Below are positions 1-64,000 of a stretch of 64,000 nucleotides of DNA, one piece after another. The stretch spans positions 1 through 64,000 of the forward strand of contig JAUIKF010000020.1 of the NCBI GenBank assembly GCA_030430575.1. Direction: 5' to 3'. Under the pieces are notes generated by a model that was given only the letters and a program-made list of their open reading frames with translations, was not told the origin of the DNA and did not search any database. Source of the DNA: Bacteroidia bacterium (GTDB lineage Bacteria; Bacteroidota; Bacteroidia; J057). Made by a program: the position numbers and the translations under genes. How positions within the stretch are numbered: the first letter of the stretch is position 1; each line of letters begins with the position of its first letter.

Positions 1-3000
1 GACATGGTCCCGCTGGATCGTCTGTTGTGAGGGTCAGCGTAACAGTGCCTGCGGCAATGTCATTCACACCTGGGGTGTAGATCGCGTTCAGGGCAGATGC
101 ATTGTTGAAGGTTCCGTCGCCACTGGTTGTCCAAGTGCTGGTAGAAGCACCGCCGCCAATCGAGCCATTCAACTGAACTGTTCCTCCTTCACAAATATCT
201 TGATCCGCGCCAGCGTCTGCTGTTGGGTCATCATAAATGGTCACGACCATTTGATCGCTAGCAGCCACACATGGGCCGGCTGGATCATTCGTGGTAATGG
301 TCAAAGTAACCGTACCTGCTGCGATGTCTGCTGCACCTGGGGTGTAGATCGCATTCGCGGCAGTCGCATCGTCGAACGTTCCGTCGCCAGATGTCGTCCA
401 AGTCAGGCTGCTTGCACCACCGCCAATATTGCCTGCCAACTGGACAGTTGAGCCTTCACAGATGTCTTGATCTGCACCAGCATCCGCTGTTGGATCATCG
501 CTGATGGTCACGACCATCTGATCACTAGCAGCCAGACATGGTCCCGCTGGATCGTCTGTTGTGAGGGTCAGCGTAACAGTGCCTGCGGCAATGTCATTCA
601 CACCTGGGGTGTAGATCGCATTCAGGGCAGATGCATTGTTGAAGGTTCCGTCGCCACTGGTTGTCCAAGTGCTGGTAGAAGCACCCCCACCAATCGAGCC
701 ATTCAACTGAACTGTTCCTCCTTCACATACCGTCTGGTCTGCTCCAGCATTCGCTTCAGGCTTATCATTAATTATTAGAATCAAATCATCCGAAACCGCA
801 GGACATGGACCCGCAGGATCAGCAGAAGTCAAGGTCAGGGTCACGGTTCCAGCAGCAATGTCACCTGCACCAGGCGTATAGATCGCAGCCAGTGAATTAG
901 CATTGTTAAAGGTTCCGTCTCCGCTGGTCGTCCAAGTACCTGTCGTAGCAGATCCTGTGACACTACCGCTCAAGAGTGCGGTTTCGTCTTCGCAGATCGT
1001 CTGGTCTGGGCCAGCTACTACAATAGGCTTCTTATTGATCGTAATCACCATGTCATCAGCTACTGCTGGACAAGGTCCGGCTGGATCGTCAGAGGTCAGA
1101 GTCAATGTGACAGTGCCACCAGCAATGTCAACTGGACCTGGTGTATAAATCGCAGCGAGTGAATTAGCATTGTTAAAGGTTCCATCTCCACTGGTCGTCC
1201 AGGTACCTGCTGTAGCACTACCTGTGATACTTCCACTGAGGGAAACAGTCTCACCTTCACAGATCGTCTGGTCAGCACCCGCATCAACTACAGGTTTAAG
1301 ATTGATCGTTACAACCATGTCATCAGATACCGCAGGACATGGACCTGCAGGATCATTGGTAGTCAGGGTAATGGTAACTGTGCCATTTGCAATATCATTC
1401 ACACCTGGCGTGTAGGAGGTGATGGCTGCATTTGCATTGGCAAATGTTCCGTCACCACTAGTGGTCCAAGTACTGCTACTCGCACCGCCACCGATATTTC
1501 CTAAGAGGGTCACCTGGTCACCTTCGCAGATCGTCTGGTCAGCACCAGCATCGGCAGTCGCTGCAGGATCAATGGTGATCACCATATCATCAGTCACAGC
1601 AGGACATGGGCCAGCAGGATCATCTGTAGTCAAGGTCAAGGTCACTGTGCCTATAAGGAGGTCAAATGGTCCGGGCGTATAAGTAGTGTTCAGGGCAAAT
1701 GGATTCGCAAATGTGCCATCTCCAGCCGTCGACCAAGTCGACGTTTGTGCACTGCCCCCTATGTTTCCGCCCAAAATCACGATGTCACCTGCACATATAG
1801 TCTGGTCAACACCCGCATCAGAAGTCGCTTCAGGATTGATGGTTACCACCATATCGTCAGCGGTCGACTGACAAGGACCTGCTGGGTCATTGGAAGTCAG
1901 GGTGAGTGAAACGGTACCGTTTGCAATGTCATTCGGTCCAGGCGTATAGATAGTCGCTAGCGCATTCGCATTCGCAAATGTTCCATCGCCACTGGTCGTC
2001 CATGAACCGCTGGTTGCACCACCGTTGACACTTCCTGTGAGGGAGACTGTCTCCGTCTGGCAGATCGTCTGATCCACTCCTGCATCGGCAGTAGCCAAAG
2101 GATTGATTGTAATGACCATGTCATCAGATACAGGCCCACATGGACCAAATGGGTCATTGGTCGTCAAGGTAAGGGTCACCGTACCATTAGCCCTGTCACT
2201 AGTACCTGGTAAGTAGAAGGTGTTGAGGGCATTAGGATTGATAAAGGTTCCATCGCCACTCGTCGTCCACATAGCACTACTAGCACCACCACCAAACTGG
2301 CCTGAGATGGTCACAAAGGCCTCATCTTCACAAATTGTCTGATCAACACCAGCATTCACAGTAGGTTCTGGGCTGATAAATATTTTCACATCATCAGAAG
2401 CCGCCACACAGGAACCAGCAGGATCATCTGTCGTCAAGGTCAGGGTAACTGAGCCACTTGACAGATCTACAGGACCTGGGGTGTAGGTCGTATTGAGTGA
2501 ATTAGCATTGGCAAAACTACCATCTCCACTGGTCGTCCAACTGGCACTGCTTGCGCCGCCACCGATCGTACCTGCAAGGACGATTGAGGTGCTCTCACAT
2601 ACACTCTGGTTAGGACCAGCATCTACCGTAGGCTGTGGAGAAATGGTCAAGACCATATCATCCGTAGCCGCAGGGCAGGATCCTGGAGGATCATTGGTAG
2701 TAATCGTAAGGGTTACACTTCCAACAGCAATGTCCAATGGACCTGGTACATAGAAGGTCAGTACCGCACTGCTATTTAGGAAGTATCCATCTCCGCTAGT
2801 TGTCCACATCTGGCTCGTGGCGCTGCCACCGACAGAACCGACTACCATCGCTTGATCACCCGCACATATGGTCTGATCAGCACCTGCATTTGCTGTAGGT
2901 CCTGGAATGATCACAACAGTCAGGTCATCACTGTCAGACGTACAAGGACCCGCTGGGTCGTCAGTCGTCAAGGTCAAGGTGACATTTCCAAGGAAGATGT

Positions 3001-6000
3001 CAAATGGACCTGGAGTATAAACCGCGTTAAGCGCATTTACATTATTGAATGAACCGTCACCACTTGTAGTCCAAGTGCCTGTGGTTGCACTGGTAATGCT
3101 TCCAGCAAGCTGAACTGTCTCAGAAGAGCAGATAAACTGGTTGTTTCCAGCATCTGCCATCGGATCGTCCGTGATGATCAGTTTCAAGGTATCACCTTCT
3201 GCCATACATGGGCCAGAAGGATCATTTGTTGTAAGAATCAATTCAACCATACCCGTAGCCACATCATTCGTGCCTGGAGTATAGAAGGTAGCGGCAGCAG
3301 TACTATTGTTAAAGGTACCATCGCCAGTTGTGGTCCAAGTCACACTGCTTGCGCCACCACCGAAGCTTCCTGTCAGGTTCGCTACTGATCCTTTACAGAT
3401 CGTCTGATCTGAACCTGCGCTTACAATAGCGGCTGGGTTGATATTGACCACCATATCATCTGATGCTGCTGCACAAGGGCCAGCAGGGTCATTAGTCGTA
3501 ATGGTCAGCGTAACGATACCATTTGCAAGGTCATTGGTACCTGGGGTATAAGTAGTTACGAGAGCAGATGCATTGGCAAATGTTCCGTCACCACTGGTCG
3601 TCCAAGTAATGCTGGTTGCGCCTCCACTCATGCTGCCTGTCAAAGAAACTACATCGCCTTCACAAATCGTCTGGTCTACCCCAGCGTTCGTTTCTGGCAA
3701 ATCATCGATGGTCAATACCATCACATCAACCTCTGCAGGACATGCGCCTGTTGGGTCATTGGTCGTGAGGGTCAGCACGACACTGCCATTGGCAATGTCA
3801 TTGACGCCTGGCGTATAGAAGGTAGCAGCAGCATTCGGATTGTTAAATGTGCCATCACCTGCCGTAGACCAAGTTGCGCTGCTCGCGCCTCCACCAAATG
3901 AACCCGTCAAGTTCACATTGTCACCTTCACAGATCGTCTGGTCAGGACCAGCATTGACGATTGCCTCTGGCAGGATGTTGACGATCATTTGATCAGTCGC
4001 ATCTGGACATGGGCCATTTCCGACAATGCCTGTCAAGGTAAGGGTTACTGTACCATTGCCCTTGTCATTAGGTCCTGGGGTATAAGTAGTGGCAAGAGCA
4101 GATGCGTTAGCAAATGTTCCGTCACCGCTAGTTGTCCACAAGCTAGTCGTTGCGCTACCACTAATGCTACCGGAAAGTGATACTACGTCAGTCTCACAGA
4201 TCGTCTGGTTCGCACCCGCATTCGCTGTTGCTTCAGGATCTATCGAGAGAACCATCGTGTCTTTTCCAATATCACAAGGACCTGGAGGGTCATTGGTGGT
4301 CAAGTATAGCGCTACAGAACCTGCCGCAATATCCAGTGGGCCAGGCGTATAGTTGGTGTTGAGGGCATTTGCATTGGCAAATGTTCCATCACCCGCTGTC
4401 GTCCAGGTTGCACTGCTGGCGCCTGCGCCAAAGCTACCGGTCAAGGCAGCTACATCTCCTTCGCAGATCGTCTGGTCAGTGCCAGCATCCGCTGAAGGCG
4501 AGGTGCCCAAGTTGATGACCATGTCATCACTGGCTGTAGGACAAGGTCCAGCAGGATCGTCAGTAGTGAGCGTAAGCGTCACGGTGCCATTTGCAAGGTC
4601 AGTAGCACCTGGCGTATAGATGGCATCGAGTTTTGTATTATCATCAAATGAACCGTCTCCACTGGTAGTCCAGGTCGCGCTGCTTGCACCACCGCTGATG
4701 CTACCGTTGAGCTGCACAGCCGTTACGCCACAGATCGTCTGGTCTACTCCAGCATTCACAGTCGCTTTATCATTGATCGTCACAATCATGTCATCAGAAA
4801 CGGCTGGACATGGTCCAGCAGGATCATCAGTAGTCAGGGTCAGGGTAACCGTACCTCCAATGATGTCATTAGGTCCAGGGGTATAGAAGGTGTTGAGTGC
4901 ATTTACATTGTTAAATGTGCCGTCACCATTGGTACTCCAAACAGAGCTTGTCGCACCACCACCTATGGTACCCGTCAAATTAACCTGATCACCTTCACAA
5001 ATCGTCTGGTCACTACCAGCATTTGCCGTAGGCTCATCATTAATCTGAATCACTACCTCATCAGAAACAGAAGGACAAGGCCCAGCTGGATCATTCGTGG
5101 TGAGGGTCAGCGTGACAGTTCCTGCGAGAATATCGCCAGGTCCTGGCGTATAAACTGTATTGAGCGCAGAGGCATTGGCAAATGTTCCGTCTCCGTTGGT
5201 CGTCCAAGTCGAACTTGTTGCTCCACCACCAATAGAACCAGTAATCAATACCTGATCACCTTCACAGATCGTCTGGTCTTGACCACCGTTCACTGTAGCG
5301 ATTGGGTTAATCGTCAACAGCATCGTGTCATCAGACGCTGTACATGGACCAGCAGGATCATCAGTAGTCAATACCAGCTTCACGGTTCCTGTGCTAATAT
5401 CTGTAGGTCCTGGGGTGTAGAAGGTAATGAGTGCGTTTACATTGTTAAATGTTCCGTCTCCTGTCGTACTCCAAGTCGCGCTACTAGCACCACCTCCGAT
5501 ACTTCCTGTCAGGTTAGCATTGTCACCTTCACAGATGGTCTGGTCTACACCAGCATCAGCAGAGGTACCACTACCGATAGTCAAGACAAGCAAGTCAGAC
5601 TCAGCAGGACATGGACCTACTGGGTCATTGGTTGTCAGGGTAATGTTTACACTTCCATTCGCGATGTCAATCGGTCCTGGAGTGTACGTTGTGACAATAG
5701 AATTGGCATTGCCAAAGGAACCATCACCACTGGTAGTCCAAGTAGCACTACTTGCACCACCGCCAAAGCTTCCTGTCAGGTTCACAGTACCACCTGCACA
5801 AGTGAACTGGTCAGCACCTGCATTCACTGTTGCTTCGTCATTGATCGTCACGATCATTACGTCAGTCGCAGCAGGACATGGGCCAGCTGGATCATTCGTG
5901 GTAAGGGTAAGCGTTACCGTTCCATTGTTCAAGTCATTGGCACCTGGCGTATAGAAAGTATTGAGTGCAGAAGCATTGTTAAATACTCCATCACCACTGG

Positions 6001-9000
6001 TAGTCCATGTAGCACTGCTTGCGCCACCGCTGATGGAACCATTCATGGTCACAATATCTCCTTCACAAATCGTCTGATCGATGCCTGCATTCGTTTCAGG
6101 TAGGTCATTGATGGTCACTACCATTTGGTCGGAAGCAGCCACACATGGACCTGCTGGATTATCAGTAGTGAGTGTGAGCGTGACAGTGCCAGCTGCAATA
6201 TCATTGGCACCTGGTGTGTAAATCGCATTGAGTGCAGAAGCATTGTTAAATGTACCGTCCCCTGAAGTAGTCCATGTAGCGGAGCTTGCACCACCGCCGA
6301 TGGTTCCGTTGAGCGTTGCCGTTGTGCCTTCACAAATGCTTTGGTCTGAACCCGCATTCACCTCTGGCTGGTCATTGATCGTAACCACCATCTGATCACT
6401 CTCTGCCACACATGGGCCAGCTGGATCGTCAGTTGTCAAGGCCAAGGTCACTGTGCCTGCTGCAATGTCATTGCTGCCTGGGGTGTAGATCGCATTTAGG
6501 GCTGAAGCATTGCTAAACGTTCCGTCACCTGAGGTTGACCATGTTGCGCTGCTTGCACCAGCACCGATTGTGCCATTGAGGCTTACAGTTTCAGTTTCAC
6601 AAATTGTCTGGTCAGAACCTGCATTCACTTCTGGCTGGTCATTAATTGTCACTACCATCTGATCAGTCGCCAAATTACAGGGTCCTGGAGGGTCGTCAGT
6701 TGTGAGTGTAAGTGTGACAGTGCCTGCCGCTATATCATTGGTGCCTGGCGTATAAATCGCCGTGGCCGAATTTGCATTATTAAAGGTGCCATCGCCATTT
6801 GTTGTCCAAGTCAGGCTTGCAGCACCACCACCTATCGTTCCATTCAATTGTACTGTCTCAGTCTCACAGATCGTCTGGTCAGCACCTGCGTCTGCTGATG
6901 CATCATCAGAAATGGTGATTACCATTTGATCGCTTTCAGCCACACATGGACCTGCTGGGTTATCAGTAGTGAGTGTGAGTGTGAGAGTGCCCGCTGCAAT
7001 GTCAGCAGCACCTGGGGTGTAAATCGCAGTCAGTGAGTTCACGTTGTTAAACGTTCCGTCACCACTGGTAGACCAAGTAGCACTTGAAGCACCACCGCCA
7101 ATGGTACCATTCAACTGAGCCGTTGTGCCTTCACAAATACTTTGGTCTGAGCCTGCATTCACTTCAGGCTGGTCATTGATGGTAACTACCATTTGATCGC
7201 TCTCAGCCACACATGGACCCGCTGGGTCATCAGTAGTAAGAGTCAGGGTAACCGTTCCTGCTGCAATATCATTGGTTCCTGGGGTGTAGATCGCATTCAG
7301 GGCAGAAGCATTGTTAAATGTGCCATCACCACTGGTAGACCAAGTAGCTGAACTTGCGCCACCGCCAATAGAACCATTCAACTGAACTGTTTCAGTTTCA
7401 CAGATTGTCTGGTCAGCATTTGCATTAACTTCTGGTTGGTCATTAATCGTCACGACCATTTGATCACTCTCAGCCACACAGGGACCTGCTGGGTCATCAG
7501 TTGTGAGGGTCAAAGTAACCGTTCCTGCTGCAATATCATTGGTTCCTGGGGTGTAGATCGCATTCAGGGCAGAAGCATTGTTAAATGTTCCGTCACCGGA
7601 TGTAGACCAAGTAGCTGAGCTTGCACCGCCACCGATTGAACCGTTCAACTGAACTGTTTCAGTTTCACAAATCGTCTGGTCAGCATTCGCATTTACTTCT
7701 GGCTGGTCATTAATCGTTACGACCATTTGATCACTTTCAGCCACACATGGACCAGCTGGGTCATCAGTTGTAAGGGTCAAAGTAACCGTTCCTGCTGCAA
7801 TATCATTGGTTCCTGGGGTGTAGATCGCATTCAGGGCAGAAACATTGTTAAAGGTGCCGTCGCCACTGGTTGACCAAGTAGCACTGCTTGCACCGCCACC
7901 AATGGAACCATTCAACTGAGCCGTTGTGCCTTCACAAATGCTTTGGTCAGCACCTGCATTTACTTCTGGTTGGTCATTGATAGTCACAACCATCTGATCA
8001 CTTTCAGCCACACATGGACCCGCTGGGTCGTCAGTTGTGAGCGTGAGTGTGACAGTGCCAGCAACAATGTCATTGGTACCAGGCGTATAGATCGCATTAA
8101 GGAGAGAAGCATTGTTAAAGGTTCCGTCACCGGCAGTGCTCCAAGTAGCGCTGCTAGCACCACCACCAATCGAACCGTTCAATTGGACTGTTTCAGTCTC
8201 ACAGATCGTTTGGTCGGCATTCGCATCTACCTCAGGCTGATCATTGATGGTCACAACCATCTGGTCAGATGCAGCATTACATGGCCCCGCTGGGTCATTT
8301 GTTGTCAGGGTCAATGTGACACTGCCACTGGCAATATCATTTGTTCCTGGTGTATAAACTGCATCTGTTTTTGTATTGTCATCGAACGTGCCGTCGCCGC
8401 TTGTAGTCCAAGTCAGGCTTGAAGCACCGCCACCTATCGTTCCATTCAACTGAACGGTCTCAGTCTCACAGATCGTCTGGTCAGCACCGGCGTTTGCTGT
8501 CGCATCATCGGTTATCGTAATCACCATCTGATCACTTTCGGCCACACATGGACCCGCTGGATCGTCAGTTGTAAGGGTAAGGGTTACTGTACCTGCAATC
8601 AGGTCATTGGCACCTGGGGTGTAAATCGCGTTGAGGGCAGAAGCATTGTTGAATGTTCCGTCTCCGGAAGTCGTCCAAGTCGCACTGCTTGCACCGCCAC
8701 CAATGGAACCATTCAACTGAGCTGTTGTGCCTTCACAAATGCTTTGGTCAGCACCTGCATTTACTTCTGGCTGATCATTAATCGTAACCACCATCTGGTT
8801 ACTCTCAGCTACACATGGACCCGCTGGGTCGTCAGTTGTGAGCGTGAGCGTCACTGTACCAGCTGCAATATCATTCGTACCTGGGGTGTAGATCGCATTC
8901 AAGGCAGAAGCATTGTTAAAGGTGCCATCACCACTGGTAGACCAAGTAGCTGAGCTTGCACCGCCACCGATTGAACCATTCAACTGAACCGCCTCAGTTT

Positions 9001-12000
9001 CACAAATCGTCTGGTCAGCATTCGCATCTACTTCTGGCTGGTCATTGATGGTCACAACCATTTGATCAGAAGCCGCATTACATGGTCCTGCGGGGTCATT
9101 TGTTGTCAGGGTTAACGTGACACTGCCACTGGCAATATCATTTGAGCCTGGGGTATAAACTGCGTTGGTTTTTGTATTGTCATCAAAGGTGCCGTCGCCG
9201 CTTGTTGTCCAAGTCAGGCTTGAAGCACCACCACCAATTGTACCATTCAACTGAACCGTCTCCGTTTCACAGATCGTCTGGTCAGCACCTGCGTCCGCTG
9301 TCGCATCATCGGTAATCGTAATAACCATTTGATCGCTTTCAGCCACACATGGACCTGCGGGGTCATCAGTTGTGAGGGTTAAGGTAACTGTTCCTGCAAT
9401 CAGGTCATTGGCACCTGGAGTATAGATCGCGTTTAAGGCATTGGCGTTGTTAAATGTTCCGTCTCCGGAAGTCGTCCAAGTTGCACTGCTTGCTCCGCCA
9501 CCAATTGAACCATTCAACTGAACTGTTTCAGTTTCACAGATGGTCTGGTCAGCGTTTGCATTTACTTCTGGTTGATCATTGATGGTCACGACCATCTGAT
9601 CACTCTCAGCCACACATGGACCCGCTGGGTCATCAGTCGTGAGCGTAAGTGTTACGGTACCTGAAGCAATGTCAGCAGTACCTGGGGTGTAAATCGCATT
9701 CAAGAGAGAAGCATTGTTAAATGTTCCGTCTCCGGAAGTCGTCCAAGTTGCACTGCTTGCTCCGCCACCAATTGAACCATTCAACTGAACTGTTTCAGTT
9801 TCACAAATCGTCTGGTCAGCATTCGCATCCACTTCTGGTTGATCATTGATGGTAACCACCATCTGATCAGAAGCCGCATTACATGGTCCTGCGGGGTCAT
9901 TTGTTGTCAGGGTCAATGTGACACTACCACTGGCAATATCACTTGTTCCTGGGGTATAAACTGCGTCTGTTTTTGTATTGTCATCGAAAGTGCCGTCGCC
10001 GCTTGTTGTCCAAGTCAGGCTTGAAGCACCGCCACCTATCGTTCCATTCAACTGAACGGTCTCAGTCTCACAGATCGTCTGGTCAGCACCGGCGTTTGCT
10101 GTCGCATCATCGGTTATCGTAATCACCATCTGATCACTTTCGGCCACACATGGACCCGCTGGATCGTCAGTTGTAAGGGTAAGGGTTACTGTACCTGCAA
10201 TCAGGTCATTGGCACCTGGGGTGTAAATCGCGTTGAGGGCAGAAGCATTGTTGAATGTTCCGTCTCCGGAAGTCGTCCAAGTCGCACTGCTTGCACCGCC
10301 ACCAATGGAACCATTCAACTGAGCTGTTGTGCCTTCACAAATGCTTTGGTCAGCACCTGCATTTACTTCTGGCTGATCATTAATCGTAACCACCATCTGG
10401 TTACTCTCAGCTACACATGGACCCGCTGGGTCGTCAGTTGTGAGCGTGAGCGTCACTGTACCAGCTGCAATATCATTCGTACCTGGGGTGTAGATCGCAT
10501 TCAAGGCAGAAGCATTGTTAAAGGTGCCATCACCACTGGTAGACCAAGTAGCTGAGCTTGCACCGCCACCGATTGAACCATTCAACTGAACCGCCTCAGT
10601 TTCACAAATCGTCTGGTCAGCATTCGCATCTACTTCTGGCTGGTCATTGATGGTCACAACCATTTGATCAGAAGCCGCATTACATGGTCCTGCGGGGTCA
10701 TTTGTTGTCAGGGTTAACGTGACACTGCCACTGGCAATATCATTTGAGCCTGGGGTATAAACTGCGTTGGTTTTTGTATTGTCATCAAAGGTGCCGTCGC
10801 CGCTTGTAGTCCAAGTCAGGCTTGAAGCACCACCACCTATGTTACCATTCAACTGAACGGTCTCAGTTTCACAAATCGTTTGGTCGGCACCTGCATCTGC
10901 TGTCGCATCATCGGTTATCGTAATAACCATTTGATCACTTTCAGCTACACACGGTCCTGCTGGATCGTCAGTAGTGAGTGTGAGCGTAACCGTTCCTGCA
11001 ATCAAGTCATTGGCACCTGGGGTGTAAATGGCATTCAGCGCAGAAGCATTGTTAAAGGTTCCGTCGCCACTGGTCGTCCAAGTAGCACTGCTTGCACCGC
11101 CACCAATTGAGCCATTCAATTGAGCCGTTGTGCCTTCACAAATGCTTTGGTCAGCACCTGCATTTACTTCTGGCTGATCATTGATTGTCACAACCATTTG
11201 ATCACTTTCAGCCACACATGGACCCGCTGGGTCGTCAGTTGTGAGCGTGAGTGTGACAGTGCCAGCAACAATGTCATTGGTACCAGGCGTATAGATCGCA
11301 TTAAGGAGAGAAGCATTGTTAAAGGTTCCGTCACCGGCAGTGCTCCAAGTAGCGCTGCTAGCACCACCACCAATAGAACCGTTCAACTGAACTGTTTCAG
11401 TTTCACAGATCGTCTGGTCAGCATTCGCATCTACTTCTGGCTGGTCATTGATGGTCACAACCATTTGATCAGAAGCCGCATTACATGGGCCTGCTGGGTC
11501 ATTTGTTGTCAGGGTTAACGTGACACTGCCACTGGCAATATCATTTGAGCCTGGGGTATAAACTGCGTTGGTTTTTGTATTGTCATCAAAGGTGCCGTCG
11601 CCGCTTGTTGTCCAAGTCAGGCTTGAAGCACCACCACCTATGTTACCATTCAACTGAACCGTCTCAGTCTCACAGATCGTCTGGTCAGCACCTGCGTCCG
11701 CTGTTGCATCATCGGTTACTGTAATAACCATTTGATCGCTCTCAGCCACACAAGGACCTGCTGGATCATCAGTTGTAAGCGTTAAGGTAACTGTGCCTGC
11801 AATCAGGTCATTGGCACCAGGAGTATAAATCGCGTTGAGGGCAGAAGCGTTGTTGAAAGTTCCGTCACCACTGGTCGTCCAAGTAGCACTGCTTGCACCA
11901 CCACCAATGGAACCATTCAATTGAGCTGTTGTGCCTTCGCAAATGCTTTGGTCTGAGCCTGCATTCACTTCTGGCTGATCATTAATCGTAACCACCATCT

Positions 12001-12406
12001 GGTCACTTTCAGCTACACATGGTCCCGCTGGGTCGTCAGTTGTGAGCGTGAGCGTCACTGTACCAGCTGCAATATCATTCGTACCTGGGGTGTAGATCGC
12101 ATTCAAGGCAGAAGCATTGTTAAAGGTGCCGTCGCCACTAGTTGACCAAGTAGCTGAGCTTGCACCGCCACCAATCGAACCGTTCAATTGAACCGCCTCA
12201 GTTTCACAGATCGTCTGGTCAGCATTTGCATCTACCTCTGGTTGATCATTGATCGTAACCACCATCTGATCAGAAGCCGCATTACATGGGCCTGCTGGGT
12301 CATTTGTTGTCAGGGTCAATGTGACACTGCCACTGGCAATATCATTTGTTCCTGGGGTATAAACTGCGTCTGTTTTGGTATTGTCATCGAAAGTGCCGTC
12401 GCCGCT
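1..12406 (-). repeat. 46.5-copy 267-bp coding tandem array with an 801-bp higher-order period
   Basis: Anchors spaced by 267 bp cover the whole stretch without a frame-changing indel. From about 8000 to 12406 three unit subtypes alternate strictly. One subtype carries DDNTKTDAVYTPG (anchors 8346, 9147, 9948, 10749, 11550, 12351). A second has ATCAGGTCATTGGCACC on the plus strand (8613, 9414, 10215, 11016, 11817). The third fills the remaining slots. This makes an 801-bp period. Positions about 8406-9205 and 10008-10807 look identical by eye over roughly 800 bp. Units nearer the left edge have diverged more, although 1-180 and 535-714 are nearly identical copies two units apart. Confidence 0.9.
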
Positions 12407-12421
12407 AGGAAGAATGCCCCT
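1..12421 (-). CDS. Giant tandem-repeat surface/adhesin-like protein, partial (PKD/Ig-like units)
   Basis: One minus-strand frame stays open from 12421 to the left edge, giving about 4,135 visible residues and no C-terminus. It consists of about 46.5 copies of an 89-residue unit. The YTPG motif recurs 47 times between plus-strand positions 69 and 12351 at 267-bp steps, with one step of 270 and one of 264. Each unit reads roughly DPAGPC, D(Q/D)MVVTI, DQTICEG, VQLNGSIGG, TWTTSGDGTF, YTPG, ND-A-GTVTLTLTT. This resembles PKD-like/Ig-like beta-sandwich domains of Bacteroidota gliding-motility or T9SS-exported giant proteins. Two Cys per unit (PC and ICE) could form disulfides. No start codon in this frame belongs to a signal peptide; a TGA lies at 12424-12422. 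A surface role is inferred from family resemblance; the expected C-terminal export domain lies outside the window. Confidence 0.85.
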
Positions 12422-12588
12422 TCATCAATAAAATTAACATGTGTTTCTGGAGGGGGTTTATCCACCTGTACTTTTGAGGATTCAGAAGTCGAACAGCCAT
12501 AACATAAAAGGAAGGCAAATAAAATGGCCAATGCCCATCTGGCTTTTATTAGGTTATGCAAGGATAATGGAAATAAAAAATTGTTCAT
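12316..12588 (-). pseudogene. Lipoprotein/signal-peptide stub joined out of frame to the repeat array
   Basis: The ATG at 12588 opens a frame with a basic segment (NLIKARW), a hydrophobic core (ALAILFAFLL) and CYGC, resembling a lipoprotein or Sec signal peptide. About 28 polar residues follow (STSESSKVQVDKPPPETHV...), up to EGAFF. From 12406 downward the same frame runs through the first repeat unit in the wrong phase and stops at 12316. Only about 60 residues are therefore meaningful. An upstream in-frame ATG at 12609 (MKLISIT) is an alternative start. It may be the real N-terminus of the giant protein cut off by a deletion, or the beginning of an unrelated lipoprotein placed here by an assembly join in the repeats. 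Confidence 0.6.
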
Positions 12589-13774
12589 GGTAATAGAAAT
12601 TAGCTTCATTTGCTGGAGCCATTTTCCTAGCATAAAGTGGTCATTTTGACATCCAAAAACCTCCCTATATGCCAAAAAAATGGCAATTGAAACAGAATCA
12701 ATGATGGTATCCAATTATTTTTTATCAAGTATCGAAGTACGCCAAGCTGATAAACCTTGAAATAACCATTGGGAGTGCCATAGGCTAAGACAATCACACA
12801 CTATTTAGCTTTAGTTCACACAACTTGTAAGTACATACCTTTCCCATTCTCTCTACCAATTATTCTCACAAATAACTGATGAGCAGCATGTTACAAGAGT
12901 TTATTTAACTCTGTATCTCGTTCGCCAGCAGCCAGAAGCCATAGCTATCCCATTTCAGTTCCAGCAGATTTGCTAAACAGTAGCTGCAACCTCACCGAGG
13001 TGAGATATGCAGCACTGAGCGTGTGACTGCTAAAGCTAATCGCTGCTTTCACTTGCCCTAGGGCATATGAATGCCCTTTTCTAGGAAGAATTAAGTTTCA
13101 TAATGCTAAATTTTTTACCTAACCTATTAATTGAGATAATATATTCCCATACCAAATGGAGAACCATCTGGCTGAAATTCCATGATTAGAATTACCGATA
13201 TGGCATAATTTTGCCAATAGATGCCTTAACTTCCTGTTTTACCGATACAGAAAGGGGTTAGACAACCTTACAAGAGGATTGGAAAAGGTGGATTTACAGG
13301 AATAAACATGCGTTTATTCTTCACAAAAAGGGGAAGCATCAGTAATGATACAGAATGCTAGGGAAAACCATCTTACTAAATGCGAAATGCATCCACAGAT
13401 ATACATACTTCATCTCCAAATCATGTTTGCCCTCAATTGGTCAGTCATGATTAGATAGTCGGGTTATAAATGGGAGAGAAATCACTTTATCCCTCTATTT
13501 GCCCATATAACTTTCTACCAAGTTCGATTGTGAGTTAGGTGTAAAATCTATTTACTAAGCGTAAATAGAAAAAATCATCTATTAAAATTCTAAAAGATTA
13601 CCTTGCTGTTCTCAAGTACTAATATACCAACTTTTACGCAGAAAACAAATTTGATAATTGGATTTTATCAAAAAAACTCTATTCCGTCAATACAATTACC
13701 TTTATTTATTTATTTATTCCGCTTTTAAATGACCACAGGGGGTAAAATTCCATTTTTAAATTACTCTACTGTTA
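12589..13774. other. Gene-poor AT-rich intergenic region
   Basis: About 1.2 kb with stops in all frames and no recognisable gene, RNA or mobile element. It contains a short direct tetranucleotide run (TTTATTTATTTATTTATT) near 13701-13718. I see no terminal inverted repeat linking it to the helix-turn-helix remnant on its right. Confidence 0.6.
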
Positions 13775-14257
13775 TTAATAGCCTCCTTTTATCTCTGCAA
13801 AATAAGAAGAACGTTTTTTGTTTTTGACGCGGAGTTCACCCAAAATTTCATACACCCTGCTCTTCTTCAAAGAAATATTAAAATGATCTTCTAATAATGA
13901 CTCTACTAAAGGTTCCGTCCAATTAGGTTCTTTATACCCATACTTAGTAGGATGATCATTCAGGAGGATCATCCGCAGCTTTTGTTTTTGTTCAGCATCC
14001 AGTTTTTGCTGCTTAGGTCTTCTAATGGGCGTTAGCAATTTGGTAAATCCTCCTTCAAGGTATAAGTCTACCCATGTCCGAAGAGTCTTGATATTACAAT
14101 CAACAATGGTACATACTTGCCCCATTTGCCGACCTTCCCACAAATACTTAATGGCTTCAAGCCGGCGGCGCATATGGTCTGCCTTTTGTTGATCCTGTAA
14201 CGTGTGCAAGAGGTCCCAATCTTTGGGCATGTTGAGGAGTCGTTTGCGTCTAGTCAT
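13775..14257 (-). CDS. Winged helix-turn-helix protein, IS630-type transposase N-terminal half
   Basis: The 160-aa product from the ATG at 14257 (MTRRKRLLNMPKDWDLL) matches the layout of the DNA-binding ORF of IS630-family elements. A helical segment (RRRLEAIKYLWEGRQMGQV) and a helix-turn-helix (C-I-V-D-C-N-I-K-T-LRTWVDLYLEGG) come first. A basic RRPKQQKLDAEQKQKLR linker and a second winged-helix segment (TEPLVESLLEDHFNISLKKSRVYEIL) follow. The longer frame up to 14389 runs through hairpin-rich DNA and looks non-coding. No DDE catalytic ORF follows, so this is either an orphan regulator-like ORF or a transposon remnant. Family assignment is from motif pattern only. Confidence 0.6.
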   Translation of the reverse strand: MTRRKRLLNMPKDWDLLHTLQDQQKADHMRRRLEAIKYLWEGRQMGQVCTIVDCNIKTLRTWVDLYLEGGFTKLLTPIRRPKQQKLDAEQKQKLRMILLNDHPTKYGYKEPNWTEPLVESLLEDHFNISLKKSRVYEILGELRVKNKKRSSYFAEIKGGY

Positions 14258-14450
14258 AGTCCAGTGTGGTTTAAAAATGGCTAAAAGAAGCCATTGGATT
14301 AAGCAAATGATTTTCAAGTCATCCGCGGTATCCCCTTTCAAAAAGGGTGTACCTTCGGCGCGACCGAAAGGTAGGACATGACTAAACAAGCTGCTTATCT
14401 TTGGTGATAAGCTGCAGGATTTTGTCGATAAGTGTAAAAAAGTTGGAGAT

Positions 14451-14624
14451 TTATGTTGCGTGCTTCAGACTCACTGGGTCATCATCTACCCATTTTTCAT
14501 TTTGAGCCTGTTTTATTGGAGGAGACTTAGGCGAGAAAATACTCCCAATAAATCCAGCAATAGAGAAAAAGAAAGATACGAAAGAGAGCAAAGTAGCAGT
14601 AATATAGTAGAAAAATTTTCCCAT
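14451..14624 (-). CDS. Small single-pass membrane protein (57 aa)
   Basis: The frame begins at the ATG at 14624, directly after an in-frame TAA, and encodes 57 residues. A hydrophobic helix rich in F, S and I comes first (residues about 4-30, FFYYITATLLSFVSFFFSI), then a polar tail (SPKSPPIKQAQNEKWVDDDP). A helix followed by a charged tail looks more natural than the competing 73-aa frame at 14513-14734, so I prefer this one. The function is unknown. No neighbour is close enough to suggest an operon. Confidence 0.5.
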   Translation of the reverse strand: MGKFFYYITATLLSFVSFFFSIAGFIGSIFSPKSPPIKQAQNEKWVDDDPVSLKHAT

Positions 14625-14862
14625 AGTTGATTATAAAAACCTATAAAAGGTGTAACCAGTACGGCCTCTCTACTATTTCCAAAAGTAGAGTTTTTTGGCC
14701 AGAAATGATGACTAGAATCTATTAAATTTGCCATACGTGTAAGGATTTTTCAAAAAAAGTACCAAAATGGAAAGTGGCGGAAAAGTTTCAGTACTTTTCC
14801 ACCACTTTTTTACTGGAATACCATATATTCTTAGATTTAAATAATAATTACATCTGTAAGAA

Positions 14863-15561
14863 TTAAGGGAAATTCGCAAATTCACGTTCCATCAATTCGG
14901 TGATTAACGGATAGGTAGGAGGCTTTTGTTCAATCCAAGTGGATTTTGATATCCATTTTACGTCTGTAATCCCTTCCTCTTCTTGTGGCAAAATGACTTG
15001 TTCGCCTGGGGCAAACATTTTATACCAATGGGTTTCTTTTATGGCCCATTTGCCCTTTCGAATGAAAGTATGAAAGGTAGAAGGACATTTTTCCAACACT
15101 TTGACTGTTACCAATCCTGTCTCTTCCTGAACTTCCCTGATCGCTGCAGTTTGTATATCCTCTTCGCGCTTTACCCCTCCTTTAGCGAAAGACCATCTCC
15201 CCCGACCAAAAATGCACAGATATTCCTCCTTATCATTTATCACTATCCCTCCTGCTGCTACTTTATCTCTGAATCGTTTACAAAATTTGGTCAGTGCCTT
15301 TTGCCTAATCGCTTCTTCCTCAAATATTAGATAAAGGGTCAAGTATAAATTTCGATACCGTTCTTCTGCCTGAAAGACAAATAAATTGTCCAAAAAATCT
15401 TTATTGGCATTCGCCGAAAGGTATATGACTTGTCCAGGAAAGTATAGTCCCTCTTGGAGCTGTATGAGGAAAGCCTCATACGATATGGGGGAAAAGTCAA
15501 AATTCTGGCTAGAATTCTTCACAGAAAAGTCTAAACAGAGATTGTACGCAAATATTTTCAT
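14863..15561 (-). CDS. NUDIX hydrolase
   Basis: The 232-aa product has a complete Nudix box at residues 128-151, with GG at its start, REVQEETG at its core and the usual Glu residues for divalent-metal binding. About 100 residues precede the Nudix domain. They have no motif I recognise, although such N-terminal extensions are common in Bacteroidota Nudix proteins. It probably hydrolyses a nucleoside diphosphate derivative; the substrate cannot be read from sequence. It is divergent from pyrE, with only 14 bp between the two starts, so promoters must overlap the neighbouring coding region or be very compact. Confidence 0.85.
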   Translation of the reverse strand: MKIFAYNLCLDFSVKNSSQNFDFSPISYEAFLIQLQEGLYFPGQVIYLSANANKDFLDNLFVFQAEERYRNLYLTLYLIFEEEAIRQKALTKFCKRFRDKVAAGGIVINDKEEYLCIFGRGRWSFAKGGVKREEDIQTAAIREVQEETGLVTVKVLEKCPSTFHTFIRKGKWAIKETHWYKMFAPGEQVILPQEEEGITDVKWISKSTWIEQKPPTYPLITELMEREFANFP

Positions 15562-15575
15562 ACCTTTGAGCCCTT

Positions 15576-16211
15576 ATGCAAGCAACCGTAGAAACCGCCA
15601 AAATAGCGGCGTATTTACTTAAAATCAAAGCTGTACGCCTAAATACTCAGGAACCCTTTACCTGGAGTGCTGGTTGGAAGTCTCCTATCTATTGTGACAA
15701 CCGGCTGATCCTTTCTTTTCCTGCCATCAGGTCCCATATCAGGGATGCATTTGTCCAAAAAATACGCACCCATTACCCTGAAGCAAAAGCCCTGGCAGGT
15801 GTGGCTACAGGAGGTATTGCGATGGGGGCCTTGGTTGCTGATGCGTTGGAAATGCCTTTTGCCTATGTGCGCCCTACGCCAAAGTCGCACGGCCTCCAAA
15901 ATCAAATCGAAGGCCAGCTCAGAGAAGATCTCCCTTATATCGTAATCGAAGACCTGATCTCTACAGGAAGCAGTAGTGCCTCTGCCGTACAAGCCATGCA
16001 AAGGGCTGGTGCCAATGTCCTAGCAACTATCGCTATCTTTGGTTATGGATTCTCTGCTGCTGATCAGACCTTCGCAGATATCAATATGCCTTTCCATACC
16101 CTTACCTCCCTTGAAACCATGCTACAACAAGCTGCCGAATTGGACTATATTCGTGCAGATGAAATGGAAACAATCCTACGCTGGAAACAAGATCCAGGTA
16201 ACTGGGGATAA
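15576..16211 (+). CDS. pyrE: Orotate phosphoribosyltransferase
   Basis: The product (211 aa, normal length) makes orotidine 5'-phosphate from orotate and PRPP in de novo pyrimidine synthesis. The PRPP-binding loop is at residues 122-133 (VIEDLISTGSSS). The N-terminal FTWSAGWKSPIYCDNR segment and the GVATGGIAMGA loop are typical of the type I phosphoribosyltransferase fold. It is followed after about 100 bp by nuoC, with TTCGAACG-rich palindromic DNA between, so co-transcription is possible but not evident. Confidence 0.95.
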   Translation: MQATVETAKIAAYLLKIKAVRLNTQEPFTWSAGWKSPIYCDNRLILSFPAIRSHIRDAFVQKIRTHYPEAKALAGVATGGIAMGALVADALEMPFAYVRPTPKSHGLQNQIEGQLREDLPYIVIEDLISTGSSSASAVQAMQRAGANVLATIAIFGYGFSAADQTFADINMPFHTLTSLETMLQQAAELDYIRADEMETILRWKQDPGNWG

Positions 16212-16212
16212 A

Positions 16213-16258
16213 GACAATGTTCGAACGTTCGAGCGTCTGAGTGTTCGAACGTATTCAG
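16213..16258. repeat. TTCGAACG-rich palindromic intergenic repeat upstream of nuoC
   Basis: The sequence holds GTTCGAACGTTCGAGCGT, then GTGTTCGAACGTATTC, nested self-complementary TTCGAA cores. Related words (CTGAACGTTCGAATGG, GAGCGTTCGAGCATT) lie directly after nuoC at 16817-16847, so the gene is bracketed by members of the same repeat family. Confidence 0.6.
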
Positions 16259-16308
16259 AATAATTAACAATCAGACGTTCAGCCTCTCAGACCTTCAAGC
16301 TTTTCCTT

Positions 16309-16809
16309 ATGACAGATACATTTCTCAATCGGATCAAAGACAGCAAGATTCAGGATTACATCATAGATGTGCGTGGATACGCCAATGAAATCACCATTGA
16401 AATTCATGCAGACAAAGTCCCAGTCGTGATGCAAACGCTCAAAGAGAGTTTTGGCTTTAATTATTTAGCTGACATCACAGCTTCTGACCATTATTCTGAC
16501 GAAGGCCGATTTGAATTAAGCTATAACCTCGTCAACATGGATGATAAACAGCGTATGCGCATTAGTTGTCGCTTGGAAGAAGACAATCCTGTGGTGGCGA
16601 CTGTCGTGCCTTTTTGGGGCTCTGCTGAGTGGTATGAGCGAGAAGCCTGGGATATGATGGGGATCAAGTTTGATAACCATCCCGATCTGCGCCGTATTTA
16701 CATGCCAGAAGATTTCAACTACCACCCCCTTCGCAAAGAATTCCCTCAATTGGGGATTCCTGGCTCTATTCAGGTGCCTGAGAAGGATCCTCCGAAGGAG
16801 TATAAGTAA
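16309..16809 (+). CDS. nuoC: NADH-quinone oxidoreductase subunit C (30 kDa subunit)
   Basis: The 166-aa product carries the signature of the 30-kDa complex I subunit at residues 109-146 (YEREAWDMMGIKF, then HPDLRRIYMPEDF and HPLRKEFP). It belongs to the peripheral arm of respiratory complex I and contacts NuoB and NuoD. Its length fits a stand-alone NuoC rather than a NuoCD fusion. No other nuo gene is visible within the window. An isolated nuoC is unusual, because nuoA-N are normally contiguous. It is bracketed by TTCGAACG palindromic repeats. Confidence 0.92.
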   Translation: MTDTFLNRIKDSKIQDYIIDVRGYANEITIEIHADKVPVVMQTLKESFGFNYLADITASDHYSDEGRFELSYNLVNMDDKQRMRISCRLEEDNPVVATVVPFWGSAEWYEREAWDMMGIKFDNHPDLRRIYMPEDFNYHPLRKEFPQLGIPGSIQVPEKDPPKEYK

Positions 16810-16850
16810 GGAAGTCTGAACGTTCGAATGGCCGAGCGTTCGAGCATTAG

Positions 16851-16882
16851 TCCTAGAGACGCGGTTTATCACGTCTCTAGGA
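16851..16882. repeat. AGAGACGCG palindrome at the end of the DinB gene
   Basis: An inverted repeat with arms TCCTAGAGACG and CGTCTCTAGGA around a short AT-rich loop. It lies between the convergent nuoC and dinB-like genes and covers the DinB-like stop codon (16877-16879). A near-identical stem occurs at 29398-29427. It may act as a bidirectional terminator, although no long T-run follows. Confidence 0.7.
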
Positions 16883-17332
16883 CCTCAGATAGAAAATATA
16901 ATCCGTCGGAGGTGGCACAGCTCCCAACGCCCGTATACGCGCTGAGATTTGCGCTCTGTGGTGAGTGGAGTGGTTGAAGATATGAGTCAGTATCTCCGCA
17001 TAGGTATTGGTGAATGCGAAACCACTCGTATTGTGGTAAGAGAAGGAATTGGAAACCAATTCCTTCTCTGAAAGTCCTTGAATGAAGTTTGAATAACGCG
17101 TGTGGATAGTGTCAGCGGCTTCTCTGCAAGCAGCCAGCGGGCGATCGTCCCAAGGCATCACCGAAATCTCAACACCTGTAGCGCGGTCTAGCCATAACAC
17201 CTCTGCATTGACGATATGATTCATCCACTTCAGCGATTGCTCGTCTACTGGCTGTAGGGCCTGTAAAGCATCCAGGATGAGGTCATTGGCCCACTTATTA
17301 TAAGCGAGCATGTGGAGGAAATGGGCTTTCAT
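16877..17332 (-). CDS. DinB-like (DUF664-type) metal-binding four-helix protein
   Basis: The 151-aa product has the DinB/YfiT four-helix-bundle pattern. It starts with HMLAYNKWANDLIL, contains the first metal-site His in MNHIVNAEVLW, and has the HIFNHSTHHRAQ motif near the C-terminus. In this superfamily three His residues bind a divalent metal, and some members are thiol-dependent transferases. No specific reaction can be named. Its start codon abuts the stop of the E2 gene upstream (no intervening base), which suggests co-transcription. The last codons and the stop lie inside a palindromic repeat. Confidence 0.85.
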   Translation of the reverse strand: MKAHFLHMLAYNKWANDLILDALQALQPVDEQSLKWMNHIVNAEVLWLDRATGVEISVMPWDDRPLAACREAADTIHTRYSNFIQGLSEKELVSNSFSYHNTSGFAFTNTYAEILTHIFNHSTHHRAQISARIRALGAVPPPTDYIFYLRS

Positions 17333-18598
17333 TTATAGAAGAATTCTAACGGGTTCTTCCAACAATTCTTTTAAGGTCTTGAGGAAAGCTGATCCTACCG
17401 CTCCGTCGACCACACGGTGGTCGCAAGAGAGAGTCACTTTCATGGTATTGCCAGGAACTATTGCGCCGTCTTTCACGACAGGTACCTGACGGATAGCTCC
17501 TACTGCGAGGATACAAGCATCAGGTGGATTGATGATCGCTGTGAATTCTTCAATACCAAACATCCCCAAATTGGAGATGGTGAAGGTATTGCCTTGCATC
17601 TCGTCCAGCCCCAATTTCTTGTCGCGAGCGCGGAGAGCCAGGTCACGCGACTCATTGGCGAGGGCTACCATGCCTTTTGCATCAGCAAACTTGATCACAG
17701 GCACCACGAGGCCTTCATCTACTGCCACGGCCATGCCGAGGTGGATATGGTGGTTGTAGCGAATAGCATTGCCTGTCCAAGAAGCATTCACCTTGGGGTG
17801 CATGCGAAGGGCAGCGGTGACTGCTTTCATCACGATCACATTAAAGGAGATTTTTGCTTCAGCAACTTCATTGATCGATTTTCTAGCGGCTACTGCCCTA
17901 TCCATGTCGATTTCCATGGTAAGGTAGAAGTGAGGCGCCTGGAATTTACTTTCGCCCAATCGCTTGGCGATGGTTTTGCGCATCTGGCTGAGTTTTACCT
18001 CTTCATAGCTTTCTTCGCCTACTACTGCAGCTATCTGAGTCGTCGCTACCCCTACAGCAGGTGCTTTGAAGTTCTCTATGTCCCGCTTGATGATGCGGCC
18101 ATGCTCGCCAGTTCCTGAAACTTGGCCCAGGTTGATGCCTTTTTCCTTGGCCATGGCTTTGGCGAGGGGAGAAGCTTTGATGCGGTCATCAGATGGGGTG
18201 GAGACGCCGTTAGTAGCTACGGGAGCAACTTCCGGAGCTGGGACAGGCGCAGCAGGGGCGCTGGCTTCCGCTGGAGCGGCTGGTGCTTCCTGCGCCGCAG
18301 GCGCAGCGGCGGTAGATGCGCCAGAAGCAGCATTTTTCACCAACTCAGCTACGTCTTCTCCTTTATTACCTATAATTGCCAATAAACTCCCAACAGGGAT
18401 GGCATCTCCTTCGGCAACGCCTACATGCAATAAAACCCCTTTGGCAGGGGCCTCGAAGTCCATCGTTGCTTTATCTGTTTCTATTTCTGCTAACAGGTCG
18501 CCAATGACAACCGAGTCGCCTACTTTTTTGTGCCAAGCAGCTACCACGCCCTCTGTCATGGTATCGCTCAAAAGCGGCATTTGAATTACTTCAGCCAT
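17333..18598 (-). CDS. pdhC: Dihydrolipoamide acetyltransferase, E2 component of pyruvate dehydrogenase
   Basis: The 421-aa product from the ATG at 18598 (MAEVIQMPLLSDTM) has three domains. The lipoyl domain carries the lipoylated Lys43 in ETDKATMDFE. An Ala/Pro-rich linker (about 90-130) follows, then a peripheral-subunit-binding domain (about 138-178, KASPLAKAMAKEKGINL...GRIIKRDIE). The acetyltransferase core ends with the catalytic HRVVDG (394-399). It transfers acetyl groups from E1 to CoA. The 27-residue N-terminal extension of the open frame is not needed and lies in repeat-bearing intergenic DNA. E1 and E3 genes are not adjacent. A 2-oxoacid dehydrogenase E2 for another substrate is possible, but the linker and lipoyl style favour pyruvate. 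Confidence 0.9.
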   Translation of the reverse strand: MAEVIQMPLLSDTMTEGVVAAWHKKVGDSVVIGDLLAEIETDKATMDFEAPAKGVLLHVGVAEGDAIPVGSLLAIIGNKGEDVAELVKNAASGASTAAAPAAQEAPAAPAEASAPAAPVPAPEVAPVATNGVSTPSDDRIKASPLAKAMAKEKGINLGQVSGTGEHGRIIKRDIENFKAPAVGVATTQIAAVVGEESYEEVKLSQMRKTIAKRLGESKFQAPHFYLTMEIDMDRAVAARKSINEVAEAKISFNVIVMKAVTAALRMHPKVNASWTGNAIRYNHHIHLGMAVAVDEGLVVPVIKFADAKGMVALANESRDLALRARDKKLGLDEMQGNTFTISNLGMFGIEEFTAIINPPDACILAVGAIRQVPVVKDGAIVPGNTMKVTLSCDHRVVDGAVGSAFLKTLKELLEEPVRILL

Positions 18599-18655
18599 AA
18601 TACTTCCAGATGAGTTAAATTTAGTGCCCGAAGGTATGAATTGTTCATAAATTTT

Positions 18656-18720
18656 ACCACAGATTACACAGATTCGCATTGATTAAGAAAAATATCCATG
18701 TAAATCTGTGAAATCCGTGG
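18656..18720. repeat. Inverted CACGGATT/ACACAGATT intergenic repeat
   Basis: The left arm ACCACAGATTACACAGATT is answered by the right arm AAATCTGTGAAATCCGTGG, about 27 bp apart. The same vocabulary (GCCACGGATT, ACACAGATT) recurs at 38441-38460 and 46972-47000, so this is a dispersed repeat family. It sits upstream of the E2 gene and just downstream of the cystathionine enzyme gene. Confidence 0.7.
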
Positions 18721-18754
18721 CTTATTCTTTCTTTTTCCACGCAGTCAAGGTCTG

Positions 18755-19924
18755 CTACGAACCCGTACTTACAGGTTCTGTTACCTGCTCCAATACTTGG
18801 GCCAAGTCGGCAATCAGGTCGTCAGCATCTTCGATGCCGACAGAGATTCGAATGAGGGTATCGCTTAGACCGGCCTTGAGGCGCTCCTCCCGTGGGATAG
18901 AGCCATGGGTCATGCTCGTCGGATGACACATCAGTGACTCTACGCCGCCCAGGCTTTCGGCAAGCGTAAATAAATGGGTTCCACTTAGAACCTTTAGCGC
19001 ATTCGCCTCATTGTCCTGAGAGAGGGTAAAGGAAATCATTCCCCCAAATCCACTCATCTGACGTTTGGCAACTTCATGTCCTGGATGGCTGGCTAGACCA
19101 GGATAATAAACCTTGCCAATGGCGGGATGATTTTTGAGGTATTCAGCCACTTTGGCGGCATTCTCATTGTGAGCCTTCATCCGTATATTGAGGGTCTTGA
19201 TGCCTCTCAGCACCAAAAACGAATCCATGGGTCCAGGGACAGCGCCACAGGCATTTTGCAAAAACTTAATCTGCTCATCCAATTCCGCGTTTTTGACCAC
19301 CACAGCGCCCATCACCACATCCGAATGGCCGCTCACATACTTGGTGAGGGAATACACCACAATGTCCGCACCTAATTCCATCGGCTGCTGAAGGGCAGGT
19401 GAGCAAAAGGTATTGTCTACCACAAAGAGCAGATTATGTGCCTTGGCTATCTTGGCAATGGCCTCAATATCGATGATTTTGAGCAGTGGATTGGTCGGCG
19501 TCTCTGCCCAAAGCATGGCCGTATTTTCGTTGATATGGGCTTCTACCTGGTCGAAGTCTGTCATTTCGACAAAGTGGAAGCGGATGCCATATTTGGCAAA
19601 TACCTTGGTGAACATGCGAAATGTACCCCCATAGAGGTCATTACAACAGACCACTTCGTCGCCTGGCTTGAGCAGTTTGATGACAGCATCAATAGCTGCC
19701 ATACCAGAGCCAAAACAGGAGGCAGCATAGCCATTATCAAGCAATGCAAGCGACCGCTCAAGCGCAGCGCGCGTGGGATTCTGGGTACGGGCATATTCAT
19801 AGCCCTTGTGGTCCCCAGGCGCAGCCTGGACATAGGTACTTGTCTGAAAAATGGGCGTCATGATTGCGCCTGTGCTAGGATCTGGGGTGACACCCGCGTG
19901 GACCGTCTTTGTTCCAAATTTCAT
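18755..19924 (-). CDS. Cystathionine gamma-synthase / gamma-lyase family PLP enzyme
   Basis: The 389-aa product (usual length) belongs to the Cys/Met metabolism PLP-dependent family. The PLP-binding Lys195 lies in VVYSLTKYVSGHSD. Other family hallmarks are YEYARTQNPTR (41-52), the SCFGSGMAAIDA loop (69-80), ETPTNPLLK, and the C-terminal ESLGGVESLMCHPTSMTH...LIRISVGIE. It acts in transsulfuration, making or cleaving cystathionine. Synthase and lyase cannot be separated by reading motifs. No other methionine or cysteine gene is adjacent. Confidence 0.9.
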   Translation of the reverse strand: MKFGTKTVHAGVTPDPSTGAIMTPIFQTSTYVQAAPGDHKGYEYARTQNPTRAALERSLALLDNGYAASCFGSGMAAIDAVIKLLKPGDEVVCCNDLYGGTFRMFTKVFAKYGIRFHFVEMTDFDQVEAHINENTAMLWAETPTNPLLKIIDIEAIAKIAKAHNLLFVVDNTFCSPALQQPMELGADIVVYSLTKYVSGHSDVVMGAVVVKNAELDEQIKFLQNACGAVPGPMDSFLVLRGIKTLNIRMKAHNENAAKVAEYLKNHPAIGKVYYPGLASHPGHEVAKRQMSGFGGMISFTLSQDNEANALKVLSGTHLFTLAESLGGVESLMCHPTSMTHGSIPREERLKAGLSDTLIRISVGIEDADDLIADLAQVLEQVTEPVSTGS

Positions 19925-20083
19925 TCACTCAAAGGTTTATAGAGATTGAAAAAAGAGGAAATTATTAATTGAATGATGATTGATTAATAATTTTCCCTTG
20001 ACAATTAACTGTTATGCAAGTTGGAAAGGCTCAACCTAAAAAACAACCATTAGGTTGTGAGAGAGCTAAAAATAAGAGGTGAA

Positions 20084-20118
20084 TTCAGGGTTCAGGGTTC
20101 AGGGTTCAGGGTTCAGGG
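20084..20118. repeat. Five tandem TTCAGGG heptamers
   Basis: Five perfect copies of TTCAGGG run head to tail just downstream of a minus-strand hypothetical gene. A 7-bp hairpin (CAACCTA/TAGGTTG, 20032-20057) lies nearby. A slippage-prone microsatellite is the simplest reading. Confidence 0.85.
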
Positions 20119-20121
20119 TAA

Positions 20122-20757
20122 TCAGAAACTACTGGTAGGTAAATTCCCTTTTCCTAATTCTCCCAAAACAGCTTCCGAGACATCCCACAGATAATATAGG
20201 CTTAAACTATCCAATTTAGCTACGTAAAGCTGCCCGCCCTCCTTCCGAAAAGGAACATCATGCGACAAAAAATATTTCTCTACCCCATCATAAAACAAGC
20301 TATCATACCTGGCGACAATATGCTTCCGGGTAATTTCATTGACCCTTAGCAAACCACTATTGTTCATATAATAAACGGGGGTAAATAAAGCTGACAACGA
20401 CTTATCGTCTTTATATTTTCTGGCAGCAACGGCACTCGTAGCTGCTTGGGTGAGGTGATGCATAAAGCTGTAATCGCCGTCAAACATAAAGCCACTTTTC
20501 TTCCAATAGATTTCTCCATCGTCCTTCTTATAAAATGGATAATTTTGCCTTATGAGAAATGCTTCCACGGCTGTCATCAGCTCTCTTCTCTCCAAAGAGT
20601 CGGTAACTTTGTAGTGTTTGAATTCTCCTTTTTCATACTTGGTGAAGCAAAATTTTACCTCTTGAGGCTCGAACATGGAGGCAGGAATGCTCACAGCAAA
20701 AATTGCAAATGAAATAAGGACTGCGATAACAATCATTAGGCCAATAAAAAATTTCAT
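20122..20757 (-). CDS. Hypothetical membrane-anchored protein
   Basis: The 211-aa product starts with a hydrophobic segment (MKFFIGLMIVIAVLISFAIFA), a signal anchor or uncleaved signal peptide. The rest is soluble and probably periplasmic. Two stretches look like a loose internal repeat: AFLIRQNYPFYKKDDGEIYW and KYFLSHDVPFRKEGGQLYV. Each ends in a K(D/E)(D/G)G turn and a short beta strand. I do not recognise the family. It shares the strand of the cystathionine enzyme gene, about 200 bp upstream of it. Confidence 0.7.
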   Translation of the reverse strand: MKFFIGLMIVIAVLISFAIFAVSIPASMFEPQEVKFCFTKYEKGEFKHYKVTDSLERRELMTAVEAFLIRQNYPFYKKDDGEIYWKKSGFMFDGDYSFMHHLTQAATSAVAARKYKDDKSLSALFTPVYYMNNSGLLRVNEITRKHIVARYDSLFYDGVEKYFLSHDVPFRKEGGQLYVAKLDSLSLYYLWDVSEAVLGELGKGNLPTSSF

Positions 20758-21201
20758 TACGCTATTCTTTAAGAAGCAGGTTATTTATCTCTTCGTCTTA
20801 TTCACCTTACTTTAATCCCCTGCAAATACATAGCCATGATGGTGTGTGTCTTTCCTTCCCCTATTTGCGCCCCACACCAATTTCTCGTAATTTTATTTAA
20901 AAGTAATTGAGGAATCGGAGCAAATGGCAGAGGAACCGCGTGCGGCTGTCGATTGAGTGAAAAAAATCTCCCAACTCCTCCGTTATTTCACCGTAGCTTA
21001 GAAACTAATGTTGAATGGCTAATTTTGAATGATTGAATGTTGAATTTTGAATAAGATTAATCGTCAACCATTTATTCATTTTATCCCTTCGATAAACGTT
21101 CGGCAGAGCTCACGTCGAAGCCTCAGGACAAGCATTTATTCATATAATCATTCTCCATTCTATCATTCACTCATTCTATCATCCAATCATTATCTTCATA
21201 C
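20758..21201. other. Intergenic region with AT-rich and CTTCGA-type repeats
   Basis: A 440-bp gap without a supported gene. It has several AT-rich words built on TTGAATG/ATTTTGAAT (21010-21060) and a segment with CCCTTCGA, GAGCTCACGTCGAAG and CCTCAGG (21086-21125). The latter resembles the CCTTCGAC/GCTCAGG repeats seen at 22121-22151 and 49686-49740. Promoters for both flanking genes must lie here, but I could not fix one. Confidence 0.5.
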
Positions 21202-22095
21202 ATGGCTAAATTAAATTCCGCAGAACAAACCATACTGGACGAAATTGCTGGCTGGAAAGGCCGGAAACCCAGTTTTTTGAATAGAGCGACAGATGTCGTG
21301 AGCAAACCCATCACCTGGCTCACCGAAAAGGTCATTCCTGATTCCGTACGCGCCAGTGCTGGGAGCATGGCAGAATCCCTTGCGGAGAAACTCCGGGACC
21401 TCACGCAACTTACCGTTGACAAGGAAAAAGTCCTTGAAGCTACCCGACAGTATGAAATCGACTCCCAAACTGTCTTGGAACTGCGCAAGGCGTCTATCTT
21501 TGACCTGGACAACGTCTCCAAGGAATTTATCAGCGATAATACGCGTATGGCCGCGCTTAGTGGTGTAGGTACGGGCCTAGTCGGCTGGCCCGGACTCATC
21601 GCAGACCTGCCTACTCTTTTCATGATCTCCTTGCGGACGATCCATCAGATCGCTATTTGTTATGGATTTGACCTCAACGATGAGAATGGAGAGCCAGGCC
21701 ATCGAGAGTTTGAATTAGAGTATATGATGCGGGTATTTAAAGTCGCGACATCTGCCGATGTCATTCAGAAGCAGCGCGGCCTATCCGAACTCAAAGACTT
21801 TGAGATGGGGCGCGAGATCGAACTCGCCGAAGGTGTAGGCGGCGAATTCACCGCCCGCCAAATGGGCAAAAACGCTACCAGCCTGGTCTCCCAGCGCATT
21901 ATCCGTGAGATCGTCGAACAGACGATTTCCAAAAAGGCAGCGGCCTTGGTCCCTGGCCTTGGCGCGATTTTCTCCGCTGGCTTCAACTATGTCTACTTAC
22001 AGGATGTCGGAGATGCAGCATTCATGCTCTACCGCGAGCGATTCTTGCTCGACAAGAAAGGCAGACGCAAAGTGATCAATATTGATATTGAATAG
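21202..22095 (+). CDS. EcsC family protein
   Basis: The 297-aa product resembles the EcsC family, named from the third gene of the Bacillus ecs operon, whose biochemical role is unknown. Recognisable parts are the ADLPTLFMISLRTIHQIAICYGFD segment, the central FELEYMMRVFKVATSAD, and the glycine-rich VPGLGAIFSAGFNYVYLQDVGDAAFMLYRERFL near the C-terminus, which probably contacts or spans the membrane. It appears to be a single-gene unit, with repeat-containing gaps on both sides. Confidence 0.8.
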   Translation: MAKLNSAEQTILDEIAGWKGRKPSFLNRATDVVSKPITWLTEKVIPDSVRASAGSMAESLAEKLRDLTQLTVDKEKVLEATRQYEIDSQTVLELRKASIFDLDNVSKEFISDNTRMAALSGVGTGLVGWPGLIADLPTLFMISLRTIHQIAICYGFDLNDENGEPGHREFELEYMMRVFKVATSADVIQKQRGLSELKDFEMGREIELAEGVGGEFTARQMGKNATSLVSQRIIREIVEQTISKKAAALVPGLGAIFSAGFNYVYLQDVGDAAFMLYRERFLLDKKGRRKVINIDIE

Positions 22096-22105
22096 CGGAA
22101 TAAAT

Positions 22106-22223
22106 GATTGCAGAATATCGATTGTTTGCCCTGAGCTTAGCCGAAGGGATGAACAAGGATTGATGAAGTAAAAAGAACCATTTACCTCATCAATCATCAA
22201 TCCTTGTTCGATATTCTGCAATC
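22106..22223. repeat. Nested palindromic repeat with a 31-bp insertion in one arm
   Basis: The right arm (22194-22223, beginning TCATCAATCCTTGTTC) is the exact reverse complement of two left-arm pieces, GATTGCAGAATATCG and AACAAGGATTGATGA. Between the two pieces lies a 31-bp block (22121-22151) containing CCCTGAGCTTAGCCGAAGGG. Removing that block restores a 30-bp perfect inverted repeat. A related element with AACAAGGATTG and CCTTGTTCGATATTC is at 49636-49775. Confidence 0.75.
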
Positions 22224-22257
22224 TCTTCATTCTACAATCTCTTCAAGTCTTTCCTAA

Positions 22258-22722
22258 ATGTACGCCACCCTCCTCCCCTATCATTCTCTTTTCCGCTGGC
22301 TGGTCTTGATCAGCCTCGTTTTTGCGGTATACAAGGCTTATGACGGCTGGCGGAACAAAAGGACTTTTTCTAAGCTTGACAATCGAGTCCGGCACTGGAC
22401 AGCGACGATTGTCCATATCCAATTTACCCTTGGCCTTATCCTCTATTTTAGTAGTCCACTCGTTGATTATTTCCTCAATCATTTCTCTGAAGCCGTTCAC
22501 CTCCGGAGTTATCGTTTTTTTGGCATGGAACATAGCCTGGTGATGTTCCTGGCGGTGATTGTCATCACCATAGGCTCCGCCAAAGCCAAGCGTAAATCCA
22601 GCGATCAGGACAAGTTCAAAACCATGGCGATTTGGTTTGGGATAGGCTTGCTGCTGATCCTTTCATCTATTCCCTGGCCTTTCTGGCCGTTTGAATCCAG
22701 GCCGTGGATTCGGGCGTTTTAA
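22258..22722 (+). CDS. Four-helix integral membrane protein (cytochrome b-like, function unknown)
   Basis: The 154-aa product has four predicted transmembrane helices, at about residues 12-29, 47-70, 92-110 and 121-143. His residues occur in or beside helices two and three (VHIQFTLGLILYF, MEHSLVMFLAV). That arrangement resembles small Bacteroidota proteins sometimes labelled cytochrome b-like. Heme binding is inferred only from the His positions. A second membrane protein gene follows 13 bp downstream, suggesting co-expression. Confidence 0.7.
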   Translation: MYATLLPYHSLFRWLVLISLVFAVYKAYDGWRNKRTFSKLDNRVRHWTATIVHIQFTLGLILYFSSPLVDYFLNHFSEAVHLRSYRFFGMEHSLVMFLAVIVITIGSAKAKRKSSDQDKFKTMAIWFGIGLLLILSSIPWPFWPFESRPWIRAF

Positions 22723-22735
22723 CATACACAAGCTT

Positions 22736-23047
22736 ATGACATTTTTTGTGGTAATCAGTCTAACTTTAAGCATTTGGGGATGCCTGACTGTCAATCCAGT
22801 TTTGTGGATCAGTGGATGTGTGGTGATGGGAATAGTAAGCCTAATTGCTACTTTAGGGGCTTTTGCTTATGATAATAAAAGAACCCTGGGGCGTCGGGTT
22901 TGGATATTGGCTGGATTTTTTGTTTTTCCGATCTCTTCTCAAACCCTTTTGATCACTGGACTCCTTTACCAGATCACCGCCCTTTGGGTAATCGCAAGCA
23001 TTTGCTTTTTGGGGATCATATATGCTGCCTTTGAAATAATTGGCTAA
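22736..23047 (+). CDS. Small integral membrane protein, unknown
   Basis: The 103-aa product from the ATG at 22736 (MTFFVVISLTLSIWGCL) is almost entirely hydrophobic, with three to four predicted helices and a single charged loop (DNKRTLGRR). The upstream in-frame ATG at 22691 would overlap the preceding gene by 32 bp and add a charged, unlikely N-terminus, so the inner start is preferred. A terminator-like palindrome follows the stop. No family is recognised. Confidence 0.6.
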   Translation: MTFFVVISLTLSIWGCLTVNPVLWISGCVVMGIVSLIATLGAFAYDNKRTLGRRVWILAGFFVFPISSQTLLITGLLYQITALWVIASICFLGIIYAAFEIIG

Positions 23048-23071
23048 CTATTTCTGGGTAAAAAAGCATAG

Positions 23072-23125
23072 AGACCTCGAAGGTTTTATCAGCATTACCG
23101 GTAAAAACCTCCGAGGTCTTTTTAT
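23072..23125. terminator. Terminator-like palindrome AGACCTCGAAGGTTTT family
   Basis: The arms are AGACCTCGAAGGTTTT (23072-23087) and AAAACCTCCGAGGTCT (23104-23119), followed by TTTTATTTTTA. The stem plus T-run fits an intrinsic terminator for the upstream membrane protein genes. The same arms occur at 36617-36650 and, as AGACCCCGTAGGTTT, at 43717-43749. Confidence 0.75.
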
Positions 23126-23144
23126 TTTTACAAAATAGATATTC

Positions 23145-23180
23145 CACTATTGCGACGGGTTTAAACCCGTCGCAATAGTG
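23145..23180. repeat. 36-bp perfect palindrome (TTGCGACGGGTTT)
   Basis: CACTATTGCGACGGGTTT is followed immediately by its exact reverse complement. Degenerate relatives lie at 39176-39208 and 39229-39257. It sits directly upstream of the N-acetyltransferase gene, and a GTG at 23178 inside it is a spurious start. Confidence 0.9.
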
Positions 23181-23204
23181 AAGAAAATTCCCTACATTAG
23201 CTTT

Positions 23205-23963
23205 ATGGACATCTCCCAATACCTCCAACGCATACGATATGAAGGCTCGCTATCTCCTACCCTACCAACGCTCCGGGAATTACACAAAAGTCACTTACTC
23301 ACTGTGCCATTTGAAAACTTGGATATTCACTATAGAACACCCATAAAACTAGAAGTCCCACGTGTATTTGAGAAGGTTGTGGCCAATCATCGAGGCGGAT
23401 TTTGCTATGAGCTAAATGGCTTATTTTATGAATTGCTGCAAGCATTGGGGTTTGAAGTGAGACGGATCGCAGCGCAGGTGTATGATGAGAAAAAGGGCTA
23501 TGGACCGCCTTTTGACCACTTAGCGATCTTGACGACGATTGATGGGGTCGATTATTTGACAGATGTGGGGTTTGGAGATTTTACCCTAGAGCCCTTAGTT
23601 TTCACCCAAAACATCCTTCAATCTGACCCTAAGGGGGATTTTATGATCGATCGCACTGAGGATGGTTACTTTCGGGTAAATAAAATCATCAATGGTAAAA
23701 GCGTTCCAAAATACATTTTTGAAGATATTCCCCGTGCTTACCACGAATACCGCAACATGTGCCATTACCACCAGACACATCCTGCCTCCCATTTTACCCA
23801 AAAGCCGTTTATCTCCCTCGCGACTGAGACGGGTCGTGTATCTCTGATCGGCAAGAAACTGAAAGTGACGAAAGGGGAGGACATCACTGAGCAAAAACTC
23901 CCTGATGAAGCAGCATTCAGGGAGGCATTATGGAATTATTTCAAGGTGAATATTCCTACTTAA
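23205..23963 (+). CDS. nat: Arylamine N-acetyltransferase
   Basis: The 252-aa product from the ATG at 23205 (MDISQYLQRI) transfers acetyl from acetyl-CoA to arylamines or hydrazines. The catalytic triad is visible as Cys67 in RGGFCYELN, His105 in PPFDHLAIL and Asp120 in LTDVGFGD. VPFENLDIH near the N-terminus is also typical. The in-frame GTG nine codons upstream falls in a palindromic repeat and is not used in this call. The length is slightly short for the family but includes all three domains. Confidence 0.92.
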   Translation: MDISQYLQRIRYEGSLSPTLPTLRELHKSHLLTVPFENLDIHYRTPIKLEVPRVFEKVVANHRGGFCYELNGLFYELLQALGFEVRRIAAQVYDEKKGYGPPFDHLAILTTIDGVDYLTDVGFGDFTLEPLVFTQNILQSDPKGDFMIDRTEDGYFRVNKIINGKSVPKYIFEDIPRAYHEYRNMCHYHQTHPASHFTQKPFISLATETGRVSLIGKKLKVTKGEDITEQKLPDEAAFREALWNYFKVNIPT

Positions 23964-24008
23964 TTAACCATTTACCCTTAACCATTAACCATTAACCATT
24001 AAATTCTC
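23964..24008. repeat. TTAACCA-type tandem low-complexity repeat
   Basis: The gap between two plus-strand genes contains three consecutive AACCATT-like units preceded by degenerate copies. Similar CATTAACC words occur before the gene end at 26949. It is probably a slippage-derived spacer. Confidence 0.6.
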
Positions 24009-24371
24009 ATGTCTAACTCTTTACTAATCCCCGTTTACTGCCAGATCATCAACGATACCTATTCAGAACTCAAGGGACAGTTCAGCAATAAGGTCCTACC
24101 AAATGCTCCCTACCAAACCTTTGACCTGAAGGAAGGCGCGTCCACGGACTGGTTCGAGTTCAAGAGATCCCCTGAACTGCCCCCAGAAATCAAGATCGTA
24201 ATGCTTAAAGTACAAATTAGCCAACCCTTTTCGAAGGATTATTCGGTTGAGGTAAGATATGAGGATGAGAAAAAAGTTTACGTCTCTGTACACATTTACA
24301 GCGATCAGGAATGGGCTGTTTTCTCTGCTGATAATCCTGAAATGCAAGGAAAGACCCAAATTTCCAGATGA
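24009..24371 (+). CDS. Hypothetical soluble protein
   Basis: The 120-aa product has no signal peptide or transmembrane segment. It reads as mixed alpha/beta with alternating hydrophobic strands in its second half (EIKIVMLKVQIS, YSVEVRYEDEKKVYVSVHI). I do not recognise the family. Its stop overlaps the start of the downstream hydroxylase gene (ATGA), implying translational coupling and a possible shared process. Confidence 0.65.
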   Translation: MSNSLLIPVYCQIINDTYSELKGQFSNKVLPNAPYQTFDLKEGASTDWFEFKRSPELPPEIKIVMLKVQISQPFSKDYSVEVRYEDEKKVYVSVHIYSDQEWAVFSADNPEMQGKTQISR

Positions 24372-25273
24372 AGTTCGGCACCGACGTAATAGTCGCCTAC
24401 ACCTTTCCCTTCTTTGCTACGCTCATTCTGATTGAGTACCTATTGGCGCGGCATGTATTTAAGCTAAAAGAGTCGCTTGCGGGGATTGGCGTAGCAATAG
24501 GGGCATCGGTAATTGCCGTTTTTTCAAAGACTTTTGCCTTAGCCGTCTTTATCTTCTTTTTCGAGGTGTTTAGGGAAATAAGGCTGGAAATTCTTGGCTA
24601 CGAATCCTTGGGATGGGCGTGGTATATCTGGCTGCTCGCTATTGTCGGAGATGATTTTAACTTTTATTGGCATCATCGTCTGAGCCATACCATCAGACTG
24701 TTGTGGGCTGCCCATGTGCCGCACCATTCCAGCAAATCCTTCAATCTGATCGTCGCCATTAGAAACGGCTGGTTTCCCACGCTTTATAAGCCAATATTTT
24801 GGCTGTGGATGCCCATTTTGGGCTTTGATCCAGCCATGATTGCCTTCTGCCTGATCTTTAACGGCACCTACCAATTTTGCCTCCACACCCAACTGGTCCC
24901 TTCCCTGGGCTGGGTGGCGATCCTCTTCAACACCCCACAAGTCCACCAAGTGCACCACGCCAGCAATATCCCCTACCTCGACAAAAACCACGGCGGTGTT
25001 TTCATCATTTGGGACAAACTTTTTGGTACGTACAAAACGCTTGAGCCACACAATCCGCCCACTTTTGGCATTATCAATGACCCACATTCCTATAATCCTT
25101 TTGTGCTCAATACCCATGAATTCGCCAATATCTGGCGAGATGTGAAGAAAGTCTCTTCTCTGAAGGACAAGTTGAAATACATTTTCTATCCGCCTGGCTG
25201 GAGCCATGACCATTCTTCCAAGACGGTGAAGGAACTCCAGCGTAAGGTAGAATTTGGGAATATTATTGAGTAA
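24368..25273 (+). CDS. Fatty acid hydroxylase / sterol desaturase family membrane di-iron enzyme
   Basis: The 301-aa integral membrane protein carries the His clusters of this superfamily: HHRLSH (102-107), HVPHH (116-120), an additional His173, HQVHH (193-197) and His208. These ligate a di-iron centre for C-H hydroxylation or desaturation of a lipid. Several hydrophobic helices precede and separate the boxes. The substrate is unknown; Bacteroidota members can act on fatty acyl, sphingolipid or carotenoid chains. It overlaps the preceding hypothetical gene by 4 bp. Confidence 0.9.
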   Translation: MKFGTDVIVAYTFPFFATLILIEYLLARHVFKLKESLAGIGVAIGASVIAVFSKTFALAVFIFFFEVFREIRLEILGYESLGWAWYIWLLAIVGDDFNFYWHHRLSHTIRLLWAAHVPHHSSKSFNLIVAIRNGWFPTLYKPIFWLWMPILGFDPAMIAFCLIFNGTYQFCLHTQLVPSLGWVAILFNTPQVHQVHHASNIPYLDKNHGGVFIIWDKLFGTYKTLEPHNPPTFGIINDPHSYNPFVLNTHEFANIWRDVKKVSSLKDKLKYIFYPPGWSHDHSSKTVKELQRKVEFGNIIE

Positions 25274-25307
25274 ATTAGGCTACAATATCCACCCTAATTC
25301 CCATATT

Positions 25308-26873
25308 ATGTTGAATTCTTCGACGATCTCAAGCACTTTTCTTTTCCTTATTATTTTTTCCTTTTACTCCTATTCCCATGCTCAGCTTCATCGAATACAC
25401 CCAGCCTATGATATCCTTGGAGGGCCATCTATACATACAGAGCCTCCAATTGATCTCGCATCGCCTGAACTATTAGTGGCCTCAGTTCATTGGTCGGATT
25501 TATTTACCCCGAGCATTGTTCCAAGGGATTCGTCTTTCCACTTTTATAATCAAGTCAACCAACGAACAAAGACCATTGAGTATTTCTGGGATGCAGATTC
25601 TTCTTACTATATCGCTGGATCACAATTCCTGTATACCTATTATGGTGATACAACTGTTTATATTTTTCAGCAGTGGGACATAGGCAATCAAAAGTGGAAA
25701 GACCTGAGTCGCATTTCTGAAAAGTTTGATGGAAATGGGCGTTCCTTGTATAAATTGACAGAATACTGGGTTGATTCACTTGGCAATTGGCGCAACCAGT
25801 ACCAAACGACCCACTGGAGAGATCAGATGGGGAGAGACACCCTTATTCTCGACCAAGCTTGGGGCCCCCGAGGCAATTCCTGGGTAGATGAAAATAGAAT
25901 CCGCATATCATGGGGCCCATCCTCCCCGCTATATCCCAATAAATTTCTCTCCTATATTTGGGATACTTATGACACAACTATTTCTCAATGGCAGTCTTAT
26001 CGCCAATGGTTCAATGTTTTTGATACCGATGGGACTCCCCTTTCGTATTCAGGCTATTCTTACTCCAGACTCCCCAACCCTCCCAGTATAGGTCGAATAA
26101 CGTGGTCATATAATGCCCATAAACAGCCTGTTGAGCGCCTTGAGCAAGTCTTCGATTACGGGACTTTGACGTGGGCTAATAGAAAGCTTCGGACATTTTC
26201 TTACAAAAGTAATGATCTACATGACTTAGATAGTATCTTGGTTAGGTGGTGGAGAGATGATGCCACATTTATAGGCTGGGTGAATGAGTCAAGAGCCATT
26301 TATACTCAGCTGAGCACCGACTCTTTACGGATAGACCATGCTTCTGCTTCATGGCAAAATGGGAACACGTGGCATGAAGGAGTTAGAATCCTAATCAAGG
26401 GCAATTTGGCCTTAGGCATATTTCACAATGTTTATTCTGAAAACTGGTCGGGAAATCAACTGGTCTCTTCATCTAAATCAGCCTTTCAATATACCCCTGA
26501 AGGTCATCTTTCATCGCTTATTTCGCACAAACTGGACACTGAATCTTTGGTCTGGATTATGAATAGAAGGGAGGTCTATTATTACCGCCCTTTAAATGTA
26601 TCAATCGATGAGGCTATATCTTTCAGCTTTGCTCTTTATCCTAATCCTACCGACGACTTCCTGACAATCGAACTTGACCTCAAAACTCCTCAAGAAGTAG
26701 CTATACAGCTCGTGGATATTCAAGGGCAAATATTGAAACAACGCCCGCCAATTCTATTCCATACAGGTAATCATCGATTGGCTATAGAAGTAGCGGATCT
26801 TCCTGAAGGTGTGTATCTGGTTATGGTCCAAAAAGGTGCTGAATCTCTATCTAAAAGATGGATAAAAAAATAG
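25308..26873 (+). CDS. Secreted protein with T9SS type A C-terminal sorting domain
   Basis: The 521-aa product from the ATG at 25308 (MLNSSTISSTFLFLIIFSFY) has a signal peptide cut near SHAQ. A long beta-rich body follows, with repeated Y/W-rich motifs (QWDIGNQKWKDLSRISEKFD, W-DSLGNWRNQYQT), reminiscent of the YD-like repeat bodies of Bacteroidota surface proteins. The final 80 residues form a type A sorting domain (ALYPNPTDDFLTIEL ... GVYLVMVQKGAESLSKRWIKK). It should therefore cross the outer membrane through T9SS and be released or anchored at the surface. The function of the body is unknown. Confidence 0.85.
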   Translation: MLNSSTISSTFLFLIIFSFYSYSHAQLHRIHPAYDILGGPSIHTEPPIDLASPELLVASVHWSDLFTPSIVPRDSSFHFYNQVNQRTKTIEYFWDADSSYYIAGSQFLYTYYGDTTVYIFQQWDIGNQKWKDLSRISEKFDGNGRSLYKLTEYWVDSLGNWRNQYQTTHWRDQMGRDTLILDQAWGPRGNSWVDENRIRISWGPSSPLYPNKFLSYIWDTYDTTISQWQSYRQWFNVFDTDGTPLSYSGYSYSRLPNPPSIGRITWSYNAHKQPVERLEQVFDYGTLTWANRKLRTFSYKSNDLHDLDSILVRWWRDDATFIGWVNESRAIYTQLSTDSLRIDHASASWQNGNTWHEGVRILIKGNLALGIFHNVYSENWSGNQLVSSSKSAFQYTPEGHLSSLISHKLDTESLVWIMNRREVYYYRPLNVSIDEAISFSFALYPNPTDDFLTIELDLKTPQEVAIQLVDIQGQILKQRPPILFHTGNHRLAIEVADLPEGVYLVMVQKGAESLSKRWIKK

Positions 26874-26948
26874 GAACCTCTTCAAAGAGCCATTGCATGC
26901 TCATAGTTAGCATTTTCTCATCAACCATTAACCCTTGACAATTAACCA

Positions 26949-28004
26949 TTAATCAATCCGCCCTCGCTGAATCCCCTGCCAGGCAATCTTGCATAAAGTT
27001 TTTGCGACATAATTCAGCTGCGCAAAGCGCTTGTCCGTCGTCAAGCCTTTGGCATAGCGATAGTAGATCTGCTGGACGATCACAGCGATTTTGAACAAGC
27101 CAAACACGTAATAAAAGACCATATCAGGCACATCGCGCCCGCTTTTCTGGGCATACAGTTCGACGATCTCAGAGCGAGTAGGATTGCCTGGAAGGCTTGT
27201 GGGAGCAGGAAATACTTGGGACACCATGTCACCGTAGCTGGGCGTAGTCCAGTAGGCGATGGAAGTCCCCAAATCCATCAAAGGATCGCCCAGGGTACAC
27301 ATTTCCCAATCCAGGACAGCTTGCACTTCCTGCCAAGAATCGTCTTTAAACACGATATTGTCATATTTATAGTCATTATGGATCAGGCTGTGGCTGTAGG
27401 TCGTAGGCTGGTTGGTTTCCATCCACGCCATGACTTGCTGGGCTTCAGGGATGTCCATGGTCGCTGCTTGCAGGTATTGCTTGCCCCAATTTCGGACCTG
27501 GCGTTCTACATAGCCTGTTGGCCTTCCCAGGTCGCCCAAGCCGATGCTTTCATAATCGACATCGTGCAGTTCGACGAAGGTGTCCAGCCAGCTATGGGCA
27601 ATGGTGGAGAAGTCGTGAGGTGGGATGTTTCGAGATAAAGCTTCTTTGGTAGACAAAATAATGCCTTCTACCTTTTCCATGAGGTAAAACGGTGCGCCAA
27701 TGATGTTCACATCTTCGGTGTAGACATAGGCCTTTGGCGATTTCTGAAAGGCTTGCTGAAGGCGCGATAGCACCTTGTATTCGCGGCCCATATCATGGCC
27801 TCGCTTGATGGCACCAACAGGTGGTCGGCGCAGGACGTATTCTTTGCCTTCAATGGCGAGAAGGTAGGTTAAATTGGAAAAGCCATTAGAAAATTGGGTG
27901 ACTGCCAATTCGCCATTGGGGTTTTCGATAAGGTCATGTTGTTGGAGAAATGCTTTGAGCGGGGCTTCGTTCAGTTCTTCTCCAGGTCTTACGTGCTGGG
28001 CCAT
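26949..28004 (-). CDS. APH-type kinase of the ACAD10/11-LvaA group
   Basis: The 351-aa product is an aminoglycoside-phosphotransferase-fold kinase. YVLRRPP (56-62) holds the ATP-binding Lys/Arg region. The catalytic loop is HNDYKYDN (209-216) and the metal-binding motif is LDWEMCTLGDP (231-241). These APH proteins are homologous to the kinase domain of eukaryotic ACAD10/ACAD11 and to LvaA of Pseudomonas levulinate catabolism, which phosphorylate 4-hydroxyacyl-CoA. A divergent acyl-CoA dehydrogenase gene lies 194 bp away, and together the pair mirrors the two domains of ACAD11. Aminoglycoside resistance is not the likely role. Confidence 0.85.
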   Translation of the reverse strand: MAQHVRPGEELNEAPLKAFLQQHDLIENPNGELAVTQFSNGFSNLTYLLAIEGKEYVLRRPPVGAIKRGHDMGREYKVLSRLQQAFQKSPKAYVYTEDVNIIGAPFYLMEKVEGIILSTKEALSRNIPPHDFSTIAHSWLDTFVELHDVDYESIGLGDLGRPTGYVERQVRNWGKQYLQAATMDIPEAQQVMAWMETNQPTTYSHSLIHNDYKYDNIVFKDDSWQEVQAVLDWEMCTLGDPLMDLGTSIAYWTTPSYGDMVSQVFPAPTSLPGNPTRSEIVELYAQKSGRDVPDMVFYYVFGLFKIAVIVQQIYYRYAKGLTTDKRFAQLNYVAKTLCKIAWQGIQRGRID

Positions 28005-28198
28005 GATATGTGAGGGGTAATTTTGAATGTTGAATGATGAATTTTGAATAAAAATGTTTAGGCGAGGAATTATAATAAATGGGGCATTTTAGCTTATAAA
28101 TTACTGATTGTCAGAATGCAAATTGAATTTGAACTTGAATTTGATTTTGAACTTCTCCTTGCCGTACTTTCGCTATCCGTGCTAAAACTACAATAAAT

Positions 28199-29473
28199 AT
28201 GAACTTCGAATACACAGAAAAGTCAAAAGACCTGCAAGCACGCGTTCAGCAATTCATGGAAGAGCACATCTATCCCAGGGAGACCGCTCATCGCGAATTT
28301 GTTCGAACCCATCTCTGGCAACATTTCCCAGAAGCAGAACAGCTCAAGCAGCTCGCAAAAGAAGCTGGCCTGTGGAACTTATTTTTACCCCAAACCTATG
28401 GAGAATTCAGCCCTGGCCTCACCAACCTCGAATATGCACCCCTGGCCGAACTCATGGGCCGTGTCCTTTGGTCGTCTGAAATCTTCAATTGCTCGGCGCC
28501 CGACACGGGCAATATGGAAGTCCTCGCCAAGTACGGTACACCCGAACAGCAAACCCAATGGCTCACGCCATTGATGGAAGGAAAAATCCGCTCTGCCTTT
28601 CTCATGACAGAGCCAGAAGTAGCCTCCTCAGACGCCACCAATATAGAAACCTCCATCGTCCGCGACGGCGACGACTACGTCATCAATGGCCGCAAATGGT
28701 GGTCCTCTGGCGCCATGAACCCCAGCACCGAGATCTACATCGTCATGGGCAAAACAGATCCTTCAGCCCACCGCCACGTCCAGCAAAGCATGATCTTGGT
28801 CCCCGCCAATACACCAGGGGTGAAGATCATACGTCCCTTGGAAGTCTACGGCTCCTGGGATTCTCCAGAAGGACACGCCGAGATCGATTTGGTGGATGTG
28901 CGGGTGCCTGCCAGCAATTTGCTGCTCGGCGAAGGCAGAGGCTTCGAAATCGCTCAAGGGCGCTTGGGGCCTGGGCGCATTCATCACTGCATGCGCCTCA
29001 TCGGCGCTGCCAACCGCGCCTTGGAACTCATGTGCAAGCGTGTCGCAGTACGGGAGACATTTGGGAAAAAAGTCATGGACTACAGCAGCATCCGCCAAGA
29101 AATCGCGAAGTCGCGCTGTGAGATCGAACAGGCGCGCCTGCTCACCTTGGCCGCCGCCGACAAGATCGACCGCTTTGGCGTCAAAGCCGCCAAAGACCTC
29201 ATCGCCATGATCAAGATCGTGGTCCCTCAGATGGCCTGTACGGTCATCGACCGGGCGATCCAGGCCCATGGCGGTCTAGGCGTGAGTCAAGATACACCTT
29301 TGACAGAGTTCTGGCGTTACGCTCGCACCATCCGCATCGCTGATGGGCCTGATGAGGTACATATGTACCAGTTGGGAAGGAATACTGCGAAGCAGCTCGT
29401 AGAGACGCGATTAATCGCGTCTCTACGAACCAAATGCGATGAATCGCATTCCAAACAACCCAAACACCGTTAA
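28199..29473 (+). CDS. Acyl-CoA dehydrogenase (ACAD11-like)
   Basis: The 424-aa FAD flavoenzyme has the standard ACAD domains. The helical N-terminal domain is followed by the mid-domain FAD/substrate segment ([18 protein letters not shown], then GRKWWSSGA). The C-terminal helical domain has [15 protein letters not shown] and [34 protein letters not shown]. It probably oxidises, or helps dehydroxylate, an acyl-CoA together with the divergent APH kinase. The last about 25 residues ([11 protein letters not shown] onward) are encoded by a palindromic repeat, so the native protein probably ended near NTAKQL. Its stop overlaps that of the convergent DUF1330 gene. Confidence 0.92.
29398..29449. repeat. 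AGAGACGCG palindrome inside the end of the acyl-CoA dehydrogenase gene
   Basis: CGTAGAGACGCGATT is followed directly by its reverse complement (29398-29427, a 30-bp perfect palindrome). AATGCGATG/AATCGCATT follows within 29432-29449. It is related to 16851-16882. Both are translated in frame as the dehydrogenase C-terminal tail. Confidence 0.85.
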
Positions 29474-29865
29474 TCACGTCCCAACAAATTTTCACAAAAC
29501 ACCAACCGCGAATCCACCAACGCCAATTTCCGCAAATGCGAAGGATAACCTTCTTGGGTGACCATGCCCAGAAAGGCACTTCTGTTTGCATATTCGACGA
29601 TGATGACCTTGTCCCACTCCAAGTCCCCTTCGGGGCCGATCAGGGTAAATTGGGTCGCGCCATAATAAAGCACTTTGGCATTTGCTTGTTGGATGAAAGG
29701 CATGGCCTCAGCCATGTAGGCATCGTACTGGGCGGTGCCTGTGAGGCCCGTCTCTGGCACTTCTGCCTTGAATTTGAGCAAATTGAGCATTTGCATAGGG
29801 CCTTCTTCAGGCAATTGCATAAATGCTATATATTGGTCTTTGCTCATGTCGAGGTATGTTTCCAT
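29470..29865 (-). CDS. DUF1330 family protein
   Basis: The 131-aa product resembles small ferredoxin-like-fold DUF1330 proteins (dimeric alpha/beta barrel). Visible family features are [10 protein letters not shown] near the start, [23 protein letters not shown] in the middle, and [19 protein letters not shown] followed by a Y-x-x-HLRKLAL segment. Its molecular function is not established for the family. An alternative start is the internal ATG at residue 7. The stop codon overlaps that of the convergent acyl-CoA dehydrogenase gene by 3-4 bp. Confidence 0.8.
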
Positions 29866-29930
29866 TGTATAGTTTTGGTTTCGTGAGTCGTTGAAACTAA
29901 GTAGTTTGGGAACAATGATAAGGAGAATTT

Positions 29931-30284
29931 ATGGCGAAGTCTGAAAGTCGAAAAATTAAAGGGCGATTGATTCTAGAAACCTATGGATACTGGATTCCAG
30001 GCAGGCTTTACTTAAATAATGAACTCGTCGAGGTCCGTTCCGCTCTTGAACGTGAAATCGTTAATAAGCTTCAAAAGGCGAAAATTAAACCCAAGAATCC
30101 AGATGACTTTGGGTATCAGACCTTCTGGCAATGGTTATTCAGACGTCCGTCTAAGTCTGAGGAAATGTTTGATGTTCCCACAATCAACTGGTATAGGCAT
30201 AAGATCATCAATGCCGTCAATTCTCATAAATATGTCGTATTATCGATCCTGATTCAAAGAAAATTTTCTCGAAAACACAGCTAA
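29931..30284 (+). CDS. Hypothetical basic protein
   Basis: The 117-aa product is rich in Lys and Arg, with no signal peptide. It has an amphipathic start (KGRLILETYGYWIPGRLYLN) and a C-terminal IINAVNSHKYVVLSILIQRKF segment. I do not recognise the family. A small zinc-ribbon gene follows 19 bp downstream on the same strand, so the two may be co-transcribed. Confidence 0.55.
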   Translation: MAKSESRKIKGRLILETYGYWIPGRLYLNNELVEVRSALEREIVNKLQKAKIKPKNPDDFGYQTFWQWLFRRPSKSEEMFDVPTINWYRHKIINAVNSHKYVVLSILIQRKFSRKHS

Positions 30285-30303
30285 AATATTAACCACAATT
30301 CTC

Positions 30304-30519
30304 ATGGGATTTTTCTCAAAAAGACGACAACAACCGCAGCCTATAGAGATAAAAGGCCGACAGCTTGAATGCCCCATATGTAGGAATGACACTTTCTTCA
30401 TTAAGAAAACCCTGCTAAATACAAGACTACTTTCTTTTTTGGAACTTGACTGGGCCAATAGAAATGCCACATGCTTTGTCTGCAGTGACTGTACCCATAT
30501 CTCTTGGTTTGATACTTAA
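30304..30519 (+). CDS. Small zinc-ribbon protein
   Basis: The 71-aa product has two CxxC knuckles, CPIC (residues about 24-27) and CSDC (about 61-64, preceded by a further Cys in CFVC). This fits a treble-clef or zinc-ribbon fold. The N-terminus is basic (MGFFSKRRQQPQP). It probably binds nucleic acid or a protein partner; nothing more specific is visible. The gene ends 10 bp before the GNAT acetyltransferase start. Confidence 0.7.
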   Translation: MGFFSKRRQQPQPIEIKGRQLECPICRNDTFFIKKTLLNTRLLSFLELDWANRNATCFVCSDCTHISWFDT

Positions 30520-30529
30520 TTCTCCCCTC

Positions 30530-31081
30530 ATGAACTACTGGGAAGGCAAAAAAATCAGGCTCAGAAGCCTGGAACCTGAAGATGCCGAATTCTTCTACCA
30601 ATGGAACCTCGATACAGATACCCAGCAAAATCTAGCCTGGATCTGGTTCCCTACCTCACGTGAACACGTAAAAAACTGGATCGCCCGCGAAGGCGCCAAA
30701 CAAGGCGAAAATGATGAACATTTTTTTGTCATAGAGACCCTCGAAGGCAAGCCTGTTGGCAGCATCAACGCGAATACTGTCAATAAACTGGATGGGACTT
30801 TTCGCTATGGCTTGGGCATCATTCCTTCAGCGCGCCAGCAGGGCTATGCCTCCGAAGCCCTCACCATTTTCTTACGATACTATTTCCAAGAATTGCGCTA
30901 TCACAAGGTGAATGCAGGGATATATGCTTTTAATGAAAGCTCGATTATCCTACACGAGAAGTTAGGTTTTGTGCAGGAGGGTCGACTCAGAGAGACGAAA
31001 TTTACGGATGGGAAGTATTGGGATATGGTTATTTTTGGGATGACTAAAGCGGAATTTAATGAGATTCATCGCCATTTCTGA
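30530..31081 (+). CDS. GNAT family N-acetyltransferase (RimJ/RimL-like)
   Basis: The 183-aa product starts at the ATG at 30530 (MNYWEGKKIRLRSLEPED), because the longer frame overlaps the zinc-ribbon gene. The RL-R-LEPEDAEFFYQW opening, the FRYGLGIIPSARQQGYASEALTIFLRYYF acetyl-CoA-binding segment (R/Q-x-x-G-Y/A) and the NESSIILHEKLGFVQEGRLRE ending are typical of the RimJ/RimL subgroup. These acetylate protein N-termini or small amines. Its end overlaps the phosphoesterase gene by 23 bp. Confidence 0.9.
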   Translation: MNYWEGKKIRLRSLEPEDAEFFYQWNLDTDTQQNLAWIWFPTSREHVKNWIAREGAKQGENDEHFFVIETLEGKPVGSINANTVNKLDGTFRYGLGIIPSARQQGYASEALTIFLRYYFQELRYHKVNAGIYAFNESSIILHEKLGFVQEGRLRETKFTDGKYWDMVIFGMTKAEFNEIHRHF

Positions 31082-31682
31082 TACCCATGGCTTGCACCGC
31101 AACTTAGAATTGCCTATCGGAGATGTCATCATCCATGCAGGCGACTTCTGCAATAGAGGCAGCGAACGCCAAATGCACGACTTTTTGGATTGGTACAAAG
31201 AGACAGATTTTGCCCACAAAATACTGATCGGTGGAAATCACGATACCTTCGCGGCGCGTCATCCTCAAGAGTTCGAGGGCCTGTTAGCAGGCGAAATAAC
31301 CTACCTCAATGACAGTGGTTGTAGGATAAATGGCCTTTCCTGTTGGGGATCTCCCGTACAGCCAGACCTGGTTGGCTGGCCTTTTGGCAAGCGCAGAGGC
31401 GCGCAGATGAAGGTGCATTGGGACATGGTCCCGGAGGAGGTAGACATCCTGATTACCCATACGCCACCTTACGGCATCCTAGATAAACCAAGAACGGGCA
31501 GGCACCTCGGCTGTGAGGAACTCAGCAAAAAGCTGGCTACCATTTCTCCCAAAGTGCATATTTTTGGACATGTCCATGCGAGTTATGGACAAGAAACCAT
31601 AGGAGAGACACGCTATATCAATGCGTCGAATATTGATTCTAGGCGCGGATTGGTGAATGCGCCAGTGGTATTTGAACTGTAG
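31059..31682 (+). CDS. Calcineurin-like metallophosphoesterase
   Basis: The 207-aa product has all the metal-site motifs in order: SDTHG (7-11), HAGDF (26-30), GGNHD (58-62), ITHTPPYG and IFGHVHASYG. This fits a dinuclear metal phosphoesterase of the small bacterial MPPED/239AB-like group, probably acting on phosphodiesters. The substrate is unknown. The start lies within the end of the GNAT gene in another frame. Confidence 0.9.
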   Translation: MRFIAISDTHGLHRNLELPIGDVIIHAGDFCNRGSERQMHDFLDWYKETDFAHKILIGGNHDTFAARHPQEFEGLLAGEITYLNDSGCRINGLSCWGSPVQPDLVGWPFGKRRGAQMKVHWDMVPEEVDILITHTPPYGILDKPRTGRHLGCEELSKKLATISPKVHIFGHVHASYGQETIGETRYINASNIDSRRGLVNAPVVFEL

Positions 31683-31702
31683 CTACCATTAATAAACGAA
31701 AT

Positions 31703-32524
31703 ATGAAACATTCAGCCCTTTATCTGAGCATTATTCTGTTCTTCGTTTCATGTGCCAAGCCACCTGAAGAAACCTGCAAAGGCGGGCGATCTGATAAGCA
31801 TTATGATTTTTTGGAATCTATTCATCGGGTTAATTACTTCGATTATGTACAAGCCATCAAAGAAATTCGAGAATACGGAACAGGGAATCAGGCGAGCGGA
31901 AAAGGCTACCAATGGCTACGCAAGCCTGAAAACATGCGCTTGTTTTATGGATCTGTAAAGGCTGTCGGTTTATTTAATTTCATTTCACAAGTAGAATTTG
32001 ATCAACCCTTGTTTACCCACTATTACCCTGAAATCTGCTGGGCAAATAAGTCCCTCAGCCAGCTTATTGATCAGTTCCTTTTGGCCTATTCTGACTCAAC
32101 TGGCATCGATCCTTACTATCAAAAATTCTGGAAAAGAAGGATCGCAGAAAATAATGAAGAAGTAGTCTATGAAATCTTTCAAGATATCCAATCGACTTAT
32201 GCCCAAACCTCAAAAGGCTCATCCACACCATGGGAGGCGGATTCTACCATTTCATCGCTTTTAGCATATGAGGTACAATGGGCGCAGGCGGACTCAGCTA
32301 GCCTTGATAGGATTCAAATTGATTATTTTCACTACCTCAAAGAGATCGGGCTGTATGCATCAGCAGCTAATTTGCTCTATATTCTTCGAGATAACTATGG
32401 CCAAGCAGGTACTTTTCAGAAGCTAATTGAACCAATAGAAACAGATTCCATAGCTTGTAGCGCGTACTGGGATTGGCGTGAAGGGGCTGATTGGTTTGAT
32501 GATGTATTTGACTATGGACTGTAG
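31703..32524 (+). CDS. Hypothetical lipoprotein
   Basis: The 273-aa product begins with a lipoprotein signal (MKHSALYLSIILFFVSCAKPP) with the lipidated Cys at residue 17. The rest is helical and rich in aromatic and acidic residues, with repeated short helices resembling a TPR-like or alpha-solenoid pattern (YDFLESIHRVNYFDYVQAI, YFHYLKEIGLYASAANLLYIL). I do not recognise the family. Another lipoprotein gene follows. Confidence 0.65.
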   Translation: MKHSALYLSIILFFVSCAKPPEETCKGGRSDKHYDFLESIHRVNYFDYVQAIKEIREYGTGNQASGKGYQWLRKPENMRLFYGSVKAVGLFNFISQVEFDQPLFTHYYPEICWANKSLSQLIDQFLLAYSDSTGIDPYYQKFWKRRIAENNEEVVYEIFQDIQSTYAQTSKGSSTPWEADSTISSLLAYEVQWAQADSASLDRIQIDYFHYLKEIGLYASAANLLYILRDNYGQAGTFQKLIEPIETDSIACSAYWDWREGADWFDDVFDYGL

Positions 32525-32559
32525 AAGAAAGGATGATTAAATTTTATTGGAACTATCAC

Positions 32560-33303
32560 ATGAGACCTTATATCCTCGTTTTCCTCCTCAGTAGTTGTAT
32601 AGCCATCGGCTGTGAAGATGCTAATTCGAAAGAAAATCCCACCTTTGAGACCGTACCTACAGGCTTTGGCGGATGTTGGGTGAATGAAAAGTACCTGGAC
32701 ACGTTATTGCTCACCAAATCTCCCAAAGCAGCACAGGCAGTTGACGGAATCACTATGTTGATGCTACCAGACTCCACCAATAAGGAAATGACAATTATTT
32801 GGGGGTTCCATGAAGGGGTTCGGGATACGTTGAGAATGGTAAATGGGAAATTGGGGGTATATGCTCGGCATGAAAACACGCTAGTTTATCCAATACAGAT
32901 GGTGGATGATAAGATTAAATTGAGTAATAAGGCGATTGAAGATGAGTTTATTAGGCTCAAAGATTGCATAGATAATGCCTCACAAGTCATTGCTCACCCT
33001 TTGTTATTCACAGGTAAATATGACCTGGATGGTCAACAAGTCATCTTTTCCAATAGTGGGAAAATCACAGGATTAGGGGCATTTTCCTATTATGATGTTT
33101 TTATGGACTATAATGACGCAGGCATGCAAGTAGACCAGGTTAAACTAGGATCCAACGAATCGGATGCGAAGTCCTTTGGCTTTGCCTTTTCAGGTGATAC
33201 CCTGAACATCTACCATCTCAATTGCCTAGAGGATCAGGAGGACCATTGTCTGATTGTTGAAAATGGCAAGGTTATGTATCAATTGGTAAAAAAAGATCAC
33301 TAG
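32560..33303 (+). CDS. Hypothetical lipoprotein
   Basis: The 247-aa product from the ATG at 32560 (MRPYILVFLLSSCIAIGCED) has a lipoprotein signal with Cys at about residue 18. The start nine codons upstream is possible but would leave the signal internal. The mature part looks beta-rich (GGCWVNEKYLDTLLL, TIIWGFHEGVRDTLRM, HPLLFTGKYDLDGQQVIF), similar in style to lipocalin-like Bacteroidota lipoproteins. No definite family. The next gene follows within 6 bp. Confidence 0.65.
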   Translation: MRPYILVFLLSSCIAIGCEDANSKENPTFETVPTGFGGCWVNEKYLDTLLLTKSPKAAQAVDGITMLMLPDSTNKEMTIIWGFHEGVRDTLRMVNGKLGVYARHENTLVYPIQMVDDKIKLSNKAIEDEFIRLKDCIDNASQVIAHPLLFTGKYDLDGQQVIFSNSGKITGLGAFSYYDVFMDYNDAGMQVDQVKLGSNESDAKSFGFAFSGDTLNIYHLNCLEDQEDHCLIVENGKVMYQLVKKDH

Positions 33304-33308
33304 TCCTT

Positions 33309-33962
33309 ATGATTCTAAAAGAAAACTCCCTTTTTTATCAAACAAACCAAGGTTTGTACAGATATGATATCTTGGTTGAGAAAATCACCAAATTGACAAT
33401 GGAAGCCTGGTATCAGGAAGTCTATTCAGTCTCCGATAAGACCCTTTGGAGGCTCCATGGAAGTAATTTCACCAAGTATTCAAAAGGTTTTGTCAGTTCA
33501 CACTTCCAATCTCAAAACCTAGAACTCTATGGGCATGACGGGAAACTGATTGCTAGAAAAGTTGATTTCTTTGAAGGAACCCCTTACGATATAGCATTGG
33601 ATTCACAAGAAAAGCATATTTGGGTGGCAAGAGCCGCAGAACAAGTGGTGGATTGTCAAGACTTTGAGACAGGAAATATAATCTATAGGCTTGGAGAACC
33701 ATTTGACAATCAAAGTATTTTGAGTTTTCCAGAAGCCATTTTTCTCCATGAAGACTGGCTTTATATTTCAGAAATGGGCAATAAAAGAGTCTCTAGGCTT
33801 CACACAGCGTCTCATCAATTTGAGATATACTTGCTGTTTGATTTTCCCATTTGGGGTTTTGTCAAATCCTCTGACTATCAATTTGTCCAACTTCGAGAGG
33901 AAATCGTTCAAATTGTAGATGGAGTCCCAATAACCCTCAAAGAAATCCCTTCAAAAATTTGA
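33309..33962 (+). CDS. Hypothetical beta-propeller-like protein
   Basis: The 217-aa product has no signal peptide. It contains NHL/SMP-30-like blade motifs, such as PYDIALDSQEKHIWVARAAEQ and SFPEAIFLHEDWLYISEMGNKRVSRL. A full propeller would need more residues, so this is either a partial propeller or a degenerate relative. It follows the lipoprotein gene by 5 bp, probably in the same transcript. Confidence 0.6.
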   Translation: MILKENSLFYQTNQGLYRYDILVEKITKLTMEAWYQEVYSVSDKTLWRLHGSNFTKYSKGFVSSHFQSQNLELYGHDGKLIARKVDFFEGTPYDIALDSQEKHIWVARAAEQVVDCQDFETGNIIYRLGEPFDNQSILSFPEAIFLHEDWLYISEMGNKRVSRLHTASHQFEIYLLFDFPIWGFVKSSDYQFVQLREEIVQIVDGVPITLKEIPSKI

Positions 33963-34017
33963 ACCCCTCAAAAATATCTGCGATATTTGCCCCTCTAAAA
34001 TTGGAACCCATACTATT

Positions 34018-34212
34018 ATGATTATCATCAAAGTAAAAGACGGCGAAAATATCGATCGCGCACTCAGAAGATATAAGAAGAAGTTTGAAAAGACGGGTAT
34101 TTTGAAGTCTGTGCGTAACCGCATGTTCTACAGAAAGCCATCTGAAGAGCGTAAAGAAGAGATGAAGAAGGCGATCAATCGCCAGCGTCACTACGCCAAA
34201 GAAAATTACTAG
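34018..34212 (+). CDS. rpsU: 30S ribosomal protein S21
   Basis: The 64-aa basic product has the S21 pattern: MIIIKVKDGENIDRALRRYK, then KKFEKTGILKSVRNRMFYRKP and a Lys/Arg-rich tail ending in RQRHYA. It is a small-subunit protein involved in initiation. Together with xerC and hpf downstream it forms a gene order widely conserved in Bacteroidota. A strong intrinsic terminator follows. Confidence 0.95.
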   Translation: MIIIKVKDGENIDRALRRYKKKFEKTGILKSVRNRMFYRKPSEERKEEMKKAINRQRHYAKENY

Positions 34213-34237
34213 TCTCCGCTAGATTAAAACGCTTAGC

Positions 34238-34272
34238 AAAAGCGCCCATCTCCTTACAGGTGGGCGCTTTTG
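34238..34272 (+). terminator. Intrinsic terminator after rpsU
   Basis: AAAAGCGCCCATCT and AGGTGGGCGCTTTT form a GC-rich stem with one G-T wobble around a short loop (CCTTAC), followed by TTTT. It ends the rpsU transcript and separates it from xerC. Confidence 0.9.
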
Positions 34273-34345
34273 GTATTGGAAAGCTGGAGATTTTATCCTA
34301 CTTTAATTCTGACATTTTCGCAAGCACCTTTTTCCAGTTTACTAC

Positions 34346-35251
34346 ATGCTCAAAAGCAAGTTTGTATCCTATATCAGCCTTGAGAAAGGCTATTCCCCGC
34401 ATACCCTTACGGCCTATCAGCACGACCTCAATTCACTGGATACATACCTTAAGGAAACAGAAAATATTTCTCTTTTTTCCCCTGAAACCATTACCCAAAT
34501 CCGCCACAGACGTATCCGCGCCTGGATGGGCGTACTCATCAACCAAAACCTCTCTGCCCGTACGGTAGCCCGCAAACTCTCCTCCGTCAAAGCCTATTTT
34601 CACTACCTGCAAAAAACAGGAGTCATCGAACAGAATCCCGCCAAAGCGCTTAAGATCCCTTCATTTGAGAAAAAACTCCCAGCTTTTCTGAAGGAATCAG
34701 AAACCGTAGCCCTCTTTGAGGAGTTAGATTTTTCAGAGGGATTTGAAGGAGCGAGAGATCGCTGCATCCTGGAGTTGCTTTATGGCTGTGGCCTGCGTAG
34801 ATCAGAATTGATCGGACTGCAAGAAGCAGACATAGACCTGCATGAGCGCAGCTTAATTGTGATGGGAAAAGGCCAAAAACAGCGCATTTTGCCTTTTGGG
34901 AAAGCGGTCGCTGACTCGATGGCACAGTATGTTCACCATGCCAAAAGCCAGGGAGTGAGTTTATCAAAAGCATTTTTTGTTCGACCAAATGGTCTTCCTT
35001 TATATCCCAAACTTGTCTATCGATTGGTTCAAAAATATCTCTCTCAGATCAGTTCTTTACACCAGCGAAGCCCTCATGTCCTTCGACACACATTTGCCAC
35101 ACATCTACTGGACAAAGGGGCTGAACTGAATGCGATCAAAGAATTACTGGGTCATGAAAGCCTTGCAGCGACACAGGTTTATACCCACAATTCCATTAGC
35201 AAACTCAAATCTATCCACAAACAGGCCCATCCAAGGGCTGAAAAAAAGTAA
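34346..35251 (+). CDS. xerC: Tyrosine recombinase XerC/XerD
   Basis: The 301-aa product has a SAM-like N-terminal domain (about 1-95) and a catalytic domain with all the active-site residues: Arg151 (GCGLRRSEL), Lys175 (GKGQKQR), His244 and Arg247 (HVLRHTFATHLL), His270 (LLGHESL) and Tyr279 (TQVYTH). It resolves chromosome dimers at dif. Position between rpsU and hpf supports the housekeeping Xer rather than a mobile integrase. XerC versus XerD cannot be decided by eye. Confidence 0.95.
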   Translation: MLKSKFVSYISLEKGYSPHTLTAYQHDLNSLDTYLKETENISLFSPETITQIRHRRIRAWMGVLINQNLSARTVARKLSSVKAYFHYLQKTGVIEQNPAKALKIPSFEKKLPAFLKESETVALFEELDFSEGFEGARDRCILELLYGCGLRRSELIGLQEADIDLHERSLIVMGKGQKQRILPFGKAVADSMAQYVHHAKSQGVSLSKAFFVRPNGLPLYPKLVYRLVQKYLSQISSLHQRSPHVLRHTFATHLLDKGAELNAIKELLGHESLAATQVYTHNSISKLKSIHKQAHPRAEKK

Positions 35252-35260
35252 CACAACATT

Positions 35261-35560
35261 ATGAACATCACCATTCAATCTATCCACTTCGACGCGAGTG
35301 ATCAACTCAATGCTTACATAGAAAGAAAATGCAATAAACTGGACCAGTTTTTCAATAGGATTATCCGTGGAGAGGTCTTCTTAAAAGTCACTAAGCCTGC
35401 GTCGGTCAACAATAAAATGGTAGAAATAAAAGTGGAAGTACCTGGCGATGTGTTGATCGCTTCTGAAACGGCAGATACCTTCGAGGCTGCTACAGACTTG
35501 GCTACCGCCAAATTGAAGGGGCAGTTGACAAAGTATAAGGAGAAATTGAAGTCACATTAG
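35261..35560 (+). CDS. hpf: Ribosome hibernation-promoting factor (HPF/YfiA/RaiA)
   Basis: The 99-aa product has the short-HPF pattern: MNITIQSIHFDASDQLNAYI, a helix with RKCNKLDQFFNRI, and two strands with VEIKVEVPGDVLIASETA-D-FEAATDLA. It binds the 30S subunit in stationary phase. It starts 9 bp after xerC, so the two are probably co-transcribed. The tuf gene that often follows this trio in Bacteroidota is absent here. Confidence 0.93.
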   Translation: MNITIQSIHFDASDQLNAYIERKCNKLDQFFNRIIRGEVFLKVTKPASVNNKMVEIKVEVPGDVLIASETADTFEAATDLATAKLKGQLTKYKEKLKSH

Positions 35561-35605
35561 GAGATTGTTGATTAAGAATCAACCAATCAATAATTCTTCA
35601 GTTTC

Positions 35606-36481
35606 ATGCGCCTAGCACATCTCTCAAAAATCACCCTAACAGGACTGCTCATCAGCCTGTTAGGGTTTTCTTGTGAGCCTAGTGGCCAACCCCAGGAAAC
35701 TGCTAACCCTCCCCCTCCCAGGCAGCTTTTCTCTGCTTACAGCACCCTCACCAACACCTATGAAGGCTTTCATTCTCCCAAAGCCATCAACTGTGCTGCT
35801 GCGATTGAAAACACGTATTTCGAGGATTATGCAAAAGGGATAAGCCCCTTTCATGGCACCGAATGGGCCAAGGAAGTACAAGCGCAGCAGATGCCAGGCG
35901 ACAGCATCAGTGTCTATGAGCATTATGTCAGGAGCTTGCCTGACAGCCTCACTGCGACCGCGCATCACTGCACCAGTTATGCCATAGAAGCGCTGAAGGC
36001 AGGGTTCGAAGGGACATTTCCTAAAATCGATAGCCTCCACAAAAAGCACTATCGAGACCATGAATATGCGGGATGGAGCATCGCTTATGTGTTGTGCCAA
36101 TACTATGGCTGGAAGGCATACCTCTACATCAGTCCACATTCGGCAGAGTATCATCAGTGCCAAAAAGTCTTTCAACAGAAAAAAGCCTATCCCGTTTGGA
36201 AACAGCCTGATGTGCCGCTGGAAGCCATGTATGTGATGGGCGAACAAGACTCGCTCTTTCAATCGCTTCTGACTGAAAACGAGTTCGGCTGGGGATTTAG
36301 CTACCAAGGCTGGCACACGTGGTTTACCCGATTTGATATGCTCAAGGAGTGCTATTGGGGCGGTGCGCCGGCGGCGGCTTACGACCCTTACCAGCAACGC
36401 CCATTGTTTATCCAAACGCCCTTTAGGACCTATCACGACTACGATTCACACGTCGTGTGTTTTCCGCCCAAAAAATCGTAA
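35606..36481 (+). CDS. Hypothetical lipoprotein
   Basis: The 291-aa product has a lipoprotein signal (LTGLLISLLGFSCEPSG, Cys at about residue 23), then a proline-rich linker (ANPPPPRQ). The domain contains several conserved-looking His and Cys residues (ATAHHCTSYAIEALKAGF, HSAEYHQCQ, WHTWFTRFDMLKECYWGG). The hydrophobic HHCTSYAIEAL and DHEYAGWSIAYVLCQYYGW segments recall a transglutaminase-like or papain-like fold, but this is only a guess. No family is named. Confidence 0.65.
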   Translation: MRLAHLSKITLTGLLISLLGFSCEPSGQPQETANPPPPRQLFSAYSTLTNTYEGFHSPKAINCAAAIENTYFEDYAKGISPFHGTEWAKEVQAQQMPGDSISVYEHYVRSLPDSLTATAHHCTSYAIEALKAGFEGTFPKIDSLHKKHYRDHEYAGWSIAYVLCQYYGWKAYLYISPHSAEYHQCQKVFQQKKAYPVWKQPDVPLEAMYVMGEQDSLFQSLLTENEFGWGFSYQGWHTWFTRFDMLKECYWGGAPAAAYDPYQQRPLFIQTPFRTYHDYDSHVVCFPPKKS

Positions 36482-36489
36482 CTTGGGCT

Positions 36490-36568
36490 TGATTATTAAT
36501 TATTGATTGACTGATTACTAATTTGGTTTTTCCATTTTATCAATCAATAATCTCTCAATTAATAATCA
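36490..36568. repeat. AT-rich palindrome (GATTATTAATTATTGATTGA)
   Basis: The left arm GATTATTAATTATTGATTGA is answered by TCAATCAATAAT and AATTAATAATC, with a short CTCTC interruption, after a spacer of about 28 bp. It sits between two plus-strand genes. Confidence 0.6.
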
Positions 36569-36616
36569 CCTGCTTCCTCCAAATTCTCCTCCATTTTTGA
36601 AAAGTAATTTGTAAAA

Positions 36617-36650
36617 AGACCTCGTAGGTTTAAGAAAACCTACGAGGTCT
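36617..36650. repeat. AGACCTCGTAGGTTT palindrome
   Basis: Perfect 15-bp arms (AGACCTCGTAGGTTT and AAACCTACGAGGTCT) flank the 4-nt loop AAGA. It belongs to the same family as 23072-23119 and 43717-43749. It lies between two co-directional genes, and no T-run follows. Confidence 0.85.
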
Positions 36651-36681
36651 AATACCCCGTTAATTTTTCAAAACATCCCTC

Positions 36682-37257
36682 ATGAACACCCTTTTTCGCA
36701 CAGACTATCACACCCTTAAAGGAAATATCGAAGCATTTCATCTCGCTTTGCAAAATGGCTTGGCGGAATTACATCTTCGAGATGACAAAGTCTCTGCCTA
36801 TCGGATGAAGACACTGTTGAAGGCTTTGCCAAATGAACTATGTTCGAAGATCGTCTTATGGCAACACCACGAACTGGTGCGTGAAGTAGCAGTAAAGGGT
36901 TGTCATTTTCACCCTTTCATGCCTTTTGTACCAGGGGACTATCAGGATATTTGGATAGGCAAAAGTGTCTTGGGGCTGGGAGAAATTCTGCGGGCAGATC
37001 AGTCGCTTGATTATGTGCTTTTTTCGCTATTTGCGCCCTATGCTTATCATCCGCTAGAATTGAAAGCCTTCCTAGCCGCATATAAAGGCAGGCCACAATT
37101 AATAGCTGAAGGGAACCTGAGTCCCCTTCAGATGGCAGCTTATAAACGGATAGGCGTTTCGGCTATTTTGCAGGATGTTCCAGCAGAATTTTCCCAGAGA
37201 ATGCATGCTGATCCCACTTCGGCAATGGGTGGAATTGGGCTGCTTGCACATCCCTGA
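36682..37257 (+). CDS. Thiamine phosphate synthase (ThiE/TenI)-like protein
   Basis: The 191-aa product resembles divergent Bacteroidota ThiE/TenI TIM-barrel proteins. It has ELHLRDDKVSAYRMKTLLKALP (the LHLR-K strand and helix), IVLWQHHELVREVAVKGCHFHP (matching the H-D or H-hydrophobic strand then GVHL) and a late IAEGNLSPLQMAAYKRIGVSAIL. The usual diphosphate-binding GG motif is not obvious, so it may not make thiamine phosphate. Its last 95 bp overlap the convergent acyl-CoA dehydrogenase gene, and its C-terminal 32 residues do not look family-like. Confidence 0.55.
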   Translation: MNTLFRTDYHTLKGNIEAFHLALQNGLAELHLRDDKVSAYRMKTLLKALPNELCSKIVLWQHHELVREVAVKGCHFHPFMPFVPGDYQDIWIGKSVLGLGEILRADQSLDYVLFSLFAPYAYHPLELKAFLAAYKGRPQLIAEGNLSPLQMAAYKRIGVSAILQDVPAEFSQRMHADPTSAMGGIGLLAHP

Positions 37258-38281
37258 ATAAGCGCTCCAAGGTGTTTTTAGTATAAAAACTCTGGCCACC
37301 AATCGCTTCCATCGCCTCGGTCACAGTCTGGATGGTGGCATCCGCAATATTGGTTTTGAAGCTCAGGATATCACTTGTTTGGATGGCTGAAGGGCTAAAA
37401 TCAAAGTTGTTGGCCAGGGAAAACATCGCCTCCCATTGCGTTTGGGCACTAAGAAGGGTGTTGTTCATTTTACCAATCATATAAGGCATATGGGGCTGGT
37501 TGCGCTGGTATTTTCTCCCGATGGTCAAGGCAATTTCTTTTGCTTGCTCAGCAATCCCCACATAAGCAGACATGATCAAGGGTAAAGCCACGGTCAGGAC
37601 TACATTCCAGACCATGTGGAATTCTCCTTTGGGCCGTTTGACGGAGATAGAAGCTTCTGGGATAAATACCTCGTCAAACAGGATCGTATGTGAGCCCGTA
37701 GCCCGCATGCCCATCACATGCCAATCATCCAATACGGTCACGCCTTTGGCTGTCATTGGCACGGCGAAGTGCAACACTTCATCAAGATAAGGCGCACTCG
37801 TCACCGCAATATCCCCTCCGATGGACTGACTGGCAAAGTGCTTTTTCCCAGACAATAAATAGCCACCGTCTACTTTCTTCATCTCTCCATTGGAGTCCAA
37901 CCAGTCCCTGGCCCCTGTGCTAATCAGCACCAACTGGTTGACGGCCACTTTTTGCAGCATCTCTGCGCCCACTCCTTTGGTTTTGTACTTCCAGACCGCT
38001 GCCGCCACTAGGTGCTGGTGCATGGAGAATGCAAGCGCTGTTGAACCACAATAGGTAGCAATTGTCTTGATGATTTCCCCCATCTCTCTATGGCTGATTC
38101 CTCCTCCTCCAAATTCCTCGGGAATCATGGCTGAGAAAAAGCGGTTTGCTTTCAGTTCAGCGTAATTTTCATCCACAAATTCACCTGACTTATCGACTTG
38201 CGCTGCGCGCTCAGCAAATTTTTGTCCTAGCTCATGTGTCAGGTCTTTCCAGTTGGTTTTAGGTAATGTGAGGGTTTCCAT
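37163..38281 (-). CDS. Acyl-CoA dehydrogenase family protein
   Basis: The 372-aa flavoprotein has the ACAD architecture. The N-terminal helices carry FFSAMIPEEFGGGGISHREMGEI and the mid-domain KHFASQSIGGDIAVTSAPY. The C-terminal bundle ends with AMEAIGGQSFYTKNTLERLFRDVQAAQFHPLP. The familiar C-terminal RDVQAAQFHP motif indicates the real end lies near 37163, so the overlap with the ThiE-like gene is real for this gene. Substrate unknown. The region upstream of its start has repeat DNA (GCCACGGATT, 38441). Confidence 0.9.
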   Translation of the reverse strand: METLTLPKTNWKDLTHELGQKFAERAAQVDKSGEFVDENYAELKANRFFSAMIPEEFGGGGISHREMGEIIKTIATYCGSTALAFSMHQHLVAAAVWKYKTKGVGAEMLQKVAVNQLVLISTGARDWLDSNGEMKKVDGGYLLSGKKHFASQSIGGDIAVTSAPYLDEVLHFAVPMTAKGVTVLDDWHVMGMRATGSHTILFDEVFIPEASISVKRPKGEFHMVWNVVLTVALPLIMSAYVGIAEQAKEIALTIGRKYQRNQPHMPYMIGKMNNTLLSAQTQWEAMFSLANNFDFSPSAIQTSDILSFKTNIADATIQTVTEAMEAIGGQSFYTKNTLERLFRDVQAAQFHPLPKWDQHAFSGKILLEHPAK

Positions 38282-38526
38282 TTGTAATGCAGTTAATTGA
38301 TCTTGTAATTTGCTCGTATTGAATTGCCTTACAAAAATGGGGGATTCGAAGATCAGGTGTCCAGGTAAATGAGCGGATTACAGGGGAATTTGCGTGAATG
38401 GCCTGTGAGGGGAAGTGGTTATCTTTTACCCTGAAAATTAGCCACGGATTGACACAGATTCTAGAAACAAATCCAAATAGGCTGATTAACCCAAAACGCA
38501 AAACCTAAAACCCAAAACTTCCCCCA
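38282..38526. other. Divergent intergenic region with CACGGATT/ACACAGATT repeat
   Basis: The 245-bp gap separates divergent genes and must hold both promoters; none could be fixed. It contains GCCACGGATT and GACACAGATT (38441-38460), matching the repeat family at 18656-18720 and 46972-47000. Confidence 0.5.
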
Positions 38527-38902
38527 ATGCCTTCCTTCCTCGAACTAGCACCTGAATTCCAAGTTTCCTGGCACGACTGGGTCCTAGTTTGTATGGCAGG
38601 CTTCCTCTTGGGCACCTCAAAATCAGGTCTCAAAGGCATTGCCATCGTGATTGTAACGCTGATGGCCCTGGTATTTGGGAGCAAAGTCTCAACGGGTATC
38701 ATCGTCCCGATGCTTATGGTAGGGGATATCTTTGCGGTATCGTATTACCGAGGCCATGTACAGTGGAAGCACCTCATCAAATTCATCCCCTGGATTGTTT
38801 TTAGGGGTAAAATTGGTTAAAATCATCCGCGAAAAGCACTATCGCCAGTTTATCTTAATTGCCACCGCCATCGGCGCCATCATCATTATCTTCAGATCAT
38901 GA
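38527..38902 (+). pseudogene. TSUP (TauE/SafE-like) permease gene with internal deletion
   Basis: The first 90 residues (SWHDWVLVCMAGFLLGTSKSGLKGIAIVIVTLMALVFGSK...VGDIFAVSYYRGHVQWKHLIKFIPW) match the N-terminal half of TSUP permeases. The frame then stops at 38820. From about 38812 another frame reads LVKIIREKHYRQFILIATAIGAIIIIFRS, the family's C-terminal helix, and ends at the TGA 38900-38902 overlapping the next start. A complete gene is about 250-260 codons, so about 130 central codons are lost, with a frameshift at the join. The ATGA overlap with the DUF4212 gene shows that it once led this operon. Confidence 0.8.
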
Positions 38903-39171
38903 ATAAGGACACCTTACAGGCTTACTGGAAAGCCAATCAACGGCTGCTGCTCATTATGCTATTTTGCTGGTTCATGATCGGCATCGGGCTACCTGTCCTT
39001 TTGGTACACCCCCTAAATGAAATTCACATGGCGGGATTTCCGTTAGGGTTCTGGTTTTCTCTCCAAGGGAGCTTCATTTTGTTTGTCATCCTGGCCTTCA
39101 GCTACGCCCATTTCATGAATAAATTGGAAAAGAAATATGAGATGAGGGAAAGTTCAAGTGCTAATATTTGA
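38899..39171 (+). CDS. DUF4212 small subunit of a sodium:solute symporter
   Basis: The 90-aa product has two transmembrane helices (LLLIMLFCWFMIGIGLPVLLV and FWFSLQGSFILFVILAFSYAHFM), an N-terminal YWKANQR, and a charged tail KLEKKYEMRE. This matches the small partner that accompanies a family of acetate/solute:Na+ symporters. The large subunit is encoded at 39341-40993, with palindromic repeats between. It overlaps the TSUP pseudogene by 4 bp. Confidence 0.85.
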   Translation: MNKDTLQAYWKANQRLLLIMLFCWFMIGIGLPVLLVHPLNEIHMAGFPLGFWFSLQGSFILFVILAFSYAHFMNKLEKKYEMRESSSANI

Positions 39172-39175
39172 GCAT

Positions 39176-39257
39176 TATTGCGACGGACTAAAGTCCAGTC
39201 GCAATAGTTCTTTCCAGTTATTTTATACCATTGCGACTGTGTTTCAACCCGTCGCAA
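39176..39257. repeat. Two imperfect TTGCGACGG palindromes
   Basis: The first is TATTGCGACGGACT ... AGTCGCAATA (39176-39208). The second is ATTGCGACTGTGTTT ... AACCCGTCGCAAT (39229-39257). Both are relatives of the perfect palindrome at 23145-23180. They fall between the two symporter subunit genes. Confidence 0.7.
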
Positions 39258-39340
39258 TGAGGCAAATTCCTTAAAAGGAATTTTCAGAGCAGCGCCAGCC
39301 GCGCTTACGATCGAACTCTGAACGTTCAAACTTCTCTTTA

Positions 39341-40993
39341 ATGGCTACCACTACCCTCACATTCCTCTTTGTTGGCATCACCTTCTTACTCTACACCGTC
39401 ATCGCCTGGCGCAGCCGGGCCAGCTCGACAAGCGACTTCTACGTCGCCGGTGGCGGCGTCTCTCCCCTCGCCAATGGCATGGCGACCTCTGCTGACTTCA
39501 TGTCGGTGGCAGCTATGCTCTCCGTGCCGGGCATCATTGCCACGCAAGGCTATGACGCAGCGGTCTATCTCCTAGGACCTCCAGGCGGATTTGTCTTGTT
39601 AGGCATGCTGATCGCGCCTTATCTGCGCAAGTTTGGCAAATTCACCGTGGCTGACTTCATCGGTGATCGCTACTATTCACATACCGCCAGAAGCATCGCT
39701 GTGGTCTGCGCCTTGGCCGTGTCGCTGACCTACCTTGCTGGGCAGATGCGCGGCGTAGGCGTGGTGTTTTCGCGGTTTTTGGAAGTTCCTGTGGAATGGG
39801 GTGTGGTGATCGGCGCAGGCATCGTCTTTGTCTATGCGGTTTGGGGCGGGATGAAAGGCATCACCTATACACAGGTAGCCCAATTTTGTGTATTGGCCTT
39901 TGCTCTGTTGGTACCCATTATTTTTCTGTCGATTTTATTGACCAATAATCCTGTTCCCTTTTTAGGATGGGGAGGAAAAACAGCGGATGGAAGCATGTTT
40001 TTACTAGAAAAACTGGATGGGCTGAATCGAGAATTTGGGTTTGAAGCGTTCACTGAGCAAAGTAAACCTACCCTGAACCTCGTGTGTATTGGCCTTACGT
40101 TGATGCTGGGCACTGCAGGCATGCCCCATATCATCATCCGGTTTTTCACCGTGCCCAAAGTCAGCGATGCGCGGCTTTCAGTCGCCTACACCCTGCTATT
40201 TATCTGTCTGGTATTTATGTGCATTCCACCTGCCGCTGCATTTTCCCGAACCTATTTGCTCGAAACCCTCAACCATATGCCCTATGCCGAAGTCCCCGCA
40301 TGGTTTCACACCTGGGAGGACATCAATCTACTTCAGTTCACCGACCTCAACGGTGACGGCCTGATTGCTCATGTGGCAGGCCCCGCCAATGAACTGGTCA
40401 TCGACAATGACATCATTTTCCTTGCTATTCCCGAGATCGCCCAGCTCTCCAATTGGGTCGTAGCGCTGGTAGCCGCAGGCGCGCTGGCAGCGGCCCTATC
40501 AACAGCTGCAGGCCTGCTACTCGTGATTTCGACCTCTGTATCTCATGACCTAGTCAAGAAACAGTTTCGCCCGAATATGAGCGATAAAATGGAATTGCTG
40601 ATCGCACGAGTATGCGCGGGTCTGGCCGTGGGGATCGGCATTTATTTTGGCATACACCCGCCTAGCTTCATCATTGAGACCATTGCGCTCGCCTTTAGCA
40701 TCGCCGCCGCAACTTTCTTCCCTGCGATTCTATTAGGGATATTTCGTACCAAAACCAATCAGCAAGGAGCCATTTCAGGCATGCTCGCAGGCTTTTTATT
40801 TGCCGTTGGGTATATCATCTATTTCCAGTTTTTAGGGGGGAAGGCAGATGGGTATTGGTTGGGGATTTCAGCCCAGGGCATCGGGGTCATCGGCATGCTT
40901 ATTAATGTTGCAGTGACATTGGGAGTGGGGAAGTTTTTTCCTGATCCGCCAACAGCAGTCCAAGATATGGTAAAGAAGATTCGACATCCTTGA
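39341..40993 (+). CDS. Sodium:solute symporter large subunit (ActP/VC_2705-like)
   Basis: The 550-aa membrane protein has the SSS fold with about 13 helices. Signature regions are SDFYVAGGGVSPLANGMATSADFMS (residues about 31-55), GKFTVADFIGDRY, AGQMRGVGVVFSRFLEVP and TAGMPHIIIRFFTVP. An insert around residues 325-375 (FTDLNGDGLIAHVAGPANELVIDNDII) is characteristic of the subgroup that pairs with DUF4212. It probably imports acetate or another small organic acid with Na+. The substrate is not visible from sequence. Confidence 0.92.
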   Translation: MATTTLTFLFVGITFLLYTVIAWRSRASSTSDFYVAGGGVSPLANGMATSADFMSVAAMLSVPGIIATQGYDAAVYLLGPPGGFVLLGMLIAPYLRKFGKFTVADFIGDRYYSHTARSIAVVCALAVSLTYLAGQMRGVGVVFSRFLEVPVEWGVVIGAGIVFVYAVWGGMKGITYTQVAQFCVLAFALLVPIIFLSILLTNNPVPFLGWGGKTADGSMFLLEKLDGLNREFGFEAFTEQSKPTLNLVCIGLTLMLGTAGMPHIIIRFFTVPKVSDARLSVAYTLLFICLVFMCIPPAAAFSRTYLLETLNHMPYAEVPAWFHTWEDINLLQFTDLNGDGLIAHVAGPANELVIDNDIIFLAIPEIAQLSNWVVALVAAGALAAALSTAAGLLLVISTSVSHDLVKKQFRPNMSDKMELLIARVCAGLAVGIGIYFGIHPPSFIIETIALAFSIAAATFFPAILLGIFRTKTNQQGAISGMLAGFLFAVGYIIYFQFLGGKADGYWLGISAQGIGVIGMLINVAVTLGVGKFFPDPPTAVQDMVKKIRHP

Positions 40994-41003
40994 TGCCATT
41001 TAC

Positions 41004-41053
41004 GATTTGCCGTTGTAGGGTCACGATATATCGTGACCCTACAACGGCAAATC
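41004..41053. repeat. 50-bp perfect palindrome after the symporter gene
   Basis: 25 bp starting GATTTGCCGTTGTAGGGTCA are followed at once by their exact reverse complement, with TATATA at the centre. It begins 10 bp after the symporter stop. The tail has no T-run. It may be an extrusion-prone repeat or a terminator/mRNA-end stabiliser. Confidence 0.92.
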
Positions 41054-41103
41054 GCCAGACGAAAAGTCCTATTCGCCCTACTTCATTTTTAAATATTTCC
41101 TCT

Positions 41104-43710
41104 ATGCAATACCCTTATTTTTCTAAAAATCTCCCCCCCTTTTCCCTAAGGCTTATCCTCTTAGCCTTCCTCCTTTCAGGCTTGGCTTGTCAAAAAAAGG
41201 CACTCGTCACAGCCCAAGAACTTAACACGGGCTGGCAATTCCATGAGGCAGATTCCACCAACTGGATGAATGCCCAAGTACCTGGATGTGTCCACACTGA
41301 CCTTCTGCGCCTGGGGATCATAGAAGACCCTTTCTATCGCCTCAATGAACATGATGTGCAGTGGATCGACAAAAAAGACTGGGTGTACCAAACGACCTTT
41401 TCTGTTTCTAAAGAAATGTTCAAAAAGGATCGTATCTCTCTGAATTTCAAAGGGTTGGATACGCATGCAGATGTGTATGTAAATGGAGAAAAACTGCTGG
41501 AAGCAGACAATATGTTTCGCGGATGGGAGGTGGATGTAAAATCAGCGGTTAAGGAAGGAGATAATGAGTTGAAAATCTATTTCCACTCCCCTATCAAGGT
41601 CGGAATGGAAAAGTACCAAAACTACCCACATGAAGTGCATTCTTCTGCCAACGACTTGGCAGAAATCGGCCAAGTGCCTGACAGCATGCGCGTAAGTGTG
41701 CACATCCGCAAAGCGCAATGCCACTTCGGATGGGACTGGGGCCCTCGTCTGGTGCCTAGTGGCATCTGGCAACCTGTATATCTCCAGGCGTGGAATGAAG
41801 CCCGAATTACGGACGTGCAAATGGTGCAAGAGTCCTTAAAAGCAGATACCGCAGTGTTGCACGCCGCTTTTGAAGTTGAAGCAGAGCGGGAGATGGAAGG
41901 AACGCTGGAGGTCTGGGTCAATGGAGAAATTCGGGCAAAAGTGAAAAAGCAGCTCACCGCGGGCCTGGGCAAGTACCTTGTCACTTTCCACATCCCCAAT
42001 CCCAAGAGATGGTGGTCCAATGGCCTCGGCGAGGCGCACATGTACCAGGTGATCACCGAGCTCACCACAGATGGGGGATTTGATCGGAAAACACAAAATA
42101 TTGGCTTAAGAGAGCTGGAAGTCGTGCGCGAAAAGGACAAATTCGGCACTTCATGGTATGTAAAACTCAATGGCCATCCCGTCTTCATGAAAGGCGCGAA
42201 TTTCATTCCCGCCGATGCCTTCCTCGACCGCGTTTCCCCCGAAAAGTATGAGCAAATCATTCTCACCGCCAAAAACGCGAATCACAATATGCTGCGCGTC
42301 TGGGGAGGGGGAATTTATGAAAAAGACATCTTCTATGACCTCTGTGATAAGCACGGCATCCTCGTCTGGCAGGATTTTATGTTTGCGTGCAATATGTATC
42401 CAGGGCATCCCGAATTCCTGGAAAGTGTACGCCAAGAGGCGATTTACAACATCAAACGCTTGCGCAATCACCCTTCACTGGCCCTGTGGTGTGGGAATAA
42501 TGAAGTCCTCGCAGCCTGGCTGAGATGGGGGTGGAAGGAAGAGGTAGAAGCTACCGATTCCTTAGGCGCCATTGCTCAATGGCAGGCGTATAAAGACATC
42601 TTCCTCGACGTCCTGCCTTCTGCGGTAAAAGCCCACGACCCCAATCGCTTTTACTGGGCGTCCAGTCCCCAGTCGGGAGATACCATCCCCGTGGACTTTG
42701 TGAATGGAGATGACCATTATTGGGGCGTATGGTGGGGGCAGGAGCCTTTTGAAAACTATCATACCAAGCTCTCTCGCTTCATGTCTGAGTATGGCTTCCA
42801 ATCCTTCCCTGAACTGAAGTCTGTCCAAAAGTATGCGACGGAGGAAGATTGGGACATCTTTTCCGACGTCATGAAGTCGCACCAGCGCTCCTCCATTGGC
42901 AATGGCACCATTGCCAATTATATGGAGCGCGATTATCGCGAGCCGAAGGATTTCCCTTCCTTCCTCTATGTAGGCCAAGTCTTACAAGCTGCGGGCATCA
43001 AGCAAGCCATGGAAGGCCATCGCATCGCCATGCCCTTCAACATGGGCAGCCTTTACTGGCAAATCAATGATTGCTGGCCGGTGGCTTCCTGGTCCAGTTC
43101 GGACTACTACCTGCGCTGGAAAGCCATGCAGTATTTCTCTCAAAAGGCGTTTGCAGAGGTGCTTGTGGCGGTTCGGGATGAAGCTGAGGGGGATAGCATC
43201 ATGGTCTATGGGGTGTCGGATCGGTTGACGGATATTCCTGCCGAGCTAGACCTTACCATGCTTTCTTTCCAAGGGGATACCCTATGGCAGATGATCCAGC
43301 CCATTACCTTGGCTGCAAATAGTAGCCAGAAACTCTTTGAACAAAGGAGGAAAGATTTGCTGAAAAGGGTAAATGAAAAGAAAGCAGTTTTATCAGCGAG
43401 GATACGAGCAAATGGAAAAGTGCTCTCAGAAAACACCTATTATTTCCTTCCTGTAAAGGATTTGAAGTTACCTGAAGTTGAAGTAAAAACGGTCGTTTCT
43501 GCCAAGGATGGAGGTTTTTCCATAAAGCTTACCTCAGATTTACTTGCCAAAAATGTCTTCCTTTCAAGCGAAAAAAGCGATGGCTTTTTCTCTGATAATT
43601 ACTTTGACTTGCTGCCTGGAGAAGTAAAGACTGTTACGTTTACCCCAGCTACTCCTGCTGATAGTTCCCTCAGTGATTTGAAAATCATCACGATTCGAGA
43701 TAGTTATTGA
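41104..43710 (+). CDS. Beta-mannosidase-like glycoside hydrolase family 2 lipoprotein
   Basis: The 868-aa product from the ATG at 41104 has a lipoprotein signal (SLRLILLAFLLSGLACQKK). The GH2 parts follow: N-terminal sugar-binding beta-sandwich (LNTGWQFHEADSTNWMNAQVPGCVHTDL), Ig-like domain and TIM barrel (VFMKGANFIPADAF, NMLRVWGGGIYE). The catalytic acid/base Glu467 is in LWCGNNEV and the nucleophile Glu562 in SEYGFQSFPE. The NWMNAQVPGCVHTDL and WGGGIYE pattern is that of beta-mannosidases. Placement outside the cytoplasm suggests that it trims mannosides at the cell surface or in the periplasm. The extra 38 N-terminal codons run through the 50-bp palindrome and are not used. Confidence 0.93.
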   Translation: MQYPYFSKNLPPFSLRLILLAFLLSGLACQKKALVTAQELNTGWQFHEADSTNWMNAQVPGCVHTDLLRLGIIEDPFYRLNEHDVQWIDKKDWVYQTTFSVSKEMFKKDRISLNFKGLDTHADVYVNGEKLLEADNMFRGWEVDVKSAVKEGDNELKIYFHSPIKVGMEKYQNYPHEVHSSANDLAEIGQVPDSMRVSVHIRKAQCHFGWDWGPRLVPSGIWQPVYLQAWNEARITDVQMVQESLKADTAVLHAAFEVEAEREMEGTLEVWVNGEIRAKVKKQLTAGLGKYLVTFHIPNPKRWWSNGLGEAHMYQVITELTTDGGFDRKTQNIGLRELEVVREKDKFGTSWYVKLNGHPVFMKGANFIPADAFLDRVSPEKYEQIILTAKNANHNMLRVWGGGIYEKDIFYDLCDKHGILVWQDFMFACNMYPGHPEFLESVRQEAIYNIKRLRNHPSLALWCGNNEVLAAWLRWGWKEEVEATDSLGAIAQWQAYKDIFLDVLPSAVKAHDPNRFYWASSPQSGDTIPVDFVNGDDHYWGVWWGQEPFENYHTKLSRFMSEYGFQSFPELKSVQKYATEEDWDIFSDVMKSHQRSSIGNGTIANYMERDYREPKDFPSFLYVGQVLQAAGIKQAMEGHRIAMPFNMGSLYWQINDCWPVASWSSSDYYLRWKAMQYFSQKAFAEVLVAVRDEAEGDSIMVYGVSDRLTDIPAELDLTMLSFQGDTLWQMIQPITLAANSSQKLFEQRRKDLLKRVNEKKAVLSARIRANGKVLSENTYYFLPVKDLKLPEVEVKTVVSAKDGGFSIKLTSDLLAKNVFLSSEKSDGFFSDNYFDLLPGEVKTVTFTPATPADSSLSDLKIITIRDSY

Positions 43711-43716
43711 TAAGAA

Positions 43717-43749
43717 AGACCCCGTAGGTTTTGAAAACCTACGGGGTCT
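43717..43749. terminator. Bidirectional terminator-like palindrome AGACCCCGTAGGTTT
   Basis: Perfect arms (AGACCCCGTAGGTTT and AAACCTACGGGGTCT) with a 3-nt loop lie between the convergent mannosidase and M56 genes, as expected of a two-way terminator. Same family as 23072 and 36617. Confidence 0.8.
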
Positions 43750-43769
43750 AAATGCGCACTCAATTTCTA

Positions 43770-45851
43770 TCAATCTCTATCCGTATCCCGGAACTGATAG
43801 CGATAGTTCTCCCCATCAATCTTCAACAGCTTCACATATTTTTCCCGAAGCTCATCACTCACCCGCTTTCCATTAACCGTCATCTTGTCCTTAGAAATTT
43901 GCATATTGAGTTTTTGAGAATCGTTTTTCAACAAACCGTCTTTTACGAGTTCCTTCCTCAGCATCTTCTTTTGATCCCCAAGCTTTTCTTCCAGGTGCTG
44001 CATGTTTTTCTTCAATTCCTTCATCTTCTCCCGCTCAAGATCCATGCGGTGCTTTTCTGCTTCCATACGGTCCTTTTGAGCTTTTAGCATCGCCCGTTCT
44101 CGCGCTTCCATGGATTCCCGCATTTCGCGGCCTCTCTCCCGCCGACTTCTTTCCAGATCTCGTCTCAAACGGTCCTGATCATGTTTCACGCGTTCCAATT
44201 CGCGCTGAGCGCGTTCTTTTAATTCCCTTATTTCATCTTCCTCAAGGCCTTGCATTTTCTCTTTCAGCTCTGCTGCCATTTTTTCCATCCGCTCTTGCAC
44301 TTCAAGGTCAGCCTCCTGAGATGATTCCAATTCTCTCGCATACGCCTCCATCTCACGGGCATAAGCTTCCATTTTTTCTCCATACTCCTCTGTCCACTTA
44401 TCCTGCCATTGTTCCATCTTTTCTTGATAGACATGCATAGCCTTTTGATACGACTCCAAACTGCGCTGCAATTCTGCCTGCTTCGCTTCATCCTCCGTCA
44501 GGTAGTCAGGCAAGCCCTCTAACTCAAGGCTAGGCATAGGGGGCATCGGAGGCATTTCTGGCATCTCTGGTGCTGGCACCCTAGGCATCCGTCGGAGTCT
44601 TTCGGGGGTAGGAGGAGGAGAATCGACCTTTGTTATCAGGGTAAAAGGTACTGCTGATAGGGATTGTATGAGTCTATCTACTTTAGGCGCAGGGGTACTT
44701 TCTGTTGTCGAAATATGGGAATTAGGAGCAGGAACATCTTGCAAGGGTATCGGAAATACCTCATCTAGCGGCGCAGGTACCTCTGGGACTAATTCATAGG
44801 TGGTAGGGGTCAAATCTGGAGCTACAGCTTCAGCTTGCTGAGGCGAGAGCCATGCCATCCCAAAGATCCCTAAGGTCAAAATCAGGCTCGTCAACACCCG
44901 CGTATTGGGATTGGGCTGGTATTGTGCGGGGGCGATGATACGCTTGATCCGACTCAGCAAATGATTGGGGCGGCCTTGGAGAGAAACGCCCAGTTGGACT
45001 TGATTGAGGCGCTGTTCTTCCAGCGCAGTGAGGGCCTTGGCGTATGCCAAAGCATTGCCACTATAGGCCACTGCGATGTCATCGCAGCAATGCTCCCGCT
45101 CATCTTTGATGATCGCACTCAGCCACCAGTACGCAGGGTGGAAGAAAAAGACTATCTCTATCCAAGAGATCATCAAATTGATCAAGAAATCATGTCGCTT
45201 GACATGTGCGAGTTCATGTGCTAAAATGGCTTCAACCTGGTTCGGTGCCAATCCCGTGAGCATCGACACAGGCACCATAATGACTGGCCTCAAATGCCCA
45301 ATGACCATGGGTGCCTGGATCAGTCGGGAGGCCATCAGGTCTACGGGTTTATGAATGCCCAATTTTTGGGACATCTTGTGAAGGGTACGCCGCCATTCGC
45401 GCATGTCTACTGCGACGGGATGGGTTTTGATGCGCTGCAAGTACAGCATACTTCCCGTCCAGCGAACGCTCAGCGCGATGACCCCCAATAACCAAATCCA
45501 TGCAATCCACATGACATGCTGCTCAGCAGATGCCATGAGCAAGTCCAGCCAGCTTTCTGTAGTATAAGTACTGATGGTATATTCGCCCGCATCGAGGACG
45601 ACGGTATGATTTTCTGCTAAGGAAATGTCTTGAGTGGGGTAAGTAAAAAAGGTCCCTATTGCCCATAAGGCCATAATAGCCAATCCCAAAGTAGCCAGGC
45701 GATAGCGTATGACCGAAGCCTTTCGTGGGACAAATGCAAATAATGCAACAAGAACAATGGCGATCAGCGCGCCTTGCCATAGGCTGTGGAGTACCGTCCA
45801 ACCCAATGCTTCTAACCAATATTCGGGAACTAACTCAAAAAGTGTCTGCAT
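43770..45851 (-). CDS. M56 family (BlaR1/MecR1-like) membrane metallopeptidase
   Basis: The 693-aa product has four N-terminal membrane helices and the zinc-protease motif HELAH (212-216) in AILAHELAHVKRHDF. It also has the downstream helix WWLSAIIKDEREHCCDDIAVAYSG. After residue about 330 comes a proline-rich segment. A very long Glu/Lys/Arg/Met-rich coiled coil follows (about 430-650, MEKMAAELKEKMQGLEEDEIRE and similar). No penicillin-binding domain is present, so the sensed signal is unknown. Homologues cleave a BlaI/MecI repressor. Three operator-like palindromes lie directly upstream, but no repressor gene is next to it. Confidence 0.88.
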   Translation of the reverse strand: MQTLFELVPEYWLEALGWTVLHSLWQGALIAIVLVALFAFVPRKASVIRYRLATLGLAIMALWAIGTFFTYPTQDISLAENHTVVLDAGEYTISTYTTESWLDLLMASAEQHVMWIAWIWLLGVIALSVRWTGSMLYLQRIKTHPVAVDMREWRRTLHKMSQKLGIHKPVDLMASRLIQAPMVIGHLRPVIMVPVSMLTGLAPNQVEAILAHELAHVKRHDFLINLMISWIEIVFFFHPAYWWLSAIIKDEREHCCDDIAVAYSGNALAYAKALTALEEQRLNQVQLGVSLQGRPNHLLSRIKRIIAPAQYQPNPNTRVLTSLILTLGIFGMAWLSPQQAEAVAPDLTPTTYELVPEVPAPLDEVFPIPLQDVPAPNSHISTTESTPAPKVDRLIQSLSAVPFTLITKVDSPPPTPERLRRMPRVPAPEMPEMPPMPPMPSLELEGLPDYLTEDEAKQAELQRSLESYQKAMHVYQEKMEQWQDKWTEEYGEKMEAYAREMEAYARELESSQEADLEVQERMEKMAAELKEKMQGLEEDEIRELKERAQRELERVKHDQDRLRRDLERSRRERGREMRESMEARERAMLKAQKDRMEAEKHRMDLEREKMKELKKNMQHLEEKLGDQKKMLRKELVKDGLLKNDSQKLNMQISKDKMTVNGKRVSDELREKYVKLLKIDGENYRYQFRDTDRD

Positions 45852-45900
45852 GATGATTCCTGTGATGTTTTAGGGTAAAGGCTGGCCAAGCCATTAAATA

Positions 45901-45973
45901 TACGAAACGTTTCGTAATACAATGATATACGAAAGCATTCGTAATTCCAAATTCATCTACGAATTTTTTCGTA
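45901..45973 (-). promoter_or_regulatory. Three TACGAA-N4-TTCGTA operators over the M56 promoter
   Basis: Inverted repeats lie at 45901-45916 (a full 16-bp palindrome, TACGAAACGTTTCGTA), 45928-45943 and 45958-45973, all with outer TACGAA/TTCGTA. They are spaced 27 and 30 bp apart. On the minus strand TTTG, a 20-bp spacer and TATCATTG fit the Bacteroidota promoter pattern (TTTG then TAnnTTTG). The spacer contains the middle operator. This arrangement is what a dimeric BlaI/MecI-type repressor would need to silence the M56 gene. The repressor itself is inferred. Confidence 0.7.
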
Positions 45974-45994
45974 AATGATGATTTCACAGGAAAT

Positions 45995-46849
45995 TTATCC
46001 TAATAATTGCTCTATCTCTTCTTTTGACAATCCAGTCAGAAGCGCAATTTGGTCAACAGGGAATCCTTCTCTTTTCATGTTTTTGGCTATTTCCAATTTC
46101 CCCTTTTCTATTCCTTCTTCTATTCCCTCACCTTTAGCCGTATTTACGACATTATTAAGGTCCCAGTAATATTTTAAGCTTTCTTGGTAGGTTTCCAATT
46201 CGTTTGAGGTAAATTTTGCGATCTCAGCAATCTCAAAGAGTCGTTCAAAGACCTTTTCTTGTAAAGCTGCAGGACGGTCTTGAAGATAAGCTAAGTGCCG
46301 GAACACGTAGAGCCATTTATCAAAATGAGTAACTAATTCCGATTCAGTCTTTTTGAATTTGGGGAGTTCTATGTAAATGAATTTTAACTTATCGTAAAAT
46401 ACTTCACATCGCTGGTTTTTCAATTCTATGATATGCAATAGCTCTACATCCTGTTTATGGTCATCAAACACAAAATCCAGAATGCCCACGGTATATACTG
46501 GGTCCAAACTGAAATCCCAATTGCCTCTTTTTGCTTGATCTTGAATAGGAAATGATGAATAATAGACTGCTCTATCCTTGAAAAAGTTCTGCTTTGCTTT
46601 TTGAATTTCAACAATGAATCTTTCCCCTGACTTTCCCACACAATACAAGTCAAATATCGCTTTCCGGTCGAACTCATTTTTACCCAAATGCTCATTATTA
46701 GCATAGGTTAAGTCCTCAATTTGATGTTTTTCAGGTAAAATCTGGTTCAGGAAATCAATCAATAATATCTTATTAGGCTCAGAACCAAATAGTTTCTTGA
46801 ACCCAAAATCGGTCAATGGATTTACATATTTGCCTTTTAAGTAGCTCAT
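45995..46849 (-). CDS. Rpn family recombination-promoting nuclease / PD-(D/E)XK transposase-like
   Basis: The 284-aa product opens with YVNPLTDFGFKKLFGSEPNK, the Rpn/PD-(D/E)XK family signature. The nuclease core is KAIFDLYCVGKSGERFIVEIQKAKQNFF (D of the FDLYC strand, E-I-Q-K as E-x-K). A helical middle follows, then a C-terminal GEGIEEGIEKGKLEIAKNMKREGF repeat and LTGLSKEEIEQLL tail. Such genes are numerous and mobile in Bacteroidota genomes. No terminal inverted repeats were found. Confidence 0.88.
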   Translation of the reverse strand: MSYLKGKYVNPLTDFGFKKLFGSEPNKILLIDFLNQILPEKHQIEDLTYANNEHLGKNEFDRKAIFDLYCVGKSGERFIVEIQKAKQNFFKDRAVYYSSFPIQDQAKRGNWDFSLDPVYTVGILDFVFDDHKQDVELLHIIELKNQRCEVFYDKLKFIYIELPKFKKTESELVTHFDKWLYVFRHLAYLQDRPAALQEKVFERLFEIAEIAKFTSNELETYQESLKYYWDLNNVVNTAKGEGIEEGIEKGKLEIAKNMKREGFPVDQIALLTGLSKEEIEQLLG

Positions 46850-46874
46850 CTTCAGTGGTTAGAATTAATATTAG

Positions 46875-49618
<2,744 letters not shown>

Positions 49619-49635
49619 GGAAGAGTTGATTGCAG

Positions 49636-49775
49636 ATTGATGATTAAGGAACAAGGATTGAAGAAGGGTTGGGATGGCTTTCCCATCGACGCGGACTTCG
49701 GCGTGAGCTCAGTCGAACGCTCTGGGCGTGCCTTCGACAATCTTAATTCCTTGTTCGATATTCCTAATTCGTTTA
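49636..49775. repeat. Palindromic intergenic element related to 22106-22223
   Basis: The left side GATGATTAAGGAACAAGGATTG and the right side CTTAATTCCTTGTTCGATATTC are partly complementary. They surround a GACGCGGACTTCGGCGTGAG...CTCAGTCGAACGC...CCTTCGAC block. The AACAAGGATTG and CGATATTC words match the nested palindrome downstream of the EcsC gene. Confidence 0.6.
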
Positions 49776-49883
49776 ATCTTTGCTATATTTGCCGCTCAGG
49801 AATTGTGCTTGAGGGGTTGATTGGATTTTAACAGGCTACAAATCAATCATCAATCAATCTCTCAATCCATAATTCTTCGAATT

Positions 49884-49957
49884 GCCCGCGTAGCTCAGCT
49901 GGATAGAGCGTCGGTCTCCGGAACCGAAGGTCTCAGGTTCGAATCCTGTCGCGGGTA
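49884..49957 (+). tRNA. tRNA-Arg (anticodon CCG)
   Basis: A 74-nt cloverleaf. The acceptor is GCCCGCG with CGCGGGT, the D-arm AGCTCAGCTGGATAGAGC, the anticodon stem TCGGT/ACCGA with loop CTCCGGA (anticodon CCG), and the T-arm CAGGTTCGAATCCTG. A discriminator A follows and CCA is not encoded. Confidence 0.95.
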
Positions 49958-50132
49958 CTGAAGAGCGAGGGAGAGTGAGGAGATATTTTCAGTTTTTAGA
50001 CTGCTTGGCTTATCCTATTCCCTTGGATGAACCTTTATTTTGGGGACTGTGAAGAACCATTTAAGTAGCTTTTTCCCTTAATTATTCGTAAAATTATCCT
50101 AGACTTTTAACACCAGAATATTGGGGAAAACT

Positions 50133-50762
50133 ATGAGTTCTGCCAGTGCCTATCATATGACGACCAATCATGGGCACCAGCTTTTAACAAGGCTGGACTA
50201 TTTGCGGGTATTTTTTCAAGCTGGCAAAACAAGTCTTGATACTTTTAAAGTTTTTGGTCCTTCTCTCATTTCAGCAGTCATTTCCCTCTTTTTCTTTCTG
50301 GTTTCCCTTGTATTAGTGGTGCTGTCTCCTCTCCTTTTTTTTGTGGGATTGTGGCTCAAATGGGATATAAACAAGCTCATCCCAAAGGTAAAGGATGACA
50401 TTTCTACCTTAGAAACCCTTATCACTGGCATCACAGATCGACTAAAAATGGGTGAATCGTTTGAGGATTTATTTAATCATCATGACTATGCCATTGCCAA
50501 ACGGGAACAAGAGACACACGCCAAGCTTCAAAAATGGATAACACTGGTGGAAGGATTTTCACCAGAAGAAGCCCCCATATTTCTACGCTTCATTTATAAA
50601 TCCTTTTATAATCTCCTCCCCTTGATCAACCAATACCAATCAAAGCATGATGAATTGCTTCATCTCTTTGATAAGAAAGGAGAAGATGGGGTGCTGTTTA
50701 AGTCTATCTCTGGGGAAGAGCTTTGGAATCGCAGGAATCCAGCTTATGAGTACCTTATCTGA
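50133..50762 (+). CDS. Hypothetical two-helix membrane protein of the KAP cassette
   Basis: The 209-aa product from the ATG at 50133 (MSSASAYHMTTNHG) has a soluble N-terminus. A hydrophobic hairpin (SLISAVISLFFFLVSLVLVVLSPLLFFVGLWL, about residues 45-76) follows, then a helical cytoplasmic-looking domain (DDISTLETLITGITDRLKMGESFEDLF...). A TTG four codons upstream is possible but weaker. The stop and the next start overlap as TGATG, so translation is coupled. The family is not recognised. Confidence 0.7.
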   Translation: MSSASAYHMTTNHGHQLLTRLDYLRVFFQAGKTSLDTFKVFGPSLISAVISLFFFLVSLVLVVLSPLLFFVGLWLKWDINKLIPKVKDDISTLETLITGITDRLKMGESFEDLFNHHDYAIAKREQETHAKLQKWITLVEGFSPEEAPIFLRFIYKSFYNLLPLINQYQSKHDELLHLFDKKGEDGVLFKSISGEELWNRRNPAYEYLI

Positions 50763-51295
50763 TGTTTGACACCTTTTTCCAAGCCCACTTTATCACCAAA
50801 CAACCTGGCAATCCTCACAAGGACGCCTTCCATACCCTTTACATTTTCAAATTCTACCATGATAAAGAACCCTACATCGTTCGTGTAGAGCAGTTTGACT
50901 ATGATGTCTTTGCCATAAAATTCTACCCGAAGTCCTTAAAGAGGTCTCCCAAAAAGTATAACAAATTGACGAATAATGGGAAGCAAATGGCAATTTTCAG
51001 GACATGCATCAACATTATGCTTCATATTATTGAAGAGGTACCACATGCCTCTTTTGGTATTATGGGTGCAGAATTGATTGGCGAAAGCAAGGAATCTACC
51101 AAGCGTTTCAGAATCTATAGAAGCTTATTGGAGCAATTCTTCTCTCCTGTAAGATTTAGACATGAAGTTTATCCCCAAAACAGTGTTTACTTGATGTATA
51201 GTACGCTTAATCAAGAGGTAGATTTTCGAGACAAGGTGGAGGCCTATTTTATGGAGATTTTTGATTTTCAGGGGAAGGAGGAGGAAGGGGAATAG
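50762..51295 (+). CDS. Hypothetical soluble protein of the KAP cassette
   Basis: The 177-aa product is alpha/beta with strands such as FHTLYIFKFYHDKEPYIVRVEQFDYDVFAIKFYP and a helical KRFRIYRSLLEQFFSP motif followed by NSVYLMYSTL. It ends in an acidic tail (GKEEEGE). I do not recognise the family. It is translationally coupled to the membrane protein upstream and lies 85 bp before the NTPase gene. Confidence 0.65.
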   Translation: MFDTFFQAHFITKQPGNPHKDAFHTLYIFKFYHDKEPYIVRVEQFDYDVFAIKFYPKSLKRSPKKYNKLTNNGKQMAIFRTCINIMLHIIEEVPHASFGIMGAELIGESKESTKRFRIYRSLLEQFFSPVRFRHEVYPQNSVYLMYSTLNQEVDFRDKVEAYFMEIFDFQGKEEEGE

Positions 51296-51380
51296 AGACA
51301 AATAAGTCTTTACTTTTGTATAAGCCGATAGGCAATTATAATGACCAAAGCCTAAATAAATTGGAATCCCAATCAGCCTT

Positions 51381-52907
51381 ATGGAAAAAAACGATACTAA
51401 AATCACCATACCCATTGATGAGCCTTCAGCAGCTTTTGAGAAACATCTGGGGGAAGAAAAAAGCGCCCGAATCCTGTTTTCAGGAGAGTTTGGAATAGGG
51501 AAGACTTATTTCTTAAAGGAATTTTTTAAGAAAAGAGAAGATGAATATTTTATGTTACGGGTATGTCCCATAAACTATGCTGTGGTATCAAATGAAGACG
51601 TTTTACAATTCCTTCGGTTTGACATTTTATCCAAATTATTGATTCATGATAAGTTGTCCATCGACTTCATTGATGAGGATTTTAATGAATTCGATTTTAT
51701 TTACACTTACCTGTACCAATACCTTCCATATCTCTTGTTAAATATGCTGCCTTTTATTCCAAAAGGCGGAAAAGCTGCAAAAAATGCAATAGAAAAATTT
51801 AACGAGTTTTTTGAAAACCTTAATGCCAAAAGGGAAGAATATCAAAGCACTCCGGAAGGTAAAGCTATGTCTTCTTTTTTTGAAAATGTCAATCATCACT
51901 ACCTCAAACAAGATACCCTCATTGATGAAATCATTCGTGACAATATTACCAGGATCAAAGAAGAAACTACCGACCCCGAAGAAGAGGAAGGAAAAGAGAA
52001 AAAAACTGTCTTGGTGATTGATGATATTGACCGCATGGACCCTGGTCATATTTTCAGGCTATTCAACCTTTTTAGTGCGCATTTTGATCAAGAAGAGGAT
52101 TTAGAAGCTAATTATTTAGGGTTTGACCATGTGGTAATGGTCTGTCACTATGAAAATATAAGGAGTATTTTCCATGCACGGTACGGGGAAAGAACAGATT
52201 TCAGTGGCTATATGGATAAGTTCTTTCACCAAAGAGTTTTCTATTTTGATAATCGGGAAGGGATTGTATCTAAGGTGAGGTCAATCCTCGAAGTTCTTCC
52301 GTATCCTGAAAAACTTGAACGGGAATTCGGGGCTCAAGCTAAGTTTATCAGAGAGTTTTCAATACTATTGACTGATTGTATTTTGGCTAGCGTTTTGAAT
52401 ATCCGAAAACTTCTCCAAATAGATTTAAACCAATTATCAAGTTTTTCTGCTCCTATTTCTTTTTTGAAGGATCAAAATGATAATTTCATTGACACCACTC
52501 AGTTTTACGGCATTATCTTATATCAATTACTTGAAAAAATACTAGGACCAAAGGACATTAAAGAAAAAATCAATCAGGTTATTGATTATCTAAAACTTCG
52601 ATCAGATCAAAGAAAAATTGGGTTTAATTATAGAGATGATGATGGGTATCTATATAAAGAATTGGTTAAATACCTTGTTTTAATTATTGGAGCTTCAGAA
52701 CACCGTTTCAAAGATTCTGGGTTTTATGATCCTACTGATGATAAAAGGACTTATGGTATACAATCAAAAACAGGGCATATTTTTCACTTTGAAATTGAGC
52801 ATGATGGCAGGGATTATAAGGTTGGTTTTAGCCGTAAATTTAGATTAGTCAGACCTCATGTTCTATATGAATTGTACCTTGAAGTACTTTCAATCTTTAA
52901 TCGTTAG
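51381..52907 (+). CDS. KAP-family P-loop NTPase
   Basis: The 508-aa product has Walker A GEFGIGKT (35-42) and Walker B VLVIDDIDRMD (210-220) with the double Asp of STAND/KAP ATPases. After Walker B come HIFRLFNLFSAHF and a VVMVCHYENIRSIFHARYG sensor-like strand. Between the Walker motifs lies a long insert (about 85-205). It has a hydrophobic segment LYQYLPYLLLNMLPFIPKGG, possibly membrane-touching, and an acidic linker (TTDPEEEEGKEKK). KAP NTPases include animal Kidins220 and bacterial PifA, an F-plasmid phage-exclusion protein. Its place beside a tRNA and two unknown genes suggests an accessory or defence function, which is inference. Confidence 0.82.
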   Translation: MEKNDTKITIPIDEPSAAFEKHLGEEKSARILFSGEFGIGKTYFLKEFFKKREDEYFMLRVCPINYAVVSNEDVLQFLRFDILSKLLIHDKLSIDFIDEDFNEFDFIYTYLYQYLPYLLLNMLPFIPKGGKAAKNAIEKFNEFFENLNAKREEYQSTPEGKAMSSFFENVNHHYLKQDTLIDEIIRDNITRIKEETTDPEEEEGKEKKTVLVIDDIDRMDPGHIFRLFNLFSAHFDQEEDLEANYLGFDHVVMVCHYENIRSIFHARYGERTDFSGYMDKFFHQRVFYFDNREGIVSKVRSILEVLPYPEKLEREFGAQAKFIREFSILLTDCILASVLNIRKLLQIDLNQLSSFSAPISFLKDQNDNFIDTTQFYGIILYQLLEKILGPKDIKEKINQVIDYLKLRSDQRKIGFNYRDDDGYLYKELVKYLVLIIGASEHRFKDSGFYDPTDDKRTYGIQSKTGHIFHFEIEHDGRDYKVGFSRKFRLVRPHVLYELYLEVLSIFNR

Positions 52908-52923
52908 AAATAGGAAAACCAGT

Positions 52924-53049
52924 ATGCTCGAAATCCTAGGCCATATCGCAGCATTAGGGGCATTTGGATTTGCCCTGGGTAGGGCATTTGATCTGTATCT
53001 GCTGGATGAGCATAAATCTAGGCTGTATAGCTTGCTGGAAAAAAGGTAG
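52924..53049 (+). CDS. Small single-pass membrane protein (41 aa)
   Basis: The ATG at 52924 opens MLEILGHIAALGAFGFALGR, a glycine/alanine-rich helix. DLYLLDEHKSRLYSLLEKR follows and ends at 53049. It could be a complete microprotein. It could also be the N-terminal stump of a longer protein, because two long homopolymer tracts follow within 55 bp. It starts 17 bp after the NTPase stop. Confidence 0.5.
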   Translation: MLEILGHIAALGAFGFALGRAFDLYLLDEHKSRLYSLLEKR

Positions 53050-53064
53050 ATGTTTGGGAAGAAG

Positions 53065-53102
53065 CCCCCCCCAAAAAAAACTTGCCTCCCATCCCCCCCC
53101 CC
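53065..53102. repeat. Homopolymer tracts C8-A8 and C10
   Basis: Eight C then eight A (53065-53080) and ten C (53093-53102) occur within 38 bp. Such tracts change length readily in replication and sequencing. The frame across them is therefore uncertain. Confidence 0.85.
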
Positions 53103-53115
53103 TACTTTGGAAGGC

Positions 53116-53298
53116 ATGACAAACAGAACCCTTCTCCTCCTTAGCTTATTGCTGATCCCCTTCCTCCCCATTGCCCAATCGCCCAAATTGCTGTTGAAAC
53201 CAGGGATCGTGATCCTCGATGCAAAAATCAGGCTTTCTTCAGTAGTAGACCCAGTAGATATATTCGGAAAAAACAGGAAGATTTCTTCGTACATTTGA
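53116..53298 (+). CDS. Short secreted hypothetical protein (60 aa)
   Basis: The ATG at 53116 gives MTNRTLLLLSLLLIPFLPIAQ, a clear signal peptide cut after AQ. A mature part of about 39 residues (SPKLLLKPGIVILDAKIRLS...) follows, with no known motif. The reading frame extends upstream across the C10 tract (to 53050), but the signal peptide points to this start. It may be coupled to the next gene. Confidence 0.5.
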   Translation: MTNRTLLLLSLLLIPFLPIAQSPKLLLKPGIVILDAKIRLSSVVDPVDIFGKNRKISSYI

Positions 53299-53315
53299 GG
53301 ATAAATTGTAACCCC

Positions 53316-54269
53316 ATGCGTAAAGTCTTTTTCCTCCTACTATTGCCAGCAATTACCTTGCTATACGGTCATGATCTGTATCTGAAAATGGAAACCTATT
53401 TCCTGGAACCTGATCAAGAAGCAACCATCAGCCTTTTTAACGGGACGTTTGAAAAGAGTGAGAATATCATCACGCGCGATCGCATGCTGGATGCTTCTGT
53501 CATCTCCCATGGCGAAAGGGTGGCTATCAGCCCAGATCAGTGGAAGGATCAGGACAGCACGATTACTCAATTAACGGTGAATCCCAGTAAAGCGGGAACG
53601 TTTGTGGTAGGGGTATCTACGAAAGCCAGAAACATAGAACTTACCGCTGAAAAATTTAACAGCTACTTGGAACACGATGGGGTGTTGGATATGCTTGAAA
53701 AACGCACAAAAGATAGCCTATTGGATCAAGACGCAGTTGAGAGTTACCAAAAACATGTTAAAGCCATCTTCCAGGTAGGGGATGTCAAAACAACCGATTG
53801 GAAAACGGTATTAGGCTATCCGATCGAGTTTGTCCCACTGGCAAATCCTTATGAAAAACACAATGGCGAACAGCTAGAAGTGCAGCTATTGTTAGATGGG
53901 AAACCCCTCTCGAACCAGCTAGTCTATGCTGACTATATCATAAACGCGCAGGCTCATAGCCATGCGCACGACCATGCGCACAGCTCGGAGGGAGACGAAG
54001 CACACACCCACACCAGTGGTCAACAGTTACGCACCAATGACCAGGGGATTGCTAGGGTAAACCTTCCCGCAGATGGCATCTACTACCTACGGACCATTTA
54101 CATGACGAGCGTTGCTGACAGTGAAGAATTAACGCATCAATCTAAATGGGCAACCTTGACATTTGAGGTGAGTCACCAGCATGAGCATGGTTTTCGTACC
54201 TGGATCGTGGTTTTAGCAAGCTTGCTCATCTTAGGCCTGATATTGTTGATCTTTAGAAAAAAGAGCTAA
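53316..54269 (+). CDS. DUF4198 family periplasmic protein with His-rich loop
   Basis: The 317-aa product from the ATG at 53316 has a signal peptide (MRKVFFLLLLPAITLLYGHD). The mature HDLYLKMETYFLEPDQEATISLFNGTFEKSE opening is typical of DUF4198, a beta-sandwich family often linked to metal uptake. A His-rich loop HSHAHDHAHSSEGDEAHTHT (about 216-235) probably binds Ni, Co, Zn or Cu. A C-terminal membrane helix (WIVVLASLLILGLILLI) ends in KKS, so the protein is anchored with its sensor or chaperone domain outside the cytoplasm. No transporter gene is adjacent. Confidence 0.82.
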   Translation: MRKVFFLLLLPAITLLYGHDLYLKMETYFLEPDQEATISLFNGTFEKSENIITRDRMLDASVISHGERVAISPDQWKDQDSTITQLTVNPSKAGTFVVGVSTKARNIELTAEKFNSYLEHDGVLDMLEKRTKDSLLDQDAVESYQKHVKAIFQVGDVKTTDWKTVLGYPIEFVPLANPYEKHNGEQLEVQLLLDGKPLSNQLVYADYIINAQAHSHAHDHAHSSEGDEAHTHTSGQQLRTNDQGIARVNLPADGIYYLRTIYMTSVADSEELTHQSKWATLTFEVSHQHEHGFRTWIVVLASLLILGLILLIFRKKS

Positions 54270-54336
54270 CTATTTTGTTAATGTAAGCAAAAAGTCTCCC
54301 CTTTCACCTCGCAATTGAAACCCCTACCTTTACCCT

Positions 54337-55416
54337 ATGAAAGTGACAAAAAATCTCCTGATCGGCTTGGCACTGGGGGTGCTGGCAGGTGGGATTTTGG
54401 GATGGTGGCTGTTCAACAAAAATCAGGCGATTCTGGCCCAATTGCAGGCGCAGGAGAAGCTCCTTGAACAGCAGAGTCAAGTTCTACAAACCATTCAACA
54501 AGGCAATTGGGTGGCCTTGATGAGCAATGTTCTACAACAGGTAAGAGAAGAATTAGCTCAAAATCCCGACCATCGCCTGAGCGATGGAACGATTGCCAGA
54601 ATCGCCTCTTTGAATCATGCGTTGAAGCCAAGCAGGCTTGTACAAGGAGATAGCCTATCTACCTATGAGGTCAGTCAGGAAAAAGGTCAGCTGTTGCTTG
54701 CCTTGGCAGTGATGCGCATAGATTCTACCTCATTTGCCAAAATCAAAATGCGCACGCCGTTTGTCAGGGCGGACCTGCGTGGGGCAGACCTGAATGGAAC
54801 GGACCTACGAGGGGTAGACCTCCGATATGCGGATTTGCGGGAGGCAAATTTGTGGGGAGCGGATTTGAGAGACGCAGACCTAAGAGGCGCGCGCTTATGG
54901 GGTGCAAATCTGACTAGCGCCAATTTGACCAAGGCTGATTTGAAAGAAGCGGATTTCACTTGGGCCATTATGAATAGGGCCATTTTGAGGGAGGCAGAGA
55001 TGAATGGTGCAGATATTAGCCATTCCCAGTTGCAAGGCGCTGACATGCGTGGGGTTATGATGAGAGTAGCCCATTTAAATGGAGCATTTTTGAAAGAAGT
55101 AAATCTTGATAATATCGACTTAGTTGCCTCTGATTTGACAAAAGCCAATTTAACTGAGGCAACTTTAAATAAAGCATATTTGAGAGAGACAAATATGAAT
55201 GAAGCCATTTTGGTTGGTGCACAATTAAACGAAGCCAATATGGATAGGGCTGATCTGACCGGTGCAGTAGTCAAAAATAAGAAGTGGATTGAAGCACTAA
55301 GAGATTGGCAGGTGATAGGTGCTGAAGAACTACAGGCAGCCTATAAAATGGTTTCTGATACAGCAGACAAGCCACTTTTCCGCTTGGAGAAACTAGAGAA
55401 CGGTTCTGAGTTTTAG
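54337..55416 (+). CDS. Membrane-anchored pentapeptide repeat protein
   Basis: The 359-aa product has an N-terminal membrane helix (LLIGLALGVLAGGILGWWLF) and a short coiled coil (LAQLQAQEKLLEQQSQVLQTIQ). About 35 consecutive A(D/N)LXX pentapeptides (roughly residues 141-315) follow, with LRGADLNGTDLRGVDLRYAD as an early stretch. They should form a right-handed quadrilateral beta-helix. Regular codon blocks suggest growth by duplication. Pentapeptide proteins can mimic DNA or act as scaffolds; the role here is unknown. Confidence 0.88.
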   Translation: MKVTKNLLIGLALGVLAGGILGWWLFNKNQAILAQLQAQEKLLEQQSQVLQTIQQGNWVALMSNVLQQVREELAQNPDHRLSDGTIARIASLNHALKPSRLVQGDSLSTYEVSQEKGQLLLALAVMRIDSTSFAKIKMRTPFVRADLRGADLNGTDLRGVDLRYADLREANLWGADLRDADLRGARLWGANLTSANLTKADLKEADFTWAIMNRAILREAEMNGADISHSQLQGADMRGVMMRVAHLNGAFLKEVNLDNIDLVASDLTKANLTEATLNKAYLRETNMNEAILVGAQLNEANMDRADLTGAVVKNKKWIEALRDWQVIGAEELQAAYKMVSDTADKPLFRLEKLENGSEF

Positions 55417-55463
55417 ATTGATGTACAACTTAGAACATAAATCATAAAACCTAGAACACACTT

Positions 55464-56462
55464 TCAAAACGCTTCCTCCCTCTCCATCACCCGATTGATT
55501 TTATGGGCAAAAAGGACGATAACGTCATCTGAAGCCCGATACGGCTGCATGCTTATCTGAAAAGCCCAACTATAATACCCTTGCAGGTCATTCACGTAAT
55601 CTGTCAGGAGTTCAGGAGTCCATTGCGTTTCACGGGTAATTTGGTACTTTTCTGTTAGCCTTTTCCCCAACTCTTGCCCCCACTCATTATTCACCAGGTC
55701 TACATAGTTGTCGACAGCGCCTTCGTCCAGGTCAGTCACTTGTGCTAGTGAAAATCGGCCATTGACAAGCTGAGGCAAGCGGTCCAGTTCATGTGCATCA
55801 GCCATATAGTCAGCTAACTCTTCAGAAAATAAGGTGGTCATAAAAGCCTGCCCTGTGATATGGTTGAAGGTATTTATATATCCCTTTTCTGTCAAATCTC
55901 TGGCAGGCATTTGTGCCATGTCTTCCCCGCTGATATGGCAAAACATGGTCTCAGCAAAATCAAAAAAAGCTACGTCATTTACCCCAAATTTGACCCGTAT
56001 TCGCTTCGCTAAGAAGTACACACGCTGCATATCTTTTCTATGAATTATCGCATAGGGGGATCGGAGGGCCAAGTCCAAACGTTTTCCCCAACCGCCTTTT
56101 TGGGCAGCAGAAAAATCCCCTTGTTTCACCCCAGTTTTTAGCATACTGACCACCTCACGGCCGCTGCTTCTGTGGGTGATTTTAACCATCTCTTCAAGGC
56201 TTACACTGCTAACCACAGTAAAGTATTCAATCTGAACCACCTTTTTTAAGGCTTCAAAAGAAGCGAAACGCGTCGAAAGTAAGCCGCCTCTGATGGTCTG
56301 GCTCTCAGATGTGTCACGATGGTCATCTATTCCTCTTTCCTCTACCAACGGGTCAGGTGCGGGGTGGCTAACATAAGCCAAATTGGGAATGATGTGGGGG
56401 GGCTGGTCGCTTATGATGACGGAAACAAGGAAAAGCAGAACAAAAGATCGACGCATTCGCAT
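55464..56462 (-). CDS. Hypothetical secreted protein
   Basis: The 332-aa product starts with a short signal-like segment (RRSFVLLFLVSVIISDQ), then a proline/acidic linker (PAPDPLVEERGIDDHRDTSES). The largely helical domain contains KKVVQIEYFTVVSSVSLEEMVK, FFDFAETMFCHISGEDMAQ, FNHITGQAFMTTLFSEELADYMADAHELDR and VDLVNNEWGQELGKRL. I do not recognise the family. It looks like a single-gene unit, convergent with the pentapeptide gene. Confidence 0.6.
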   Translation of the reverse strand: MRMRRSFVLLFLVSVIISDQPPHIIPNLAYVSHPAPDPLVEERGIDDHRDTSESQTIRGGLLSTRFASFEALKKVVQIEYFTVVSSVSLEEMVKITHRSSGREVVSMLKTGVKQGDFSAAQKGGWGKRLDLALRSPYAIIHRKDMQRVYFLAKRIRVKFGVNDVAFFDFAETMFCHISGEDMAQMPARDLTEKGYINTFNHITGQAFMTTLFSEELADYMADAHELDRLPQLVNGRFSLAQVTDLDEGAVDNYVDLVNNEWGQELGKRLTEKYQITRETQWTPELLTDYVNDLQGYYSWAFQISMQPYRASDDVIVLFAHKINRVMEREEAF

Positions 56463-56617
56463 GGCTAGGAGAGATTTGAGGGAAACAGAAATAATGATTA
56501 TTCATCTATTCCTTACGAGTCATGACTTCTTTTGCCAAATTATCAAAAACCAAAATGGAGAACAAATCCTGGATTCCTCCAGTCTTCATTCTCCATTATT
56601 AATTATTCATTCTCCCC

Positions 56618-57961
56618 CTACATCCCTTGCGCGATCATCGCATCCGCTACCTTGATAAAGCCAGCGATATTGGCACCTTGGACATAGTTGATATAACCAT
56701 TTCCATCAGTCCCATAAGTCGCCGCGAGGTTATGAATTCCCTGCATGATTCCCCTGAGTTTGGAATCGACTTCTTCGTGGGACCAGGACATGCGGAGGCT
56801 GTTCTGGGACATTTCTAGCCCAGAGGTCGCGACCCCACCTGCATTGCATGCGATGCCAGGGCCATAGAGGATCTTGGCTTGTGTGAAGACTTGCACGGCT
56901 TCTGGGGTAGAAGGCATATTGGCGCCTTCAGCGACGAGGACCGTACCACGGTCGACCAAGGTTTTCGCCTCGGCTTCGTTGAGTTCATTTTGAGTGGCAC
57001 ATGGCAAAGCGATATCAAAGCTTGCTACTGTCCAGGGCCGTGCACCTTCGAAGTATTCTGCATCAAATTCATTGACATATTCCTTGATGCGACCACGTTG
57101 CACATTTTTGAGGTCCATGACATAGGCAAGCTTCTCGCTATCGATCCCTTTGGGATCGTAAATAGTACCGCCAGAGTCAGAGAGTGTCACTACTTTTCCG
57201 CCCAAGTCGATGATTTTCTCAGTTGTGTATTGGGCTACATTCCCAGAACCAGAGACGGCCACAGATTTCCCCTCAAAACTGTCATTTCGCGTTTTGAGCA
57301 TTTCTTCTGCAAAATAGACCAGCCCATAACCCGTAGCTTCTGGACGGATAAGGCTTCCCCCAAATTCATATCCTTTGCCCGTAAATACCCCCTCAAAACT
57401 CCCTGTCAGGCGCTTGTATTGCCCAAACATAAACCCAACTTCGCGTCCGCCTACCCCAATGTCACCCGCAGGCACGTCTATATTGGCACCAATATGGCGA
57501 TAAAGCTCATTGATAAATGATTGGCAGAACTTCATGACTTCATTGTCAGACTTGCCTTTAGGATCGAAATTAGATCCTCCTTTTCCGCCGCCCATCGGTA
57601 AGCCTGTCACACTGTTTTTAAAAGTTTGCTTAAACCCCAAAAACTTCAAAATACTTTCGTTCACAGATGGATGAAAACGAAGGCCTCCCTTATAAGGACC
57701 AATGGCACTATTGAATTGTACCCGATAGCCGCGGTTCACCTGCATCTTCCCTGCATCATCTAGCCAAGGCACCTTAAAAGAGATGATTCTTTCAGGCTCG
57801 ATGATCCTTTCGAGGATGTTGTGTTCGAGGTAATGGGGATTTTTCTGAAGGAAGGGCTGTAGGTACTTATAAAAGGACTTTACAGCTTGTTGAAATTCGG
57901 GTTGGTGAGCGTGATTGTGAGCTAAGGTTTCAAGGAATTTGTCTTGGAAATTTGTAATCAT
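56618..57961 (-). CDS. gdhA: NADP-specific glutamate dehydrogenase
   Basis: The 447-aa product from the ATG at 57961 (MITNFQDKFLETL; the longer frame begins with TTG) interconverts glutamate and 2-oxoglutarate plus ammonia. Substrate-binding segments GYRVQFNSAIGPYKGGLRFHPSVN and TGLPMGGGKGGSNFDPKG carry the catalytic lysines. The nucleotide-binding SVAVSGSGNVAQYTTEKIIDLG follows. Length and motifs fit the hexameric assimilatory enzyme. A 233-bp gap separates it from the divergent LamG gene; no regulator binding site was identified. Confidence 0.96.
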   Translation of the reverse strand: MITNFQDKFLETLAHNHAHQPEFQQAVKSFYKYLQPFLQKNPHYLEHNILERIIEPERIISFKVPWLDDAGKMQVNRGYRVQFNSAIGPYKGGLRFHPSVNESILKFLGFKQTFKNSVTGLPMGGGKGGSNFDPKGKSDNEVMKFCQSFINELYRHIGANIDVPAGDIGVGGREVGFMFGQYKRLTGSFEGVFTGKGYEFGGSLIRPEATGYGLVYFAEEMLKTRNDSFEGKSVAVSGSGNVAQYTTEKIIDLGGKVVTLSDSGGTIYDPKGIDSEKLAYVMDLKNVQRGRIKEYVNEFDAEYFEGARPWTVASFDIALPCATQNELNEAEAKTLVDRGTVLVAEGANMPSTPEAVQVFTQAKILYGPGIACNAGGVATSGLEMSQNSLRMSWSHEEVDSKLRGIMQGIHNLAATYGTDGNGYINYVQGANIAGFIKVADAMIAQGM

Positions 57962-58194
57962 TTTTTGTTGCAATTAAGGTGATACGTGGCTTACAGAAAC
58001 TGGTGGCATAGCTTCTGTAACATTTCATTCCCGTTACCTAATTTAGGTGGGTAAAATGATTTATTCAAAAAAAAGAATGGAGGAACGAATTAAAGAAGAA
58101 AATACACCCAGATTAACAAAATTTTATTCTATATTTAATATCTTATCAGTACTGTTTAGCTTCAATATTTTCATACCCTAAATACCTCCTTTTT

Positions 58195-59880
58195 ATGAAA
58201 TCATTCCTTTTTCTTTCAATAATTCTTCTATCCTCTTTTGGGTCTTTTAGCCAGTCTAATCATGCATTAAACTTTGATGGAACCAGCATAGTAGATTTAG
58301 GTAGTTCTGCCGGTAACAACATACGAACTATTGAGTTATGGTTTTACTTAAATGAAAAGATAGACGCTACTCTCTCTGACTATTCAACTTTAATTGCTAG
58401 GGAAGTGAACGCTGCAAACGACGATGAATTTTCTTTGTGGTTTCGTCCTTCATCAGCGCCTTTTCCTGGAACTTTGGTTTTTCGCTTTGCTGATGATATT
58501 AATAATCAATATCGAGTCTTTTCTGATACTACTCAATGGGATGCTGGTGTTTGGTACCATGTAGCAGCAGTTATTGATCCTGTTCAAGGAATGAAGATGT
58601 TTATTAATGGACAATTACAAACGAGTACTCACCCACATAACCAATCTACAGCTATGCGAAATGAGGCTACTGTGTTAGGTGGTTTGGGTAACCCTGCCAT
58701 TCGTCACTTTAATGGTAAAATTGATGATGTTCGATTGTCAACAGCGGTAGAATATACATCCAATTTTACTCCTATATGCCCAGATCTGAAACGAACATCA
58801 GGAACAATCGGTCTGTGGAATTTTGAAGAAGGGAGCGGATTAGTTGCAAAAGATAGCAGTGGTTTGGCTAATGACGGGATGATTATAGGTGCGCAATATG
58901 AAAAGGTTTGTATTTGCGGAGGAAATAGTTTACTCTTTTTTGGGGCTAATTCATTTGTTGACCTTGGCCCCACCGTAGGGAATAAAGTAAGAACAATTGA
59001 GCTATGGTTTAAACCTTTTGAGGACATTAACTCAAGCATTTCAGACTATCAAACATTAGTTGCTAGAGAAGTAAATGCAGCCAATGAAGATGAGTTTTCA
59101 TTGTGGTTTCGGCCAACAGCGACACCACAAGCAGGTTCGTTGGTATTTCGTTTTGCTGATGATGTAAATAATCAATATCGAGTTTTTTCAGATACCACTC
59201 AATGGAATGCAGGTGTATGGTACCATGTTGCAGCCGTAATCGACCCTGTCCAAGGAATGCGGTTATTTATCGATGGAAAACTTCAAAATAGTTCTCATAC
59301 AAATACTAAAGAGACTGCTACTATAAATGTAAATACGAAAGTTGGCGTTTTGGGACCTACTAACATCCGTGAATTCAATGGCCAAATTGATGACCTTCAT
59401 TTTGCTTCTTCTGCGCTCTATACAACCAATTTTGTCCCTCCTTGTCCTAATCGAAGTCCTGAAGGTACCACGCTAGGTCTCTGGCATTTTAACGAAGGGA
59501 GTGGAACTACCGCAATTGATGCAGGCACATTGGGATTTGATGGAACAATCAGTTCCGCTAATTATGTCTGTGATAGTATTTGTGACAAAGTACTTTCGCT
59601 GAATAGCCTACATGAATTGCCCAAACTTACCATTTATCCTAATCCTACAAAAGGAAAATTATATCTTGATTTAGGACTTCTTTCCTTAAAACATTCTATA
59701 AGTGCTGTACACATTTTTTCTTTAGAAGGAAAAGATTGTGGCCCAGTTAGTACAAGGATTAATGATGCCGAAATGGAAATCACTCTAAATGAAAAACTGG
59801 CAAATGGGGTGTATATTTTGCAGGTTCAATCTGGAGGTTATGCGATAGCCTATCATAAGATATTGCTTCAAAGGTATTGA
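58195..59880 (+). CDS. T9SS-exported protein with two LamG (concanavalin-like) domains
   Basis: The 561-aa product has a signal peptide (MKSFLFLSIILLSSFGSFSQ). Two tandem LamG/laminin-like jellyroll domains follow, at about 23-235 and 243-450. Both contain ELWF, LIAREVNAAN/LVAREVNAAN, RVFSDTTQW-AGVWYHVAAVI and F-GKIDD or F-GQIDD. The C-terminus is a type A sorting domain (LTIYPNPTKGKLYLDLG ... NGVYILQVQSGGYAIAYHK). Glycan or protein binding at the cell surface is likely. The near-identical central stretch in both copies indicates a recent internal duplication. Confidence 0.88.
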   Translation: MKSFLFLSIILLSSFGSFSQSNHALNFDGTSIVDLGSSAGNNIRTIELWFYLNEKIDATLSDYSTLIAREVNAANDDEFSLWFRPSSAPFPGTLVFRFADDINNQYRVFSDTTQWDAGVWYHVAAVIDPVQGMKMFINGQLQTSTHPHNQSTAMRNEATVLGGLGNPAIRHFNGKIDDVRLSTAVEYTSNFTPICPDLKRTSGTIGLWNFEEGSGLVAKDSSGLANDGMIIGAQYEKVCICGGNSLLFFGANSFVDLGPTVGNKVRTIELWFKPFEDINSSISDYQTLVAREVNAANEDEFSLWFRPTATPQAGSLVFRFADDVNNQYRVFSDTTQWNAGVWYHVAAVIDPVQGMRLFIDGKLQNSSHTNTKETATINVNTKVGVLGPTNIREFNGQIDDLHFASSALYTTNFVPPCPNRSPEGTTLGLWHFNEGSGTTAIDAGTLGFDGTISSANYVCDSICDKVLSLNSLHELPKLTIYPNPTKGKLYLDLGLLSLKHSISAVHIFSLEGKDCGPVSTRINDAEMEITLNEKLANGVYILQVQSGGYAIAYHKILLQRY

Positions 59881-59942
59881 GAAATATCATCCCCAAATCT
59901 GAGGATATCATCAAGCTCTGTGATAGAAAAAATATTTTACTA

Positions 59943-59976
59943 AAAAAACCTGATTGTCTATCAATCAGGTTTTTTG
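59943..59976 (+). terminator. Intrinsic terminator after the LamG gene
   Basis: AAAAACCTGATTG and CAATCAGGTTTTTT form a 10-bp stem with a 5-nt TCTAT loop, followed by a T-run. It separates the LamG gene from the sialidase-like gene. Confidence 0.88.
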
Positions 59977-60002
59977 CATATTTCCAGTTAATATAATTCT
60001 CA

Positions 60003-61763
60003 ATGAAAATGAGTCACTTTTATTCAATTCTTGTACTGCTTTTTATAGGCGTACATTTTCCTTTTTATCTACAGAGCCAAAATTGTTGCGTTGACGGCAA
60101 CGAATTTTCAGTTGCCTTATCAGGCTCTTGCCAGCGAATCCTCCCTAGTAGTGGAACCGCACGAAGTGGCACTTACACTATCGATAGAATAAGAGATACA
60201 GAAGGAGCCGTAATTGAACTATTAAATGGGGATTTGTTGGCGGTATGGTCAAAGTTTACCAATCAGGGGAGAGACGAGTCAGCCGGCTGGCTAGTTGGCA
60301 GAAGGTCGTCAGATGGAGGGCAAAATTGGGGAGCCGAATTTCCCGTCTCGGGTGTATTGGGCATGCAAAATAGTTTTTCTCCAAGTCTTCTTCGTCTTTC
60401 AAATGACGACATTTTGCTATTTGTTTTGGCAAAACACGATCATTATGAAGAAGATATTCTTGTCATGAGGTCAACTGATGATGCTCAATCATGGGGCTGT
60501 CCTGTGGAAATAAATAAAGGACTTCAACAGGCATATCATGTCATGAATAATGACCGAGTAATTCAATTGACATTCGGTCCAGATTCAGGAAGAATTATTT
60601 GCCCTGTAGCCTTTAGTCCCGATGTTCTTAAATCTAAAAACCCTAGTTCTCAATTCAAATGTGTGACATTCTATTCAGATGATAATGGAACATCATGGAA
60701 TAAAGGTAATGAATTAATAGCTCCCAATGGGTATGAGAGGGGGATAATGGAACCTGCAATTGTAGAGCTAATTAATGGGAGCTTAATGATGCTAATGCGG
60801 ACTCGAAATGGCCATTTCCTTAAATCTATATCAAATGATGGCGGAATAAATTGGAGCACTTCGGTACCCTTAAAAGTTTCTCCATCAGGTGCAAATATTT
60901 CTACTCCAGAGGCTCCATGCTCAATCAAGCGAATCCCATGTACAGGAGATTTATTGCTAATTTATAATAATGGGACATCCAATAGAAAGCAATTAGTTTG
61001 CAGAATCTCATCTGATGATGGAATTAATTGGGGGCCGATTCTTACCCTAGAAGGCGGCACAAACTCTTCGTTACAGTACGCATATACTAGCATCAATTTC
61101 ATTGATAATAACATACTACTTACCTACTATGTCCACACACCTCAAAATGCACCGAGTGTTCCTATTCAAACTATAGAAATGAAATTTAGGGCCCTTCCGA
61201 TAAGCTGGCTTTACAAAACTGATGCAGGGCCAGATATTCAAGATTGTTGGATGACTTCGATGGTATTATTGGATGCAGAGTTGCCTTTAAATGCAACTGG
61301 TTCATGGAGTGTGGTCTCAGACACAAATTACTTTATTGGGAATCCTACAGATCCTAAAACATCATTTGGCGGTTCCAATCAAATATATACATTGGTTTGG
61401 ACTGTTAAATATAATGCTCTATGTGTAGTATCTGATACAGTCATAGTAGATTTGACTCATTGTGGCCCAAGTTTATCACGAGGTGATGAAATAAAAGATA
61501 TTGACAGGAATAATACCAGACCTCGTTTTTATCTTCAACCTGGACAATTAGTTATTGATAATTTAAGTGAGTTTATACTTCCTGCTGAAATAGCTATATA
61601 TGAAATTAATGGCAAACTAGTCTGGAAGGGAAAAATTCCGATTAATCAACGAAGATACAACATAGACTTAGTTAATCAGAGTGTATCAAAAGGAGTCTAT
61701 TTTGTTAAGCTAGTCTCTATTTACAAAGGAGAAGGAATAGGATTTAAAATACTACTAAATTAA
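60003..61763 (+). CDS. Sialidase-like secreted protein with BNR/Asp boxes
   Basis: The 586-aa product begins with a signal peptide (HFYSILVLLFIGVHFPFYLQ). It has at least four Asp boxes of the S-x-D-x-G-x-x-W type: SSDGGQNWG, SDDNGTSWN, SNDGGINWS and SSDDGINWG. TIDRIRDTEGAVIELLNGDLLAVWS at the start of the propeller fits exo-alpha-sialidase-like six-blade proteins. A divergent SPRY/Ig-like piece and a C-terminal sorting-like domain (EIAIYEINGKLVWKGKIP ... SKGVYFVKLVSIYKGEG) follow. It may release sialic or related sugar acids; catalytic Arg residues could not all be placed. Confidence 0.8.
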   Translation: MKMSHFYSILVLLFIGVHFPFYLQSQNCCVDGNEFSVALSGSCQRILPSSGTARSGTYTIDRIRDTEGAVIELLNGDLLAVWSKFTNQGRDESAGWLVGRRSSDGGQNWGAEFPVSGVLGMQNSFSPSLLRLSNDDILLFVLAKHDHYEEDILVMRSTDDAQSWGCPVEINKGLQQAYHVMNNDRVIQLTFGPDSGRIICPVAFSPDVLKSKNPSSQFKCVTFYSDDNGTSWNKGNELIAPNGYERGIMEPAIVELINGSLMMLMRTRNGHFLKSISNDGGINWSTSVPLKVSPSGANISTPEAPCSIKRIPCTGDLLLIYNNGTSNRKQLVCRISSDDGINWGPILTLEGGTNSSLQYAYTSINFIDNNILLTYYVHTPQNAPSVPIQTIEMKFRALPISWLYKTDAGPDIQDCWMTSMVLLDAELPLNATGSWSVVSDTNYFIGNPTDPKTSFGGSNQIYTLVWTVKYNALCVVSDTVIVDLTHCGPSLSRGDEIKDIDRNNTRPRFYLQPGQLVIDNLSEFILPAEIAIYEINGKLVWKGKIPINQRRYNIDLVNQSVSKGVYFVKLVSIYKGEGIGFKILLN

Positions 61764-61776
61764 CCTAAAACTTACG

Positions 61777-62808
61777 CTACCCTTTTTTCCAAATCGCTTC
61801 AAAATACCCTCCACTTTGTGTCCACCTCCTATGAGGCAAATAGGAATCTTGTTCTTCAACAAGGCTATATCCGTCTAACATTTTGTTGTAATCTTCGAAA
61901 GTTGTGGGGGTTTTTACACCCTTATTTTCGCTACTTTCTTTTCCATATCGAGCATTGAGCAAGTAAACCCACTTGGCCCCACCTTTTACATAGCTTAAAT
62001 AGTTATCTACTACTTCTGGTTCCATTTCCCCAAAACTTGCCGCATTCCAGAAAATATCATATTCAAATTCTTTTAATAAAGGGAACAACCAATTCCCTAA
62101 TAGATGAACCTTTCCTTTTTCAAGCTTAGATAGATCAGTGACATCTAGATTTTTCTCTCCAGTTACCACCATGTCATCTCCAAGTGCTCTAGTAAGGTAT
62201 TCCCCACAAAGATAGAGAGGGCTAGGCATATCAAAACAAATAATAGTAAGGTTGGGATACATTTTTTTGAGTAATTCAACTTGATGCCCTGATCCTGATC
62301 CAAGTTCTACAATTGTTTCATCTCCTTTTAGCTTAATAAGTTTTTGAACAAAACAATACCTGATGTAAACTCTAAAAAACATCATGGTGTATTTCTTTTG
62401 GTCAATGGTAAATAAGTCATTTGGATTACCAAAATCACAAATTTCCACATCCGATATTGGCTTTGCCTCGGAAATAGTACCTAATAAATTACAATGTCTA
62501 TATGCCATTTCTCTTATATCAGACAGTCTTATCGAATATGGCATGGTAGTTCTATTTGTGATAAATAGCTTCCTCACCAGTTTGAATAATACCTTCCGGT
62601 ACCAAGGCATATTATGATGATATGTATAATAGGTCTCTGTAAAACCAAATGTGCCATATACTGGATACTTACCACTTCTAAGCTCATTGATATCAGTTTT
62701 TTTTATCTCATCAATTGACTCTTCAAGGTATTTAGCCCAGTAGCGAGTAGCTTTAAATTCATCAGGTGCATTTCTATATGCATTTACAAGAATATCCAAT
62801 TTATTCAT
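61777..62808 (-). CDS. Putative sugar O-methyltransferase
   Basis: The 343-aa product carries the SAM-binding loop IVELGSGSGHQVELLKK (166-182), then IICFDMPSPLYL and a late WVYLLNARYGKESSENKGVKTPTTFEDY. It matches the putative sugar O-methyltransferase pattern found in polysaccharide gene clusters. It probably methylates a sugar in a surface glycan. It is convergent with the sialidase-like gene and no glycosyltransferase is adjacent. Confidence 0.8.
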   Translation of the reverse strand: MNKLDILVNAYRNAPDEFKATRYWAKYLEESIDEIKKTDINELRSGKYPVYGTFGFTETYYTYHHNMPWYRKVLFKLVRKLFITNRTTMPYSIRLSDIREMAYRHCNLLGTISEAKPISDVEICDFGNPNDLFTIDQKKYTMMFFRVYIRYCFVQKLIKLKGDETIVELGSGSGHQVELLKKMYPNLTIICFDMPSPLYLCGEYLTRALGDDMVVTGEKNLDVTDLSKLEKGKVHLLGNWLFPLLKEFEYDIFWNAASFGEMEPEVVDNYLSYVKGGAKWVYLLNARYGKESSENKGVKTPTTFEDYNKMLDGYSLVEEQDSYLPHRRWTQSGGYFEAIWKKG

Positions 62809-62975
62809 TTATTGATAAGATTAAGTCTGCTAAAATTATGGCGAATTAAGAGAAAAAAAATTACTAATTAAAGGAATTGGTCCATTTTCCAAATCCAGTT
62901 GAAAGAGAACTAATAGGTGAACCGAGATAATTCTTAAATTTGAGCTATAGACTCATTGAATTGAGAATGTATTTT

Positions 62976-63599
62976 TCACATCACAAAGGCAATCAGGAAA
63001 TAGGATACCATATTTCCCAATCCATGGGCTATCCATCCAGGCAAAATACTGCCGTTCCCCACCTTCTCATTGATAATGCCTATGGCATAAGCCGCAACAC
63101 CTGAGAGCAAAAAAGTGAACACCAAAAAGGGCCACTCGGCCTTCATTACCAGCCAAAATAGTACAAAATGCAGCAAGGCAAACCCCAGAGACTGAAGGAA
63201 ATTTCCCATCTGAAAGCCATACATCGCCATTAACCGCTTTCCGATAAACCCTCTAAACAGGATTTCTTCAGATAAGGAGGTTTTGATACCAGCCATCAAT
63301 AACAATAGGACAATCCCCTTGCCGCCTATTCCTAATTCCCTCAGCTTGTAGGTCACAGTTCCTGGCGCGTGAACAACCGCAGCAATATCATCAACAAACC
63401 AGATAATACTCACCCCAGTAATGATGAAAACTGAAGTGATGACCAGGGCATATAGAGCTGCCTTAGGGGTAGTTTGGTACAAACCCAGGTACTGGAAAAA
63501 TCCTTTGAAAGATTTTTTCTGGATCAAATAGACTATCAAGGGAATGAGGGAAAAAACGAATACTTGGAGGGTGGCGGAAATAGCTTCTGTAAGAATCAT
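62976..63599 (-). CDS. CPBP family intramembrane metalloprotease
   Basis: The 207-aa protein has six to seven helices and the family's catalytic motifs: EEILFRG (111-117; Glu111/Glu112 and Arg116), FALLHFVLF with His144, and GWIAHGLGN with a late His. This matches the CAAX-protease and bacteriocin-processing (CPBP/Abi) family. Members process prenylated proteins or bacteriocins or confer self-immunity. Substrate unknown. Confidence 0.88.
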   Translation of the reverse strand: MILTEAISATLQVFVFSLIPLIVYLIQKKSFKGFFQYLGLYQTTPKAALYALVITSVFIITGVSIIWFVDDIAAVVHAPGTVTYKLRELGIGGKGIVLLLLMAGIKTSLSEEILFRGFIGKRLMAMYGFQMGNFLQSLGFALLHFVLFWLVMKAEWPFLVFTFLLSGVAAYAIGIINEKVGNGSILPGWIAHGLGNMVSYFLIAFVM

Positions 63600-63869
63600 G
63601 GATTAATAAATTAAGCTGTGGACCAACAAGTAGTGGTTTGGAAAGAATCAAAATTAAAATGAAAATAAAAACCAAAATATGGCCTGATTATCACCAAGTT
63701 ATGTGACTTAATGGTTCTTTTTTCTTCTCTTATTGGTTGGCAGGAGGAGGGTTTTATTACGTGTCCAGGGTGGCGTGTATTGACAGCATAGCTGGCTACA
63801 CGGCAATTATTGCCGTGAATACATGATATAGACCGCTACACGCAATGCGTATACACGCCCCCTCACTGG
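63600..63869. other. Intergenic region with TACACGGCA-type hairpins
   Basis: The 270-bp region carries inverted repeats around CACGGCAATTATTGCCGTG (63799-63817) and ACGCAATGCGT (63840-63850), and repeated GGCTACACGGC words (63793 and 63868). No gene is supported. It resembles the palindromic intergenic DNA elsewhere in the window. Confidence 0.55.
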
Positions 63870-64000
63870 CTACACGGCCTCGTGGCCAAAAAGCGAAAGC
63901 TGTTTCCGAATCATCCCTAGATAGTGTGCGATTACCTCCTCTTTTGGCCGTTCCCGAAAACTCACAAAAGCCTCAACCATCCAAAATCGTCCTAAGAGGC
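63870..64000 (-). CDS. C-terminal fragment of an unknown gene, cut by the window edge
   Basis: The minus-strand frame from the edge reads LLGRFWMVEAFVSFRERPKE, then EVIAHYLGMIRKQLSLFGHEAV, and stops at 63870-63872. The amphipathic helical character suggests a real protein end. Its last codons fall inside a CACGGCCTCGTGGCC hairpin. The family cannot be determined from 42 residues. Confidence 0.55.
   Translation of the reverse strand, partial: LLGRFWMVEAFVSFRERPKEEVIAHYLGMIRKQLSLFGHEAV

Follow-up and report, generated by a model that had tools for sequence, protein, structure and literature searches.

The window analysed here (the whole 64,000-nt stretch, from a Bacteroidia genome) opens inside a very long repetitive reading frame, which raises the question of what protein it belongs to and how such a protein would be held on the cell surface. 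Giant adhesins of Bacteroidota are assumed to reach the surface via a T9SS C-terminal domain. A sequence-only reading of the array had proposed a length-variable adhesin exported in this way, whose C-terminus should lie to the left of position 1.

The array occupies one minus-strand frame (Table 1) and carries 47 anchors of the form [YF][TVL]PG, confirming the proposed 46.5 or so coding units with 47 YTPG anchors in phase; with 4,136 stop-free codons in 2..12409, the visible protein does exceed 4,100 residues. Full units of this contig (C29) are 89 aa long except for one of 88 aa and one of 90 aa, which match the single −3 and +3 length changes described earlier, both of which keep the frame. 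Because TRF finds a 267-bp tandem period, and because W, GDG, YxPG and exactly two cysteines are constant across the 57 full units pooled from two contigs (see below), a chance origin of the anchor periodicity is excluded. The two cysteines of each full unit possibly form a disulfide. In a profile scan of the kind that the sequence-only reading had suggested, PKD_4 (PF18911) matched the array at 291 bits against a curated cut-off of 27. A three-unit model predicts a string of beta-sandwich beads (pLDDT 94.9, pTM 0.76).

Table 1. Features of the repeat array and its two edges, in window coordinates
Feature	Position	Strand	Remarks
Stop-free frame, PKD_4/Ig-like repeat array	2..12409	-	4,136 codons; PF18911 E 1.9e-88; runs past contig end onto G000:C66
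Contig-edge 127-mer	1..127		exact copy at G000:C66:339106-339232; base 128 differs; marks join to C66
Units 44-46, DPTADAGADQDICEG type	2..763	-	class common to C66 units; inside collapsed 534-bp two-unit loop zone
Units 20-43, diverged zone	764..7171	-	mean DNA identity between units ~60-62%
Units 1-19, homogenised zone	7172..12244	-	higher-order period 3 and 6 units (801/1,602 bp)
Half unit, 55 aa	12245..12409	-	N-terminal side cut at junction
5' junction	12406..12412		array meets unrelated sequence mid-unit, out of frame
Lipoprotein-like start MNNFLFPLS...LLCYGCSTSES...	12316..12588	-	runs into array out of frame
IS630-type transposase fragment	13775..14389	-	helix-turn-helix part only; near junction

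Position 1 is the true end of contig C29 (G000:C29:1) and not an edge cut by the window. In the source assembly (8.16 Mb, 127 contigs) the first 127 nt of C29 recur on a second contig, C66, while the terminal 127 nt of C66 have a second copy 534 bp further inside that contig. Since both overlaps are of exactly 127 nt, the left end of C29 and the right end of C66 meet in a collapsed two-unit loop; as to the assembly method, we infer a k=127 de Bruijn assembly broken at this repeat. A search of the own genome showed that C66 ends on the right in a further 14 full units, oriented as in C29. Joined at the shared 127-mer, the two parts give 27,447 nt, a length divisible by three, with 9,149 codons free of stops and 58 units. 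This number is a minimum, as each extra pass through the collapsed loop would add two units. Beyond the units, C66 supplies SdrD_B repeats, the C-terminal region and the stop codon. A congener (G001) has only 7 units against at least 58 here, in agreement with the proposal that the adhesin varies in length.

Two zones of the array are homogenised, namely units 1-19 (period 3/6 units) and the C66 units together with units 44-46 of C29 (period 2/4). An exact 800-bp repeat at an offset of 1,602 bp demonstrates that the array was recently duplicated internally, and it probably grew by recent tandem duplication of blocks of 3-6 and 2-4 units, with its frame held by purifying selection. The sequence-only reading had left preservation of the frame to either selection or continual gene conversion. 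Comparing units with one another gives an uncorrected pN/pS of 0.22, 0.41 and 0.21 in the three zones, and the neighbouring units 18 and 19 encode the same protein sequence with only 88.8% identity in DNA. Conversion alone would not give the latter pattern, which argues for purifying selection on the protein as what keeps the frame.

At the other end the array breaks off (Table 1). The array frame has no in-frame start at 12409 and a TGA lies just upstream, as would be expected if the gene were a silent, recently truncated copy in which a real deletion joined the lipoprotein-like start to the array in the wrong frame. The half unit on the junction side is a unique variant rather than a collapsed repeat, and the IS630 fragment lies close by. 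Searches of the assembly gave no convincing copy of the congener N-terminus or separate N-terminal piece elsewhere, and the own genome gave no convincing second copy of the junction flank. Compared with the congener, synteny of this flank is kept on the NUDIX-pyrE side and lost on the array side. Against truncation, the assembler demonstrably broke on the other end of the array, making a false join plausible here too, and the frame is otherwise intact across all 9,149 codons. We regard a real truncation and a false join as about equally likely, and put the silent copy itself slightly short of an even chance; it would be compatible with the role proposed below for the intact protein. The lipoprotein-like start was also considered as a counterpart of the congener adhesin's N-terminus and rejected, the similarity not being significant against shuffles (p 0.2-0.5).

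From N to C, the joined protein runs from the PKD units through about 28 SdrD_B domains (PF17210; 28 stretches on the C66 part, 3,111.7 bits against a cut-off of 29.7) into a beta-rich region ending ...NYFRRSHVPK before a TAA stop. The congener's 5,251-codon open frame, in which the 5' part is present, is ordered as a lipoprotein-like start, DUF7948, a weak DUF11 match, SdrD_B, the 7 units, SdrD_B again and the same tail. A LuxR-type response regulator precedes this congener gene (L045:11314-11985), and dedicated regulation is possible. As far as the stalk is concerned, the earlier proposal of a giant surface filament or adhesin is supported, here as a fibre of Ig/PKD beads. Fibrillar adhesins as a class (PMC9210967) likewise have a long repeat stalk, although the adhesive N-terminal end is absent from this assembly. 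Sdr-family MSCRAMM adhesins share the SdrD_B stalk (here of about 28 domains, with an SdrD structure match at E 3e-43) but belong to another phylum, while here a PKD array is added and no sortase signal was seen. By itself, the array would be a large member of an already known kind.

The C-terminus is where the protein departs from expectation. The leftward search suggested by the sequence-only reading did find a stop and a terminal module on C66, yet neither a sorting nor a gliding-motility domain. Models of T9SS types A, B and C, including Por_Secre_tail (PF18962/TIGR04183; the type A signal) and CHU_C (type B/SprB-like), matched neither the C-terminus of the giant nor 17 other proteins carrying the module. 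The last 240 aa are instead X-dockerin-like. Their AF2 model (pLDDT 92.5, pTM 0.88) has cellulosomal X-dockerins as all of its top nine Foldseek matches in the PDB (E 1e-6 to 1e-5), and in VIA-align eight X-dockerin entries score Z 9.3-10.1 whereas the next best reaches 5.2. The tail sequence matches PDB dockerins at E 4e-4, and 14 of the 18 module members match the dockerin family PF00404, the giant itself falling below cut-off. The confident model predicts the tail to be an X-dockerin dyad, an X-module beta-domain with a dockerin fold after it. The whole X-module plus dockerin arrangement is shared with the type II X-dockerins of CipA/ScaA (PDB 2b59, 3kcp, 4u3s), at 11-16% identity over the dyad by Foldseek. 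Those modules sit in cellulosomes, whereas this tail terminates a giant adhesin, in a bacterium with T9SS, and has only a candidate cohesin partner.

The module is not peculiar to this locus. At E<=1e-10 it occurs in 36 of 295 sampled genomes of the class, spread over many Bacteroidia families and often in several copies per genome (L101-L126), and Pfam and NCBIfam hold no model for it. In nearly all sampled loci it stands at the protein end, in most cases no more than 30 residues before the stop, and its own end, ...(H/Q)(V/I/L)P, is conserved in nearly all of them as well. Presence of T9SS was tried as a discriminator and discarded, as 45 of 46 genomes have T9SS with or without the module. 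Elsewhere in the own genome, tandem paralogues (G000:C28:60347-89340) comprise a 2,222-codon frame lacking the tail module and, immediately after it, one of 7,443 codons that has the module; their beginnings are similar, and each contains one related PKD unit. TPR histidine kinases flank this pair (L032:1657-3798, L033:16441-18570), and here too dedicated regulation is possible. A distant genome of the class (G027; contigs C20, C40, C52 and C56) gives at least 86 PKD-unit matches spread over several frames, the longest of 5,886 codons; these are probably independent giant arrays.

Beside the module genes of the close family lies a second conserved element. In each of the 12 family loci, which come from four genomes only, the module gene has a small homologous secreted gene beside it; this gene follows the module gene in ten loci and precedes it in two. 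The giant's own locus has a pair of them, and the closer one lies about 1.1 kb downstream of the giant. Por_Secre_tail, the T9SS type A signal, is present in all 13 copies. When the partner profile was run over 712 kb of DNA, it matched only beside module genes, including one weak match beside a module gene of a distant family. Among the distant families, about 30 loci were inspected, and in 15 of them an ORF that looks secreted starts no more than 195 bp downstream; about half showed no such neighbour. Nine of ten such ORFs that were scanned have a T9SS type A or B signal, one of these nine just below cut-off, although the ten were picked by eye and the fraction is not a rate.

Several signs suggest what these neighbours may be. 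Two of the ten distant ORFs match Cohesin (PF00963) over nearly the full length of the domain model, below cut-off; a profile of the distant-neighbour family has cohesins as its top three PDB matches (E 0.27-0.51); and hhalign places the close partners against cohesins at E 0.012 and probability 3.6%, compared with 0.81 for a control. Pfam Cohesin matched none of the 13 family partners, and over the own genome it gave two marginal matches only and none in the congener. Weak as each sign is, taken together they make a cohesin-like N-domain of the partner plausible; at the giant's locus this N-domain belongs to the partner at C66:321800-322987.

We lean, by a little over an even chance, towards a giant fibrillar adhesin that an X-dockerin/cohesin-like pair anchors without a covalent bond. 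The array would form the stalk of a secreted protein that, from its missing N-terminus, would comprise 58 or more PKD_4/Ig beads, then some 28 SdrD_B domains and finally a beta-domain plus dockerin-like dyad ending SHVPK. This tail would dock non-covalently to the small protein encoded next door, and the partner, with its own T9SS type A signal, would hold the fibre on the cell surface in place of a C-terminal domain (CTD) on the giant. In Ruminococcus flavefaciens the X-dockerin/cohesin joint bears 600-750 pN (PMC4266597), a strength that would suit a fibre under load. If the neighbouring T9SS-anchored protein is the cohesin for this tail, a high-force joint of cellulosome type would be in use outside cellulosomes. 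More tentatively, many T9SS-bearing Bacteroidota may anchor giant fibres by such a pair, with a neighbouring gene supplying the T9SS-anchored cohesin-like socket; in the 36 genomes, as here, the module proteins end in the X-dockerin-like fold. It is the terminal module with its paired neighbour that sets this protein apart. No paper on such a pair was found in the literature searched, and the pairing of the genes makes docking directly testable.

In the strongest competing reading, the tail would be a T9SS sorting signal of a new type, with the neighbour as its cognate shuttle or as unrelated cargo; type B CTDs, too, come with an adjacent partner gene, in their case PorP/SprF (PMC12618676). 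The position of the module at the protein end and its conserved last residues would fit such a signal, as would its length, about that of type B CTDs (150-235 aa; PMC12618676), and the giant has no other CTD. However, the tail fold matches X-dockerins and not the Ig-like type A CTD, and the neighbours are themselves T9SS substrates, unlike the outer-membrane barrels of PorP/SprF shuttles. We consider a sorting signal unlikely, while ranking it as the first alternative to the docking pair.

Less probable still, at roughly one chance in eight, is a protein like GhpA, the grappling-hook protein of Aureispira used for catching prey (ixotrophy); these hooks are T9SS-secreted and heptameric (PMC11205867). 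GhpA (Aureispira sp. CCB-QB1; PDB 9flp, 9fly) is likewise a giant with Ig/PKD-like bead repeats, and it is the only PDB match of the unit profile at E<=1 (E 3.1e-12). The base of GhpA is also the top structural match of the three-unit model (Z 14.1, followed by titin at 11.2); phmmer with a single protein of three units returned nothing from the PDB. Cadherins ranked high in Foldseek but with a TMq below that of GhpA, and were read as generic beads. The GhpA match itself falls on generic bead repeats, whereas the SdrD_B tract matches SdrD structures and not GhpA, and the tail profile does not have GhpA among its PDB matches at E<=1. What the match establishes is a common type of repeat; that the protein is a hook does not follow from it.

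A classical SprB-like filament, serving gliding or adhesion and carrying a CTD of type A or B, is very improbable. Like SprB and the type B T9SS adhesins, this is a giant repetitive Bacteroidota surface protein with a partner gene beside it, and T9SS type A substrates are abundant in its genome, but the true C-terminus on C66 is without a CTD (CHU_C included), which largely refutes this reading, and PorP/SprF had no match among the flanking ORFs scanned, the neighbour being a small type A substrate instead.

Other features of the window lie outside the array. The ORF 25254-26873 ends in a T9SS type A sorting domain (26634-26858). Tandem repeats of 7 bp occur at 20084-20119 and 23963-24002 (TTCAGGG x5.1 and ATTAACC x5.7), and AT-rich short tandem repeats with similar words (ATTCAAAATTC type) at 21005-21191 and 47006-47052.
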